This document shows positions 1-64,000 of a DNA stretch of 64,000 nt, piece by piece (within the stretch, counting starts at the first letter, position 1; the number at the start of each line of letters is the position of its first letter). The stretch is from an uncultured Sphingomonadales bacterium (GTDB lineage: Bacteria; Pseudomonadota; Alphaproteobacteria; Sphingomonadales; Rhodothalassiaceae). The stretch is from NCBI GenBank assembly GCA_947499155.1, contig CANMND010000002.1:1-64000 (forward strand). Direction: 5' to 3'. A program made the position numbers and the translations under genes. Under the pieces are notes generated by a model. It was not told where the DNA came from. It did no database searches and saw nothing but the letters and a program-made list of their open reading frames with translations.

Positions 1-807
1 GCGCCGGTTGCCTCTCCTGCCTTTGTCAGTGCCATTGAGGACGGCCCGGCGGTGATCGGCCAGCTGGTGGCGACGGACATTGATGGCGATGATCTGAGCT
101 TCAGCCTTGTTGATGGCCCGGCGGAAGGGTCTGTCACCGTCAATGCGGATGGCAGCTACAGCTTTGATCCCGGTGCTGACTTTCAGGATCTCGGCGTCGG
201 GGAAACCCGCGATGTGACTTTCAGCTATCAGGTGGATGACGGCGAGGGCGGCACGGCGACCGAGACGGTGTGGGTGACGGTTGAAGGCACCAATGATGTG
301 CCTGAGCCGACAGGCTCTGGCAGTGCCTCTGTTAGTAACGTCATTGTAGGCAGTGACAGAAGTGAGATTATTTTTGGCACAAGAGGCGATGATGCTATTT
401 TTGGCGGAGGAGGGCGCGACTGGATATTCGGTGGTGCCGGAAATGACCATTTGTTCGGTGGCGCTGGGAATGATTTTATTTTTGGCGGGTCCGGTGACGA
501 CGTAATCAGTGGCGGTGCTGGTAATGACTGGCTTTTCGGAGGTGCTGGCAATGACATTTTTCTCATAGGTGAGAAGAGTGGGCATGACAGAATTGATGGT
601 GGCCGAGGATGGTCTGATGGGATTGATATTTCGGCCGCGGTAGAAAATGGTCAGGGCTGGACCATGAAGCTTAGTAATGGTGAGATGGTTCAGAGCGGAG
701 ACGTGACTGGAACCCAATTTGACATCACTGATGGCTTGTCGGGGACCATTCGGTTCGATGATGGTACAAGAGTGGACTTTACGAATATCGAATCAATATT
801 CTGGTAA
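1..807 (+). CDS. C-terminal part of a secreted RTX protein with a VCBS/cadherin-like repeat (partial, 5' cut)
   Basis: The frame is open to the left edge, so only the last 268 residues are present. The first about 95 residues form one VCBS/cadherin-like bacterial domain with the typical motifs VATDIDGDDLSFSL, DGSYSFDPG and VTVEGTNDVP at its end. A run of glycine-aspartate nonapeptides follows (GGAGNDxIF type, about six copies), which in RTX proteins bind calcium outside the cell. The last about 80 residues resemble the tail that carries the uncleaved type I secretion signal. The protein is therefore probably a large exported adhesin or exoprotein. A TolC family channel is encoded 1.7 kb downstream, but no ABC exporter or membrane fusion protein is in view. 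The substrate and full domain set cannot be known from this fragment. Confidence 0.88.
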   Translation, partial: APVASPAFVSAIEDGPAVIGQLVATDIDGDDLSFSLVDGPAEGSVTVNADGSYSFDPGADFQDLGVGETRDVTFSYQVDDGEGGTATETVWVTVEGTNDVPEPTGSGSASVSNVIVGSDRSEIIFGTRGDDAIFGGGGRDWIFGGAGNDHLFGGAGNDFIFGGSGDDVISGGAGNDWLFGGAGNDIFLIGEKSGHDRIDGGRGWSDGIDISAAVENGQGWTMKLSNGEMVQSGDVTGTQFDITDGLSGTIRFDDGTRVDFTNIESIFW

Positions 808-926
808 AGAATGAGAGGTCTTATTTAGCTCAATCATGCGGGATTTCCTGATATTTGGGGATAATGCCCGCATGGAGCAACTATTCTCTTGCCTAAATGG
901 CCTGCAGATCCTAAGAACGGCGCCGT

Positions 927-1003
<77 letters not shown>

Positions 1004-1106
1004 TTTTCCCAAAAATTCAGAATTATTGAGTGCTTAAGCCCGAAAATACTGCGGGTTTAAGCTGATGTGTTTAATGGTGCTGGTTGGTCGCAGACTGCAC
1101 TCATAA

Positions 1107-1142
1107 AAAAACGGTCGGAATATAATGATTCCGACCGTTTTT
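1107..1142. terminator. Bidirectional intrinsic terminator between tRNA-Pro and tRNA-Asn
   Basis: A perfect 15-bp inverted repeat (core ACGGTCGGAAT / ATTCCGACCGT) with a 6-nt loop is flanked by A5 on the left and T5 on the right. It can therefore stop transcription from tRNA-Pro on the plus strand and from tRNA-Asn on the minus strand. Confidence 0.85.
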
Positions 1143-1146
1143 AATT

Positions 1147-1222
1147 TGGCTCCCCGGGCCGGACTCGAACCAGCGACCGAGCGGTTAACAGCCGCTTGCT
1201 CTACCAACTGAGCTACCGGGGA
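1147..1222 (-). tRNA. tRNA-Asn (anticodon GTT)
   Basis: On the minus strand the gene starts TCCCCGG and ends CCGGGGA-G-CCA. The D-arm is GCTCAGTTGGTAGAGC, the anticodon loop contains GTT, and the T-arm reads GGTTCGAGTCC. CCA is encoded. Confidence 0.96.
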
Positions 1223-1386
1223 TCAGGGCCTGACGATCAATTGATTATCGGGTCCGTGTATTCCGTAGTCTGCGAGCTTCGTGTCGCAGGCCGACCATAT
1301 AGGACGAAAATCCGAATATGCCAAGCCCTTAAGTGCAACATAACGCTCAACCATATGTCACCTGACTTCCATAGCTGGAAGATAGA

Positions 1387-1460
1387 TGGAGGCCCGGGCC
1401 GGAATCGAACCGGCGTGCAAGGATTTGCAGTCCTCTGCGTCACCACTCCGCCACCGGGCC
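1387..1460 (-). tRNA. tRNA-Cys (anticodon GCA)
   Basis: On the minus strand the acceptor arms GGCCCGG and CCGGGCC pair, with discriminator T and an encoded CCA. The anticodon loop CTGCAAA holds GCA and the T-loop is GGTTCGATTCC. It probably shares its direction of transcription with tRNA-Asn, 164 bases further on. Confidence 0.96.
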
Positions 1461-1612
1461 ATCATGTGGTTGCGGCGATATAGCAAAGCAAAGCGTGCGA
1501 CGCAATGGTTCAGACCACAATATATACCGTTATTGGTGTCTGCAGAGATTGTCAGCAGTGCCTGCGCGGTTTATAAGACGCCGCAAAGTTCTGGTCACGA
1601 AAGGATTCGTAG

Positions 1613-2302
1613 ATGATGAGACAAGCCAGCCAAATGCGCGACGACCAGTTCGAGCAAAGCCGAGCGGTGCGTTTGGCCATGATAGCTGGGCAGATACGCC
1701 CCAACCGGGTTTCCGATGAGCGGGTCCTGAATGCGCTTCATGACGTTCCGCGTGAATTGTTCGTGCCCAAGATCCTGCGGGGAGTTGCTTATATCGATGA
1801 GGACCTGGAAGTGGCAAAGGGACGCTACCTGATGGAGCCCATGATTCTTGCACGGCTTTTGATGGAAGCAGAGATCAAGCCAGATGATGCTGTTCTCGAT
1901 ATCGGATGTGCCACTGGCTATTCGACAGCAGTTCTCTCCCGTCTTGCCGACGCAGTTGTGGCTGTGGAAGAAGACCCTGAACTGGTGGAGAAGGCGTCGG
2001 CCAAATTGGCGGACCTTGGATGCGACAATGCCGCAGTCCTTGAAGCTGCACTTTCTTATGGCGCGCCAGAGCAGGGGCCGTTCGATGTGATTCTTTTAAA
2101 CGGAGCTGTAGAAAAGATCGAACAAAACCTGACAGATCAACTTGCAGATGGTGGACGTCTGGTTTGTGTCCGGCAGCATGAGGGAACCAGCAGGGGCTAT
2201 CTGTTGGTAAAAGCTGGCGGTACCGCTGGTGGACGTGATCTGTTCGATGCCTTTACTCCTGTCCTTCCCGGCTATGAGGTTGAAAAACGCTTTAGTTTTT
2301 AA
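1613..2302 (+). CDS. pcm: Protein-L-isoaspartate O-methyltransferase family protein (PIMT-like)
   Basis: This is a 229-residue SAM-dependent methyltransferase of the PIMT family. The classical enzyme repairs isoaspartyl residues in aged proteins in the cytoplasm. The N-terminal helix has the PIMT pattern QIRPNRVSDERVLNAL..VPRELFVP, and SAM motif I is VLDIGCATGY near residues 94-103, followed by the acidic VEEDPEL. The catalytic-site GGRLVCVRQHEG loop differs from the canonical GGxLVxPxG, so true isoaspartate activity is not certain. AAAGGA about 8 bases upstream supports ATG 1613; ATG 1616 is equally possible. In Alphaproteobacteria a PIMT-like gene often precedes a tolC-type gene, as it does here. 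Confidence 0.85.
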   Translation: MMRQASQMRDDQFEQSRAVRLAMIAGQIRPNRVSDERVLNALHDVPRELFVPKILRGVAYIDEDLEVAKGRYLMEPMILARLLMEAEIKPDDAVLDIGCATGYSTAVLSRLADAVVAVEEDPELVEKASAKLADLGCDNAAVLEAALSYGAPEQGPFDVILLNGAVEKIEQNLTDQLADGGRLVCVRQHEGTSRGYLLVKAGGTAGGRDLFDAFTPVLPGYEVEKRFSF

Positions 2303-2483
2303 ATTCAGGCTTTAACCTTGTCTTGCCAAGTTTTTGCCATAGTCAAGCAGAGCTTGTGAAAAGATATCTCTTGTCGATATAGTCAATGCATCAACGCAGG
2401 CGACCTGAAGGCCTTACGTATAAAAATATTGAAGACAGCGAGATGGCTTTCGCCAAGGAAGCCAGGTGGAGGAAGAGGACATT

Positions 2484-3917
2484 ATGATCTTTAAGCGTAT
2501 TTCCCTAAAACCTGTTTGCCTTGCAGGCTTTGCTGCGATGGTATTTGTTTCGGTGCCTGCGGAGGCAGAAACACTACGAGAGGCATTGGCTGCAGCCTAT
2601 AACAGTAATCCGGACTTGTTGGCTGCTCGCGCACAGCAGCGCTCAATCGATGAAAATATTTCGACTGCTGTGTCGAACTGGCGGCCTAATGTAAGCGGCC
2701 AGGTTCAGTTTTTTCAGTCAGATGCATCGTCACAAACAATACGCAGCACAGACGATACTGTTGTGAGCGATAATAAGGTTGACGGGTTCAATGAAAGCTA
2801 TTCGGCGCGCATTGATCAGCCCATATTCCGCGGTTTGCGAAGTCTCAATCAGTATAAGGGCGCCAAGGCTGAGGTATTCGCCGGACGTGCCAATCTATTA
2901 TCCACTGAACAACTGGTACTGCTTGATGCAGTGACAGCCTATATGGATGTGTTGCGCGATGAAGCCCTGGTTCGTCTATCTGACAATAACGTCCAGGTTC
3001 TGACCCGGCAGCTTGAAGCGACCAGTGACCGCTTTCGGGTCGGAGAAGTGACGCGGACTGATGTGGCGCAAGCTGAAGCAGCCGTGGCCGGTGCCAAGTC
3101 TTCATTGATACAGGCCCAGGCAACATTGCAAGGCAGCCGTGCTGTCTATCGACGTATTGTCGGAATGTTTCCGGGGACTCTTGAAGACGCTCCTGCATTG
3201 CCGCCTCTGCCTCAGTCTGAAGATGTGGCAGTCGAGGTTGCACTTGATGAAAATCCACTTGTAGTATCAGCTCGTTATGTGGAAAAAGCCGCACAGTATA
3301 GTGTAAAACAGGCAAAAGGCGGCATTCTGCCTACTGTTAACGGATTTGCTGATTTTACCCGCCGGGAAAGTCCCAGTGTTACCTTTGACCCGTTGGCAAA
3401 TCAGTTTGTCGGCGCTGGGAATACATCGGAAAGCTACCGTTACGGTATCAGCATTGATATCCCGCTTTACCAGTCCGGTGCGGAATATGCGGACGTGAGG
3501 CGGGCCAAGCAAATCAACAGTCAGCGCCGGCTTCAGATTGTGTCTGCAGAACGCCAGGTGATGCAGAATGTCCGTGTGGCATGGGAAAACTATCGGGCGT
3601 CCCAGGCCAGCATTGAAGCTACCTCCTCACAGGTTCGGGCCAATGAAATCGCGCTGGAAGGTGTACGGCAGGAAGCTTCAGTTGGTGCAAGAACCACACT
3701 TGACGTCCTCAATGCTGAACAGATCCTGCTTGATAGCCGCGTTAATCTTGTGACGGCACGGCGTAATGAATATGTGGCAGGTTTTGGTGTTCTGGAAGCT
3801 GTCGGACGCCTTAATGCAGTATCACTTGCGCTTCCTGTCGATCTTTATGATCCGGAAGAGTACTATAAATCTGTGAAATGGAAGTTCGTCGGCTGGGGAA
3901 CCGGGGGGCAGGAATAA
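2484..3917 (+). CDS. tolC: TolC family outer membrane efflux/secretion channel
   Basis: A 477-residue protein that starts with a signal peptide (MIFKRISLKPVCLAGFAAMVF...PAEA) followed by TLREALAAAYNSNPDLLAARAQ, the usual start of the mature TolC family. Two internally repeated OEP domains are present, with the GExTRTDVAQAEA helix near residue 190 and a second copy SVGARTTLDVLNAEQ near residue 405. It would form the trimeric outer membrane duct used by type I secretion or RND pumps. The start at 2484 is preferred because GGAGGAAGAGG ends 5 bases before it; an upstream GTG at 2466 would place residues before the signal peptide. No adaptor or pump gene is adjacent. Confidence 0.92.
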   Translation: MIFKRISLKPVCLAGFAAMVFVSVPAEAETLREALAAAYNSNPDLLAARAQQRSIDENISTAVSNWRPNVSGQVQFFQSDASSQTIRSTDDTVVSDNKVDGFNESYSARIDQPIFRGLRSLNQYKGAKAEVFAGRANLLSTEQLVLLDAVTAYMDVLRDEALVRLSDNNVQVLTRQLEATSDRFRVGEVTRTDVAQAEAAVAGAKSSLIQAQATLQGSRAVYRRIVGMFPGTLEDAPALPPLPQSEDVAVEVALDENPLVVSARYVEKAAQYSVKQAKGGILPTVNGFADFTRRESPSVTFDPLANQFVGAGNTSESYRYGISIDIPLYQSGAEYADVRRAKQINSQRRLQIVSAERQVMQNVRVAWENYRASQASIEATSSQVRANEIALEGVRQEASVGARTTLDVLNAEQILLDSRVNLVTARRNEYVAGFGVLEAVGRLNAVSLALPVDLYDPEEYYKSVKWKFVGWGTGGQE

Positions 3918-4032
3918 AGATGTTAACTTTGAGAATCGTTGACACATAATCGTACTAAAGTTAACTATCTTGAAGAGGTTTTCTGCCTATACTGTGATTT
4001 CAATAGGCATAAAGATGCGGTAAACGGCTTTT

Positions 4033-4626
4033 ATGAGTGAAGCGGCAGAAAAAGAACCAACAATGGAGGAGATCCTGGCCTCCATACGCCGTATCATCTC
4101 AGAAGATGGTGCGGGCGAAGACGCGTCTGAGCCACAAGTGCCGGATGCGATCGCTGAGCCGCAGGAAGAGCCGTTTGCCCCAGCCACTTCCAGTGACAGT
4201 GATCCGCTTGCCACCACATTCGACGAGGAAGCGCCGGAACCACAATTTCAGGCTGACGATGGCGGTGTTGCCGCAGACGATGACTTCAATGAAGACGATG
4301 TCCTTGAACTGACAGAGCTTGCAGAGGCAGAAGTCGACACTGACTCATTTACTGATGATGACGAGATAGGGTTTGACCAGAACAACCAGGATGATGTTGC
4401 GTTGGTGTCCGAACCAACGGAACATCAGGCTGGCGCATCGTTTGCAGAGCTGTCTGCTATGCTGGTTGGTGGCTATGAAGGTGCAGGAAATACCCTTGAG
4501 GGGTTGGTGCGGGACATGCTCAAGCCCATGCTGCGAGCGTGGCTTGATGAAAATCTGCCTCGTATCGTTGAGGATATGGTCGAGCGAGAGATTGCCCGTA
4601 TCGCCGCGCGCAAAGGCAGAAAGTAA
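4033..4626 (+). CDS. popZ: DUF2497 cell-pole organising protein, PopZ-like
   Basis: A 197-residue, very acidic protein with the two signatures of DUF2497. The N-terminal helix is EPTMEEILASIRRIISED (residues 8-25), which in Caulobacter PopZ is the partner-binding helix. The C-terminal helices LVRDMLKPMLRAWLDENLPRIVEDMV end in REIARIA, the oligomerisation region. Between them lies a disordered acidic linker rich in D, E and P, as in PopZ, where the linker controls condensate behaviour. Its position just before valS is conserved in Alphaproteobacteria. Function at the cell pole is inferred from the family. Confidence 0.88.
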   Translation: MSEAAEKEPTMEEILASIRRIISEDGAGEDASEPQVPDAIAEPQEEPFAPATSSDSDPLATTFDEEAPEPQFQADDGGVAADDDFNEDDVLELTELAEAEVDTDSFTDDDEIGFDQNNQDDVALVSEPTEHQAGASFAELSAMLVGGYEGAGNTLEGLVRDMLKPMLRAWLDENLPRIVEDMVEREIARIAARKGRK

Positions 4627-4806
4627 CAGCATTCATTCTTACTGACTGCTTTTTGGGCAATTCAGAAGTATGCTGCGTAATTGCCTTTGCTTCTATATTC
4701 TTCAGTACGTTAAGTTAGCCCCCGGATTCTCCTTCCCATTCGTTGTCCGCACTCCTAAAGTGCGGGCCTTCCCCTATTATATTGTGACATGACAGAGCGT
4801 TGACCC

Positions 4807-7446
4807 ATGGATAAGCACTACAGTCCTGCAGATATTGAGAATAAGTGGTTTCAGCATTGGGAGGAGAGTGGCGCATTCAAGGCGGGAAAACGTCCTGATG
4901 CCGAGCCTTATTGCATCGTCATCCCGCCACCCAATGTGACCGGCTCTCTTCATGTGGGCCATGCGCTCAATAATACTTTGCAGGATGTTTTGTGCCGGTT
5001 TGAGCGCTTGCGGGGAAAAGATGTTCTATGGCAGCCCGGTGTAGACCATGCCGGGATCGCAACCCAGATGGTGGTGGAACGTCAATTGGCGGCGGAAGGC
5101 AAGAATCGTCGTGATATGGGGCGTGAAGCGTTTCTTGAACGCGTCTGGCAGTGGAAAGAGGAATCTGGCGGTACAATCGTCAATCAACTTAAGCGGATGG
5201 GATCATCTGCCGATTGGTCACGGCTCAGATTTACCATGGATGAAGGGCTGTCAAAGGCTGTCCAGAAGGTATTCGTACAATATTATCGTGAGGGCCTGAT
5301 TTACCGCGACAAACGCCTTGTGAACTGGGATCCAAAGTTTCGCACAGCCATATCCGATCTGGAGGTGGAACAGCGCGAAGTAGACGGGACGTACTGGCAC
5401 CTTGCCTATCCGATTGATGGTCTGGATGAGACGATCACTGTCGCCACAACCCGACCGGAGACTATGTTGGGCGATACGGCTGTGGCCGTTCATCCAGATG
5501 ATGATCGTTACAGGCATCTGGTTGGAAAGTTTGTTCGGTTACCCTTGACCGACCGTTTGATTCCCATTGTTGCCGACGAACATGCGGACCCTGAACAAGG
5601 GTCTGGTGCTGTGAAAATTACACCAGCTCATGACTTTAACGACTTTGAGGTGGGTAAACGGCATAATCTTGAGCAGATTAATATTTTCGATGAATATGCA
5701 GCACTTAATGAGAGTGTGCCCTCAAAATATCACGGTTTAAGTCGGGAAGAGGCGCGAAAGGTTATTCTCGCCGATCTGGACGCACTGGGTGTGCTGGTTA
5801 AAACAGAAGCGCGGCGCATGATGGTTCCCTATGGTGACCGTTCGGGCGTTGTGATCGAGCCTTGGCTAACAGACCAGTGGTATGTGGATGCAGACACCCT
5901 GGCACAGCCGGCACTTAAGGCGGTGCGGGATGGCAAGACCCGTTTTGTCCCGGTGAATTGGGAAAAGACCTATTTTCAGTGGATGGAAAGCATCCAGCCC
6001 TGGTGTATTTCCCGTCAGCTTTGGTGGGGACATCAGATTCCGGCCTGGTATGGCCCGGAAGGCTCAATCTTTGTCGCAGAGCACGAAGAAGAGGCTTATG
6101 CGCAGGCCCGCGAGCAATGGGGTGCGGATGTGGAACTTGTCCGTGACGAGGACGTGCTTGATACCTGGTTTTCATCCGCATTGTGGCCTTTTTCAACGCT
6201 TGGTTGGCCAGAAGACACAGCCGAGATGAAACGCTTTTATCCAACAGCTACGTTGGTGACGGCCTTCGATATTATCTTTTTCTGGGTCGCGCGGATGATG
6301 ATGTCCGGCCTTCATTTCCTGGATGAAGTGCCATTTAAGGATGTTTATATCACCTCACTCGTCAGAGACGAGAAGGGCGACAAAATGTCGAAGTCCAAGG
6401 GTAATGTCATTGATCCCCTTGATTTCATAAACAAATATGGCGCTGATGCCTTGCGTTTTACCATGACGTCGTTGGAGACGCAGGGACGCGATATCAAGCT
6501 GTCGGAAAGCCGGGTTGAAGGCTATCGCAATTTCGGCACGAAACTCTGGAACGCGGCTCGCTTTTGCCAGATGAACGAAATCGGCGGGTCAAAGACCGTT
6601 TCTCCGCCTGAAGCATCCCTCACTGTCAATCGCTGGATCATCGGCGAAATGGGCAAGGCCGCGGATTCTGTGACGCAGGCCCTGGAAGCATTCCGCTTCG
6701 ATGCGGCGTCCAATGCCATCTATCACTTCACCTGGGGAACGTTTTGCGACTGGTATCTGGAGCTTATCAAGCCCACCCTGATGGGGGATGATGAAGACGC
6801 AAAGGCAGAAACCCGCAAAGTTGCGGGCTGGGTGCTTGATCAGATTCTGGTGCTTTTACATCCGTTTATGCCGTTTATCACAGAAGAATTGTGGCACGCT
6901 CTTTATGAAGGCAAGCGCGCGGACCTGATTGTCTCTGAATGGCCTGTGGTTACAGGTGCCGCCGAGGACGAGGCCGCTTTTGCTGAGACCGATTGGCTGG
7001 TACGTTTGATTGCGGGTATCCGTTCAGCTCGTTCTGAGGCAAATATTCCCGCTGGCGCCAAGGTTCCGGCACTCATTCAGGATGTGAATGATCAAAAGCG
7101 CAGTTGGATCGCAAAGCATCAAGGGCTGATTATCCGCATGGCCCGTCTGAGCGGCATAGAGCCGGTTGACGCTGTGCCGCAAAAGGGTGCGGTGCAGCTT
7201 GTGCTTGATGAATCGACAATTGCCCTGCCTCTTGAAGGCGTGCTTGATCTGGATGAGGAAAGAAAGCGTCTGGAAAAGGCCATGGCCAAACTTGAAAAAG
7301 ATATCGCCGCGCTGAAGGGCAGGCTGTCCAATGACAAGTTTGTTGCCAATGCTCCGGCATCAGTGGTCGCAGAGGCCCGGACCCGTTTGCAGGAAGAAGA
7401 AGTGCAAACCGAAAAGCTCCGTGCTGCATTGGCTCGCCTTGGCTAA
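4807..7446 (+). CDS. valS: Valyl-tRNA synthetase
   Basis: This 879-residue class I aminoacyl-tRNA synthetase charges tRNA-Val. The ATP-site HIGH motif appears as HVGH at residues 49-52 within [13 protein letters not shown], and KMSKSKGN starts near residue 526. The editing (CP1) domain between them has [17 protein letters not shown] and [17 protein letters not shown], which recognise mischarged threonine. The anticodon-binding domain follows, and the last about 65 residues form the charged coiled coil typical of ValRS. The length is normal. A CCGCACT/AGTGCGG hairpin at 4747-4765 lies in the leader but has no T-run and no T-box features. Confidence 0.97.
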
Positions 7447-7621
7447 GTCATTGAATTTATGACGTAAAGTTCATAAGTTTTGTACTGGCCTACTTCTGAT
7501 TTTGATGAGGCTCACGGCTCTTTCGACAAGGGCCAAAACGCATGATATTGTAATTTCCATCCTACATATGTGAATTATAAAAACTGAAGCGTTGCCATTA
7601 TCAAAATCAGGAGACGCAGAC

Positions 7622-9094
7622 ATGGCTAAAAAGGGCAAGACAGGTAAAGCCGGATCCACCATGAGTACAGGTGCCCCGGCGGCAAGTGATCGCAATTCTT
7701 TAACAATCGGTCCCGATGGCCCGATTGTTCTTCATGATGTACATTTTCTTGAGCAAATGGCTCATTTCAATCGTGAAAAGGTCCCCGAGCGCCAGCCACA
7801 CGCAAAGGGTTCAGGGGCCTTCGGCGTGTTTGAGACCACTGAGGACGTGTCAGCCTATACAAAAGCCGCTCTGTTTCAAAAAGGTGCCTCGACCGAGATG
7901 CTGGCACGGTTTTCCACTGTTGCCGGAGAGTCGGGAAGTCCCGATACTTGGCGTGATGTGCGGGGGTTTTCCCTTAAATTTTATACCGATGAGGGAAACT
8001 ACGATCTGGTTGGCAATAACACGCCGATCTTTTTCATCCGTGACACGATGAAGTTTCCACATTTCATCCGATCTCAGAAACGCTTGCCTGATTCAGGATT
8101 GCGTGACAATCACATGCAGTGGGACTTTTGGACGCTTAACCCGGAGTCTGCGCATCAGGTCACTTATTTGATGGGTGATCGCGGCCTGCCCAAAAGCTGG
8201 AGGCTGATGAACGGTTATGGATCTCATACTTTTATGTGGATCAATGCCAAGGGCGAAAAATTCTGGGTCAAATATCACTTCCTCAGTAATCAGGGTGTTG
8301 AGAACTTCACCAATGCGGAAGCTGCAACCATGGCCGGCAATGACGCTGATTTTCATCGGCGTGATCTGTTTGAGGCGATTGCCAAAGGGGAGCACCCAAG
8401 CTGGACGCTTTATGTTCAGGTCATGCCCTATGCCGATGCCCCGACATATAGGCTTAATCCATTCGATCTGACCAAGACCTGGCCACAGGCGGATTATCCG
8501 CGAATCAAGGTTGGCAAAATGACCCTGAACCGCAATCCGGAAAATTTCTTCGCCCAGATTGAACAGGCCGCATTCTCGCCAGGGAACACGGTGCCCGGTA
8601 TTGGCCTGTCTCCGGACAAGATGCTCCTTGGTCGTGCTTTTGCCTATAATGATGCACAGCGTAACCGCATCGGCACCAACTTCCACCAATTGCCTGTCAA
8701 TCGCCCCAAGGTGACGGTTAACAGCTATATGATTGATGGGCAGATGGCCTATGACCATAGTGGCGATGCTCCCGTATATGCACCCAATAGCGGTGGCCGG
8801 GCTTGGGCAGATGAAACCGGCCCTGTCGAAGACGGATGGGAAGCAGATGGGGAGATGGTTCGCAGTGCCTACACACTCCGGGCTGACGATGATGATTTCA
8901 CCCAGCCGGGTATTCTGGTCCGCGAAGTTTTCAATGATGATCAACGCACAAAGCTGGTCGAGACCGTAAGCGGTGCCCTGCTGGCGGGTGTACGTTCACC
9001 AGTATTGGAGCGGGCGTTTGAATACTGGAAGAATATCGATGCAGATGTGGGGAAAAGAATTGAGGAGGCTGTCCGCGCTAGCCGTACCGTTTAG
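7622..9094 (+). CDS. katA: Monofunctional heme catalase
   Basis: A 490-residue small-subunit catalase that disproportionates hydrogen peroxide. The distal histidine is His60 in [14 protein letters not shown]. The heme-pocket segment [22 protein letters not shown] and the asparagine region [10 protein letters not shown] are intact, and the proximal ligand is Tyr342 in [17 protein letters not shown] 7622 is chosen because CAGGAGACG lies 8-14 bases upstream; an in-frame TTG at 7592 is less likely. There is no signal peptide, so it should act in the cytoplasm. The 175-base upstream region holds the promoter, but I could not identify an OxyR or Fur box. Confidence 0.95.
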
Positions 9095-9267
9095 TGCCCT
9101 GGTGCCAGATATAGGTCTAAATACCAGTAATCTCTGGCCTGACCTGTCTCTGGATCCGGTGAAGCGAACAGGGTTTCACTGAGATTCGCCTTGCCTAATG
9201 GAGGCTCTTTAATTATAAATTCTCATGTCGGTTGCATTAGACAGCGTGTGTAGGGAGAGGCGAGGCT

Positions 9268-10119
9268 ATGAAGATTCTTTGGGGCGCTGTTGTATCTTCT
9301 GGCTTTCTGATAATGGCAGTTGCCTCTCCCACTCACGCCGCTGAAGACGTGTGGCGCGAACTTGATCCTGAAAATACGCTTTATATTGAAATGGATGCAG
9401 GCCGCGTCATTGTCGAGCTTTCAACCGATATTGCGCCTCAGAATGTGGCCCAGATAAAGACGTTGGTGCGCGAGGGCCGGTACAAAGACATTCGCTTTTA
9501 CCGTGTGATTGAGAATTTTGTAGCTCAGGCTGGCTTGCAAGCCGATGCGGGTGACGTGTCAACTGTTGCAGCAGAACTGGTGCTGCCAATAGAAAAGCTC
9601 AATGGTTATGGCATGATCGAGACAGATGATGCCTATGCGCCTGAAACCGGCTTTTATAAGGGCTTTGCCATGGGGCATGATCCCGAAAGTGGTGATGCCT
9701 GGGCTTTGCATTGCCCCGGTGTCATGGCAATGGCGCGTGGCAATGACAAGGATTCAGCCAAGGCGGAATTTTACTTCCCCATTGGTCAGGCACCGCGTCA
9801 TTTGGACCGGAATATGACTGTTATCGGACGGGTAATCGGTGGCTTTGAGCATATTCAGGGCGTTGCACGTGGAAACCGCGATTTTGGCGGTGGCGTAATC
9901 GCTGTTAAAGACCAGCAGACGCCAATTCTCAAAATGCAGATTGCTGCAGACCTGCCCTTGGAAGAACGGACCCCATTGGATATCATCAATACAAATCATC
10001 CGCGTTTTCTGGAGCGGGTTGAGGCCATGCGCTCACGAAGCGGCCCGTTCTGGCACCATACGCCCTCAAGTACGCTCGATATTTGTACCGTTCCCGTGCT
10101 TTATCGATCCGCTGGCTGA
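9268..10119 (+). CDS. Periplasmic cyclophilin-type peptidyl-prolyl cis-trans isomerase
   Basis: A 283-residue protein with an N-terminal signal peptide (MKILWGAVVSSGFLIMAVASPTHA) and then a cyclophilin fold. Recognisable pieces are ELSTDIAPQNVAQIKTLVREGRY, YRVIENFVAQAG (PPIase core, near residues 80-92), PGVMAMARGNDKDSAKAEFYFPIG and DRNMTVIGRVIGG. It should isomerise prolyl bonds in the periplasm. An insertion of about 35 residues after the FVAQAG core and a C-terminal extension of about 60 residues are longer than in minimal PpiA-like proteins. It ends 17 bases from the convergent end of mfd. Confidence 0.88.
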   Translation: MKILWGAVVSSGFLIMAVASPTHAAEDVWRELDPENTLYIEMDAGRVIVELSTDIAPQNVAQIKTLVREGRYKDIRFYRVIENFVAQAGLQADAGDVSTVAAELVLPIEKLNGYGMIETDDAYAPETGFYKGFAMGHDPESGDAWALHCPGVMAMARGNDKDSAKAEFYFPIGQAPRHLDRNMTVIGRVIGGFEHIQGVARGNRDFGGGVIAVKDQQTPILKMQIAADLPLEERTPLDIINTNHPRFLERVEAMRSRSGPFWHHTPSSTLDICTVPVLYRSAG

Positions 10120-10136
10120 AATCCACGCCCGAACGT

Positions 10137-13649
<3,513 letters not shown>

Positions 13650-13661
13650 GGAAGATGGGGT

Positions 13662-13955
13662 TTAACGGGGCAAAGTCACATAGTCCAGCTTTTGCATGGC
13701 ATGCAGGACAGGCGTGTCATAAATCTCGGGCACCTCTGCCGACTTCATGATCCATGACAGTATGTCCCGGTCGGTTTCTTCCAAAAGATGTTCAAACCAG
13801 GCCAGCAGGCTTTCATCCCAGCTATCAACATGATTTTTGACAAATGTGCCGATGATAATGTCGGCCTCTTTCACTCCACGATGCCAGGCGCGAAAAACCA
13901 GCCGCTTACGACGGTTTACCAGAGCTGTTTCAGTGGTGTTCGTGTCTGATGGCAT
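13662..13955 (-). CDS. sdhE: Succinate dehydrogenase assembly factor SdhE (FAD assembly factor, DUF339)
   Basis: A 97-residue protein of the SdhE/Sdh5 family that helps covalent flavinylation of SdhA. The signature RGxxE is RGVKE at residues 26-30, preceded by RRKRLVFRAWH. The helical body LAWFEHLLEETDRDILSWIM matches the family. It sits 12 bases upstream of mfd on the same strand, an arrangement common in Alphaproteobacteria, where recG usually lies divergently on the other side; here recG is 8 kb away. Confidence 0.92.
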   Translation of the reverse strand: MPSDTNTTETALVNRRKRLVFRAWHRGVKEADIIIGTFVKNHVDSWDESLLAWFEHLLEETDRDILSWIMKSAEVPEIYDTPVLHAMQKLDYVTLPR

Positions 13956-14152
13956 AAGAAACCCGCTGCATTATAGACAGATAAAAAGGCCAGCATCATT
14001 TATGAAGTGGCCCCTTGAATTAGCGCTCGGACTATAGACCGGTCATTAAACACCGTCCAGATGCTTGCCTCTTTCAGCTTGTCATACTGGGTTTGTGCTT
14101 TCAGGATGTGCTCACTTGTGTGATGACATAAGGCATGAAAGAGAGACTATCC

Positions 14153-14728
14153 ATGACAGGCAACAGCCTTGAAAAAAATGACCGCATCTTGTTGCGACCG
14201 ATAAATGACGGGGACATTTATGCCCTGGTGACGGCACGTACCGGTGAGGATGCCAATCGCTATACAGGTTGGGACTGCGAAGATACTCAGGGTTGGGCTG
14301 AGAAGATTGTGTCTGAGATGGCCAGTAAAAATCCTGGTGATACAGGACCATCTGGCACATGGTATCAATATGCGATCGTCGAGCGCTCCAGTGGTGAGAC
14401 GGTCGGTGATATTGGCGTGGGTTTTCATATTCCTGGACCTCAACAGGCGGAAATCGGTTACCGAATTCTTGAGGAGTTTCAAGGCAGAGGCATAGCCGGT
14501 GATGCTGTTGGGATCATGGTTGAACATTTGTTCAAGGATCATGGACTCCACCGTCTGGTTGCTCATGTGGCAGCTCCCAATCAGGCATCAAGCCGCCTGC
14601 TGCAGGCGCTGGGATTTCGTCGTGAAGGTGAGATGAGGAAAAGTTTTCTGTGTCAGGGGGAGTGGGTGGATGATTATGCCTATGGTTTGTTGGCAGAAGA
14701 GTGGCGCACCCGCCCTGGTCACAAGTGA
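14153..14728 (+). CDS. GNAT family N-acetyltransferase (RimJ/RimL type)
   Basis: A 191-residue acetyltransferase. It starts with the RimJ/RimL-type strand DRILLRPINDGDIYALVTAR. The acetyl-CoA pyrophosphate loop is QGRGIAG in IGYRILEEFQGRGIAGDAV, and AAPNQASSRLLQALGFRREGEMRKSF completes the fold. The acceptor substrate cannot be told; relatives acetylate ribosomal protein N-termini, amino acids or antibiotics. ATG 14153 is preferred because GAAAGAGAG lies about 8 bases upstream, whereas ATG 14135 has no well-placed ribosome site. It stands alone on the plus strand. Confidence 0.85.
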   Translation: MTGNSLEKNDRILLRPINDGDIYALVTARTGEDANRYTGWDCEDTQGWAEKIVSEMASKNPGDTGPSGTWYQYAIVERSSGETVGDIGVGFHIPGPQQAEIGYRILEEFQGRGIAGDAVGIMVEHLFKDHGLHRLVAHVAAPNQASSRLLQALGFRREGEMRKSFLCQGEWVDDYAYGLLAEEWRTRPGHK

Positions 14729-14869
14729 TACATTTATTTTGAACACTCAAAATGTCCCGATCTGGCGCACTTTTGCGTCGGGCATCCCGTTTTACTGTCG
14801 CAATTAGACACAAATATTATTGTAAAAATACTTTATTTCTCCAAACTATTGATTTGGTGTCATATGCTT

Positions 14870-14892
14870 TATTGGCACGTTAAATGCATATT
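14870..14892. promoter_or_regulatory. Possible weak NsrR-like operator before the 36-residue peptide
   Basis: The right half AAATGCATATT (14882-14892) matches the NsrR half-site AAATRCATCTT at all but one position. The left half TATTGGCACGT is poor. It lies 50-72 bases before the peptide start. I give it weight only because two better sites lie in the same locus. Confidence 0.35.
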
Positions 14893-14941
14893 CTTTCTTG
14901 CAACGTTTAGGAGGGGCTAAACATAGCAAGGAGGGGATGCC

Positions 14942-15052
14942 ATGTTCAAACGTACCGAAATTAATATTCCAGCCAGACTTTTCATTTTGGCATGGGCGAC
15001 AAGCTACGGCGCACTCATTATTTTTCTTGGATATTGCGTGCTGGTAGACTGA
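14942..15052 (+). CDS. Predicted 36-residue single-pass membrane peptide
   Basis: This small gene starts at ATG 14942 and stops at TGA 15050-15052. A very strong ribosome site, AAGGAGG, at 14929-14935 leaves 6 bases before the start. The peptide begins MFKRTEINIPAR, which is positively charged, and then has one hydrophobic helix (LFILAWATSYGALIIFLGY) ending CVLVD. It looks like an inner membrane micropeptide with a cytoplasmic N-terminus. It lies upstream of nnrS on the same strand, with an NsrR-like site in each flanking gap, so a link to the nitric oxide response is plausible but unproven. A second GGAGGGG sits within the hairpin GTTTAG-N6-CTAAAC at 14905-14922, just upstream. Confidence 0.6.
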   Translation: MFKRTEINIPARLFILAWATSYGALIIFLGYCVLVD

Positions 15053-15186
15053 CGATAATAGGTGAGCACAGCCGTAGTTTCTTATTATCATTGATGCAGC
15101 TCTCTCCGGTCCAATGCATTGGGTCGGGGCAGCAGGCCATGTTCATCATGTGATGTGGCACAATTTTGCTGTACAGAAAATACTAT

Positions 15187-15209
15187 AAGATGTATTAAAT
15201 ATGCATCTA
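15187..15209. promoter_or_regulatory. NsrR-like operator upstream of nnrS
   Basis: A dyad with arms AGATGTAT and ATGCATCT agrees with the published NsrR consensus (AAGATGYATTT-N-AAATRCATCTT) at about 19 of its 22 fixed positions. It lies 62-84 bases before the nnrS start. NsrR is a nitric-oxide-sensing Rrf2 repressor known to control nnrS in several Proteobacteria. No nsrR gene is in this window. Confidence 0.7.
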
Positions 15210-15270
15210 TTAAACAGGGCAGAAACATTCTGTCTTGTTAGTTATCTCTCATAGCTTTGAGGTATTTTTC

Positions 15271-16476
15271 ATGGGACAAGCCACGACGCAGACAAAGGCC
15301 AGGAGTCGGGCATCAAGGGCGCCCTTCAGTGCGTTTTTTAGTTTGGGCTATCGCCCATTCTTTCTCGGTGCATCCCTATATGCGGTGATTGCTCTTGCCT
15401 TGTGGCTTTGGGTTCTGATCGGTGGAGGAGACATACCCACTGCGTTCGAAGCCCTAGCGTGGCATCGCCATGAAATGCTGTTTGGGGTGATAGGGGCCGT
15501 GGTCGCAGGCTTTTTGCTGACGGCGGTTCCAAACTGGACAGGTGCACCTCCTCTGAGCGGATTTCCATTAGTTTTGTTATTTGGATTATGGGTTCTTGCC
15601 CGTATCGCTCTGGCTTTGTCCGGCACTATTGGCATCGCGTGGGCGATTATCCTTGAGGCAGGCTTTTTCTTCGCCTTGGCCGGTTGGGGCATGAAGGTGA
15701 TTTTGGCATCTGGCAATCGTAATGTACCAATCCCGTTGGTTATTGGGTTTTTGGGTCTGATGGCGATTGGAGATTATTTGGCACTATTTGGTGCGGGTAA
15801 TCTTGGTGATGTCGCCTATCGCGCAGGACTTGGTATTTTATTACTCTTGATATCTCTGATCGGCGGACGAATCGTCCCGATTTTTACAAAAAACTGGTTA
15901 GGTGCCAATCAGCGTTCCGGGCCATTTCCAACACCTGCCAATGCCTATGATAAAGCCGTGATAGTGGTTTCACTGCTCACATTTGCCAGTTGGGCAGTGG
16001 CTCCATTCTCCATGATGAGCGCTGTTCTTGCCTTGTTGGCAGGGAGTATGCACGGAATTCGCCTGTCACGCTGGCGCGGCTGGCGCACGTCTGACGAACC
16101 ACTGATTATGATCATGCATCTCGCCTATTTGTGGCTGCCGGTAGGGTTGATCCTTTTGGGGGTGAGCATATTGACCGACGTTGTGCCTCATATGGCCGCG
16201 GTTCATGCGCTGACGGCTGGTGCCATGGGTGCAATGACTCTGGCAGTCATGATGCGGGCAACATTGGGTCACAGCGGCTATCCGCTGGTCTCCACTCCCT
16301 TGACCAATGTCATTTTTATCATGATCAATCTGGGTGCGCTTGGGCGGATTGTTTCAACTTTTTGGCTGGAATGGTCTTATACAGTCCTAGGCATATCAGG
16401 CAGCCTTTGGGCCGGCGCCTATCTGCTTTTTGCTATAGGTTTTGGCCCTTTGCTTGTATTGCCACGCACCAGATAA
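15271..16476 (+). CDS. nnrS: NnrS family heme-copper membrane protein
   Basis: A 401-residue polytopic membrane protein (about 12 hydrophobic segments) of the NnrS family, which protects cells against nitrosative stress, probably by limiting iron-NO complexes. The family signature is clear at the N-terminus: GYRPFFLGASLYAVIALALWLWV, then AWHRHEMLFGVIGAVVAGFLLTAVPNWTGAPPLSG, including the conserved HxHEM-type histidines. Further on GRIVPIFTKNWL and HALTAGAMGAMTLAVMMRATLGHSG are typical. ATG 15271 is chosen because GAGG lies 8 bases upstream. The last 58 bases overlap the end of a second NnrS-type gene on the other strand. An NsrR-like operator precedes it. Confidence 0.92.
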   Translation: MGQATTQTKARSRASRAPFSAFFSLGYRPFFLGASLYAVIALALWLWVLIGGGDIPTAFEALAWHRHEMLFGVIGAVVAGFLLTAVPNWTGAPPLSGFPLVLLFGLWVLARIALALSGTIGIAWAIILEAGFFFALAGWGMKVILASGNRNVPIPLVIGFLGLMAIGDYLALFGAGNLGDVAYRAGLGILLLLISLIGGRIVPIFTKNWLGANQRSGPFPTPANAYDKAVIVVSLLTFASWAVAPFSMMSAVLALLAGSMHGIRLSRWRGWRTSDEPLIMIMHLAYLWLPVGLILLGVSILTDVVPHMAAVHALTAGAMGAMTLAVMMRATLGHSGYPLVSTPLTNVIFIMINLGALGRIVSTFWLEWSYTVLGISGSLWAGAYLLFAIGFGPLLVLPRTR

Positions 16477-17627
16477 ACAAGCCACAAAACCAAAAGGCCA
16501 AAGCCGGTGCACCACAGACCGGCTGTGGCCCAAAGAGCCTCGATACGCAGTGTCGGGACGTAGGAAAGCATACGTGCGCAAGCGCTTAGCATTATGAGAA
16601 TAAGCGCGAGCAGAAGGACTTTTCCAAGGAGAACAGGCTGTCTGTCTCTTTGAAGGCAGGTTCTGGCCATCACGGTCATACCCAGCATACCTAGACCGCC
16701 GACGAAAGCAGGATGCAGGGCCTCTGTAATGCTAAGCTGTCCTGATAATTGTGCCCATCCCTTAACAAAGAGTCCAAAGGCGAGCCAGATATAACCGACA
16801 TGCAAGGCTGAGACGCTCCATTGGCGGGCAACATGCCAGATTTGCCAGCGCCACAAGCGCAGCGCGATAACAACTGCGAACGCCAGGGCCAGAAATCCTC
16901 CGATGAATGAAAATAAATCCAGGATGTCGAGGGCAACCATGGGGGCGAGTATGAATAGTCCCGCACGCTCCAGATCCTGATGTGCAGGACGATGAAGCTT
17001 TCGGCCTATGGCCTGATGTGCGCCTGAAGTAGCAGCCGCTATCAGACGCCCACCCATGGTGAACAGCATGGCAAGGACCATCCCGGCGGCAAGAATAATA
17101 CCACTTAAAGATCCCAGGGGCAGGGGGATAACATGACCCAGCAGGTACAGTCCTTCCGCCAGGGCCAATGCTCCAAGAATGGTGGGGAAAATGAGGTTGC
17201 GCCAGCTTTTGGCAGCCCTGACAAAAGGCCCGCCAGCATAAAGTGCCAGCAGCAGGGGGTATAGCAGCAGCATCGGGGCCTGAAATGAGAACGGAATAGA
17301 CGGAACAAAGATCGCCGCCCTGCCAACCAGCCATGCACCAAAGACAAGCCTGATGCGCGCTTTGTGGCTGCTGCTCAACAGATAGCCACCCATCAAGGCG
17401 GAAGCAAATCCCAAAAGCATTTCATGGCCATGCCAGTAAAGAGGCAATTCAGACAAATCGATGATGCCTGCATAAGACGCGGCCTTTAGGGCGGTGGACA
17501 ACAAACCCAGCAGGCAGGCCGCCGGGAAAAAAAGACGATCGGGACGGGGCTTGGCTAGACGGATAGTGTCTGTTCTCGACTTTTCCGTACTGTTGTTTTG
17601 ATGAGTATGTGCTTTCTGTTTTCCCAT
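16419..17627 (-). CDS. Second, divergent NnrS family membrane protein
   Basis: A 402-residue polytopic membrane protein. It has the NnrS landmarks in weaker form: PRPDRLFFPAACLLGLLSTAL, then LYWHGHEMLLGFASALMGGYLLSSS, then MGGRLIAAATSG and AFVGGLGMLGMTVMARTCLQRDR. A histidine-rich start (HTHQNN) precedes the first membrane segment. A GAGGA ribosome site lies 7 bases before ATG 17627. Its 3' end overlaps that of the canonical nnrS by 58 bases on the opposite strand. With an NsrR-like dyad 31-53 bases upstream, it is likely expressed with nnrS under nitric oxide. Whether the two proteins act together or on different substrates is not visible. Confidence 0.82.
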   Translation of the reverse strand: MGKQKAHTHQNNSTEKSRTDTIRLAKPRPDRLFFPAACLLGLLSTALKAASYAGIIDLSELPLYWHGHEMLLGFASALMGGYLLSSSHKARIRLVFGAWLVGRAAIFVPSIPFSFQAPMLLLYPLLLALYAGGPFVRAAKSWRNLIFPTILGALALAEGLYLLGHVIPLPLGSLSGIILAAGMVLAMLFTMGGRLIAAATSGAHQAIGRKLHRPAHQDLERAGLFILAPMVALDILDLFSFIGGFLALAFAVVIALRLWRWQIWHVARQWSVSALHVGYIWLAFGLFVKGWAQLSGQLSITEALHPAFVGGLGMLGMTVMARTCLQRDRQPVLLGKVLLLALILIMLSACARMLSYVPTLRIEALWATAGLWCTGFGLLVLWLVYLVRGNTSKGPKPIAKSR

Positions 17628-17657
17628 TATGAATCCTCAGCGGGGAAAAAGCGATCA

Positions 17658-17680
17658 AACATGGATTATTAATGCATGAA
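17658..17680. promoter_or_regulatory. NsrR-like operator upstream of the second NnrS-type gene
   Basis: The arms CATGGATTA and TAATGCATG form a dyad with one mismatch per arm around a single central base. Against the NsrR consensus it matches about 16 of 20 fixed positions. It is 31-53 bases before ATG 17627, a fitting place for a repressor. Confidence 0.5.
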
Positions 17681-17997
17681 TTTAGTCTGGATCATGGCTT
17701 ATCTGTCAATCGCTTGCCAATCAACAGATGAGTTGAGCATTTTTATGGCTATTCAAGCAATGTAGCAGTACCACAAATGGGGCATGGCTCGCTTCACACA
17801 GCTTTGAAGGCCGGAGCAACCACTTGCGGTTTAAAGCAGAATGGGCGCAGTTCTGACACCAATACCAATCACTTGTGCGGCCCGGGCAGGAGTGAAAGTC
17901 CAGCCTTCCCGAGATGGCCGTGCATGCACTAACCATAATCTGGCCAGTTATCCCTTGATGGCAAGGTGAAGTTTACTGACGTCCAAAGAGGATGTTT
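17681..17997. other. Intergenic stretch without a supported gene
   Basis: This gap between the DEAD-box gene and the second NnrS-type gene, both on the minus strand, presumably holds the 3' end of the helicase transcript and the promoter of the NnrS-type gene. A minus-strand frame at 17721-17936 contains several Cys and Trp residues (DWYWCQNC) but has no good ribosome site and no family I recognise. I see no tRNA, terminator or repeat. Confidence 0.5.
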
Positions 17998-19755
17998 CTA
18001 AAGATTCCTGCCTGGACTTTGCTTTTTGCGACTTTTAGATTTCACCCTGTCTTTACCCTTCAACTTTGGCCTTGCGGCTTTGGGTCTTGGGCCACCCTTG
18101 CGATGCTTTTTGGGGCTGAAACCAGCTTTGGCAGAGGGCGCGTCAGACGGTGTGATAGTGATCCCTTTTTCATCAATACCCTGGGCAATATTTTTGGAAA
18201 AGCCATCGACCGCGTGGGCTGCGATTTCTACATAGGTCTCATGGGTGTCGATTCTGATGGCGCCCACATCGGTGTTCGTCAACTTTCCAACGCGGCAGAT
18301 CAGTGGCAACAGCCAGCGCGGTTCGGCATTATTGTTGCGACCTGTATTGATAAGGAACCAGGCGCTACCCTCAAAATTCCCACGGTCACGTTCGCGCTTG
18401 TTTTTACCGGGCTTCTCGTCTGCGGGGAGATTATAACTGCCTTGTTCCATCAGGTCTTCAGGCGCTGGGTATTTTTCCTGTTGCAGCCTCAGATAAGCCG
18501 CTGCCACTTGCTGCGCTCCATGGGCGTCAAGCAAGGCATCAGCAAAGGCGGCTTCATCCTCGGTCAGGGCCTCCTCAAGTGCCGGGTCAGCCATAATGCG
18601 TTCGCGGTCGCGGGTGAGAATGTCCTGGGCTGTCGGTGGTGGCGTCCATTCAGCGGTAATTCCGGCTGAGCTGAATAGACGCATGGCAGCGCGGTACCTG
18701 TTCTGAGGGACAATCAGGATCGATTGGCCTTTGCGTCCTGCGCGTCCTGTACGTCCGCTACGATGCAGGAAGGTCTCGCGATTATTGGGCAGGTCGGCGT
18801 GGATCACCAGATCCAGAGAAGGAAGATCAATGCCACGGGCTGCCACATCTGTTGCAACACATATACGGGCACGCTGATCGCGCATGGCCTGCAAGGCGTG
18901 AGAGCGTTCTTTCTGGGTCAGTTCGCCGGATAGTGTGACGACGGACAATCCACGATTGGTCAGTCGGCTTGACAGGCGGGTGACTTCAGCGCGGGTGGAG
19001 CAAAAAATCAGAGTGCTTTGTGCATCATGATAGCGCAGGGCATTGATGATGGCATTTTCCCGATCGCGCGGTGCAACGCGCATGGCGCTGTAGGTAATAT
19101 CACCATGGGGGCTTTGTTCCTCTTTGGTAGAGATCCGCACAGCGTTTTTCTGATAGCGTTTGGCAAGGGTCGCAATGGTCCGGGGTACTGTCGCTGAAAA
19201 CATCAAGGTGCGGCGGTATTCTGGCATTCCTTTCAGAATGACTTCCAGATCTTCCCGAAAGCCCATGTCCAGCATTTCATCGGCTTCATCAAGAATCACA
19301 GCGCGTACAGATCCAAGATCAATCGAGCGGCGCTCCAGATGATCGCGCAAGCGTCCAGGAGTTCCTACTACCAGATGGGCGCCAGCGGCCAGATCCCGTC
19401 TTTGTGCCCGCATATCCATGCCACCTACGCATGTGACAGTCCGTGCGTTGGTCCCGTCATAAAGCCAATCCAGTTCGCGGCAGACCTGCATGGCCAGTTC
19501 TCTGGTAGGCGCGATAACCAGGGCTAGCGGCTCTTTGACGGTCTTTGGAAACTGATCGGCATCACCCAGCAAGGTGGGAGCAATCGCTATACCAAAGGCA
19601 ACCGTTTTCCCTGATCCGGTCTGTGCCGAGACCAGAAGATCAACGCCACTTTCAGCATGTTCCAGAACGGCTGTCTGGACGGGGGTCAGGGTTTCGTACC
19701 CGCGCTTGTCGAGGGCTTTTTGAAGGGCAGGATGGATGGCGGGAGCCTTAGTCAT
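17998..19755 (-). CDS. DEAD-box ATP-dependent RNA helicase (DbpA/CsdA-like)
   Basis: This 585-residue helicase remodels RNA, probably in ribosome assembly or RNA decay. The motor motifs are in order: Q-motif region ETLTPVQTAV, Walker A AQTGSGKT (residues 44-51), PTRELA, DEADEMLDMGF, SAT, and domain 2 with ARGIDLPSLDLVIHADLP and HRSGRTGRAG. After an acidic linker, residues about 460-540 (WFLINTGRNNNAEPRWLLPLICRVGKLTNTDVG...YVEIAA) resemble the DbpA RNA-binding domain. The end is a long Lys/Arg/Pro-rich tail. It lies upstream of the NnrS-type gene, separated by 370 bases. Confidence 0.93.
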   Translation of the reverse strand: MTKAPAIHPALQKALDKRGYETLTPVQTAVLEHAESGVDLLVSAQTGSGKTVAFGIAIAPTLLGDADQFPKTVKEPLALVIAPTRELAMQVCRELDWLYDGTNARTVTCVGGMDMRAQRRDLAAGAHLVVGTPGRLRDHLERRSIDLGSVRAVILDEADEMLDMGFREDLEVILKGMPEYRRTLMFSATVPRTIATLAKRYQKNAVRISTKEEQSPHGDITYSAMRVAPRDRENAIINALRYHDAQSTLIFCSTRAEVTRLSSRLTNRGLSVVTLSGELTQKERSHALQAMRDQRARICVATDVAARGIDLPSLDLVIHADLPNNRETFLHRSGRTGRAGRKGQSILIVPQNRYRAAMRLFSSAGITAEWTPPPTAQDILTRDRERIMADPALEEALTEDEAAFADALLDAHGAQQVAAAYLRLQQEKYPAPEDLMEQGSYNLPADEKPGKNKRERDRGNFEGSAWFLINTGRNNNAEPRWLLPLICRVGKLTNTDVGAIRIDTHETYVEIAAHAVDGFSKNIAQGIDEKGITITPSDAPSAKAGFSPKKHRKGGPRPKAARPKLKGKDRVKSKSRKKQSPGRNL

Positions 19756-19901
19756 GACACGTGTCTTTCAGGGAAAATGAAGATGGCCAGAAGATAAAGT
19801 CTATCTTTATGGCACAATTGGCGCACAGCCATACGCGGCCTTGGCTCTTGATGAAAGGACAAAGCTGTATGTGCTCATTAATTTATAACAGATAAATGGG
19901 T

Positions 19902-20858
19902 TCAGCCGGAACAGCTTCCACCACCAAGGACGCAAAATCTGGAGCAGTGGGGGTGATTGAGATGCACGTCCCCTGCTGCATCAGCCAGTGTCTCACCCAT
20001 TGTAAAACGCCGGTCATAGGCAATGAGCGTGCAGGCCTGAACGCAGGGTCGGTGGTCGCCCTTGTGCTTTACCACCATTCTGGATGTCGCGCACATCATC
20101 TGATCGGGATTGACATCAAGAAGGTCCCAGCAGCGTGTCGTGATCTCGGGCACCTCAATGCTTTCATCCATTTCAGGAAACAGAAGCAGGGCTTTTTTAT
20201 TATGCGCGTCAATGTCTATGCCATGTTGAGCAAATAAGGCGGCATAGCCCCGGCGGAGAACTGATTCATCACTTTCCAGAAAAGTTCGTCCGGCAACGGT
20301 TACATGAAAGCCGTTGTCCGACAGCCACTTTAACCCATTGATCATGGGGGTAAAGCTGCGTGGACCGCGTTCCTTTTCGTGGATTTCGCAGGTGTAGTGA
20401 TCGACTGAGACCCGCAAGCACAGTTTATCCCCATATCGCTGTTGAAGCGCGAGCAGGGCGTCCTTCTTGTGCTGCATGGGCAGCATGGCGTTGGTTAGGA
20501 TCAACAGGGTATAGCCGCGTGATAAAATCACATCGATCATGCCCAGAATATCCGGGTTCATAAAAGGCTCGCCACCGGTCAAACCGATATCGCTGGTGCC
20601 AAGTTGGTTTTGTTCGATCTCATCAAGATACGAGACAACTTCATCAGTGGTCAGATAGAGCAGACGATCATTCTTTGGCGTCGATTCGATGTAGCAATTA
20701 GCGCAGGCCAGGTTACACAAAGTTCCAGTGTTGAACCATAATGTTTCAAGTTTCTTCAACGATACCCAAGCCCGTTCGTCACCATTTTTAGTGATAAAAG
20801 GATCGGAAAAGACCTTGCGTTCTGTGCTTTCATCGCGAGCGAGGGCTGTGGTTTTCAT
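19902..20858 (-). CDS. Radical SAM protein of unknown function with a cysteine-rich C-terminus
   Basis: A 318-residue protein. The radical SAM cluster motif CxxxCxxC is CNLACANC at residues 48-55, and GGEPFMNPDI is the SAM-binding GGE segment. The core continues through TLLILTNAM and a VSVDHY strand. The C-terminal 60 residues have six cysteines, including CATSRMVVKHKG, PCVQAC and the terminal HCSRFCVLGGGSCSG, so a SPASM-like region with one or two auxiliary Fe-S clusters is plausible. ATG 20858 is used; GTG 20867 is possible. It is divergent from the phosphodiesterase gene with 99 bases between. I see no obvious precursor peptide gene, and the reaction is unknown. Confidence 0.85.
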   Translation of the reverse strand: MKTTALARDESTERKVFSDPFITKNGDERAWVSLKKLETLWFNTGTLCNLACANCYIESTPKNDRLLYLTTDEVVSYLDEIEQNQLGTSDIGLTGGEPFMNPDILGMIDVILSRGYTLLILTNAMLPMQHKKDALLALQQRYGDKLCLRVSVDHYTCEIHEKERGPRSFTPMINGLKWLSDNGFHVTVAGRTFLESDESVLRRGYAALFAQHGIDIDAHNKKALLLFPEMDESIEVPEITTRCWDLLDVNPDQMMCATSRMVVKHKGDHRPCVQACTLIAYDRRFTMGETLADAAGDVHLNHPHCSRFCVLGGGSCSG

Positions 20859-20957
20859 ATGGTACACTGTATCCTGAACACCGTACTTATTGTGATATTA
20901 GTCGACAGGGGGTGTAGATTATGCAGTCTGCGTTCCCAGTATCAGATAGGTGGCTTT

Positions 20958-21926
20958 ATGATGACAGATGCACAAGTGCCGGTGTGGATTTTTCCAACAC
21001 AATATGGTGAGTTTCCTGTTATCATCGCCCATCGTGGGGCCTCAGGCTATCTGCCTGAACATACTCTTGAAGCCTATCAGTTGGCGATGGATCTGGGAGC
21101 GGATTTTATCGAGCCGGATCTGGTCCTGACCAAGGACGGACATCTGATTGCACGCCATGATTATTATCTGTCTGGCACCACCGATATTGCTGACCATCCC
21201 GAATTTTCTGACAGAAAACGTGTATTGGATGGACGCGAAGACTGGTTTGTTGAAGACTTTACTTTGGCCGAAATTAAAACACTTCTGGCTCGACAAGGCT
21301 TTAAGGGTCGCAGCAAGGCTTATGACGACCGCTTTTTGATCCCGACATTTGATGAAATCTTAAGCCTGATATCCGACAATGAGGCAAATAGCGGGCGGAT
21401 CATCGGCGTTTATCCCGAAACCAAGCATCCAGCGCATTTCAAGGCCATTGGACTTGATTTTGTAAAACCTCTGGTCGCGGCCCTGAAGCGTTTTGGCTAT
21501 CGTTGTGAAGATTGCCCGGTCTTTATCCAGTCGTTCGAGCCTGAGATTTTGAGGCAATTGCGTGAGGACACGCGCTATCGCCTGATCATGCTGGTTTACC
21601 CGCAAAAAGATGATGACCCCAATGCAGCACCGGATGTGCCCAGTATTTCCCTAGAGGAGGCCGCGAGATTTGCCCATGGGGTGGGACCATCAAAGAGTTT
21701 GCTTTTGGACGAGGCGGGACAGGACCGGGGATTTGTGACCCGTGCCCATGACTTGGGGCTTCTTGTCCATGTCTGGACCATACGCGACGATGCGGTAGCA
21801 GCGCCATTCCAGACAGCGGCAGAAGAATACCACCGTATATTCTCACTGGGTGTAGACGGCATTTTTACTGATTTTACGCCAAGTGGTGTTCTCTATCGAA
21901 CTCTGGCAAGCTATGGAGGCGATTGA
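20958..21926 (+). CDS. Glycerophosphodiester phosphodiesterase (GlpQ type)
   Basis: A 322-residue GDPD family enzyme that hydrolyses glycerophosphodiesters to glycerol-3-phosphate and an alcohol. The catalytic start is VIIAHRGASGYLPEHTLEAYQLAMDLGADFIEPDLVLTKDG, with the HRG motif near residue 25 and the metal-binding Glu/Asp pair in EPDL, then ARHDYYLSGTTDIADHPEF. The C-terminal strand LGVDGIFTDFT closes the barrel. No signal peptide is present, so it is probably cytoplasmic, unlike E. coli GlpQ. AGGTGG lies upstream of ATG 20958; ATG 20961 is an equal alternative. It reads toward recG. Confidence 0.9.
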   Translation: MMTDAQVPVWIFPTQYGEFPVIIAHRGASGYLPEHTLEAYQLAMDLGADFIEPDLVLTKDGHLIARHDYYLSGTTDIADHPEFSDRKRVLDGREDWFVEDFTLAEIKTLLARQGFKGRSKAYDDRFLIPTFDEILSLISDNEANSGRIIGVYPETKHPAHFKAIGLDFVKPLVAALKRFGYRCEDCPVFIQSFEPEILRQLREDTRYRLIMLVYPQKDDDPNAAPDVPSISLEEAARFAHGVGPSKSLLLDEAGQDRGFVTRAHDLGLLVHVWTIRDDAVAAPFQTAAEEYHRIFSLGVDGIFTDFTPSGVLYRTLASYGGD

Positions 21927-21995
21927 GACGAGGCTTACATCCTTGCCCCTGTAGGCAGGTGGTTTATGCTGGTGACGTCCTGATTTTATTGATGA

Positions 21996-24086
21996 ATGAC
22001 CCTCATGCGCCCTGCCAAGCTGTTTCCTCTTTTTGCAGATATTCTGACTTTGCCCGGTATCGGTCCGCGAAATAAGGCGCTGATTGGCCGTCTGGCTGGT
22101 GAAAAGGTGGTGGATCTGCTGTGGCACCTGCCGACAGGATTGGTGGATCGCCGCGCCCGGCCAAAAATTTCACAGATCGAAGACGGCGCGATCGTGACAC
22201 TGAAAGCCGTGGTTGACAGCCATCAGCCCGGCGCTTCAAGGCGTGCACCTTACCGTATAATGTTGCGGGATGAGACAGGGTATCTGACGCTGGTCTTTTT
22301 CCATGCCCGGACCGATTGGCTGCAAAGGTCCTTGCCAGAAGGAGAGATGCGGCTGATTTCCGGAAAGGTGGAATATTATCAGGACCGGCCTCAGATGACC
22401 CATCCCGATTATATTCTAAAGCCGGAGGAGGCGGATGAGCTGCCACTTTTGGAGCCGCTTTATCCGCTGACACAAGGGGTTGGCCAAAAGATTGTGCGGC
22501 GCGCGATCATGGGCGGACTGGAAACCGCGCCCGAACTTACAGAATGGCACCGCCCGGATATTCTGGCTAAAGAAGGCTGGCCCGGCTGGCTGGAGGCTGT
22601 TCAACAAGTTCATGCCCCACAGGCGGCCAGTGATCTGGAAAGCGCGCATCCGGCCCGCCGCAGGCTTGCATATGACGAGCTTTTGGCAAACCAGTTGGCC
22701 CTGGCTCTGGTGAGGCACAGGGCGCGACGCAGCAAAGGACGGGCGCTGGTCTTCACAGGTGAGGCCAAAGTGCAAATCCTCAAAGCCTTGCCCTATGACC
22801 TGACAAGCGATCAGGCGCGCACCCTGGCTGAGATTGAAGCGGACATGGCCGCACCCCTGTCGATGTTGCGACTGGTTCAGGGTGATGTGGGATCTGGTAA
22901 AACAATTGTAGCCATGCTGGCCATGGCTGGTGCCGTGGAGGCAGGCACTCAGGCCGCCATGCTGGCTCCAACGGAAATTCTCGCCCGCCAGCACTATGCG
23001 ACGCTCGCACCCCTGGCGGAAGTGGCTGGCCTGCGAATAGATATCCTGACCGGGCGTCTCAAGGGCAAGTCAAGGGCCGAACTGCTGGCACGCCTTGCCA
23101 ATGGTGACATTGATATTCTGGTCGGCACCCATGCCTTGATGACAGTGGACGTGACATTTCAAGACCTTGCGTTTGTCGTCGTGGATGAACAACACCGTTT
23201 TGGTGTGTTCCAGCGCCTCGCTCTTGCCGAAAAGGCCGCAAACGGTGTGGATGTCCTGGTGATGACGGCCACACCCATTCCGCGCACACTGACCCTGACC
23301 GTTTATGGCGATATGGACGTAAGCCGGATTGTGGAAAAGCCACCGGGCCGCAAGCCTGTGGATACCAGGGTTGTGTCCCTTGATCGGTTGGAAGAGGTGG
23401 CAGCCCGTGTGGTTCGCGCGGCTAAAGACGGCGCACAGATATACTGGGTCTGCCCGTTGGTGGCGGAATCGGAAAACAGTGATCTGGCCGCTGCTGAGGA
23501 CCGTCATGCTTATTTAAAGACGCAATTGGGTGACAAGGTGGGTCTGGTGCACGGGCGTATGAAGGCTCCTGAAAAAGACGCGGTCATGGCAGCCTTTGCT
23601 GCGGGAGATATATCCGTGCTGGTTGCCACCACTGTGATCGAAGTAGGGGTGGATGTGCCCAATGCCACCATCATGGTGATCGAACGTGCGGAACGCTTTG
23701 GCCTTTCCCAATTGCACCAGTTGCGTGGTCGGGTAGGACGCGGTGGCGCACAGTCCATCTGCCTTTTGTTGCGCGGGACAACAGGTGAGGTGGCGCGCGC
23801 CCGGCTGTCCATCATGCGTGAGACCGAAGACGGCTTTCGTATCGCCGAAGAGGATTTGCGCTTACGAGGCGCCGGGGAGATGCTAGGGACAAGGCAATCG
23901 GGCCTGCCGGACTTTCGTCTCGCCGATATTGAAGCCCACGGCGACCTGATGGCCATGGCCCGCGATGATGCACGTCTCGTCATCGAAACGGACCCGTCCC
24001 TTGGAACCCCGAGGGGAAAGGCCTTGCGTACCCTGCTTTACCTGTTTGAACGCGATGCCGCCGTAAAATACCTCAAAAGCGGGTGA
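21996..24086 (+). CDS. recG: ATP-dependent DNA helicase RecG
   Basis: A 696-residue branch-migration helicase that remodels stalled replication forks. The N-terminal wedge domain has LPGIGPRNKALIGRL and LLWHLPTGLVDR, followed by an OB fold. The SF2 motor has Walker A GDVGSGKT near residue 296, DEQHRFGVFQR near 397, TATPIPRTL, and the TRG region RGRVGRGG with DGFRIAEEDLRLRGAGEMLGTRQSG. The length and motifs are complete. In related genomes recG usually lies next to sdhE-mfd; here about 8 kb separates them. Confidence 0.96.
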   Translation: MTLMRPAKLFPLFADILTLPGIGPRNKALIGRLAGEKVVDLLWHLPTGLVDRRARPKISQIEDGAIVTLKAVVDSHQPGASRRAPYRIMLRDETGYLTLVFFHARTDWLQRSLPEGEMRLISGKVEYYQDRPQMTHPDYILKPEEADELPLLEPLYPLTQGVGQKIVRRAIMGGLETAPELTEWHRPDILAKEGWPGWLEAVQQVHAPQAASDLESAHPARRRLAYDELLANQLALALVRHRARRSKGRALVFTGEAKVQILKALPYDLTSDQARTLAEIEADMAAPLSMLRLVQGDVGSGKTIVAMLAMAGAVEAGTQAAMLAPTEILARQHYATLAPLAEVAGLRIDILTGRLKGKSRAELLARLANGDIDILVGTHALMTVDVTFQDLAFVVVDEQHRFGVFQRLALAEKAANGVDVLVMTATPIPRTLTLTVYGDMDVSRIVEKPPGRKPVDTRVVSLDRLEEVAARVVRAAKDGAQIYWVCPLVAESENSDLAAAEDRHAYLKTQLGDKVGLVHGRMKAPEKDAVMAAFAAGDISVLVATTVIEVGVDVPNATIMVIERAERFGLSQLHQLRGRVGRGGAQSICLLLRGTTGEVARARLSIMRETEDGFRIAEEDLRLRGAGEMLGTRQSGLPDFRLADIEAHGDLMAMARDDARLVIETDPSLGTPRGKALRTLLYLFERDAAVKYLKSG

Positions 24087-24152
24087 GCGGGAACCAGAGC
24101 TGCAGTGACAGGTCTTGGGCTATTCCGCTAAAGAGGGCTGAAGGAGTGTGTG

Positions 24153-24827
24153 ATGCATATTCATGGGGATATGGCAAAGGCTGTGCGCCTTGATGGTGAC
24201 CGCTTGCCATGGGTGCCGTCTCCCTTGCCAGGGGTGGAGCGGCGGATGCTGGACAGGGTGGGGAGTGAAGTAGCGCGGGCCACATCCCTTGTTCGTTATG
24301 CGCCTGACAGTGTGTTTTCCGCTCATACCCATGAGGGTGGTGAGGAGTTCCTTGTCCTTGAGGGCGTGTTTTCAGATGAGCAGGGTGATTATGGCCCCGG
24401 TATGTATGTTCGCAACCCGTGCGGATCGCGCCACACGCCTTATTCAAAATCTGGCTGCAGCATCTTTGTAAAACTGTGGCAGATGGACTCTTTGGATCAG
24501 GATTTTGTGAGGATTGATACCGTCCAGCAACCATGGCAGTCCCGGAAGTCCGGTATTTATGAAATGCCACTTCACCGCTTTGGCGATGAAATTGTGCGGC
24601 TGGAGCGCTGGGAAAGCGGTGTGAAACGCGAGATCCATGCCGTTGGAGGGCTGGAAATTCTGGTGCTTGATGGCGTCTTGTCTGAAGCTGGGCGACAGTT
24701 CGAGAGCCTGGGCTGGCTGCGCTTTCCACCGGGTGCGGAGGTATCTTTGGAAACGTCAGGCGGCGTATTGATGTTTGTGAAAAGCGGGCATCTGGCTGGT
24801 GACTTGGCCTTGCCCTCTCATCCATGA
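24153..24827 (+). CDS. Cupin protein related to the ChrR anti-sigma factor C-terminal domain
   Basis: A 224-residue protein with two cupin-like halves. The first has YAPDSVFSAHTHEGGEEFLVLEGVFSDEQGDYGPGMYVRNPCGSRHTP, with metal-binding His-His-Glu and a late His, as in the ChrR cupin domain. The second (residues about 130-215) lacks those histidines. The N-terminal zinc-binding anti-sigma domain of ChrR is absent, so it is probably not an anti-sigma factor. AAGGAG lies 6 bases before ATG 24153. A small oxygenase, isomerase or sensor role is possible; the substrate is unknown. Confidence 0.75.
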   Translation: MHIHGDMAKAVRLDGDRLPWVPSPLPGVERRMLDRVGSEVARATSLVRYAPDSVFSAHTHEGGEEFLVLEGVFSDEQGDYGPGMYVRNPCGSRHTPYSKSGCSIFVKLWQMDSLDQDFVRIDTVQQPWQSRKSGIYEMPLHRFGDEIVRLERWESGVKREIHAVGGLEILVLDGVLSEAGRQFESLGWLRFPPGAEVSLETSGGVLMFVKSGHLAGDLALPSHP

Positions 24828-24864
24828 TCTTGCGTCCTGCCTTGTGGCAGGCCATCTTTATAAT

Positions 24865-25608
24865 ATGAAGAAAAAAGAAACGCACCCGGCACGCCGTCCA
24901 TCATCGCCTGTTGAACGAGAGCCGGACAGTGCCACTGACATTGATGCTTTTATCGGTGCTTTGGCCCACCGCCCGAAACGTGCCCATGGCGCCCGACGGG
25001 GTCGGCTTGTGTTTGCGCTTGATGCCACCATGAGCCGCCAGCCCAGTTGGGACAGGGCCTGCCAGATTCAGGGCGACATGTTTTTGGAAACCGAAGCGGT
25101 TGGCGGCCTTTCCGTGCAACTGGTCTTTTTTCGCGGGCACCGGGAATGCAAGGCCAGCGCCTGGAAGGAAAGCGGTGCGGATCTGGCAGAAATCATGAGC
25201 GGCGTTATGTGCCGTGGCGGCTATACCCAGATAGGCCGGGTGCTCTCCCATATTCTGAAGGAACATGACAAAGCCCCTGTAGATGCTGCTATTTTTGTAG
25301 GTGATGCTTGCGAGGAAGAGGCTGACCATCTCTGTCATCTGGCGGGGGAACTTGGAATTCGCAATATCCCCCTGTTCCTTTTTCAGGAAGGCCATGACCC
25401 TGTAGTTCGTACCGCATTTCAGGAAATGGCCAGGCTTTCAGGTGGCGCATGGGCACCCTTTGACAGCGCCAGTCCGCAACAATTGCGTGACCTGCTTCGT
25501 GCGGTCGCGGTTTATGCTGCGGGTGGAGCGAAAGCTTTGGCCGATTACGCAAAAAAGTCTAGTGCAGGTATTAAGCTGTTAGAGCAAATGAAGGGCAAGG
25601 GTGGATGA
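24865..25608 (+). CDS. VWA (von Willebrand factor A) domain protein
   Basis: A 247-residue protein. After a basic, proline-rich lead of about 55 residues comes a VWA fold: RLVFALDATMSRQPSWDRA, a MIDAS-like DxTxS, then QLVFFRGHRECKASAWKESG, the GGYTQIGRVL segment with the conserved Thr, and AAIFVGDACEE with the third metal-site acidic residue. VWA domains usually bind protein partners through a metal ion. No signal peptide is seen. ATG 24865 has only a weak ribosome site. Its stop overlaps the start of the next gene by 4 bases (ATGA), so the two are translationally coupled and probably work together. Confidence 0.8.
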   Translation: MKKKETHPARRPSSPVEREPDSATDIDAFIGALAHRPKRAHGARRGRLVFALDATMSRQPSWDRACQIQGDMFLETEAVGGLSVQLVFFRGHRECKASAWKESGADLAEIMSGVMCRGGYTQIGRVLSHILKEHDKAPVDAAIFVGDACEEEADHLCHLAGELGIRNIPLFLFQEGHDPVVRTAFQEMARLSGGAWAPFDSASPQQLRDLLRAVAVYAAGGAKALADYAKKSSAGIKLLEQMKGKGG

Positions 25609-26351
25609 TTTGGGTTGGTGCGGGCGCTTTGGCCCTGTTTTTCTTGCTGCTCGCACTTAATCGTCTGGCCCATGCCAGCCGCGCCGAACTCGGCAAGGCG
25701 CTGGTGATGGTACTTGTCGTACTGTTGGGAATTATTGGCCTTTTGCTCTTGGCTACCGGCAGGATGTTAATGGCCTTGCCGCTTTTGTTTTCGGCCCTGA
25801 TGGGGATCATGCGTTTTCGAACACTCGCCCGTCTCGTGGGCGCGCGAGGCTCGTGGCAGGCGCGGCGAAAAGGCGGCCAAACCGCGCGTGGTGATACACA
25901 AGCACAGGGGCAGTTTTCATCCGTTCAGACTGAATGGCTGGCGATGCGGCTTTATCATGATAGCGGTGACGTTGAAGGGGTTGTCCTAAAAGGTGAATTT
26001 AAAGATCGTTCCCTCCGGTCCATGACGCAACGCGATGTGCTGGCACTTTTAGGTGTACTGCAGGCTGAGGATGAGGAAAGCACAAGACTGCTAGAAGCCT
26101 ATCTCGATCGCGAATATGGTGCCGGATGGCGTAAGACTGAAAATAACGAGAAAAGAGACGCGTCACCTCGATCTTCCGCTATGGACAAGAAAGAGGCTCG
26201 CGAAATATTGGCGGTCGCAGATGATGCCGACGAGGCTACAATTCGGGCGGCACATAAGCGGCTGATGAAAAAACTTCACCCCGACCGTGGCGGCTCAAGC
26301 TATCTCGCTGCACGTATCAATGAGGCAAAGGACGTCCTACTGCGAAACTGA
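25605..26351 (+). CDS. Membrane-anchored J-domain protein
   Basis: A 248-residue protein with two N-terminal membrane segments (residues 2-20 and about 35-55), a basic loop, a central helical region (LYHDSGDVEGVVLKGEFKDRSLRSMTQRDVLALLGVLQAEDEESTRLLEAYLDREYG) and a C-terminal J domain. The J domain keeps its HPD motif (KKLHPDRGGSSYLAARINEAKDVLL) but is short and at the very end, as in mitochondrial Pam18/Tim14 and related alphaproteobacterial proteins. It should stimulate DnaK at the inner membrane. The preceding VWA gene overlaps by 4 bases. The client is unknown. Confidence 0.82.
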   Translation: MIWVGAGALALFFLLLALNRLAHASRAELGKALVMVLVVLLGIIGLLLLATGRMLMALPLLFSALMGIMRFRTLARLVGARGSWQARRKGGQTARGDTQAQGQFSSVQTEWLAMRLYHDSGDVEGVVLKGEFKDRSLRSMTQRDVLALLGVLQAEDEESTRLLEAYLDREYGAGWRKTENNEKRDASPRSSAMDKKEAREILAVADDADEATIRAAHKRLMKKLHPDRGGSSYLAARINEAKDVLLRN

Positions 26352-26394
26352 ACAGGTATATATTAGTGGAAGGACAGTTTTTTATCGAATTGGA

Positions 26395-26814
26395 TCAGTA
26401 TTGTGTCACATCTTTGTTGATCATCCAGTTAATTCCGAATTTATCTTTGCACATACCGAAATAGGCGCTCCAAAAGGTCTTTTCCAAAGGCATTCTTACC
26501 TCGCCTCCAGTTGACAGTTTTGCAAACAGCTCGTCACATCGTTGTTTGTTTTCGCAGTTGGTGATGATTGAGACGTTATTTCCAACAACCAAAGGGAGTC
26601 CTAAATTGGGCACATGGTCCGTACCCATCAAGGTGCTTTCCCCAATGGGCAAGGATATGTGCATCACACGGTCTTTATATCTCTCAGGGATATGCAAGTC
26701 TTTTGGGGCATCTGCGTAAGTGCCAAACTGGGTAAACTCACCACCAAAAACTGAACGGTAAAATTCAAAAGCTTCTTTGGTTGTTCCATCGAAATTCAGA
26801 TATATATTAAGCAT
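26395..26814 (-). CDS. VOC family protein (PhnB/glyoxalase-like)
   Basis: A 139-residue single-module vicinal-oxygen-chelate protein of the PhnB-like branch. It starts MLNIYLNFDGTTKEAFEFYRSVFGGEF and ends EKTFWSAYFGMCKDKFGINWMIN, both strong family marks. These proteins may be metalloenzymes or small-molecule binders; the ligand cannot be told. The internal ATG 26814 is preferred over 26826 because GGGGGA sits 4-5 bases upstream of it. It is a monocistronic gene convergent with the J-domain gene. Confidence 0.85.
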   Translation of the reverse strand: MLNIYLNFDGTTKEAFEFYRSVFGGEFTQFGTYADAPKDLHIPERYKDRVMHISLPIGESTLMGTDHVPNLGLPLVVGNNVSIITNCENKQRCDELFAKLSTGGEVRMPLEKTFWSAYFGMCKDKFGINWMINKDVTQY

Positions 26815-27043
26815 ATTATCCCCCATTCAGAAATAAATGATGACTTTAATATAGTAAAATATCATTTGCCTGGTAGCAATGGAGCGGGAAAGGGCCGCGG
26901 TCTTTCTCTTAGGGTGTGTCTGTGGGCGGTCTGGTGTCTGACTGACAGGTGGCTGCACAATGCGCCGTTGTTGACCGCAGGCTGCGCAAACACTAGAGCC
27001 AGTCCAGCACAATGTGGATTATTCTTGTGGCAAAGGTAACACG

Positions 27044-27349
27044 ATGACAGACTCTGACAGTAACGCTTACGTTTATGATGAAGAATCAGGTGAGTGGCTC
27101 AGCCCGGAAGAGGCGGCTGAAAAGGCCAGCAAGGCAATGGAAGTGCGTGACGCTCTTGGCAATCTCTTATCCGATGGCGACAGTGTGTCCCTGATCAAGG
27201 ACCTGAAGGTCAAAGGGGCTGGCCAGACTCTGAAGCGCGGGACAGTGATTAAAACCATTCGCCTGACCGGTGACCCCCAGGAGATCGACTGCCGCCATGA
27301 AGGGATCAAGGGTTTGGTTTTGCGTGCGGAGTTCGTACAAAAGCGCTGA
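27044..27349 (+). CDS. PhnA/YjdM-type protein lacking the N-terminal zinc ribbon
   Basis: A 101-residue protein. Residues about 35-100 (VRDALGNLLSDGDSVSLIKDLKVKGAGQTLKRGTVIKTIRLTGDPQEIDCRHEGIKGLVLRAEFVQK) match the C-terminal PhnA domain of E. coli YjdM, a beta-barrel SH3-like module. The N-terminal four-cysteine zinc ribbon of the family is replaced by a short acidic segment (YVYDEESGEWLSPEEAAEK). AAAGGT lies upstream of ATG 27044. Despite the PhnA name the family has no established role in phosphonate use. Confidence 0.8.
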   Translation: MTDSDSNAYVYDEESGEWLSPEEAAEKASKAMEVRDALGNLLSDGDSVSLIKDLKVKGAGQTLKRGTVIKTIRLTGDPQEIDCRHEGIKGLVLRAEFVQKR

Positions 27350-27526
27350 TCTGATCCGTTTCTTCTTGTAAAAGATATGCCGGGTACCGGCTTACAATCT
27401 GAGGACACACTGTTTTTCTAATGGTCGTTGTTTTGTCTTGAAGCTGCCATATGTACAGTTTGTAGTTGGATTTTCTGGCAAGCCAAGTCCGTTGCCGTGA
27501 AGTTTAGTCCAGGGGGACGCAAGATC

Positions 27527-28909
27527 ATGACATTTACTCACAGGTTCAATCCGACCATTTTGCGTGAATATGATATTCGCGGAATTGTTGGTGACACTTT
27601 GAACGCAGAAGACGCCTATGCGATTGGCCGGGTGTTTGGCACCATTATCGCTCGTGCCAAGGGCAAAACGGTCGCGGTAGGGTACGATGGCCGTGAAAGT
27701 TCTCCCGATCTCGTAAAGGCACTGGTCAAGGGTATTACGGAAAGCGGCACGTCTGTAAAAACGATCGGCCTTGGTCCCACACCGATGCTTTACTACGCAG
27801 TTCATGAATTGAAAGCGGATGGTGGTATTATGGTGACCGGCTCACACAATCCGCCAAACTATAACGGCTTTAAAATGATGCTGGGCAAGCGGCCGTTCTA
27901 TGGTGAGATGATTAAGGGGCTGGGCCGCATGGCTGCGGACGGCGAAGTGGATGATGGCAAGGGTTCAGTTGAATCCCATGACATTTTCAAGCGCTATATC
28001 GCACGTCTTTTGCGCGATTATGACGGCACGGCCCTTAATGTCGCCTGGGACCCCGGTAATGGAGCAGCGGGAGATGCGGTGACAGAGCTTGTCCGGCACC
28101 TGCCTGGGCGCCATATAGTGATTAATGGCGAGATTGATGGCAGCTTTCCCAATCATCACCCCGATCCAACTGTTGAGGAAAATCTTGAACAATTGAAGGC
28201 AGTTGTTCGTGAAGAAGGTATGGATTTTGGTCTTGCCTTTGATGGCGATGGCGACCGGATAGGGGCCGTCGATTCACAGGGACGGATAATCTGGGGTGAT
28301 CAGATTTTGCTGATATTGGCCCGCCACCTGCTAAAGGAACTGCCTGACAGTACCATTATTGCCGATGTGAAGGCAAGTCAGGTCCTGTTTGAGGGTGTGG
28401 AGAAAGCGGGCGGGAAACCGGTGATGTGGAGAACCGGCCATTCCCTGATCAAGGAGAAAATGGCTGAAACCGAGGCGCCACTTGCTGGTGAGATGAGCGG
28501 ACATATATTCTTCAAACACCGCTTTTATGGTCATGACGATGCACTTTATGCGGGCTTGCGCTTTATGCAGGCAATAGGGGATGCAGGTGGGAGCCTTGAT
28601 GCCATTTATGATGCCTTGCCGCATTATGTGAACACGCCGGAACTACGCTTTTCCTGTTCGAATGACAGAAAGTGGAAGGTGATCGAAGAAGTAAGAGACC
28701 GTTTGGCTGAACAAGGAGCCGATGTGGTGGCTGTGGACGGAGTCCGTGTGAATACTGCCGATGGATGGTGGCTGTTGCGCGCATCCAACACACAAGACGT
28801 GCTGGTAGCCCGTGCGGAATCCATGTGCGAGGAGGGCCTGACACGCCTGAAGGCGTCATTGAAGACAGAACTTGAGAAAAGCTCCGTTACGCCGCCTGAT
28901 GACTTGTGA
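27527..28909 (+). CDS. Phosphomannomutase/phosphoglucomutase (AlgC-like)
   Basis: This 460-residue alpha-D-phosphohexomutase interconverts hexose-6- and hexose-1-phosphates. The start FNPTILREYDIRGIVGDTL is typical of the PMM/PGM branch. The phosphoserine loop is TGSHNPPNYNGFK with Ser106, the metal loop is FDGDGDRIG, and the sugar-specificity loop is GEMSGHIFF. AGGGGGACG precedes ATG 27527. It can supply glucose-1-phosphate to galU and ugd, 3-5 kb downstream, for UDP-sugar and polysaccharide synthesis. Confidence 0.93.
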   Translation: MTFTHRFNPTILREYDIRGIVGDTLNAEDAYAIGRVFGTIIARAKGKTVAVGYDGRESSPDLVKALVKGITESGTSVKTIGLGPTPMLYYAVHELKADGGIMVTGSHNPPNYNGFKMMLGKRPFYGEMIKGLGRMAADGEVDDGKGSVESHDIFKRYIARLLRDYDGTALNVAWDPGNGAAGDAVTELVRHLPGRHIVINGEIDGSFPNHHPDPTVEENLEQLKAVVREEGMDFGLAFDGDGDRIGAVDSQGRIIWGDQILLILARHLLKELPDSTIIADVKASQVLFEGVEKAGGKPVMWRTGHSLIKEKMAETEAPLAGEMSGHIFFKHRFYGHDDALYAGLRFMQAIGDAGGSLDAIYDALPHYVNTPELRFSCSNDRKWKVIEEVRDRLAEQGADVVAVDGVRVNTADGWWLLRASNTQDVLVARAESMCEEGLTRLKASLKTELEKSSVTPPDDL

Positions 28910-29163
28910 GCTTATTGGTATGAAAATTACTGGTTTGTTATACGGATATTAATCGGGAAAAGGTCATAGTAGATGTCTTGTGATATCAACAGGACCCGGT
29001 ACTTTCCATTTATTAGGTTAAAAGCAAAGATATCATCTTAAAACCAGGGGTAAGAACTGGTAAAATTCGCGGGCGGTCTTATGTTGAAAGGGTCGAAAAG
29101 ACAATGATCGTGATTTGGGAGCCGTCAGGTTTGCAAAATCAAGAATGCGTAAAGTGTACATCT

Positions 29164-29490
29164 ATGTCCGAGAATGAGCAGGGAAATAAAGGATCGCCGG
29201 GAACAGGTCTTTTGACCAAAACCCGACCGAAAACCAGGAAACCGTCCATGTACAAGGTTTTGATGCTGAATGACGATTATACGCCGATGGATTTCGTCAT
29301 TCACGTCCTGACCCGTTTTTTTCGAATGTCGTCAGAGCAGGCCACACGTGTCATGCTGCATGTTCACCAAAGAGGTGTCGGAGTTTGTGGTGTGTTTACG
29401 TATGAAATTGCAGAAACAAAAGCGACACAAGTGGTGGACTATGCGCAAAAACATAACCATCCTCTGCAATGCACACTTGAAAAGGACTAA
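29164..29490 (+). CDS. clpS: ATP-dependent Clp protease adaptor ClpS
   Basis: ClpS delivers N-degron substrates to ClpAP. The core [28 protein letters not shown] contains the N-end residue pocket (NDDYTPM), followed by [48 protein letters not shown] 29164 gives 108 residues, the usual alphaproteobacterial length with a flexible N-terminal tail. An in-frame ATG at 29104 would add 20 atypical residues. clpA follows after 75 bases. Confidence 0.93.
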
Positions 29491-29565
29491 AAGAAGGTGG
29501 ACCATCGGTAAGAGGGACAAATTGACAGATAGACTGTCGTACTCACTGTAAGAAAGGTAGTTATC

Positions 29566-31902
29566 GTGCCGAGTTTTTCGTCCCACCTGGAAACGACATT
29601 GCACCGTGCCTTGGCTGAAGCCAATAAGCGGCGGCACGAGTATGCGACTCTGGAACATCTTCTGCTGGGTCTGATCGATGATCGTGATGCCATGGCTGTG
29701 CTGACAGCGTGCAATGTGGATGTCGACATCCTGCGCACCAACGTCGCCGGTTATCTGGACAAGGAACTCGACAGCTTGAAAGTGGATGATGATGGTGTGG
29801 AAGCAACGCCCACGGCTGGCTTCCAGCGGGTGGTGCAGCGTGCAATCCTCCATGTTCAAAGCTCTGGCCGCGAGGAAATGACCGGCGCCAATGTTCTGGT
29901 GGCCCTGTTTTCTGAACGGGAAAGTCATGCGGTTTATTTCCTGCAACAGCAGGATATGACCAGACTTGATGCAGTCAGCTACATAAGCCATGGCATTGCA
30001 AAATCCCCATTACACAGCGAACGCCGTGCAGTCAGGGGCGTGTCTGATGAAGATGCAGCCCAGGAGCAACAGCAGTCACCCCGGGCAGAGGCTAGGAAAG
30101 GCGATAGTGCGCTTGATGCCTATTGCGTTGATCTCAATGAGAGGGCGCGTCAGGGGCGCATCGATCCCCTGATTGGCCGTCAGCATGAAATCGACCGCAT
30201 GATTCAGATCCTGTGCCGCCGTTCAAAGAACAATCCCTTGTTCGTCGGGGACCCTGGTGTAGGGAAAACCGCCATCGCCGAAGGTCTTGCCCGCAAGATT
30301 GTTGAGGGTGACGTGCCCGAGGTCTTGCTGGATGCAACTATCTTTGCTCTGGATATGGGTACGCTTCTCGCTGGAACTCGTTATCGTGGCGACTTTGAGG
30401 AACGTCTGAAGGCTATCGTTAAAGAGCTTGAGGAGCATGACGGTGCGATCTTGTTTATCGACGAGATCCATACGGTTATCGGTGCCGGCGCCACATCGGG
30501 CGGTGCAATGGATGCCTCCAATCTGCTTAAGCCAGCGCTTGCCTCAGGTGCGATCCGCTGCATTGGCTCTACCACCTATAAGGAATTCCGCAGTCACTTT
30601 GAGAAGGACCGTGCGTTGCTGCGACGGTTCCAGAAGATTGATATTGCTGAACCAACCGTGGCGGACAGCATCAAGATCATGCAAGGGCTGAAGCCCTATT
30701 TCGAAAAGCATCATCGGGTGCGCTACACGGCTGATGCCATTAAGGCCGCAGTGGAATTGTCAGCGCGTCACATCACTGACCGCAAGTTGCCAGACAAGGC
30801 TATTGATGTGATCGATGAAACCGGTGCAGCTCAGATGCTGTTGCCACCATCAAGACGCAAGAAGACTGTAGGTGTTCGGGACGTGGAAGAGGTTGTGGCA
30901 AAGATCGCCCGCATCCCTCCCAAATCCGTCTCGAAAAGCGATACGCGTGTGATGGAGAATATTGAGACGGATCTTAAGCGGGTCGTCTTTGGCCAGGATC
31001 GTGCCATTTCGGCCCTGGCTGCAAGCATCAAGCTGTCACGCGCTGGCCTGCGTGAACCCAATAAGCCTATTGGATCTTATCTGTTTTCCGGACCCACAGG
31101 AGTTGGGAAAACCGAAGTTGCACGTCAACTTGCGCTTCTGTTGGGTGTGGAGCTGACCCGTTTTGACATGTCGGAGTATATGGAGCGCCATACGATCTCC
31201 CGGCTCATCGGTGCGCCTCCCGGCTATGTGGGCTTCGATCAGGGCGGTCTTTTGACTGATGCTGTGGATCAGCATCCACATTCGGTCCTGTTGCTTGATG
31301 AAATTGAAAAAGCGCATCCGGATCTGTTTAACCTGCTGTTGCAGGTGATGGATGCAGGTAGCCTGACTGACCATAATGGTAAAAAGATCGACTTCCGGAA
31401 TGTCATTCTCATTATGACCACGAATGCGGGGGCCGCGGAACTTGCCAAATCAGCCATCGGCTTTGGGCGAGTAACCAATGAAGGATCGGACGAAGAAGCA
31501 ATTAAAAAGCTGTTCACGCCTGAGTTCCGAAATAGGTTGGATGCGGTCATAGCCTTTGACTATCTGCCAACCGAGATTGTGGCGAAGGTTGTGGAAAAAT
31601 TCATCCTTGAACTGGAGGTTCAGCTTGCCGAACGTGATGTTATGATTTCAGTCTCAGATGAGGCTCGGGATTGGCTGGCTGTGAAGGGATATGAACCGAT
31701 GTTCGGTGCGCGGCCGCTTGGTCGCGTGATACAGGAACATATTAAAAAGCCTTTGGCTGATGAGTTGCTGTTCGGGCGTTTGCAAAAGGGCGGTGAAGTT
31801 GTGGTCAAGTTAAAGGATAACGAAGTTGTCCTTGAGGTCACACCAAACATAAGCTCTGCAAGTGGTAAAAAACGAAAGACGAAACCAGCCCCAGTGGACT
31901 AG
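29566..31902 (+). CDS. clpA: ATP-dependent Clp protease ATP-binding subunit ClpA
   Basis: This 778-residue AAA+ unfoldase partners ClpP. The N-domain ([30 protein letters not shown]) binds ClpS. The first ATPase domain has Walker [10 protein letters not shown] near residue 228 and the second has [10 protein letters not shown] near 509. The start is GTG 29566, preceded by AAAGG. An A-rich gap and clpS lie upstream, and an intrinsic terminator follows at 31935. The C-terminal tail is slightly long and lysine-rich. Confidence 0.96.
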
Positions 31903-31934
31903 ACTAACATGCGGCACTGACTAGGAAATATAGG

Positions 31935-31963
31935 ATGGTGCGCCTCAGTGGCGCACCATTTTT
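31935..31963 (+). terminator. Intrinsic terminator after clpA
   Basis: A perfect 10-bp stem ATGGTGCGCC / GGCGCACCAT with loop TCAGT is followed by TTTT, 33 bases past the clpA stop. Confidence 0.9.
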
Positions 31964-32057
31964 CATGACAGGCAGATTAATGCTGTCATGAAATTGACAA
32001 TGATGGCTCCTAGTGCAAGAGAACTAAATTACAGATGAAACTGCCAAAGGGTGATCT

Positions 32058-32930
32058 ATGAAGCGTGTCGTACGCAAGGCCATTATGCCGGTCGCCGGTC
32101 TGGGAACGCGTTTTTTGCCAGCGACCAAAGCCATGCCAAAGGAAATGCTTCCCGTCGTTGACAAACCAATTATTCAGTATGCCGTTGAAGAGGCGTTCGA
32201 TGCAGGTATCGAGGAGCTAATTCTGGTAACTGGGCGTGGAAAATATCTGTTGGAAGATCATTTTGATCATGCCTTTGAATTGGAATCGACTCTTGTCGAG
32301 CGGGGGAAAGAGAGCGCTCTGGATCTGGTGCGTTCAATCATACCGACTGCTGGACGGATCAGTTATACCCGCCAGCAAAAACCGCTGGGATTAGGCCATG
32401 CCATCTGGTGCGCGCGCAATCTCGTGGGCAACGAACCTTTTGCCATTTTACTCCCTGACGATCTGGTGCAGTCAAAAAGTCCGTGCCTTGCCCAAATGAT
32501 GACGGCTTATGAAAAGACCGGGGGCAATCTGGTGGCAGTAATGGATGTGCCGCGTGAACACACCAATCGATATGGAATTCTGGAAACAGGATCAGTAGAC
32601 GGTGCCTTGTCAGAGGTGCTGGGGCTGGTGGAAAAACCAAATCCAGAAGATGCGCCATCTACACTTTCAATTATCGGACGCTATATTCTCCAGCCAGAAA
32701 TATTCTCTATACTGGATAAGGGTGAGAAAGGCGCAGGGGGGGAGGTCCAACTGACGGATGCCATGGCACATCTGATAGGTAAGCAACCCTTTCATGGCTA
32801 CCGTTTTGAAGGTACACGGTATGACTGTGGTGATAAACTCGGATTTTTGAAAGCAACTGTCGCCTTGGCGCTGGCTCGTGATGATCTGGGACAGGACTTT
32901 GCGGACTATTTGAAAACGCTGAAACTTTAA
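32058..32930 (+). CDS. galU: UTP-glucose-1-phosphate uridylyltransferase GalU
   Basis: This 290-residue nucleotidyltransferase makes UDP-glucose. The nucleotide-binding start is KAIMPVAGLGTRFLPATKAMPKEMLPVVDKP, then ILVTGRGKYLLEDHFD, LLPDDL, and the sugar-site region LVEKPNP with IGRYIL. It precedes ugd by 13 bases on the same strand, so the two form a UDP-glucuronate operon. Confidence 0.96.
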   Translation: MKRVVRKAIMPVAGLGTRFLPATKAMPKEMLPVVDKPIIQYAVEEAFDAGIEELILVTGRGKYLLEDHFDHAFELESTLVERGKESALDLVRSIIPTAGRISYTRQQKPLGLGHAIWCARNLVGNEPFAILLPDDLVQSKSPCLAQMMTAYEKTGGNLVAVMDVPREHTNRYGILETGSVDGALSEVLGLVEKPNPEDAPSTLSIIGRYILQPEIFSILDKGEKGAGGEVQLTDAMAHLIGKQPFHGYRFEGTRYDCGDKLGFLKATVALALARDDLGQDFADYLKTLKL

Positions 32931-32943
32931 AGGGGAATATCAC

Positions 32944-34302
32944 GTGCGTGTCACAGTGGTTGGAACGGGTTATGTGGGATTGGTGTCGGGTGCATGTTTT
33001 TCGGAATTCGGACATCATGTGACATGTGTCGATGTGGATGCGGACAAGATTGCCGCCCTTCGTGAAGGCCGTATTCCCATTTTTGAGCCGGGCCTGGATA
33101 CGCTGGTTGCACGAAATGCAGAAGCAGGGCGCCTTGATTTTACAACAAGGCTTGCAGATTCCGTTGCTGCGTCCGACGCAGTCTTTATTGCTGTGGGCAC
33201 GCCGTCACGACGCGGAGACGGCCATGCCGATTTGTCTTATGTCTATAAGGCTGCAGAAGAAATAGCCGACCTTTTATACGGCTATACAGTGGTAGTGACA
33301 AAATCCACCGTCCCGGTCGGTACCGGCAGCAAGGTCATTGAGATCATGCAAAAGCGTGCTCCAGACAAGGAATGGGATGTGGCGTCCAATCCCGAATTTC
33401 TGCGTGAAGGAGCCGCAATCGAAGATTTTATGCGCCCTGACCGGGTTGTGGTAGGGACAGATTCCGAGCAGGCCAGAACTGTCATGCGTGAGCTTTATCG
33501 CCCACTGTTCTTGAATGAAACGCCAGTGATGTTCACCAGTCTGGAAAGTGCCGAGCTGATAAAATATGCGGCCAATGCTTTTCTTGCCACCAAGATCAGC
33601 TTTATTAACGAGATGGCCGATCTGTGTGAAAAAACAGGAGCCGATGTTCAGGATGTGGCTCGCGGCATGGGGCTTGATAATCGTATAGGACGCAAGTTTC
33701 TCCATGCAGGGCCTGGCTATGGTGGAAGCTGTTTTCCCAAGGATACCCTTGCTTTGCTGCGTACTGCTGAAATGGTGGAGGCCCCATTGCGCATCGTCCA
33801 GGCGACAGTGGATGTAAATGACAATCGCAAACGTGGCATGGCTGGCCGGATCGTAGAGGCACTTGGAGGCTCAGCCAAGGGCAAGCGTGTGGCTGTTCTG
33901 GGGCTTACATTCAAGCCAAATACCGATGATATGCGTGACAGCCCAAGCCTGGATATCATACCGGCTCTATTGACTGCTGGAGCTGAAGTGCACGCTTATG
34001 ATCCAGAAGGCATGGATGAAGCCCGCAAGTTTTTGCCGGATATTACGTACTGCTCTGAGATGTATGAAACCATGGAAGGCGCAGACATTCTGGTCATCAT
34101 CACAGAGTGGAACCAGTTTCGAGCCCTGGACTTCGACCGTGTAGGATCATTGATGAAAAACCGTATATTGGTCGATCTGCGTAATATTTATGGTCGTGGC
34201 GAATCTCAGGCCAAGGGATTTAGCTATATTGGAATAGGTCGCGGTGCTCAAAATCATGGTGTGGAACAAAATGCGACGGTATTGAAGACAGCCAGCATCT
34301 GA
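32944..34302 (+). CDS. ugd: UDP-glucose 6-dehydrogenase
   Basis: A 452-residue enzyme that oxidises UDP-glucose twice to UDP-glucuronate with NAD. The Rossmann start is VTVVGTGYVGLVSGACFSEFGH. The catalytic cysteine is Cys263 in GPGYGGSCFPKDT. The C-terminal UDP-binding domain holds LGLTFKPNTDDMRDSPS. The start is GTG 32944 with AGGGGAA upstream. UDP-glucuronate would feed capsule, exopolysaccharide or glycolipid synthesis; no glycosyltransferases are in this window. Confidence 0.96.
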   Translation: MRVTVVGTGYVGLVSGACFSEFGHHVTCVDVDADKIAALREGRIPIFEPGLDTLVARNAEAGRLDFTTRLADSVAASDAVFIAVGTPSRRGDGHADLSYVYKAAEEIADLLYGYTVVVTKSTVPVGTGSKVIEIMQKRAPDKEWDVASNPEFLREGAAIEDFMRPDRVVVGTDSEQARTVMRELYRPLFLNETPVMFTSLESAELIKYAANAFLATKISFINEMADLCEKTGADVQDVARGMGLDNRIGRKFLHAGPGYGGSCFPKDTLALLRTAEMVEAPLRIVQATVDVNDNRKRGMAGRIVEALGGSAKGKRVAVLGLTFKPNTDDMRDSPSLDIIPALLTAGAEVHAYDPEGMDEARKFLPDITYCSEMYETMEGADILVIITEWNQFRALDFDRVGSLMKNRILVDLRNIYGRGESQAKGFSYIGIGRGAQNHGVEQNATVLKTASI

Positions 34303-34331
34303 CAAACACCTTCTGGCCGTGCAGGTATTAT

Positions 34332-34892
34332 TTAGAGGCGGTTGCCTGATCTTAAGCGCTTTCTTGGCTTCTTGCGATTGTCGATTGACGAGAGAAATTT
34401 ATAGGCGAGATCCTTGTCGTTACGATAAGAGCCCAAGAGGTGACGAGTGATGAGGCGCGCTCCGTGACAGACAGGGCTGTAGTCAGTTGGCTCGGTAAAG
34501 GGTGAATCCATGACTACAGCCAGTCCCATGGGGTCTATTGCACCATTGATCATGTTTGAGACCCGTACAGTCAACGCTTGCTGATTGGTAGTTTTCATCA
34601 CGGCATATTGGATGAGGTGGATCAGTCGGGAGACCCCAAGGATCCGTCCTTTGGGTATAAAAGCGATATGGGCGTCACCGCGCAGATAAGGGTTCTCGGG
34701 GTCCTGTGGTGAACGGAACGGCACGTGGCGCATGATGATCGGCTCGCGATAGCCGGAGACAACATCTGTGTCCCATTGATTGTTGGATATAGAGTTGCTG
34801 AAACGCCGGAAGAGCAGTCCGTCATTATAGCCGTTATCATCATGGTCTGCAGAATTGTGCGGACGGCTAAGGGTTTCCGCATGTCCATACAT
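34332..34892 (-). CDS. Degenerate GTP cyclohydrolase I (FolE)-like protein
   Basis: A 186-residue protein whose middle and C-terminal parts follow the FolE fold: GDAHIAFIPKGRILGVSRLIHLIQYAV, then QQALTVRVSNMINGAIDPMGLAVVMDS. The zinc ligands of FolE are missing. The CEHH motif aligns with IMRH, and the late HxC with PFT. The QER glutamate is also changed (QQA). It is thus unlikely to be an active GTP cyclohydrolase; it may bind a pterin or be a structural paralogue. GGAG lies 7 bases before ATG 34892. It stands alone, convergent with ugd, at the edge of the catabolic island. The assignment is from pattern recall, not a search. Confidence 0.6.
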   Translation of the reverse strand: MYGHAETLSRPHNSADHDDNGYNDGLLFRRFSNSISNNQWDTDVVSGYREPIIMRHVPFRSPQDPENPYLRGDAHIAFIPKGRILGVSRLIHLIQYAVMKTTNQQALTVRVSNMINGAIDPMGLAVVMDSPFTEPTDYSPVCHGARLITRHLLGSYRNDKDLAYKFLSSIDNRKKPRKRLRSGNRL

Positions 34893-35128
34893 GGGCTGTC
34901 TCCGGAGTCATGGTCCTGTATATAAGAGTCACTTTGACGCCAGATGTTCCCGAGTTTTTAGCCAGACGATCAACGCTGAGGCAAAACCTGGATTTTACGA
35001 AAGCTCTATTGACCGGAATGATATGGTCACTCCAGTCAATAAGCGTATTTGAATAATGCAAGATGTGTAAGGGTTAAAGGCGGCGCGCGACAGACTTTTC
35101 CCTTACAGGTCTGCCTGGTATTCGATGC

Positions 35129-36262
35129 TCAGCCGAGCAGGTCCTTATTGGCCCGCAATCCCCCCAAAAGGGCGTCAATATCTTCATGTGAGTTATAAAA
35201 GTGAGGGGAGACCCGCAGATTGCCGTCACGGCATGACGTTATAATGTCATGTTCAGCAAGACGGGCGACGAGTGCGTGCTCATCAGTAGATTTAATAGCG
35301 ATCATAGCACCATGAAGCGTTGGGTCCTCTGGCGTCATTAAAGTGCCGCCCAGGGCTTTTACTTCTTCCTTAAAACGCGCGGTCAGGCAACGTACGTGGG
35401 CCTGAATTGCAGAAACGCCAATCTCAAGAATCATGGAAAGGCCCGCTTCTGCTGCGTAAAGTGCGGGAACAGGCGGCGTGCCGCTTTCAAAGCGGCGGGC
35501 GGAATTTGATGGCTTGTGATGGTGCATGTCCATGGCGTTCACATCTTCCTGGGCGAACCAGCCTGTCGCATAGGGATCAAGCTTTTTAACAAGATCGTCA
35601 CGGACATAGAGATACCCGACGCCGCCGCTGGCCAGTAGATATTTGAGAGCGCCACCCACCATGATATCCACATCAAGCGCTTTGACATCAATAGGAACTG
35701 CGCCAAGTGCTTGCGATGAATCAAGCATGACAATGGCACCTTTGTCATGAGCCAGGCGGATGATCTTTTCCACTTCGTTCATGGCGCCATTGCGGTAGCA
35801 GACATGGCTGATGGCAACGACAGCGGTTTTGTCGTCGATCAGGCGTTCATACTGTTCAAAAGGAATATAGGGGCCGTCCTGCTTTGCAGTGGCCACTTCA
35901 TATCCACGTCCTTTCTGGGCATGCCAGATTTGGCCCATGGTCGGAAATTCAAAATCGCTCAAAACAATTTTGTTGCGTCCATCTTTTGGGGCCATGGCAC
36001 TGATGACGGAATTCAGCCCGGCTGATGCAGATGTGGTGACAGCAATTTCATCGGGTGAAGCATTGACCAGTTGGGCGAACAAGGCTCGCACACTTTCGTT
36101 CTTGCCCACAAACTGCTCCCAATCGGCACCTTTTTGAAAACGAGTGTTGAGATAGGCCTGATAAGAGGCGGCAACCTCATTGGACAGCGCACCATAAGAG
36201 CAACTGTTGATATAGGTCTTGCTCTCAAAAATAGGGAACTTTGCACGGTGTGCAGACAGCAT
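35129..36262 (-). CDS. Class V PLP-dependent enzyme (kynureninase/cysteine desulfurase-like)
   Basis: This 377-residue fold-type I PLP enzyme has PLP-phosphate contacts in TTSASAGLN, the PLP-nitrogen Asp in VMLDSSQALG, and the Schiff-base Lys near residue 206 in VGGALKYLLASGGVGYLYV. The segment GWFAQEDVNAMDMHHH...ARRFESGTPPVPALYAAEAGLSMI resembles both kynureninases and the isopenicillin-epimerase/desulfurase branch. The real reaction is unclear; kynurenine cleavage to anthranilate would fit the island. GGAG precedes ATG 36262. It starts 16 bases after the transporter gene stop, so the two form an operon. Confidence 0.78.
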   Translation of the reverse strand: MLSAHRAKFPIFESKTYINSCSYGALSNEVAASYQAYLNTRFQKGADWEQFVGKNESVRALFAQLVNASPDEIAVTTSASAGLNSVISAMAPKDGRNKIVLSDFEFPTMGQIWHAQKGRGYEVATAKQDGPYIPFEQYERLIDDKTAVVAISHVCYRNGAMNEVEKIIRLAHDKGAIVMLDSSQALGAVPIDVKALDVDIMVGGALKYLLASGGVGYLYVRDDLVKKLDPYATGWFAQEDVNAMDMHHHKPSNSARRFESGTPPVPALYAAEAGLSMILEIGVSAIQAHVRCLTARFKEEVKALGGTLMTPEDPTLHGAMIAIKSTDEHALVARLAEHDIITSCRDGNLRVSPHFYNSHEDIDALLGGLRANKDLLG

Positions 36263-36278
36263 GATGGGTCTCCGGTAT

Positions 36279-37646
36279 TCAACCAATTATGATGATCAAT
36301 AGAATGGCAATCGGCGCAACGATGCGAAGCATGAACCGCCAGACTGTGATCAGGGTTTCAGGCTGGGACAGTTCATTGGCTACAATTACCTTTGGAATGG
36401 CCCAGCCGACAAATAGTGCGATCAATAGTCCGTTAATCGGTAAAAGCAGACTGGCAATGCCGTAATCCAGTATGGTGAACATGTTGCGTTCTTCCCAGCC
36501 GGGGATAAACGACAGCGGATAAACGGTCGCCCAGTTATTAAATGAAAGGGCAGCCGCTACACCGACAAACCAGGCACCAACTCCAGCCACAACAGCCGCA
36601 ATGCGCCTTTTAAGGCCGCGGCCTTCAAGCCAGGATACCACTGGCTCAATGGTCGCGACACCTGTGGTGAATGCGGCAAAAAACAGCAGGATAAAGAATG
36701 CACCACCAATTATATAGCCGCCTGTCATTTGGCCGAAAGCTGTGGGCAGTGCAACAAAAACCAGGCCTTCTCCACCAGTAGTCTCAAGACCGAACGCAAA
36801 GACGATAGGGAAGATGGCAAGTCCTGCCAGCAGTGCTACCGAAGTATCAGCAATACAGATCTGAGCTGCAGATACTGGGAGATTGTCCTTTTTGTCGAGA
36901 TAGGCGCCAAAGGTCATCAGGGCACCAATACCAACCGCTAGCGAAAAGAAGGCTTGTCCGACTGCCGCAAGAACACTGTCCCAGGTCAACTCTGACCATT
37001 CTGGATAGAGCAGAAAGGAGAGACCTTTCATGAAATCGCCTACGAACATGGCATAAATAACAAGGAAAAACAAAAGCACGAACAGGGCCGGCATCATATA
37101 TTTAGCGACCCGCTCAATGCCAGAGCGAATGTCATGAGCAACGACAAACACAACAGACAGCATGAATAAACCATGCATAAGCAAAAGACGCCCAGGAGAG
37201 GCGAGCATGGAGTCAAACCGCTCCTGATATTGAATGGGGTTCTCATAGCCGAAACCACCGGTCGCAAGGAAGGACAGGGTATAATCCATTACCCAGCCAG
37301 CTACGACACTGTAATAACCAATGCCGACAAAGGGGATGAAAATGCTCAGCACCCCGATGATCCGCCAGATTTTCCCCGCTTTGGCTTCGTCGGAGACACG
37401 CCGCACGGACAAGGCAGCATCGGCCCTGCCTCTACGTCCCACTGTTAGCTCAGCCAACATGATCGGATAGCCAAAACACAAAACAGCGGCAAGATAGACC
37501 AGAACGAATGCACCACCGCCATTTTCAGCAGCAAGAAATGGAAATCGCCATAAATTCCCAAGACCGACGGCGGCTCCAGCTGCGGCCATGACAAACGTCA
37601 TACGCGACGACCATCGTGCCTCTCCTATTTGCGATCCATTGGACAT
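36279..37646 (-). CDS. Sodium-dependent transporter of the NSS family (TnaT-like)
   Basis: A 455-residue LeuT-fold symporter with about 11-12 membrane helices. The family start is ARWSSRMTFVMAAAGAAVGLGNLWRFPFLAAENGGGAFVLVYL, which holds the helix-1 sodium and substrate site. GYPIMLAELTVGRRGR and the helix-6 segment QAFFSLAVGIGALMTFGAYL are also typical. Bacterial NSS proteins import amino acids, including tryptophan (TnaT) and leucine (LeuT), with sodium. Its pairing with the PLP enzyme suggests import of an amino acid such as tryptophan or kynurenine. The conserved operator found elsewhere in the island is not seen in front of it. Confidence 0.88.
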   Translation of the reverse strand: MSNGSQIGEARWSSRMTFVMAAAGAAVGLGNLWRFPFLAAENGGGAFVLVYLAAVLCFGYPIMLAELTVGRRGRADAALSVRRVSDEAKAGKIWRIIGVLSIFIPFVGIGYYSVVAGWVMDYTLSFLATGGFGYENPIQYQERFDSMLASPGRLLLMHGLFMLSVVFVVAHDIRSGIERVAKYMMPALFVLLFFLVIYAMFVGDFMKGLSFLLYPEWSELTWDSVLAAVGQAFFSLAVGIGALMTFGAYLDKKDNLPVSAAQICIADTSVALLAGLAIFPIVFAFGLETTGGEGLVFVALPTAFGQMTGGYIIGGAFFILLFFAAFTTGVATIEPVVSWLEGRGLKRRIAAVVAGVGAWFVGVAAALSFNNWATVYPLSFIPGWEERNMFTILDYGIASLLLPINGLLIALFVGWAIPKVIVANELSQPETLITVWRFMLRIVAPIAILLIIIIG

Positions 37647-37833
37647 GTCAGCTCCCTATTGCTGTTTTGTGCCATGTTATTTTTTATGGCGTGGTACCGG
37701 ATTGCCATATTACTTTTTGATTTTTGAACTGTGTTCCGGGGTGTTGTCAGGATAGAGGTCACATACTTGTTGAAATAGTAAAACACTTATATCGCGTAAT
37801 ATTCAGTATTGTCATACGCTTTAAGAGGTAATC

Positions 37834-37870
37834 GCGCCCGCTCCTCATGGGGGAAGGAGCGGGCGCTTTT
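37834..37870. terminator. Strong hairpin after the TonB receptor gene
   Basis: A perfect 12-bp stem GCGCCCGCTCCT / AGGAGCGGGCGC with a 9-nt loop is followed by TTTT on the plus strand. It lies just beyond the minus-strand receptor gene, so it probably ends that transcript, although the T-run favours plus-strand reading. Confidence 0.6.
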
Positions 37871-37891
37871 CCGACCCGCGCATGGTGCGGA

Positions 37892-40222
37892 TCAGAACCT
37901 GTATCCCGCGCGTGCGCCAATAGTCAGGGGGCGTACGGTGATCCGTGACAGTGGATCCTGAGCGGTGTTGATCGCATCTATTTGCGCTCGTGTGTCAAAC
38001 AGGTTTTTTGCGTACACGAACAGATCCCAATGATCATTCTCAATGCCAGCTTTCAAATTGACGAGCGTGTAGCTCTTGAGCGGCACATTGAACGGGCTTG
38101 TGCGGCGAAGCTCTGTAGTCGTGCCACCGCGATGGCTGATATCAATGCGGAAGAGGCCATCAAAATCCGATGTAACGGCCCATCTGTATTGCGAAGAGGC
38201 AAAGCCCTGGAACTTTGGAACGTTGGGCAGCCTGTCGCCTTTCAGGCCGGCATTGGGATCAAATCCAGGGCTGGAAGGGTTAGCCAAGGGCTGGTCTTCC
38301 GTGATGCGGGCATGTTGCCATGATCCACCGAAAGTAAAATCAAGGCCCGCAGCGGGGCGCAAGGTAAGATCAAGCTCTATGCCCTCAATTTTTGCTTTTC
38401 CGGCATTGGTGATAATGGGAAAGGCACCTGATGGATCAAAGCCTTCAACCTGAATATCATTCCATAAAATGATATAGCCAGCGGTGTTGAAGACGACACG
38501 GTTGTCAAGAAATGCGCCTTTCCAGCCGATTTCATAGTTCCACAGATTGTCTGGATCAAAGCCTTCAGGCACCGGGGCGCCGGTAGGATTAATGGCGGCG
38601 TCGTTGGTGCCTCCGACGCGGAAGCCTTCGGATGCTGTGAAATAAACCAGATGATCGTCAGTTACCTGATATGAGGCATTACCCTTGATCTGAAAACTGT
38701 CGGATCCTGAGGAGATATTCAAGGCACGAGTTGAGGTGTTAAAGCCCACGAACGGCTTTGTTTCCAACCCACTGGATTTGATACTGTAATTGAAATAACG
38801 ACCACCGAAGTTCAAGGCCAGTTTTTCTGTGACATCCCAGGTGATTTCACCAAAAATGGCTTGCTGCTTGAGTTTGTCGTCTTTGATGCGTCCGAAAATG
38901 GCAGCATTTTCCGGGCCGTCAATGAAGAAGTCCTTGGTTATATCAAAAGGTCCGACAGGTCGGCCAAGATCATTAACTGCGGAGACTTCATTGACGAAGC
39001 TCTTGTCTTCACTTGAGGCGAAACCACCAATGACGAAATTGACGGGGCCCCTGAGGTCAGACGCAAAGCGGAGCTCATGTGACCAGACCTCACGACTTTG
39101 TGGTTCAAAAGTCAGAGCTTTTGCAGGCGCACCAAAAAATAAAACGATCGGCGTAGAATCAAACCGGAAATCAATATCGCGCTTAAAGAAGTTGGATGTG
39201 GCGGAAATAGTGCCCACTCCCACATCATATTGTCCTTTAAGGCCGTAAAGCTCCAGTGATTCATCCCAATCGTTGACGGTAAAGTCCTGATTGGTCAATT
39301 CGCCAAGTTCCGGCGCACCAAAGCCATAAGTATCCAAATTCTGACGGTAGCCTGGCTGATACTCTGTGGAAAAACGTGAGCTGCCCCCGACTTTCCGGTT
39401 TTGGATCAAGGCTGATGCACCAAACTCCAGCTTTTCTGTGGGAAGCCAGCGCAGTGCAAGGCGAATGCCTTCAACATTATTGGTATTAATGTTCTTCTGG
39501 TTGAGGCGAACATTGTCGATAAAGCCCGATTCGTCCGTGATCCAGCCAACAGCACGCAGAGCGAGCTTGTTTTCAACGATTGGCATGTTGAACATGGCGT
39601 TGGTACGGAAATTTGTGCCGCCTTTTTTCGTGCCGGATACTTCACCGGCCACGGAAAAGTCGATGGCCGTAGGGTCAGGTTCGTTTGGAATGAATCGGAT
39701 GGTGCCACTCATGGAGCTTGCACCATAAAGTGTACCTTGCGGGCCCTTCAGCACTTCAATACGAGCAAGATCGTGCAATTCAATATCAGCCTGGCGACCG
39801 CCGCCATCTTGCTTGTTGCGTGCGGTAATCACTGCTTCGTCATAGTAGACACCAACCGTGGCTGTGCCGGAGCTGTTAACTCCACGGATGATGTACTCCT
39901 TGTCACCTGGTCCCAGATCCTGGAATTGAAGACTGGGTACCAGTCCTGCAAGATCGGAAAATTCCACGGCCATTGTGTCTTTAATAGCACTGCCAGTGAT
40001 GGCCTGAATCGCGCCCGGAACGTCTTGCACTCTTTGTGCACCACGTTTAGTTGCAGTAACGGTGATTTCCTCAATATTTCTGTATGAGTCAGAAGAGCGT
40101 GTTTGCGTGCTATCCTGCGCTATGGCCGGTGCTGACATTAGGCAAGTCAGCACCGCCAACCTGCTGATTCCGGGTAGATTTTTGTGTCGGAAGCGCGGGT
40201 TTTTATTTTTGATATTAGACAT
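37892..40222 (-). CDS. TonB-dependent outer membrane receptor
   Basis: A 776-residue receptor with a signal peptide (LAVLTCLMSAPAIA) and a plug domain starting EEITVTATKRGAQRVQDVPGAIQAITGSAI, followed by the 22-strand barrel ending in the usual terminal Phe (GARAGYRF). Plug motifs EYIIRGVNSSGTATVGVYYDEA and RIEVLKGPQGTLYGASSMSGTIRFIPN are intact. GGGGAGG lies just before ATG 40222. It probably imports the nutrient that the island breaks down, since the shared operator-like dyad lies in its promoter. No siderophore genes are nearby. The ligand cannot be read from sequence. Confidence 0.92.
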   Translation of the reverse strand: MSNIKNKNPRFRHKNLPGISRLAVLTCLMSAPAIAQDSTQTRSSDSYRNIEEITVTATKRGAQRVQDVPGAIQAITGSAIKDTMAVEFSDLAGLVPSLQFQDLGPGDKEYIIRGVNSSGTATVGVYYDEAVITARNKQDGGGRQADIELHDLARIEVLKGPQGTLYGASSMSGTIRFIPNEPDPTAIDFSVAGEVSGTKKGGTNFRTNAMFNMPIVENKLALRAVGWITDESGFIDNVRLNQKNINTNNVEGIRLALRWLPTEKLEFGASALIQNRKVGGSSRFSTEYQPGYRQNLDTYGFGAPELGELTNQDFTVNDWDESLELYGLKGQYDVGVGTISATSNFFKRDIDFRFDSTPIVLFFGAPAKALTFEPQSREVWSHELRFASDLRGPVNFVIGGFASSEDKSFVNEVSAVNDLGRPVGPFDITKDFFIDGPENAAIFGRIKDDKLKQQAIFGEITWDVTEKLALNFGGRYFNYSIKSSGLETKPFVGFNTSTRALNISSGSDSFQIKGNASYQVTDDHLVYFTASEGFRVGGTNDAAINPTGAPVPEGFDPDNLWNYEIGWKGAFLDNRVVFNTAGYIILWNDIQVEGFDPSGAFPIITNAGKAKIEGIELDLTLRPAAGLDFTFGGSWQHARITEDQPLANPSSPGFDPNAGLKGDRLPNVPKFQGFASSQYRWAVTSDFDGLFRIDISHRGGTTTELRRTSPFNVPLKSYTLVNLKAGIENDHWDLFVYAKNLFDTRAQIDAINTAQDPLSRITVRPLTIGARAGYRF

Positions 40223-40247
40223 GATTCCTCCCCAGGATATTTTCACG

Positions 40248-40269
40248 CTTAAACAGTTTAAGCCTAAAA
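40248..40269. promoter_or_regulatory. Operator-like dyad, receptor promoter (site A)
   Basis: A perfect palindrome CTTAAAC-A-GTTTAAG overlaps GTTTAAGCCTAAAA, which shares the 14-base form GTTTWAGCCTAAAM with site B2. It sits 26-47 bases before the receptor start. Confidence 0.5.
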
Positions 40270-40321
40270 TGAAAAATTATCAAATCACATCACACACCAG
40301 AGAGTGCCAGAGCCGCAGACT

Positions 40322-40711
40322 TTAGTCGGGGATGACGGCTGTTGTTTCGATTTCAATCAGCGCTTCGGGTTCAACAAGCCCAGCCACTTGTACGGCAGCC
40401 ATGGTTGGATAGTTTGCGCCGATTAATTCACGATAAACCGCGCCGATGTCACTTAAGGAGGCGCGATAGGCTTCCAAGTCCGTGATGTACCATGTCATAC
40501 GCACGATATGCTCAGGACCTGCACCGCCAGCTTTGAGGATGGCGAGTGTGTTTTCGATAATCTGGCGGAACTGCCCGCCAAAACCCTCGGCAAACTTTCC
40601 ATTCTGGTCCCAGCCTACCTGACCAGCTACATAAATATGTTGGCCACGTACGGAAATGCCGTTTGAATAACCCTTTGGTCGTTCCCATCCCTCGGGCAGA
40701 AGTATAGTCAT
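40322..40711 (-). CDS. RidA/YjgF family enamine or imine deaminase
   Basis: A 129-residue RidA-type protein. The trimeric fold is marked by GYSNGISVRGQHIYVAGQVGWDQNGKF, the helix QFRQIIENTLAILKAGGAGPEHIVRMTWYITD, and the C-terminal VEPEALIEIETTAVI. The classical active-site Arg is replaced in the local context RELIGANYPTMAAVQVAGLVEPEALIEIE, where the usual RxxV is QVAGLV, so canonical 2-aminoacrylate activity is doubtful. In this island it could hydrolyse the enamine made when 2-aminobenzoyl-CoA is dearomatised. It is divergent from the flavin oxidoreductase gene across a 118-base region with two operator-like dyads. Confidence 0.85.
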   Translation of the reverse strand: MTILLPEGWERPKGYSNGISVRGQHIYVAGQVGWDQNGKFAEGFGGQFRQIIENTLAILKAGGAGPEHIVRMTWYITDLEAYRASLSDIGAVYRELIGANYPTMAAVQVAGLVEPEALIEIETTAVIPD

Positions 40712-40786
40712 CAGCAAAGTCTCCCTCACTTGCACAGCATGGATTTACAAAAACAGTGGGCTCCCGGATATGCGGTTGAGCCAAAA

Positions 40787-40801
40787 GTTTTATGTTTAAA
40801 G
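40787..40801. promoter_or_regulatory. Operator-like dyad between ridA-like and OYE-like genes (site B1)
   Basis: GTTTTATGTTTAAAG fits the 15-base consensus GYTTTA-N2-TYTAAAR shared with sites C, D and E. Confidence 0.5.
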
Positions 40802-40808
40802 CAAATTT

Positions 40809-40822
40809 GTTTTAGCCTAAAC
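40809..40822. promoter_or_regulatory. Operator-like dyad immediately before the OYE-like start (site B2)
   Basis: GTTTTAGCCTAAAC is near-palindromic and ends 7 bases before ATG 40830. It leaves no room for a normal ribosome site, so binding here could block both transcription and initiation, or the message may be nearly leaderless. Confidence 0.5.
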
Positions 40823-40829
40823 TCCAGTT

Positions 40830-42299
40830 ATGTACAAGCCACCACAAAAAATAGCCTTCCCGCCCTCAACTGGGCGGTGGCCATCACGGTCTGAAGCGGA
40901 TGGTTCAGCTTTGTTTTCGCCGCTATCGTACGGACCATTAGATTTGAAAACAAGGACATGGGTACCGGCCATGGTTCCATGGCGGGCTAGTGAGGACGGG
41001 TATGTTACGGATGATGTCCTTAACTGGTATGGGAGATTTGCCAAGGGGCGACCGGGTGTGATCGTCGTTGAGGCGACAGGAATTCGGGATGTTCCCAGTG
41101 GTCCCTTGCTCCGAATTGGCGATGACCGCTTTATTCCTGGACTTAAAAAGCTGGTTGAACGCGTCCGTTATGAAAGTGGGGGCGAAACTCGGCTGTTTAT
41201 CCAGGTGATTGACTTTCTAAGTATCCGGCGCCGTCCGAAAAAAGATGTGTATCTGGAGCGCTATCTTAAAATCACTGACCGTCATCGTGCTGATCTTGAA
41301 ATGGTGAACGCAGATGAAACGGACATTCGCGAGCACTTAAAGGCGCTTAGTGATGAAGAATTGGACCAGGTTCTGGATGAAAGGGAGCGAGAATCGCTTT
41401 ATATGGGGCACCGGGAGCGGGTGACTGATATGCATCTGGAGCATATCCGTAGTTTGCCGCAAACCCTGCCAGGACTTTTCTCAGATGCAGCCCTGCGTGC
41501 CAAAAGCGCAGGTTTTGACGGTGTGGAACTGCATTACGCCCATGCCTACACCATGGCTTCCTTCCTCTCGGCCAGAAATACCCGTGATGACGGTTATGGC
41601 GGTACCCGTAAAAATCGCGTGCGCTTGCCATTGGAAGTCTATGAAGCAGTCCGCAAGCGCGTGGGCGACGATTATGTCGTCGGATGCCGGTTTCTGGCGG
41701 ATGAATGCATAGAAGGCGGATCCGGTGTTGAGGACAACGTCTATTTCGGCACTTGCTTTGCCAAGGCAGGCATGGACTTTCTGTCAACATCAAGGGGCGG
41801 AAAGTTTGAAGATGCGTTACAGCCAAAGCCGGGCTGGGCCGCTTACCCTTATACGGGTCCAAGCGGGTATGAGTGCATGCCGCAATGGTTGTCAGATGAA
41901 AAAGGCCCCTACGGACGCAATATTGATGCGACTTCTCAGATCCGTGCCGCGATCCGAAAGGCCGGATTGGAAACGCCGGTTGTCGTAACAGGTGGTATCC
42001 ATAATTTCGAGCAGGCCCAGGCTGCCTTATCCAGTGGCCAGGCCGACATTGTAGGTGCGGCGCGGCAGTCTCTAGCAGACCCCGACTGGTGGCTGAAAAT
42101 GAGACTGGGGAAGGGCGGTGATGTCCGTTTGTGCAAATACACAAACTATTGCGAAGGCCTTGACCAAAAGCACAAGCAGGTCACCTGCCAGCTTTGGGAC
42201 CGGGAGGCCATGGACGACAAGGATGTGACACTGAGCAGCGATGGACGCAGACGTCTGACATCGCCCTTGTGGCATTCTGAAGAAGATTCATCAGACTAA
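40830..42299 (+). CDS. NADH:flavin oxidoreductase, old-yellow-enzyme family, with a helical insertion
   Basis: A 489-residue FMN barrel protein. The family start is ALFSPLSYGPLDLKTRTWVPAM, the active-site stretch is GFDGVELHYAHAYTMASFLSARNTRDDGYGG, and the phosphate loop is TGGIHNFEQAQAALSSGQADIVGAARQSLADPDWW. Against a plain family member of about 370 residues it has a charged helical insertion at about 130-200 and a C-terminal Cys triad (C435, C441, C453) reminiscent of the CX2CX3CX11C iron-sulfur motif of 2,4-dienoyl-CoA reductases, with one Cys lost. The C-terminal NADPH/FAD domain of those enzymes is absent. It may reduce a CoA-thioester intermediate. No clear ribosome site is seen. Confidence 0.82.
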   Translation: MYKPPQKIAFPPSTGRWPSRSEADGSALFSPLSYGPLDLKTRTWVPAMVPWRASEDGYVTDDVLNWYGRFAKGRPGVIVVEATGIRDVPSGPLLRIGDDRFIPGLKKLVERVRYESGGETRLFIQVIDFLSIRRRPKKDVYLERYLKITDRHRADLEMVNADETDIREHLKALSDEELDQVLDERERESLYMGHRERVTDMHLEHIRSLPQTLPGLFSDAALRAKSAGFDGVELHYAHAYTMASFLSARNTRDDGYGGTRKNRVRLPLEVYEAVRKRVGDDYVVGCRFLADECIEGGSGVEDNVYFGTCFAKAGMDFLSTSRGGKFEDALQPKPGWAAYPYTGPSGYECMPQWLSDEKGPYGRNIDATSQIRAAIRKAGLETPVVVTGGIHNFEQAQAALSSGQADIVGAARQSLADPDWWLKMRLGKGGDVRLCKYTNYCEGLDQKHKQVTCQLWDREAMDDKDVTLSSDGRRRLTSPLWHSEEDSSD

Positions 42300-42311
42300 G
42301 CTTTAAATGTA

Positions 42312-42339
42312 TGTATCCGGGGAAACGTCCCCGGATACA
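42312..42339. terminator. Bidirectional hairpin between convergent OYE-like and acyl-CoA dehydrogenase genes
   Basis: A perfect 12-bp stem TGTATCCGGGGA / TCCCCGGATACA with an AACG tetraloop lies in the 45-base gap between two convergent genes. Confidence 0.8.
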
Positions 42340-42344
42340 AGTGT

Positions 42345-43520
42345 TTAGTCTTTGAGAAGCTCTCGGGCGATAATGACTTTTTGTACATCCGTTGCTCCTT
42401 CATAAATGCGAAGGGCCCGGATTTCCCGATATAGCTTTTCCACAGGATGGCCGGACCGCACGCCCAGGCCTCCAAAGATCTGAACCGCATCGTCGATACT
42501 GGTCTGGGCTGTTTCTGTGGCAAACAGTTTGGCCATGGCCGCTTCCCGGGTAATCCGGATTTTGCGGGTGTCCTTTACCCAGGCTGCACGATAAATCAAA
42601 AGGGCACTGGCATCTATATTAAGAGCCATGTCAGCGAGCTTGGCCTGAACCAGTTGCAGGTCAGACATGGGCGCGCCAAACATCTGACGTGACTTAGTGC
42701 GATCCAGTGATTCATCCAGAGCACGGCGGGCAAAGCCCAAGGATGCTGCACCTACTGTCGAGCGGAAAATATCCAGAGTGGACATTGCCGCCTTGAACCC
42801 TTCGCCTTCAGCACCAAGACGCATGTCCTTTGACACATGTGCGTCCTTGAATTCGAGACGTGCCAAGGGGTGGGGCGCTATGACAGGTATGCGTTCGGCA
42901 ATTGTGAGGCCGGGATTCTTCGCATCAACGATAAATGCGGAAATACCCCGTGCGCCATGGTCTTCACCCGTGCGGGCAAAGACTGTGTAGAAATCGGCTA
43001 TGCCGCCATTTGAAATCCAGGTCTTGGTACCGGAAATTTGATAGCCATCATCGGTTGGGCGTGCTCGTGTGGTCATGGCCGCAACGTCAGATCCGGCATC
43101 AGGCTCTGAAAGGGCAAAGGCTGCAACCTTTGACCCATTAGCTACTGCCGGCAGATAAGCCTCTTTAACAGCGTCACTTCCAAACAGGCTGATAGTGCCA
43201 GAACCTAGCCCCTGCATGGCGAAAACAAAGTCAGCCAGACCCGAATGACGTGCCAGTGTTTCGCGGATAATGCACAAAGAGCGCACATCCAGCTCTTCAA
43301 ACACACCGCCATAAGCGGCCGGCACCACATAACGAAGCCAACCGCCTTGTGCTAACCGCTGCAATAGAGTGGCGCACAAGGCATCGACTGAGGCCTCGTC
43401 TTCATGGGCTTCATTTTCAAGAGGGGCGATTTCTGAAGCGGCCCAGATATCAAGACTGCGGGCAAGATCACGGTGGCGATCTTCCAGAAAGGGCCAACTC
43501 AGAAAGGTTCTGTCAGCCAT
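42345..43520 (-). CDS. Acyl-CoA dehydrogenase
   Basis: This 391-residue FAD enzyme dehydrogenates an acyl-CoA at the alpha-beta position and passes electrons to ETF. The flavin-contact motifs are [20 protein letters not shown] and TWISNGG, and [19 protein letters not shown] follows. The catalytic base is Glu374 in [11 protein letters not shown], the position used by short- and medium-chain enzymes. It is the last gene of the five-gene minus-strand operon, 3 bases after the crotonase stop. Its substrate is probably a ring-derived dicarboxylic or cyclic CoA ester. Confidence 0.93.
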
Positions 43521-43523
43521 AGG

Positions 43524-44333
43524 TCAGTCACCCTCAAAAATGGGAGTTTCCTTTTTGACAAAGGCATTGTAGGCGCGCTCGAAATCTTTTGTCTGCATGC
43601 AGATTGCCTGTGCCTGGGCTTCTGCTTCGATCGCGGTATCAAGGCTCATGTCCCATTCCATATTGAGCTGGTTTTTCGTCATTCCATGGGCAAATGTCGG
43701 TCCATATGCCAGCTTTGACGCCATTTTCTGTGCTTCTGCCAGCAATGTGTCAGATGGGAACAGGCGATTGTAAAAGCCCCAGCGCTCGCCTTCCTCAGCC
43801 CGCATGGCGCGGCCTGAATATAAAAGATCAGCAGCGCGGCCCTGACCAATGATACGTGGCAGGATGGCGCAAGCGCCCATGTCACAGCCTGCAAGTCCGA
43901 CTTTTGTGAACAGGAAGGCCGTCTTGCTATTCTCGGTTGCGTAACGCAGATCCGACGCCATGGCGATAATTGCACCCGCACCGACGCAAATACCTTCCAC
44001 AGCCGAAATAATCGGTTGTGGGCAATTGCGCATCGCTTTTACCAGATCACCGGTCATGCGGGTGAAATTCAAAAGCTCTGGCATGGTCATTTTTGTCAGG
44101 GGGCCAATGATTTCGTGAACATCACCACCGGATGAAAAATTGCCACCAGCGCCTGTGATTACGACCGCGCGAACGTCTGTATCATAGACGAGGTTGCGGA
44201 AGGTATCGCGGAGTTCGGCATAACTTTCGAATGTAAGAGGATTTTTCCTCTCAGGCCTGTTGAGCGTGATGGTCGCCACCCGATCATGATAGTCCCACTG
44301 GAAATGCTCAGGCGCGAAAACGTCAGCTTTCAT
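43524..44333 (-). CDS. Crotonase family protein resembling MenB/BadI (possible ring-opening hydrolase)
   Basis: A 269-residue crotonase. The oxyanion-hole segments are [10 protein letters not shown] (residues 62-71) and [13 protein letters not shown] (116-128). Both glutamates used by enoyl-CoA hydratase are missing: the first aligns with Ile122 and the second with Lys144. Instead the stretch [26 protein letters not shown] carries an Asp (Asp151) placed like the catalytic Asp of MenB and of BadI, which opens the ring of 2-oxocyclohexanecarboxyl-CoA. That chemistry would suit a dearomatised and deaminated anthraniloyl-CoA. It overlaps marR by 4 bases. Confidence 0.85.
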
Positions 44334-44833
44334 GGTGATTTTTTCTCCGGTATATTGCCGATTGCAGAATTCTGGACCCGGCGCAAATCGACAAGCAAGC
44401 GCTCGGCGTCTTCGTTTGATACGGCTGCGAAAAGCTCATCAATCCAGGCTTCATGCGCATCCGCCATGGCATTAAAGGCAGTCTCACCCTCTTTGGTCAG
44501 GGTTACGACATGAGTACGTCTGTCCTCTAGCGATTGGTTGCGTTCTACCAGTCCATCAGACACAAGTCGCGTTACTACACCTGTGACATTGCCGTTGGAG
44601 ACCATCAGCATGCGCGACAGCTCCCCCATGGAAAGACCGTCATGGGCGCGATGAAGTGCGGACAACACATCAAAGCGTGGCAATGTGGTATTGAAATGTT
44701 CACGCAGTCTGTTACGGATCGTCCCCTCGATCAGCATGGTGCAGCTAAGAATACGCAACCACAATCTCAGGGATTGCTTGCTGTGTGGAGCCCCATCCAT
44801 CTTTTCGTGCAACTTAGTTGTCTGGCCAGACAT
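44330..44833 (-). CDS. MarR family transcriptional regulator
   Basis: A 167-residue winged-helix regulator: [63 protein letters not shown] has the recognition helix and the wing DRR. MarR proteins bind short AT-rich dyads as dimers and release on aromatic acids or CoA esters. It lies inside the operon it would control, sharing a TAATG junction with the SDR stop and 4 bases with the crotonase start. The shared dyads A to E are candidate targets. Confidence 0.92.
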
Positions 44834-45597
44834 TACATCACCTCACCTCCGGCCACAGAAAGCGATTGTCCTGTTACTGAGCGGGCATCCGGTGAGCACA
44901 ACCATAAAGCAAGAGCTGCAATCTCATCGGGTTCAATCAGACGTTTTTGTGGATTATTTTTTACCAGCTCTGCCAGGGCATCTTGCTCACTTCGGCCTGT
45001 TTTGTTGATTATAGTTTCTATTGACCGTTGTACAATATCCGTATTGGTGAAGCCGGGGCAAATAGAATTGATTGTTATGGGTTTCCCGGCGAGTTCAAGA
45101 GCCAGTGCACGGGTAAGCCCGATCACCGCGTGTTTTGAGGCTACATAAGCACTTACGTAGGAATATCCCTTTAATCCTGCAGTGCTGGCAATATTTATGA
45201 TGCGGCCATGATCTGTCTGTTTCATTTGTTCAAGTGCTGCGCGGGTACACAGAAAGATACCGCCCGCATTAACAGACATCACCAAATTCCAATTGTCATA
45301 AGTGGTTTTAGCGAAAGAAGCAGTCGGGGCAATGCCGGCATTATTGACCAGAATATGGGCGGGGCCAAAGCGTTCGGCCGCTCGGTCAAAGGCTGTGGCA
45401 ACACCGTCTTCATCGGTGATATCAAGTGCGATCGCCTGGGCCTTGGGCAAGGTGTCAGAGACAGCCTTCAGCCGCTCTTCATTGCGCGCCATCAAGGTGA
45501 CGGCTGCGCCTCTTTCTGCAAATAGCTGTGCGATTGCGCGACCAATTCCGGTGCCGCCGCCTGTGATGATGGCATGTTGTCCCTTAAGGTTTGTCAT
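44833..45597 (-). CDS. Short-chain dehydrogenase/reductase (3-hydroxyacyl-CoA dehydrogenase-like)
   Basis: This 254-residue classical SDR has the cofactor motif [16 protein letters not shown], the catalytic Ser in INIASTAG, and YxxxK as YVASK in [13 protein letters not shown]. The residues after beta-2 (MARNEERL) suggest NADP or a mixed preference. It resembles beta-hydroxyacyl-CoA and cyclic-alcohol dehydrogenases of aromatic pathways. Its start overlaps the monooxygenase/reductase stop by 4 bases. Confidence 0.9.
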
Positions 45598-47897
45598 GCA
45601 TTCATCACCATCATGTCGGCTGCACGGGCAAGGTTTCGTTCCAATTGGCTAAAGCCCGACAGATAAGGATTGGGTACGGCTACTCCGTGATACCCTTGCT
45701 CAGCCGCAGCGCGGATTGTCCAGTTGGGATCCATCAGATGGGGACGAGCGATTGCGCAAAGGTCAGCGCGGCCCGACGCCAGGATCGAGTTCACATGGTC
45801 AATTTCATAGATATTGCCAACAGCCATGGTGGCCACATTCCCCTCATTGCGGATGAGGTCGGAATAAGGCGTCTGGAACATACGGCCATAAACAGGCTTG
45901 GCGGCCCTGGTCGTCTGTCCGGCTGAGACATCGATCAGGTCGGCGCCGGCGTCACGGAACGCACAACCGATTGCAACGGCTTCTTCTGCGCTTATGCCAT
46001 CGTCTCCGACCCAATCAGTCGCCGAAATGCGGACGGCCATTGGCTTGTCCTCTGGCCAGGCTTCACGCATGGCTCGGAACACTTCCAAAGGATAACGCAG
46101 GCGGTTTTCAAGGGATCCGCCATATTCATCCGTACGATTGTTCATAACAGGCGTGAGGAAGCTGGAAATCAGATAGCCATGGGCGGCGTGCATCTCGACC
46201 ATGTCGAAGCCAGCCTCAAGGGACATTCTAACAGCGCGGACATGTTCATCCCGCACCCGATCCATATCATCACGATCCATAGCTTTCGGAGTCTGGTTTT
46301 CAGGCGACCAGGGAAGGTCAGACGCTGCCATAATCGGCCAGCCACCGCTTTCAAGCGGTACGTCATAGCCCTCCCAGCCTACTTTTGTAGCTCCTTTGGG
46401 GCCTGCATGGCCAAGCTGGATGCATATTTTTGCCTGCGATTGAGCATGCACATAATCGACAATGCGCTTCCAGGCGGCCACATGTTCATCATTGTACATC
46501 CCGGCACAGCCTGGCGTGATGCGGCCTTCTGCGGAGACGTTGGTCATTTCCGTATAGACCAGACCAGCTCCACCCATGGCGCGGGCACCATAATGGACAA
46601 GGTGGAAATCACCGACATTGCCGTCCTTTGAGCTGTACATCGACATGGGTGAGACCACGATACGATTTTTCAGTTCCATCTTGCGCAGACGGAAGGGCGT
46701 GAACATTGGCGGGACAGGTTCATCCACCTTTTTTCCAACAGCTTTGCTGGCAAACCAGCGTTCCACCGATTGTAGCCAGCTACTGTCTCTCAAGCGCAGA
46801 TTTTCATGACTGACACGCTGGGAGCGGGTGAGCATGGCATAGGCAAACTGCATCGGTTCAAAATGCGTATAGCGCGGGACGTTTTCAAACCACTCTGTGG
46901 AGTTGCGTGCAGCACTTTGCAGGCGCAGAACGTCCAGTTCGCGTTCTTCCTGATATTGGGCGAGAGCCTCGGGCACACTGAGTTTTGCACTGTTCAGCAC
47001 ATTGGCAAGGCTGATCGCATCCTCAAAGGCAAGTTTGGTACCTGATCCGATGGAGAAATGAGCCGTATGTGCGGCATCACCCAAAAGAACGATATTTTTA
47101 TGATACCAGGTCTTGCACAGAACACGGGGAAAGTTGATCCAGGCTGAACCTCGAATATGAGCGGCATTGGACATCAGCTTGTGGCCATCAAGCTCTTTGG
47201 CGAAGATGCGCTCGCACGTGCGGGAGCTTTCTTCCTGACTCATGGTGTCAAAGCCGAACGCCTTATAGGTCTCATCTGAACATTCCACGATGAAAGTGGA
47301 GGTGTCCTTGTCGAAACGATAGGCATGGACCCAGATCCAGCCATGTTCCGTTTCTTTGAAGATGAAGGTAAAGGCGTCAAACAGCTTGTGTGTCCCAAGC
47401 CAGACGAACTTGTTGGCGCGAACATCAATGTCCGGCTCGAAATGTTCGGCAAACTTGGTGCGCACTTTTGAGTTGAGGCCGTCGGACGCTATAATGAGAT
47501 CCGCATCGGCAAACTGGTCAAGATCTGTATTGGCATCTATGTCAGTTTCAAAAACCAGGTTCACATCCAGTTCGCGGCAGCGCTCCTGAAGGATGTTCAG
47601 CAGCCGCTTGCGACCAATACCGCAAAAGCCGTGACCCGTTGATGTGATGATATTTTCTTTGAAATGAACGTCGATATCGTCCCAATGCGCCAGTTCGTCC
47701 CGAATAGTTTTTGCGGTAATAGGGTCATTTTCGCGCAGATTATCCATGGTCTGATCAGAAAAGACGACACCCCAGCCAAATGTGTCACCTGGCTTGTTAC
47801 GCTCATAGACCGTTACATCATGGTCCGGGTTGTGGATTTTCATGGATAGAGCAAAATAAAGACCCGCAGGCCCACCACCCAGGCAGATGATTTTCAT
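45594..47897 (-). CDS. 2-aminobenzoyl-CoA monooxygenase/reductase-like fusion flavoprotein
   Basis: A 767-residue two-domain flavoenzyme. Residues 1 to about 390 are a group A FAD monooxygenase: [16 protein letters not shown], then [15 protein letters not shown], then [24 protein letters not shown]. Residues about 400-767 are an old-yellow-enzyme reductase: [26 protein letters not shown] and [18 protein letters not shown]. The same order occurs in the 2-aminobenzoyl-CoA monooxygenase/reductase of Azoarcus evansii, which hydroxylates and then reduces 2-aminobenzoyl-CoA without cleaving the ring; databases also name the group salicylyl-CoA 5-hydroxylase/oxidoreductase. GGAGG lies 5 bases before ATG 47897. 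First gene of the operon, with site C upstream. Confidence 0.9.
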
Positions 47898-47964
47898 CAC
47901 GTCCTCCGACTTACTAACTTATCTGGAAATGGTATTGGGCTGACAGGTGTCGGTCAACAAAAAA

Positions 47965-47979
47965 GTTTTACATTTAAAA
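47965..47979. promoter_or_regulatory. Operator-like dyad, monooxygenase/reductase operon (site C)
   Basis: GTTTTACATTTAAAA, arms TTTTA and TAAAA, lies 68-82 bases before the first gene of the five-gene operon. Confidence 0.5.
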
Positions 47980-48014
47980 TATATATTGTGCACGGGCGAT
48001 TGGCTCGCTGCCAG

Positions 48015-49007
48015 TCAGCATACTTTACCAAGCAGGGTGCTCTCTAACAGAGGTTTTAGGCCCATGGCAGCGCGGCGCTCGTCCAGATCTTCGGGATCGT
48101 TTGTGTCATAGAGTCGAATTTTGCCATCCTGGCATGTCATCTGGGTTCCAAAAGACTGAGGTTTCCCAGCTACAAGCGCAAGACGGTCTTCCAGCAAAGC
48201 AATATAACGGCCATCACCTTCACCATTAGAATAAAGGGCTTTCATGCGGCGAAGGACATCACTCTGAAAGTCGGGGGCATGTGATGCGTGCTGAGTAATT
48301 GTCCATGCCGCCGTATAAGCGTCCATGCCAAAGGCGGATGGTGCAGGAAATCCGTATTCAGCGATTGTCTGTTCCAGCCAGCGCGCATTATCCAGATCAA
48401 CCTGGCCAAAGCCCAGCCAGAACAGTCTTTTGTAAAAGGCTTCGGCCTCGGGGCTGACCGCAACGCCGATATGGTCTTTCAGCGTCCCGTCTGACGCATC
48501 GCGCCATGTCTGGTCAATCTCAGCCCGGTAAAACAGCTCTGCAACATAAGGCTGTGACGGGTCTTGTGCAGCCCGTGCCGCCTCTCCTCGCGTATGGGCC
48601 AGCTTCGCCAATTTCTCCAGCCTCTTAATGCCATTTTGATACCAATAATCATATTGTCCTTTATCCGAACTAGCCTGAAGCAGGTCCAGCTGTGCGAGCA
48701 GGCGCAGGTCATTGGCGGACTCGTCGGCATATTCCGGTGCACTCAGTGGAATGCGTTTTTGTCCGGTTCGTTCAGCAAATCGGCGCTCATTGTCGGAAAT
48801 TCGTTCTTGTGCAAGGGCTTTTAATCTTTCGATTTCTTCCTGACCGTCAGCACCACCATCAAACCAAAGCTGCGGGAGGTCTGCCGCGGAATTTCCACTT
48901 CCAAGGTACCCGGTCGCACTGGATTCACTGGCCACGACACTGTGCGCAAGAGCAATATCCGTCAAAGATAACAGTAGGATGAGCGAAAGTGTGATAATTT
49001 TATTCAT
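48015..49007 (-). CDS. DUF6624 family exported protein
   Basis: A 330-residue protein with a signal peptide (MNKIITLSLILLLSLTDIALAHS). The C-terminal half matches DUF6624: DNARWLEQTIAEYGFPAPSAFGMDAYTAAWTITQHASHAPDFQ, then GRYIALLEDRLALVAGKPQSFGTQMTC, then DPEDLDERRAAMGLKPLLES. The family has no known activity. The N-terminal half is helical and charged. GGGGGT lies before ATG 49007. It sits between the monooxygenase operon and the glutaryl-CoA dehydrogenase gene and shares the divergent promoter region containing site D. A link to catabolism is only positional. Confidence 0.8.
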   Translation of the reverse strand: MNKIITLSLILLLSLTDIALAHSVVASESSATGYLGSGNSAADLPQLWFDGGADGQEEIERLKALAQERISDNERRFAERTGQKRIPLSAPEYADESANDLRLLAQLDLLQASSDKGQYDYWYQNGIKRLEKLAKLAHTRGEAARAAQDPSQPYVAELFYRAEIDQTWRDASDGTLKDHIGVAVSPEAEAFYKRLFWLGFGQVDLDNARWLEQTIAEYGFPAPSAFGMDAYTAAWTITQHASHAPDFQSDVLRRMKALYSNGEGDGRYIALLEDRLALVAGKPQSFGTQMTCQDGKIRLYDTNDPEDLDERRAAMGLKPLLESTLLGKVC

Positions 49008-49108
49008 GAATATACCCCCGAGAAAATATCTTAGTTTCACATCATAATTGCAGAGTGCGCAACAGCGTCATATCTGGGCCTGACAGGTTTAAGGTTGGTG
49101 ACGGGAAA

Positions 49109-49123
49109 GCTTTATGTCTAAAA
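49109..49123. promoter_or_regulatory. Operator-like dyad, glutaryl-CoA dehydrogenase promoter (site D)
   Basis: GCTTTATGTCTAAAA fits GYTTTA-N2-TYTAAAR. It lies 82-96 bases before the plus-strand start and about 100 bases before the divergent DUF6624 gene. Confidence 0.5.
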
Positions 49124-49204
49124 TAAATTGATTGCATTCCAAGTGGCTTTTTGGATATCAGAATTGCAAATGCATGATCCCGGCATAAAGAAAGAGGCAC
49201 TTCC

Positions 49205-50428
49205 ATGACCGATTCATCTGCGACCGCATCTCCTGCTTCCGCCCCGAAGCGCTGGCCCTCTGTCAATTGGGAAGACCCGCTTTTGCTTGAGGGGCTATTG
49301 ACGGAAGAAGAGCGCATGGTGCGGGATTCAGCGCGGAGTTATGCGCGGGGGTCGTTGATGCCGCGCATTCTGGAAGCTAATCGCCATGAGATTTTTGACC
49401 GCGAGATTCTGCGTGAGATGGGCGCAGCCGGACTTTTGGGTGCGACCATTGACGGCTATGGCTGCGCCGGGGTGTCGTCGGTGTCCTATGGCCTGATCGC
49501 CCGCGAGGTGGAATGGGTTGATTCGGGCTATCGTTCGGCCATGAGCGTGCAGTCGTCTTTGGTCATGCACCCGATTCACGCCTATGGCAGCGAGGAGCAG
49601 CGTGAGCGCTGGCTTCCCGGCCTTGCGAGCGGTGATCTTGTCGGCTGCTTTGGCCTCACCGAGCCCGATGCAGGGTCAGATCCCGGCAGTATGAAGACGC
49701 GGGCGAAGAAGGTGGATGGCGGCTATCGCCTGACCGGGTCAAAGATGTGGATCACCAATTCGCCGATTGCCGATCTGTGCATTGTCTGGGCAAAAAGCGA
49801 GGCCCATGACGGCCGCATCAAGGGCTTTGTGCTGGAACGCGGCATGGAGGGGCTTTCCATGCCGAAGATCGAAGGCAAATTGAGCCTGCGGGCCTCGATC
49901 ACTGGCGAGATTGTCATGGACAATGTGTTCGTGCCTGAGGCCAATCTGTTGCCCCATGCGGAAGGCCTGTCCGGGCCGTTTGGCTGCCTTAACAATGCGC
50001 GCTTTGGCATTGCCTGGGGCGCATTGGGTGCAGCAGAGTTCTGTCTGTCCGCGTCACGGGATTATGCGCTGGAGCGGACTTTGTTTGGCAAGAAGCTGGC
50101 GGGCATGCAACTGGTGCAGAAAAAGCTTGCAGACATGATGACAGAGATCGCTCTTGGCCTTGTGGCTTGCGTGCAGGCGGGGCGTCTGAAGGACCAGCAC
50201 GAGCTGGCGCCTGAGACCATTTCGCTTCTGAAACGAAACAGCTGTGGCAAGGCTTTGGATATCGCCCGCATGGCCCGCGACATTCATGGCGGCAATGGCA
50301 TTGCCGATGAATATCACGTCATGCGCCACATGGTGAATCTGGAAACCGTCAACACCTATGAGGGCACGCACGACGTCCACGCCCTGATCCTTGGCCGCGC
50401 CATAACCGGCATTCAGGCGTTCGGGTGA
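49205..50428 (+). CDS. gcdH: Glutaryl-CoA dehydrogenase
   Basis: A 407-residue acyl-CoA dehydrogenase of the glutaryl branch, which oxidises and decarboxylates glutaryl-CoA to crotonyl-CoA. It begins [31 protein letters not shown], has [21 protein letters not shown] and [18 protein letters not shown], and ends with the signature [24 protein letters not shown], with catalytic Glu386. Within the island it implies that a C7 or C5 dicarboxylic intermediate passes through glutaryl-CoA. A thiolase follows after 49 bases. Confidence 0.94.
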
Positions 50429-50477
50429 GGCTTGAGATCAGGTGAGGCCAGATAATCGGGTGATGGAGGAAAACAGG

Positions 50478-51680
50478 ATGCGTGACGCCTTTATTTGTGG
50501 TTATGCCAGAACGGCTATCGGACGTTTTGGCGGGGCCTTGTCTTCCGTAAGGACGGATGATCTGGCCACAGTCCCGATTACAGCCCTGATGGAGCGTCAT
50601 AGCTCAGTTGATTGGGGTGCTCTTGAAGATGTGATCCTGGGCTGCACCAATCAGGCGGGCGAAGACAATCGCAATGTTGCCCGTATGGCAGCTTTGTTAT
50701 CTGGCCTGGGTGAGGGCGCTGCGGGTCAGACTGTCAACCGTCTGTGCGGCTCTGGAATAGAGGCTGTGGCGTCTGCGGCTCGTGCTATACGCTGTGGTGA
50801 GGGCGACCTGTTTATTGCGGGTGGGGTCGAATCCATGAGCAGGGCACCCTATATCATGCCCAAGCCTGAGAGCGCTTTTTCGCGCCGGGCTGAGATTTAT
50901 GACAGCACCATCGGCTGGCGTTTCGTCAATCCGAAAATGGCTGACCTTTGGGGGATCGACTCCATGGGAGATACAGCGGAAAATCTGGTGGACAGTCACA
51001 AGATTTCCCGTGAGGATCAGGATGCGTTCGCGTTTCGCAGCCAGCAGAAAGCAAAAGCGGCGCAGGAAAGTGGACGTCTTGCTCTTGAGATTGTGCCGGT
51101 TGCGGTGAAAGCCCGCAAATCAAGCCATCAGGTGCTGGAAGACGAGCACCCACGTCCTGATACAAGCCTTGAAACGCTGGCAGCCCTGAGACCCGCCTTC
51201 AGAAAAGAAGGCAGTGTCACGGCCGGTAATAGCGCCGGGGTAAACGACGGTGCTGCAGCCTTGATCATCGCAAGCAAGGAAGCAGCCATACGTCATGGCC
51301 TGACACCAATTGCCCGCATCATGGGAGCGTCCGTTGCAGGCGTCGAGCCGCGTATCATGGGCATAGGTCCCGTTCCAGCGACACGCCGTTTACTTGATCG
51401 GCTTGGTCTGGCTATGGATGCCATAGATGTTCTGGAGCTGAACGAAGCATTTGCAGCACAGGCACTGGCGGTACAACGATCCCTTGGGCTTGATGATGAC
51501 GATCCGCGGATCAATCCCAATGGTGGTGCCATCGCTCTGGGCCATCCCTTGGGGATGAGTGGCGCCCGATTGGCAGGCAGTCTTGCCATGGAACTGCAGC
51601 AGACAAACAAGACTTATGGCCTTGCCACCATGTGCGTTGGTGTGGGCCAAGGAGTTGCACTTGCGCTTGAACGGGTGTGA
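50478..51680 (+). CDS. Acetyl-CoA acyltransferase (thiolase, PcaF-like)
   Basis: A 400-residue thiolase. The acyl-accepting cysteine is Cys90 in TVNRLCGSGIEAV. The second half has AFAAQALAVQRSLG, NPNGGAIALGHPLGMSGARL with the catalytic His, and the base cysteine in MCVGVGQGVAL. The sequence tone is that of 3-oxoadipyl-CoA thiolases, but acetoacetyl-CoA and longer chains are possible. GGAGGA lies 7 bases before ATG 50478. With gcdH it would finish degradation to acetyl-CoA. Confidence 0.93.
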   Translation: MRDAFICGYARTAIGRFGGALSSVRTDDLATVPITALMERHSSVDWGALEDVILGCTNQAGEDNRNVARMAALLSGLGEGAAGQTVNRLCGSGIEAVASAARAIRCGEGDLFIAGGVESMSRAPYIMPKPESAFSRRAEIYDSTIGWRFVNPKMADLWGIDSMGDTAENLVDSHKISREDQDAFAFRSQQKAKAAQESGRLALEIVPVAVKARKSSHQVLEDEHPRPDTSLETLAALRPAFRKEGSVTAGNSAGVNDGAAALIIASKEAAIRHGLTPIARIMGASVAGVEPRIMGIGPVPATRRLLDRLGLAMDAIDVLELNEAFAAQALAVQRSLGLDDDDPRINPNGGAIALGHPLGMSGARLAGSLAMELQQTNKTYGLATMCVGVGQGVALALERV

Positions 51681-51741
51681 CTGTGTGAGCACATACTGTG
51701 GAAGGTGCCGTTATTCCGGCCTGGGGCTTTTTTGGCAATAT

Positions 51742-51756
51742 GCTTTAACTTTAAAA
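51742..51756. promoter_or_regulatory. Operator-like dyad, cyclase-iorAB promoter (site E)
   Basis: GCTTTAACTTTAAAA, arms TTTA and TAAA, matches GYTTTA-N2-TYTAAAR, 91-105 bases before the cyclase start. Confidence 0.5.
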
Positions 51757-51846
51757 TTGCTTGTCCCCGTCACTTGCAGTTAGGCTGCAGACAAGAGCGA
51801 AAATTTCGCCTTAATAACTAAGCACCACCTGTTATGGGAGAGACAT

Positions 51847-52632
51847 GTGTCCAATGCTATTTTGACAAATCTGGTGACGGCTCTGGCTGGTAAAAGCATC
51901 AAGGTCGTTGATTTGACCCAGCCGCTTCATCCGAAAACACCAATCCTGGCTCTGCCGGAAGAATTTGCTTCGTCTCCTGGTTTCAGCATTGAAACGATCA
52001 GTGAATATGATGATCGCGGCCCTGCCTGGTACTGGAACAAATTTGCCTGCGGTGAACATACAGGCACCCATTTCGATGCGCCTATTCACTGGGTTACCGG
52101 CAAGGACCATGAAAATAACGCCACAGATACCATTCCTGTAGAGCGTTTCATCGGGCCTGCCTATGTGATTGATATCGTCGCAGAAGTGGAGAAAGACGAA
52201 GATTTCCTGCTCACACCTGCCTATATTGAGAACTGGGAAAAGACTCACGGAAAGATTGCCAAAGATTCGTGGGTTCTGGTGCGCTCTGGCTGGTCGAAAC
52301 GTAAAGATCCGAAAGAGTTTCTTAATGCGCGTGAGGATGGTTCTCACAGCCCGGGCTTTCATCCTGATGCCCCGACATTCCTTGCTGAACAGAGGGATGT
52401 CCTGGGTATCGGTGTTGAAACAGTCGGAACAGATGCAGGCCAGGCACATACCCTTGATCCCATGTTCCCTTGTCACGCCCTGATGCACGGTGCCAACAAG
52501 TTTGGATTGGCCAGCTTGACAAATCTTGATCAGTTGCCGCCAACCGGGGCAGTGGTTATCGCGCCACCCCTTAAAATTGTGCGTGGATCAGGCTCCCCCT
52601 TGCGGGTTCTGGCACTGGTCCCAAGTGCGTAA
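51847..52632 (+). CDS. Cyclase family metal-dependent hydrolase, isatin hydrolase-like
   Basis: A 261-residue member of the kynurenine formamidase/isatin hydrolase superfamily. The metal motif HxGTHxDxPxH is HTGTHFDAPIH near residues 74-84. The length (KynB formamidases are about 210), the PILALPEEFA start, the ISEYDDRGPAWYWNKFACGEH strand and the end GLASLTNLDQLPPTGAVVIAPPLKIVRGSGSPLR agree best, from memory, with isatin hydrolase of Labrenzia, which opens isatin to isatinate with Mn2+. N-formylkynurenine hydrolysis is the main alternative. The start is GTG 51847 with GGGAGAG upstream. It leads the operon with iorA and iorB. Confidence 0.85.
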   Translation: MSNAILTNLVTALAGKSIKVVDLTQPLHPKTPILALPEEFASSPGFSIETISEYDDRGPAWYWNKFACGEHTGTHFDAPIHWVTGKDHENNATDTIPVERFIGPAYVIDIVAEVEKDEDFLLTPAYIENWEKTHGKIAKDSWVLVRSGWSKRKDPKEFLNAREDGSHSPGFHPDAPTFLAEQRDVLGIGVETVGTDAGQAHTLDPMFPCHALMHGANKFGLASLTNLDQLPPTGAVVIAPPLKIVRGSGSPLRVLALVPSA

Positions 52633-52659
52633 GCTACACTATTAAACGAGGTACAGGTC

Positions 52660-54804
52660 ATGGCAGAACGTTCATTTGCTAAAGAAGTGGAAACCCTGCG
52701 CGTTGGTGCGGGTGAGGAGTTTCATGGCGAAGGCATTCTTGCCGTGACCAAAGCCTTGCTACAATCCGGTATCGCTTATGTCGGCGGCTATCAGGGAGCA
52801 CCCATATCTCATCTTATGGATGTGTTGGCAGATGCAGAATCCTTGATGAGCGAACTGGATATCCATTTCGAAGCCAGCGCCTCAGAAGCAAGTGCGGCCG
52901 CCATGCTGGCTGCGTCTGTTAACTACCCATTGCGCGGCGCCGTCACGTGGAAGTCCACGGTCGGCACCAATGTTGCCTCTGATGCGCTTGCCAATGTGGC
53001 GTCCGGTGGCGTTACGGGTGGGGCGCTGGTTATCCTCGGCGAAGACTATGGCGAAGGGTCTTCGATCATGCAGGAACGCAGCCATGCGTTTGCCATGAAG
53101 TCCCAGATGTGGCTTTTGGACCCACGCCCCAATCTGACCAGTATTGTGAATGCAGTGGAGCAGGGCTTTGAACTGTCTGAGGCATCCAATACGCCGGTCA
53201 TGCTGGAGCTTAGGATCAGGGCTTGTCACGTCTATGGAAGCTTTACCGCAAAAGATAACAAGCGACCCGAATTCCGCCTGCGTGACGCTATGGAAAACCC
53301 GGTGCGAGACACAAACCGTATTGTCTTGCCACCAGCCAACTATGCCCATGAGCACGAAAAGATTAATAAGCGCTGGCCCGCAGCTATCGACTATATCAAA
53401 AAGAACCGCTTGAACGAGTTTCTGGGCGCTGAAGAGGGTGAAATTGGAATTGTCGTTCAAGGCGGACTTTATAACACCCTGATCCGGGCGCTTGAGATTC
53501 AGGGCCTGTCGGACAGCTTTGGTAATGCCAAAGTGCCGATTTATGTTCTGAACGTCACCTATCCATTGGTGGATGACGAACTGGTCGGTTTTTGCGCTGA
53601 TAAACGTGCAGTGTTGCTGGTGGAAGAAGGCCAGCCTGATTATATCGAACAGGCCGTCAATACCATTCTCCGTAAGCGCGACCTTCAAACCCGCATCGTC
53701 GGTAAAGACGTGTTACCCCTGGCTGGTGAATATACCGGTGAAGTCATGCGTCGTGGCATTGCCGAATTCATGGCGACTTATGGCGGTGAACTGGCACCCG
53801 GTCCGCGTGGTCATAATGTTCCGGCAGAAAGTGAGTCGGCCCCTGAAGAACTGGCCGAAATTCTGCCGCCTCGTCCTGCAGGCTTTTGTACTGGTTGTCC
53901 TGAACGTCCGATCTTTTCCGCCATGAAAATGCTGGAACACGAGATGGGGCCATTCCATGTATCCTGCGACATTGGCTGTCATCTGTTTTCAATTCTGCCC
54001 CCTTTTAATATCGGCAATACCACAATGGGTTATGGCCTTGGTTGGGCAGGAGCTTCCGCTTTCAACACGGAATCCGACAAGCGCACCATTTCCATTATGG
54101 GGGATGGCGGATTCTGGCATAATGGCCTGACGAGTGGCGTTGGCAATGCGGTGTTCAACAAGAACGATAATGTGCTTGTGATCATCGACAACAATTATGC
54201 AGCAGCGACGGGCGGACAGGATATCCTGTCCAGCCGGGCTGAGCGTGAGACCAAAGCCACCGGCCACAGTATTCAAAGGGCAGTCGCGGGTGTGGGTGTC
54301 TCATGGATGCGAACCGTATCAAGCTATGATGTGGAGCTGATGCGCACTACATTGCGTGATGCGCTTACCACCCCCATCAAAGGGCCTAAGGTGATCATAG
54401 CGGAAGGCGAGTGCATGCTTAACCGCCAACGCCGTGAGAAACCTATCAAATCCAAGATGGTAAGAGACGGCAAGCGGGTGGTCAGGCAGCGTTTCGGTAT
54501 TGATCCTGATACCTGCACCGGTGACCATAGCTGTATTCGGCTGTCTGGTTGTCCGTCCCTTACTATTCAGGAAAATCCTGATCCATTACGGGAAGATCCG
54601 ATTGCCTATGTGGACAATAGCTGTGTCGGTTGTGGTCTTTGCGGAGAAGTGGCCCATGCCGCTGTTTTGTGCCCAAGCTTTTACCGCGCTGATGTTATTC
54701 AAAACCCAAATGTCCGGGACAGGCTTTCTGCCAAAATTCATGGTGCGGTGATTGGCTGGATGCAAAAACGTATGGAGCGCACCCGTTCTCGCCATGCTTT
54801 CTGA
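52660..54804 (+). CDS. iorA: Indolepyruvate ferredoxin oxidoreductase-type 2-oxoacid oxidoreductase, subunit A
   Basis: A 714-residue thiamine-diphosphate enzyme. The N-terminal pyrimidine domain runs from GEGILAVTKALLQSGIAYVGGYQGAPISHLMD. The ThDP motif GDGGFWHNG...NNYAAATGG lies at about 482-515. A ferredoxin-like tail has C655-X2-C658-X2-C661-X9-C671 and a first cluster site C619-TG-D622-HS-C625-IRLSG-C631 in which the second Cys of archaeal IorA is Asp. It cleaves a 2-oxoacid to acyl-CoA and CO2. Indolepyruvate or phenylpyruvate are the classical substrates; isatinate is my proposal from context. The cyclase gene ends 27 bases upstream. Confidence 0.92.
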   Translation: MAERSFAKEVETLRVGAGEEFHGEGILAVTKALLQSGIAYVGGYQGAPISHLMDVLADAESLMSELDIHFEASASEASAAAMLAASVNYPLRGAVTWKSTVGTNVASDALANVASGGVTGGALVILGEDYGEGSSIMQERSHAFAMKSQMWLLDPRPNLTSIVNAVEQGFELSEASNTPVMLELRIRACHVYGSFTAKDNKRPEFRLRDAMENPVRDTNRIVLPPANYAHEHEKINKRWPAAIDYIKKNRLNEFLGAEEGEIGIVVQGGLYNTLIRALEIQGLSDSFGNAKVPIYVLNVTYPLVDDELVGFCADKRAVLLVEEGQPDYIEQAVNTILRKRDLQTRIVGKDVLPLAGEYTGEVMRRGIAEFMATYGGELAPGPRGHNVPAESESAPEELAEILPPRPAGFCTGCPERPIFSAMKMLEHEMGPFHVSCDIGCHLFSILPPFNIGNTTMGYGLGWAGASAFNTESDKRTISIMGDGGFWHNGLTSGVGNAVFNKNDNVLVIIDNNYAAATGGQDILSSRAERETKATGHSIQRAVAGVGVSWMRTVSSYDVELMRTTLRDALTTPIKGPKVIIAEGECMLNRQRREKPIKSKMVRDGKRVVRQRFGIDPDTCTGDHSCIRLSGCPSLTIQENPDPLREDPIAYVDNSCVGCGLCGEVAHAAVLCPSFYRADVIQNPNVRDRLSAKIHGAVIGWMQKRMERTRSRHAF

Positions 54805-54816
54805 AAGACTTAAGTT

Positions 54817-56358
54817 ATGACCGATAATCCTCGTCCCATTACCCTGGCTGTTGCAGCACTTGGCGGTCAGGGAGGTGGTGTGTTGTCCGGTTGGATTGTT
54901 AAAACCGCCGAAAATTGCGGCTATATTGCGCAATATACGTCTGTTCCTGGTGTTGCCCAGCGGACTGGAGCGACCATTTATTGTATAGAGCTTTTCCCAA
55001 AAGCTGCGGCAGTCAAAGAGGGAAAGCTTCCGGTTCTGGCCCTTACCCCCATGCCTGGGGATGTGGATATTGTTATTGCGGCAGAGCTGATGGAAGCCGG
55101 GCGGGCAGTCAGCCGGGGATTTGTAACGCCTGATGTAACAACGCTGATTACGTCCACACATCGCGAATATGCAATCAGTGAAAAAAGTGCCATGGGTGAT
55201 GGCATTGCCGATGCAGAAGTCGTTCTCAAGGTAGCCAGAGATCGCGCGAAAAGGCTTGTTGCCTATGACATGAAGGCAGCGGCAGAAGCGGCTGGAAGTG
55301 TTATCAGCTCGGCTCTTTTTGGGGCCCTTGCAGGGTCCGGCGCCCTTCCATTTCCGCGATCAGCCTTCGAAGACACCATACGGGCAGGTGGACGCATGGT
55401 TGAAACAAATCTTGCATCCTTTGCTAATAGTTATGAGCGTGCCCAATCAGGCCAAACTGACAGTGACACTGTTGTCAAAGCTGTTGCTTCCACAAAGACT
55501 GTGGAGTCAAAACAGGCCCTGTCAAAGCCGGTTGAAGCGCTTTTGGAGCGGATCAGATCCTCTTTTCCTGCAGCCATTCATCCGACCTTGATTGAAGGCG
55601 CAAGACGGTGTGTAGATTATCAGGATCCGGCCTATGGCCAGTTCTATCTGGATCGGCTGGATTCTGTATTGTCCTTGGATAGCGGTCCCAGAGGCTATGT
55701 ATTGACCGAAACCGTGGCGCGTTATCTGGCTTTGTGGATGTCTTATGAAGACACAATCCGGGTGGCAGATCTCAAAACCCGGGGCAGTCGGTTTGAGAGG
55801 GCGCAAAAAGAAGTGCGGGTCAAACCCGACCAGATCGTCTATCTCACTGAATTTATGCATCCACGGGTCGAGGAAATTGCGGATACCCTGCCAGCCCCGA
55901 TAGGGCGCTATATTATGGCATCACCCCGGTTACAGACGTTTATGGGGCGTTTCACCAAAAAGGGCCGCCATATTCGTACTGCAAAACTATCCGGTTTCCT
56001 GCTTTTGGCTTTTCTTTCATCCTTGCGCCGCATTCGACGTTCTACCTTGCGCTATAAAGTGGAGCAGGCGCGCATCGAGGATTGGCTGGGACGGGTTAAA
56101 AGTCCTGCCGCATCCGATTATGATTTCGCGGTGGAAATTGCGCGTTGCCAGCGTCTGGTAAAGGGCTATGGCGATACACACATGCGCGGCCTTAAAAACT
56201 TCGCCCATTTGATGGATGCCTCGGAAACGCTGGCCGGCCGCAAGGATGCAGCGCGCGTCTTGTCCGGTCTGCGAAATGCGGCTCTGGCTGATGATGTGGG
56301 TGAAACTTTGCAAAAAGAGCTGGAGACCCTCTCATCCAAATCAAAGTCAGTGGCATGA
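54817..56358 (+). CDS. iorB: Indolepyruvate oxidoreductase subunit B with a C-terminal DUF6537-type extension
   Basis: A 513-residue protein. The first about 200 residues are the gamma-type domain of 2-oxoacid oxidoreductases: LAVAALGGQGGGVLSGWIVKTAENCGYIAQYTSVPGVAQRTGATIYCIEL, then VDIVIAAELMEAGRAV. The remaining about 300 residues, absent from archaeal IorB, are helical and basic (GRFTKKGRHIRTAKLSGFLLLAFLSSLRRIRR), as in the extended proteobacterial subunits. The extension may handle electron output in an aerobe. It follows iorA after 12 bases and probably forms the complex with it. Confidence 0.9.
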   Translation: MTDNPRPITLAVAALGGQGGGVLSGWIVKTAENCGYIAQYTSVPGVAQRTGATIYCIELFPKAAAVKEGKLPVLALTPMPGDVDIVIAAELMEAGRAVSRGFVTPDVTTLITSTHREYAISEKSAMGDGIADAEVVLKVARDRAKRLVAYDMKAAAEAAGSVISSALFGALAGSGALPFPRSAFEDTIRAGGRMVETNLASFANSYERAQSGQTDSDTVVKAVASTKTVESKQALSKPVEALLERIRSSFPAAIHPTLIEGARRCVDYQDPAYGQFYLDRLDSVLSLDSGPRGYVLTETVARYLALWMSYEDTIRVADLKTRGSRFERAQKEVRVKPDQIVYLTEFMHPRVEEIADTLPAPIGRYIMASPRLQTFMGRFTKKGRHIRTAKLSGFLLLAFLSSLRRIRRSTLRYKVEQARIEDWLGRVKSPAASDYDFAVEIARCQRLVKGYGDTHMRGLKNFAHLMDASETLAGRKDAARVLSGLRNAALADDVGETLQKELETLSSKSKSVA

Positions 56359-56477
56359 CATATCCCGGCCGGTCTATGGTCGGATTATGTGATAAGTTGA
56401 ACGACCTATAGCCCTAATGGACCATCGACAGATTGGCCCTGTCAGGTTATCGATGAGACAGGGTTAATCATAGTGGC

Positions 56478-57986
56478 GTGAAATTCATGCTCTTTGTCTG
56501 GAGCAAAAAAGCAACCAAACGATGGCTGGTTAACGCTCTTGCGAATGCAGGGGCGTATGAAGGCCTGTCTGCTCCCGCCAGGGCTGAGGCTTTAAGGGCC
56601 GCCCATTCGCAAAAATCCGACGAAAACAGAGTGATTGCCTGGTTCCAGTCCCTGCCTGATGCGCCCTGGTTTATCCAGCAGGGAATAAAGGAAAGACGCC
56701 GTTTTGGCTGGATGATGCTGGTGGCATTTATCCTCGCCCTTATCGCAGGTGGGGCGACTGGCTTGTCTGCCCTGTCTGGTGGCCGGGATGGGGTCGTAAA
56801 TATCATATGGGTCCTAGGCAGTCTTTTGGGTTTGCATATCATTATGCTGGTGGCGTGGATTGTGGCCATTACCCTATTGTCACCTCAGTCTTCCATGCAT
56901 GGTCTTGGTGCCCTGATAATGCGACTGTGGCAAACGATTCATAAAAAGAGTGAGCAATCGAAAACAGCCGCCGCGCGGCAAGCCTTTATTGATATGCTGA
57001 TGGCCGGACCTGGTGGGCGCTGGATGGCGTCTGGTGCAAGTCACAGTCTTTGGACCGGGTACATATTAGGTGCATTCCTGATGTTGGTCGTAGCATTCTC
57101 CGCCCGGCATTATGTCTTCGTCTGGGAGACGACGATCCTGTCAGCCTCTGATTATGGGTATATCTTTGCCTGGCTATCGAAGCCGCTGGATCTTTTAGGC
57201 TTTGTGGTGCCAAGTCCTGCAGATGTGGAAGCAGCAGGATGGCCGGGAGAAATTCTGGACCAGCCGGCCCCGTGGGCGCCCTTCATCCTTGTAGCAGTGT
57301 TGGTTTATGGCCTTCTGCCCCGTGTGATTTTGTCCGTGTTCTGCCTGTATCGTACTCGGCGTGCCCTTGACCGGACAGAAATTGAGCTGGAGCGCCCGGT
57401 CTTTCAGGCTCTGATCCCGCAACTTGCACCTGTAGTACAAAAAACCCGTATCATTGATGATGCGCCAGCGGACAGTATATCAAGCACTGAACGACCCCAG
57501 TGGGATGACGATCACAGCTTGCCCGCGCCAGGTGGACCGGTCGCGATTATGGGGCTTGAATGCGCAGTGCCACTTATGGGCTGGCCTCCTGAACCGGGAA
57601 ATGGGATGGCCAGTGTTACGGATCTTGGTATCCATGACGGGCGGGAAAGTGAACGTGCCGTTGCAGGCAAGGCGCACAGGTTTGTGCGGCTTATCGTGGT
57701 AGTGGATCTGGTTGCGACACCGGACCGTGGGATGGAAGCGGCACTCAAGCGAATATACGCGCATGCAGGTGAAAATCTTGTCGTATTGCTGAGCCGCAAG
57801 GCTGCCTGTCTTGAGCGACTGGGAAGCAGGGACACCAGCACGCGGCTGTCCGATTGGGTTATGACCGCTCATCGCGCTGGATGTACCCTTCATTCCATTG
57901 TCGCCCTTGACCTTGATGGTGATGATGCAGACACACGAGCAGCACTTGCGTGTCTTTATGGAGTGAGGGAGCAGGGCAGACCATGA
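56478..57986 (+). CDS. DUF2868 family membrane protein
   Basis: A 502-residue protein of the DUF2868 family. Four membrane segments are visible: about 75-97, 107-137, 192-214 and a long one near 270-292. The C-terminal half (residues about 350-500) is soluble and Rossmann-like, with GPVAIMGLECAVPLMGWPP and FVRLIVVVDLVATPDRGMEAALKRIYAH. The start GTG 56478 is uncertain; ATG 56487 is possible. The last 4 bases overlap the start of a DUF3482 GTPase gene. This pair recurs in other Proteobacteria. Its function is unknown; I infer a membrane complex driven by the GTPase. Confidence 0.8.
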   Translation: MKFMLFVWSKKATKRWLVNALANAGAYEGLSAPARAEALRAAHSQKSDENRVIAWFQSLPDAPWFIQQGIKERRRFGWMMLVAFILALIAGGATGLSALSGGRDGVVNIIWVLGSLLGLHIIMLVAWIVAITLLSPQSSMHGLGALIMRLWQTIHKKSEQSKTAAARQAFIDMLMAGPGGRWMASGASHSLWTGYILGAFLMLVVAFSARHYVFVWETTILSASDYGYIFAWLSKPLDLLGFVVPSPADVEAAGWPGEILDQPAPWAPFILVAVLVYGLLPRVILSVFCLYRTRRALDRTEIELERPVFQALIPQLAPVVQKTRIIDDAPADSISSTERPQWDDDHSLPAPGGPVAIMGLECAVPLMGWPPEPGNGMASVTDLGIHDGRESERAVAGKAHRFVRLIVVVDLVATPDRGMEAALKRIYAHAGENLVVLLSRKAACLERLGSRDTSTRLSDWVMTAHRAGCTLHSIVALDLDGDDADTRAALACLYGVREQGRP

Positions 57987-59371
57987 CAGATACCCCCCTT
58001 CATATCGCGATTGTGGGTCATACCAATGTGGGCAAGACCAGCCTGATGCGGACATTGACCCGTAGCCGCGATTTTGGCGAGGTGTCGTCCCGTCCTGCCA
58101 CGACGCGACATGTTGAGATGGCAGAGCTGGCTATTGGGGGCGCTCCGGTTCTCCGACTTTACGATACGCCGGGGCTTGAGGATTCAAGCGGCCTTCTTGG
58201 CCATCTCGACCACGTCCGCCAGCGCCAGGGCAATGACTGGTTAGCAGCAATTGACAGTCTGGGGCGGGAAGGCAGTGAAGAAAGCAAATTTGCCCAGGAG
58301 GCCAAGGCGCTTTCCCAGGTACGCCAAGCGGATATTGCGCTTTATGTGATCGATGTACGTGATCAGGTGCGGGCCCGGCACCGGGACGAACTGGAAATTC
58401 TGGGTCGTTGCGCCAAGCCTGTTTTGCCGGTTTTGAATTTCATCAAGGCGCCGGATGCCCGGATGGACGACTGGCGGGAGGCGCTGGCCCGGGTCAATAT
58501 GCACGCCGTTATTACATTTGATACGGTTGTATATGACGAAGCAGACGAACTGGAACTTTACAAAAAGATTGCGATATTGGCGGACAAGGCAGCGCCAGCG
58601 ATCGAGCGCCTGACAGCCGAACTGATGAGCCGTCGCCGTCAACGCCATCTTGCAGCCTCTGGGCTGGTGGCGGACCTGCTGATTGATGTTGCGGCAGCGG
58701 AATATAGCTACAGCCTTGATGATGAAGACGCGCGCCAGCATGTGATAGATACATTGCGTGACAAGGTTAGGACGCGGGAGAAAGAAACTGTGTCAGCCTT
58801 GCTGGCTTTGCTGGAGTTTTCGCCTGATGACTATCGACTAAAGGATTTCCCCATTTCCGAAGGGGCATGGCGTGATGACCTGTTTGACCCTGACATGCTG
58901 GCACGCATGGGCCTGTCAGCGGGGAAAGCGGCGGCAACCGGGGCGGCCGCCGGTGTTGCTGTCGATCTAATGGTGGGTGGCCTTACCTTGGGCGCTGCTG
59001 CTGCAACGGGTGCCACAATCGGCTTTGCAATTGATACAGCCCGCAAACATGGCAGTGCCATTATGAACCGGCTTGGGGGACGTGGGCGCTTGCGGGTTGA
59101 TGATGGGACACTCATTCTTCTGGGCGCACGACAGGTCTGGTTGATCAGCGCTCTGATGAAGCGTGGGCACGGGGCGACAGCACGTCTTGAAGACAAGGAT
59201 AGCCCGGATAAAAAGACTGGTGAGGACCTTCTTGCCATTGCCCGTAAGGCGCGGGGCGAGGCACGCTGGTCACGGATCAATGTCGGGAAGGGTAAAGTGA
59301 ATTCAGGTTCAGCAAGGCTCGTGGACCTGCGCCGTCGCCTGAGAGACAAGATTTCCGACCTTAGTCGCTAG
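57983..59371 (+). CDS. Era/TrmE-like GTPase with DUF3482
   Basis: A 462-residue P-loop GTPase. G1 is GHTNVGKTS (residues about 12-20), the T-rich switch is SSRPATTRHVEM, G3 is DTPGLED, and the G4 position reads NFIKAPD, which is not a clean NKxD, so guanine specificity may be relaxed. The DUF3482 part follows, with a glycine- and alanine-rich hydrophobic hairpin (AGKAAATGAAAGVAVDLMVGGLTLGAAAATGATIGFAID) that could insert in the membrane. It is translationally coupled to the DUF2868 gene by ATGA. The 3' end overlaps the flavoprotein gene by 11 bases. Confidence 0.83.
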   Translation: MTDTPLHIAIVGHTNVGKTSLMRTLTRSRDFGEVSSRPATTRHVEMAELAIGGAPVLRLYDTPGLEDSSGLLGHLDHVRQRQGNDWLAAIDSLGREGSEESKFAQEAKALSQVRQADIALYVIDVRDQVRARHRDELEILGRCAKPVLPVLNFIKAPDARMDDWREALARVNMHAVITFDTVVYDEADELELYKKIAILADKAAPAIERLTAELMSRRRQRHLAASGLVADLLIDVAAAEYSYSLDDEDARQHVIDTLRDKVRTREKETVSALLALLEFSPDDYRLKDFPISEGAWRDDLFDPDMLARMGLSAGKAAATGAAAGVAVDLMVGGLTLGAAAATGATIGFAIDTARKHGSAIMNRLGGRGRLRVDDGTLILLGARQVWLISALMKRGHGATARLEDKDSPDKKTGEDLLAIARKARGEARWSRINVGKGKVNSGSARLVDLRRRLRDKISDLSR

Positions 59372-60638
59372 GATGCTGAGGCTTTTCAGAGGGATGTGTG
59401 TCCAGCCAATGGATAATGCCGTGGGCGGCAGCGATGGCGTTACTGAAACAGGCCTGTAACAGATAGCCCCCCGTTGGTGCTTCCCAATCGAGCATTTCAC
59501 CGGCAGCAAATACACCTGGCAGGGCGCGGATCATCGAGTAGTCGTCCAGATCTTCAAACCGGATACCCCCCGCACTGGAAATTGCTTTCGTTATTGGCTT
59601 TGTACCGATAAGCCGCAATTTGTATGCCTTGACGAGCGCTGCCAGGGCCTCTGGCTTATGAGGAAGAGCGATACCATCGGGACCTTCACGTAATAAGGAA
59701 ATGGCAAGGGGTGAGAGATGAGCTGCTTTGCGCAAGCGGTTGGAAAGTGTTTCTTTCTTTCGTGTGTTGGATAAGCGCACCCTGAGGTCGTCCAAAGCGA
59801 TGTCTGGTGCGAGATCAAGTATCAGGTCCGCATGGCCTTGACTGTCAATCACGTCTCGCAATTTGCCGCTTAGAGCGTAGATAGCGCTGCCTTCTATGCC
59901 CTCACGGGTAACGACTGCTTCACTTCTGACGGTATTGCCTTCAAATGAAAATCGGGCGCTTTTGAGGGGAGTACCTGCAAAGCGCTCCGAGAAGAGAGCG
60001 CTCCATTGCACATGGAACCCACAATTCGATGGCCGTAACGGATTGATCCTTACCTGTTTTTCTTGCAGCAGAGAGCACCATTCGCCATCTGACCCAAGCT
60101 TTGGCCAACTGGCACCCCCAAGTGCCAGAAGGGTCACATCCGGTTTAATGCGGAAGAGTTCGCCTGCACGGTTCTTGAAGCATAGATTGCCATCATCGTC
60201 CCAGCCTTGCCAGTTTGTATGGGTATGCAAAACAACGCCCAGTGTTTCCAGTCGACGCAGCCAAGCCCGAAGCAAAGGAGACGCCTTTAATGCACGGGGA
60301 AAAACGCGGCCACTGGTGCCGACAAATGTTTCAGCTCCAAGATCATCTGCCCATACCCTTAACGCAGACGGCGGGAAAGCTTGAACGGCCTTGGTCAGGC
60401 ATGGGGACTGGGGATGATATTTTGCAAGAAAATGAGTGATATCCTCACTATGGGTAAGATTCAGCCCACCACGACCAGCCATTAAGAGCTTGCGCCCCAT
60501 GCTGGGCATGCGGTCATACACCGTGATCTGATGTCCTGTCTGTGCCAGATGCTCGGCTGCCATCAGGCCCGCGGGCCCGCCACCGATTATGGCAATTGAG
60601 CGTCGTGCAGTATTCATGATCATCTGATTTTCAGGCAT
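59361..60638 (-). CDS. NAD(P)/FAD-dependent oxidoreductase, BaiN/HI0933-like (TIGR03862 type)
   Basis: A 425-residue flavoprotein. It has an N-terminal FAD Rossmann motif IAIIGGGPAGLMAAEHLAQTGHQITVYDRMPSMGRKLLMAGRGGLNLTHSE, the family signature, then TSGRVFPRALKASPLLRAWL and the C-terminal ISSAGGIRFEDLDDYSMIRALPGVFAAGEMLDWEAPTGGYLLQACFSNAIAAA. Relatives reduce steroid or flavonoid double bonds, but most are uncharacterised. Several ATG codons (60638, 60623, 60617) are possible starts and none has a strong ribosome site. It is convergent with the GTPase gene. Confidence 0.87.
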   Translation of the reverse strand: MPENQMIMNTARRSIAIIGGGPAGLMAAEHLAQTGHQITVYDRMPSMGRKLLMAGRGGLNLTHSEDITHFLAKYHPQSPCLTKAVQAFPPSALRVWADDLGAETFVGTSGRVFPRALKASPLLRAWLRRLETLGVVLHTHTNWQGWDDDGNLCFKNRAGELFRIKPDVTLLALGGASWPKLGSDGEWCSLLQEKQVRINPLRPSNCGFHVQWSALFSERFAGTPLKSARFSFEGNTVRSEAVVTREGIEGSAIYALSGKLRDVIDSQGHADLILDLAPDIALDDLRVRLSNTRKKETLSNRLRKAAHLSPLAISLLREGPDGIALPHKPEALAALVKAYKLRLIGTKPITKAISSAGGIRFEDLDDYSMIRALPGVFAAGEMLDWEAPTGGYLLQACFSNAIAAAHGIIHWLDTHPSEKPQHPSD

Positions 60639-60707
60639 AAGCACCGTGGTCAGCAAGGGAAAACCGACAACGGTGCTTACTGTTTTTAAAATTTCAAACA
60701 GTCGAAG

Positions 60708-62063
60708 TCAGATTGGCTCAATCCGTAGCATACAGGGGGTAGCGCGCACTACGTCCATTTTCACAAGGCGTGTAAGCACTGCGGCCATTTGTTTTTCATA
60801 GGTCTTGTGGGTCGTGAGGATGAGGTGAACACTATCGTCCGATGCGCGGGTACGCTGGATAAGCCGTTCTACAGAGACATCTTCATCACGAAATGCTGAT
60901 GCAATTTCGGCCATGACGCCAGCCTTGTCCGTCACCTGAAGACGGATATAAAACTCACTTTCCCGCGCCCCTGCATCAATGCGGGAGAGAGTGGACAATT
61001 GTGTAGCGGGGATGGAAAATGTCGGTCCGCCATGGCCTCGTGCCAGATCAATCAGGTCGGCCATAACCGCACTGGCCGTTGGACCTGCACCAGCACCCAG
61101 GCCCTCAATCACGCACGGTCCAGAAAAATTGCCATGAACTTCGATGGCGTTGGATGCGCCTGACACTTTTGCCAATGCCTCTTGCTCTTCAATAAGGGCT
61201 GCATGAACTCTTTGGTCAAGTTTTCCATCTTTGGTCAGCCGGGCAATTCCCAAAAGCCTGATCCGAAAACCCAATTCCTTGGCATAGGCGATATCCACAT
61301 CCGTGATACTGCGGATGCCTTCAATGGGGAGATCATCCATGCTGGGGGGCGTGCCAAAGGCAAGACTTGAGAGAATTGCGGTTTTATGGGCTGTGTCCAC
61401 ACCGTCCACATCAAAGCTTGGGTCTGCTTCGGCATAGCCAAGTCTTTGCGCTTCAGCGAGGGCGTCATCAAAGCCTGCGCCTTCTTCTTCCATCAGGGAC
61501 AAGATAAAGTTCGCTGTACCGTTCAGGATACCGTGCAGGCTGTTGATCCGATTGGCGGCCAGACCTTCGCGGACGGTTTTAACAATGGGGATTGCCCCTG
61601 CAACTGCAGCTTCAAAGCGAATAACGGTCCCATTATCTTCTGCGAGGCGGGCGAGTTCTGCGCCATGATGGGCTATCATCGCCTTGTTGGCGGTTACGAC
61701 TGCAATGCCCTGAGACAGCGCCCTTTTGGTAAGAGCCAACGCTGGCCCATCCGCCCCGCCGATCAGTTCCACTACGATATCAGCAATGGCGGGATCAGCC
61801 AGATCCAGAGGATTATCACACCAGCCAAAAGACGTGATATCGACAGGGCGCTGACGGGTTTTGTTACGTGCGGAAACCGCATTAATGACAAAAGACCGGC
61901 CAGCGCGATCCTTCAGAAGTGACGCATTTTCATCCAGCAAGGATAAAAGACCACAGCCAACAGTTCCAAGGCCGGCAAGTGCAAGACGTATCGGTTTTTT
62001 CCCAGGTTTGTCTCCAAGGGCAGGTTCGGCGGATTTTTCAGCTTTTTCCATTGGTAGGCTCAT
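60708..62063 (-). CDS. hom: Homoserine dehydrogenase
   Basis: A 451-residue enzyme of the aspartate pathway that reduces aspartate semialdehyde to homoserine for threonine and methionine. The Rossmann start is IRLALAGLGTVGCGLLSLL, then VVTANKAMIAHHG, the active-site region GILNGTANFILSLMEEEGAGFDDALAEAQRLGYAEADPSFDVDGVDTAHK, and a C-terminal ACT domain (YIRLQVTDKAGVMAEIASAFRDEDVSVERLIQ) for feedback control. ATG 62063 is used; a TTG at 62087 would extend it. No clear ribosome site. leuB lies 38 bases upstream. Confidence 0.95.
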   Translation of the reverse strand: MSLPMEKAEKSAEPALGDKPGKKPIRLALAGLGTVGCGLLSLLDENASLLKDRAGRSFVINAVSARNKTRQRPVDITSFGWCDNPLDLADPAIADIVVELIGGADGPALALTKRALSQGIAVVTANKAMIAHHGAELARLAEDNGTVIRFEAAVAGAIPIVKTVREGLAANRINSLHGILNGTANFILSLMEEEGAGFDDALAEAQRLGYAEADPSFDVDGVDTAHKTAILSSLAFGTPPSMDDLPIEGIRSITDVDIAYAKELGFRIRLLGIARLTKDGKLDQRVHAALIEEQEALAKVSGASNAIEVHGNFSGPCVIEGLGAGAGPTASAVMADLIDLARGHGGPTFSIPATQLSTLSRIDAGARESEFYIRLQVTDKAGVMAEIASAFRDEDVSVERLIQRTRASDDSVHLILTTHKTYEKQMAAVLTRLVKMDVVRATPCMLRIEPI

Positions 62064-62101
62064 ATTAAAGGGAGAATTATGCAGCAAAAAAGCTGCAAGG
62101 A

Positions 62102-63166
62102 TCAGACGCGATCAAGACACTGGTCAAGATGCTCCAGAATGGTGTTTGCCATGTGCGACGTGCTGGCTGTCCCGCCCAGATCAGCCGTACGACAATCGGC
62201 AAGGGCAAGGGTGACAGCCTCACGAACAGCCTGGGCTTCGCGCGGGAGTCCAAGGCTCAATTCCAGCATCATGGCAATGCTTTCAATCATGCCGATTGGA
62301 TTGGCCTTGTTCTGGCCTGCAATATCAGGGGCAGATCCATGGACAGGCTCGTACAATCCGGTAGTCTCCGCGCCAATGGATGCAGATGGAATAAGGCCGA
62401 TAGAGCCCGTCAGAACGCTTGCCTCATCGGTCAGTATATCACCAAACAGGTTTTCAGTGACAATCACGTCAAAGTCGCGCGGTCGGGTGATCAGATGCAT
62501 GCTGGCTGCATCCACCAGCAGAATTTCCAGTTCCAGATCATGGTAATCCGCCTCGATAATCTCTTCCGTCACCCTGCGCCACAAGCGGCTGGTCTCCATG
62601 ACATTGGCCTTGTCAACCAACGTAATTTTCCCGCGTCTGGTTCTGGCCAGATCAGCGGCAATTCGGACAACACGCTCTATTTCCAATCGACTGTACCGGC
62701 AGGTGTCATAGGCACCATCTTCAAGAACACCCTTGTCACCAAAATAAAGCCCGCCAGTCAGTTCGCGGACAAACAGGATATCGGTACCTTCAGCGATTTC
62801 ACGTTTGACGGGCGAGAGGTCAACAACTTCTGACCGAACATGAATAGGCCGCAGATTGGCATAGACTCCAAGGGCTGAGCGCAAGGCCAGAAGCCCCGCC
62901 TCAGGTCGCTTGTCGCCCGCAAGCGCCGTCCATTGAGGCCCGCCAACAGCGCCCAGAAGTATGGCGTCAGCTTTCGTTGCCGCATCCCTGGTTGCTTGGG
63001 GAAAGGGTGATCCGGTTTCCTCAATGGCAGCGCCGCCGATCAACCCGTTTTCGAAAGCCAGATCAAGGTCAGTCCGTTCAACAAGGCGATCAAGCACCTG
63101 TCTTCCGGCATCAGCAACCTCAGGTCCTATGCCGTCACCAGGCAGCAGCAGAATACTCCATGTCAT
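62102..63166 (-). CDS. leuB: 3-isopropylmalate dehydrogenase
   Basis: A 354-residue leucine biosynthesis enzyme that oxidises and decarboxylates 3-isopropylmalate. Motifs are LLPGDGIGPEV, the LLALRSALGVYANLRP substrate loop, RELTGGLYFG, the catalytic Lys in LVDKANVMETSRLWR, the metal Asp pair in NLFGDILTDEASVLTGSIGLIPSASIG, and the NAD loop EPVHGSAPDIAGQNKANPIG. It follows ilvE on the same strand, so this end of the window is a branched-chain amino acid cluster. Confidence 0.96.
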   Translation of the reverse strand: MTWSILLLPGDGIGPEVADAGRQVLDRLVERTDLDLAFENGLIGGAAIEETGSPFPQATRDAATKADAILLGAVGGPQWTALAGDKRPEAGLLALRSALGVYANLRPIHVRSEVVDLSPVKREIAEGTDILFVRELTGGLYFGDKGVLEDGAYDTCRYSRLEIERVVRIAADLARTRRGKITLVDKANVMETSRLWRRVTEEIIEADYHDLELEILLVDAASMHLITRPRDFDVIVTENLFGDILTDEASVLTGSIGLIPSASIGAETTGLYEPVHGSAPDIAGQNKANPIGMIESIAMMLELSLGLPREAQAVREAVTLALADCRTADLGGTASTSHMANTILEHLDQCLDRV

Positions 63167-63203
63167 GTATCAGTTCCCGTTTGTCTGGATGAAGGCTTAT
63201 GAA

Positions 63204-64000
63204 TCAGCCTTTACTGTCTGCACCTACTGGCTGAAGCCATCCCCACTTGTCTTCGGTTTTGCCGTTAAAGAGGCCAAAGAACGCGTCTTGAATACGACTT
63301 GTTATGGGGCGGCTGCCTGTACCGATGGAGAGGCGGTCGATGGAACGGATTGGGGTTATTTCCACAGCGGTACCTGAAAAGAACATCTCGTCGGCGATAT
63401 ACAGCATTTCGCGGGGCAGGGTTTGTTCGACCACAGCTATACCCATGTCTTTGGCAAGGGATATAACGCTGTCGCGGGTAATCCCAGATAAAATGGATGC
63501 AGAGGAAGGCGGCGTATAAAGTGTGTCTTTATAGACGACGAACAGATTCTCACCTGCACCCTCACTTACCAGGCCGTCGGTGCCAAGGCCAATACCTTCA
63601 GCAAAGCCACGGGATTTGGCCTCAAGCGAGATGAGCTGGCTGGACAGATAATTTCCGGCTGCTTTTACACCTGTTGGGACAGTATTGGGAGCCAGGCGCT
63701 GCCAGCTCGAAATGCAGACATCAATCCCGTCCTTAAGGCTATCCTCACCTAAATAGGCACCCCATGGGAATGCTGCGATGGCAATGTCAATGGGACTACC
63801 TTCACCGACAACACCGATACTGCCATAGCCCTTATAGGCAAGAGGCCGGATATAAGCGCTTTTAAGGTCATTGACGCGGATGATTTCCTTGGAGGCATCA
63901 ATGATCTCTTGCACTTCATAAGGGATATCAATCTGGTACACCCGTCCGGAATGAAACAGGCGGGTGATATGTTCATCCAGACGGAAAATCTGCGGGCCGG
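63204..64000 (-). CDS. ilvE: Branched-chain amino acid aminotransferase (partial, 5' end off the window)
   Basis: The last about 265 residues of a fold-type IV PLP aminotransferase. The frame continues to the right edge with PQIFRLDEHITRLFHSGRVYQIDIPY. The PLP lysine is in GVKAAGNYLSSQLISLEAKSRGFAEGIGLG, followed by VSEGAGENLFVV, SILSGITRDSVISLAKDMGI and DEMFFSGTAVEITPI, all typical of IlvE. It makes valine, leucine and isoleucine from their 2-oxoacids. leuB follows after 37 bases. Confidence 0.95.
   Translation of the reverse strand, partial: GPQIFRLDEHITRLFHSGRVYQIDIPYEVQEIIDASKEIIRVNDLKSAYIRPLAYKGYGSIGVVGEGSPIDIAIAAFPWGAYLGEDSLKDGIDVCISSWQRLAPNTVPTGVKAAGNYLSSQLISLEAKSRGFAEGIGLGTDGLVSEGAGENLFVVYKDTLYTPPSSASILSGITRDSVISLAKDMGIAVVEQTLPREMLYIADEMFFSGTAVEITPIRSIDRLSIGTGSRPITSRIQDAFFGLFNGKTEDKWGWLQPVGADSKG

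Follow-up and report, generated by a model that had tools for sequence, protein, structure and literature searches.

Two genes for NnrS-family membrane proteins, nnrS1 and nnrS2, lie in convergent orientation, with overlapping 3' ends, in the window, by which is meant the whole 64-kb stretch of DNA that was analysed (Table 1). The sequence-only reading of this DNA had taken both products for NnrS-type proteins, and this agrees with their scores against the Pfam NnrS family (PF05940), both of which exceed the 28-bit cut-off. Hydropathy segments number 13 and 11 in the two proteins, in keeping with the approximately 12 transmembrane segments of the family. NnrS1 has a WHRHEM motif and conserved His283 and His312, while NnrS2 has conserved His66, His68, His276 and His305; an invariant WHxH motif and two further histidines, all in conserved columns, are common to the two proteins. 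Since the identity between them is just about 30%, nnrS2 is, judged by its sequence, an old divergent paralogue of nnrS1 rather than a recent duplicate. Relatives of nnrS1 were found in 30 of the 60 genomes searched, and, when its sequence was searched against the PDB, no related solved structure turned up.

The third gene of the locus encodes a small membrane protein. It is probably a real gene, because its ribosome-binding site is perfect and because a homologue of the same length that possesses its own ribosome-binding site occurs in another genome of the same family (G005, L078:1501-1608). The homologue has 39% identity to the micropeptide, includes a SYGALI core and adjoins recX (contig RFKS01000152.1, MAG J134). 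A resemblance of the micropeptide to CydX/DUF2474 was our presumption, and the possibility that it is an oxidase subunit of that kind was rejected when searches against Pfam and NCBIfam gave no match. The idea of a conserved NO-linked micropeptide family was also set aside, as just one convincing homologue was found among 298 genomes of the order, 385 genomes of the class and the GTDB contigs.

Table 1. Genes, candidate operators and linked loci, with the evidence for each.
Feature	Coordinates	Strand	Evidence and details
Weak NsrR-like dyad in the micropeptide upstream region, TATTGGCACGTTAAATGCATATT	14870..14892		15/20, shuffle P 0.033; 50 bp to ATG (14942)
36-aa single-pass membrane micropeptide, MFKRTEINIPARLFILAWATSYGALIIFLGYCVLVD	14942..15052	+	Sequence; AGGAGG ribosome-binding site
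Predicted NsrR-like operator of nnrS1, AAGATGTATTAAATATGCATCTA	15187..15209		17/20, shuffle P 0.0015; 62 bp to ATG (15271)
12-bp stem-loop in the nnrS1 leader, after the operator and before the start codon	15213..15239	+	Terminator-like scan
nnrS1, NnrS-family membrane protein, 401 aa	15271..16476	+	PF05940, 335 bits
nnrS2, divergent second member of the NnrS family, 402 aa	16419..17627	-	PF05940, 175 bits
Predicted NsrR-like operator of nnrS2, AACATGGATTATTAATGCATGAA	17658..17680		15/20, shuffle P 0.016; 31 bp to ATG (17627, minus strand)
NsrR-type Rrf2 gene	G000:C1:112576-113031		Divergent from a group III truncated haemoglobin gene
Second cbb3 oxidase (ccoNOQP-DUF2189)	G000:C1:577620-579275; L019:2867-2889		NsrR-like site, 18/20

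NsrR operators are AT-rich dyads with an 11-1-11 arrangement. Sites were scored against a 23-base consensus, AANATGYATTTNAAATRCATNTT, with 20 informative positions, which we take from the literature on E. coli NsrR; the host here is an alphaproteobacterium. Direct reading of the sequence located all three of the dyads that had been proposed at the locus. Scores of at least 15/20 occur at four places in the 64-kb window, where 200 dinucleotide shuffles predict 0.89, and a score of 17/20 occurs at one place, against 0.005 expected. That place is the dyad at 15187-15209, which is the best match of the window and had rightly been described as strong. Three of the window's four best consensus matches fall in a 2.8-kb stretch, all upstream of genes and each 31-62 bp from a start codon. 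The shuffle P values in Table 1 give, for each upstream region, the chance of an equally good best match in shuffled sequence, and by score and P value the site at 15187 is therefore strong, that at 17658 good and that at 14870, taken alone, marginal. The right half of the last dyad, AAATGCATATT, is perfect and its left half is poor. Sites were sought genome-wide by pattern searches for ATGYAT-N5-ATRCAT cores. The core at 15190 is one of just two perfect matches in the genome, the second of which (C2:79484) sits within a sigma-factor gene and was discarded, and the site at 17658-17680 has one mismatch to this pattern.

Control of the locus by NO through these dyads calls for an NsrR homologue elsewhere in the genome, and an NsrR-type gene was found. 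The genome has three Rrf2 genes, one of which encodes a SUF-type regulator (141 bits against a cut-off of 111) and another an NsrR-type protein with a match of 128 bits to the Rrf2 domain (PF02082), while one carries no assignment. The best PDB match of the NsrR-type protein is the solved Streptomyces NsrR (5n07; E 3e-14), with which its three cluster cysteines and N-terminal Asp, located in CFTTGISKCVITKSC and HTDYAL, are in register. In a small tree the protein groups, with modest support, with E. coli NsrR and with alphaproteobacterial Rrf2 proteins encoded beside hmp, NorB or NnrS, and away from the genome's remaining two Rrf2 proteins. Because it misses the NCBIfam cut-off for NsrR, it is referred to as NsrR-type and not as a curated NsrR. 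The product of the adjoining haemoglobin gene matches the Campylobacter group III truncated haemoglobin (trHb) 2ig3 (E 6e-21). Autoregulation of nsrR was considered and rejected, as the best site in the gap between nsrR and the trHb gene scores 13/20 and is not significant.

A search of the genome for further copies of the motif, which the sequence-only reading had suggested, found one upstream of the gene for the Fe-S repair protein RIC/YtfE (AAGATGCATATAATATACTTGTT, 17/20) and one in the intergenic region that a second cbb3 oxidase operon (ccoN2) shares with a DUF488 gene (AAGATGCATTTAATCTACATATT, 18/20). The latter is attributed chiefly to the cbb3 operon because the DUF488 genes of relatives lack sites, and DUF488 was dropped as a conserved NsrR target. 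The same reading had noted that the window holds no NO reductase. This extends to the whole genome within the scope of a COX1-family search, which returned one aa3 and two cbb3 oxidases and no NorB; a genome-wide search for the globin domain of flavohaemoglobin (Hmp) likewise found none.

Sites of this kind are also present at NO-related genes of other genomes. In a genome of the same genus (G001), an 18/20 site precedes nnrS and a 16/20 site lies between nsrR and hmp. The nnrS gene of G029 is preceded by an 18/20 site, the nsrR region of G009 has sites of 18/20 and 19/20, and on plasmids of Rhizorhabdus and Jiella sites of 16-17/20 precede trHb genes that adjoin NsrR or hmp/NnrS. Most nnrS genes of the order have no recognizable site. 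None of the nnrS2-type paralogues in G005, G006 and G019 (L198, L199 and L200) has a site of at least 16/20, and conserved control of nnrS2 was rejected on that account.

The locus probably belongs to an NsrR regulon that serves NO defence and would include nnrS1 and nnrS2 here and RIC and the second cbb3 operon elsewhere in the genome. Predicted control by NsrR is well supported for nnrS1 and probable for nnrS2. We infer that, without NO, an Rrf2-type NsrR carrying an Fe-S cluster would occupy the 15187 and 17658 sites, repressing both nnrS genes. NO would attack the cluster, the repressor would come off the DNA, and both NnrS membrane proteins would be produced and would lower NO damage. The same repressor, encoded beside the group III trHb, would act elsewhere on RIC/YtfE and the second cbb3 operon. 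Joint control of all three sites by NO, as originally proposed, holds up in part. The NsrR-type gene, the sites at RIC and cbb3 and the sites at nnrS and nsrR/hmp of relatives favour it for nnrS1 and nnrS2. It is not established for the micropeptide, whose own site is marginal. Membership of the micropeptide in the NsrR regulon is possible and its link to NO unproven, because the sole homologue found, that in G005, has neither an nnrS gene on its contig nor an NsrR-like site upstream.

The proposed regulon could be smaller than this, with nnrS1 as the sole NsrR target and the sites of nnrS2 and the micropeptide as chance half-matches. Those two sites score 15/20 (P 0.016 and 0.033 per region), and none was found ahead of the nnrS2-type paralogues in those three genomes (G005, G006 and G019) or ahead of the G005 micropeptide. 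The gathering of three of the window's four top-scoring matches at this one locus, together with the short distance of 31 bp between the nnrS2 site and the start codon, nevertheless makes such a restriction unlikely. Alternatively, the Rrf2 protein could be iron-responsive and RirA-like, in which case iron or Fe-S status, and not NO specifically, would be the signal at the dyads. Its NCBIfam score is higher for RirA (146.7 bits, cut-off 193) than for NsrR (123.3 bits, cut-off 182), but both equivalog cut-offs are missed, and a Shinella Rrf2 encoded directly before a trHb-containing cbb3 operon has the same balance of scores. Rrf2 proteins encoded beside hmp, NorB or NnrS in named alphaproteobacteria likewise stay below both cut-offs and reach just 118-142 bits on the NsrR model. 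Moreover, the motif is NsrR-like, the strong sites precede RIC, nnrS and cbb3, and the sites inspected had no iron-uptake gene next to them, all of which renders an iron-responsive regulator improbable. Chance AT-rich palindromes, with nnrS either constitutive or under a Crp/Fnr-type regulator (NnrR/DNR) or NorR, are an improbable explanation: alphaproteobacterial nnrS is classically controlled by NnrR (PMC1274295) and many nnrS genes of relatives have no recognizable site, but the density and position of the sites, their conservation within the genus, the resident NsrR-type gene and the lack of an FNR-type box (TTGAT-N4-ATCAA, up to two mismatches) in the three upstream regions (nnrS1, nnrS2 and micropeptide) argue against it.

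The NsrR regulon that we favour resembles that of gamma- and betaproteobacteria (hmp, ytfE/dnrN, nnrS and hcp) in its Rrf2 Fe-S repressor, its AT-rich 11-1-11 dyad and its nnrS and ytfE/RIC targets, and nnrS is a well-conserved target of NsrR according to Rodionov and coworkers (PMC1274295). It differs in that no hmp was found, a trHb gene lies beside nsrR, there are two nnrS genes and a cbb3 operon and DUF488 have a site between them. In their survey of 2005, Rodionov and coworkers reported nsrR in one alphaproteobacterium only (PMC1274295). Sphingopyxis granuli TFA likewise has nsrR, ytfE and nnrS genes, and NO raises its nsrR 5-fold, ytfE 213-fold and cupin-norB-nnrS2 4- to 18-fold (PMC6472365); it has NorB, which was not found in the present genome, and its own ordinary cbb3 genes fall with NO (PMC6472365, PMC7713065). 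The rhizobial NnrS1 and NnrS2 (cited in PMC8446750) are likewise a pair of NnrS proteins with a link to NO metabolism within a single alphaproteobacterium. The NO island on plasmid p2 of Rhizorhabdus dicambivorans (NZ_CP023451) also has an NsrR-type Rrf2, a group III trHb and a DUF2189-type cbb3 operon (ccoN 71% identical), but there all lie in one island together with qNor and hmp, whereas here the genes are scattered and qNor and hmp were not found. A coherent NsrR regulon would thus be present in an alphaproteobacterial lineage in which control by NO is usually credited to Crp/Fnr regulators. Since neither an NO reductase nor a flavohaemoglobin was found, much of the NO defence would fall to the NnrS proteins, perhaps together with the second cbb3 oxidase. 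The function of NnrS, and whether certain cbb3 oxidases act as NO enzymes in vivo, become directly testable.

The second cbb3 oxidase belongs to a distinctive group. Its CcoN scores 621 bits on TIGR00780 (cut-off 583) and retains the active-site Tyr and the CuB His pair in the sequence YIWVGSHH, with Ser in place of Pro. It is 74% identical to a gene of G009, 70% to one of G047, up to 75% to plasmid members of the group and approximately 53-61% to the ordinary CcoN proteins of the order. Wherever such an operon was read to its end, ccoP is followed by a DUF2189 gene, an arrangement that none of the controls has. The DUF2189-type CcoN sequences that were tested fall into a single clade (100/100, branch 1.11), and by this measure the NsrR-linked cbb3 belongs to a deep, separate clade, widespread in alphaproteobacteria, of ccoNOQP with a small protein, DUF2189 and sometimes DUF488. 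The CuB His pair occurs as GSHH in 11 of 12 distinct DUF2189-type sequences and as GAHH in the other, against GPHH in 26 of 26 ordinary CcoN sequences, and the active-site Tyr is kept.

These operons repeatedly lie near Rrf2 or NO genes. An Rrf2 or NO gene lies within 9 kb at 10 of 14 DUF2189-type loci, and a dedicated NO gene (trHb, hmp, NnrS, NorB or ric) at 7 of the 14, in a small and partly related sample of mostly top-of-list matches; one of the loci, L220, was drawn as a control and reclassified through its DUF2189 gene. No Rrf2 gene occurs at any of the five ordinary ccoN control loci, and NnrS occurs at one of them, at the very edge. The operon of G047 directly follows nsrR and trHb. 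Its contig, C153 (L187 1267-19999), is from another family of the order and carries a narK-like transporter gene, narGHJI, nnrS, a Crp/Fnr-type regulator gene, nsrR, trHb, DUF1971 and the cbb3-2 operon. We tentatively suggest, as a possibility short of an even chance, that the clade is a dedicated NO-stress enzyme, induced by NO through NsrR and with an altered neighbour of CuB, which might serve as an NO-tolerant oxidase or, in genomes without NorB, as an NO reductase. No open-access paper on the ccoNOQP-DUF2189 module was found, and the clade is a more novel lead than the NsrR-nnrS locus, which is itself a known kind of stress circuit, although one that apparently takes in a distinct cbb3 variant here.

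Two kinds of minor feature were also observed. The stem-loop in the nnrS1 leader could be a leader hairpin, an attenuator or another operator. Near-perfect NsrR-like cores lie upstream of an M48 peptidase gene (G000:C2:76424-76440) and between two subtilisin-like protease genes (G000:C1:76626-76642).
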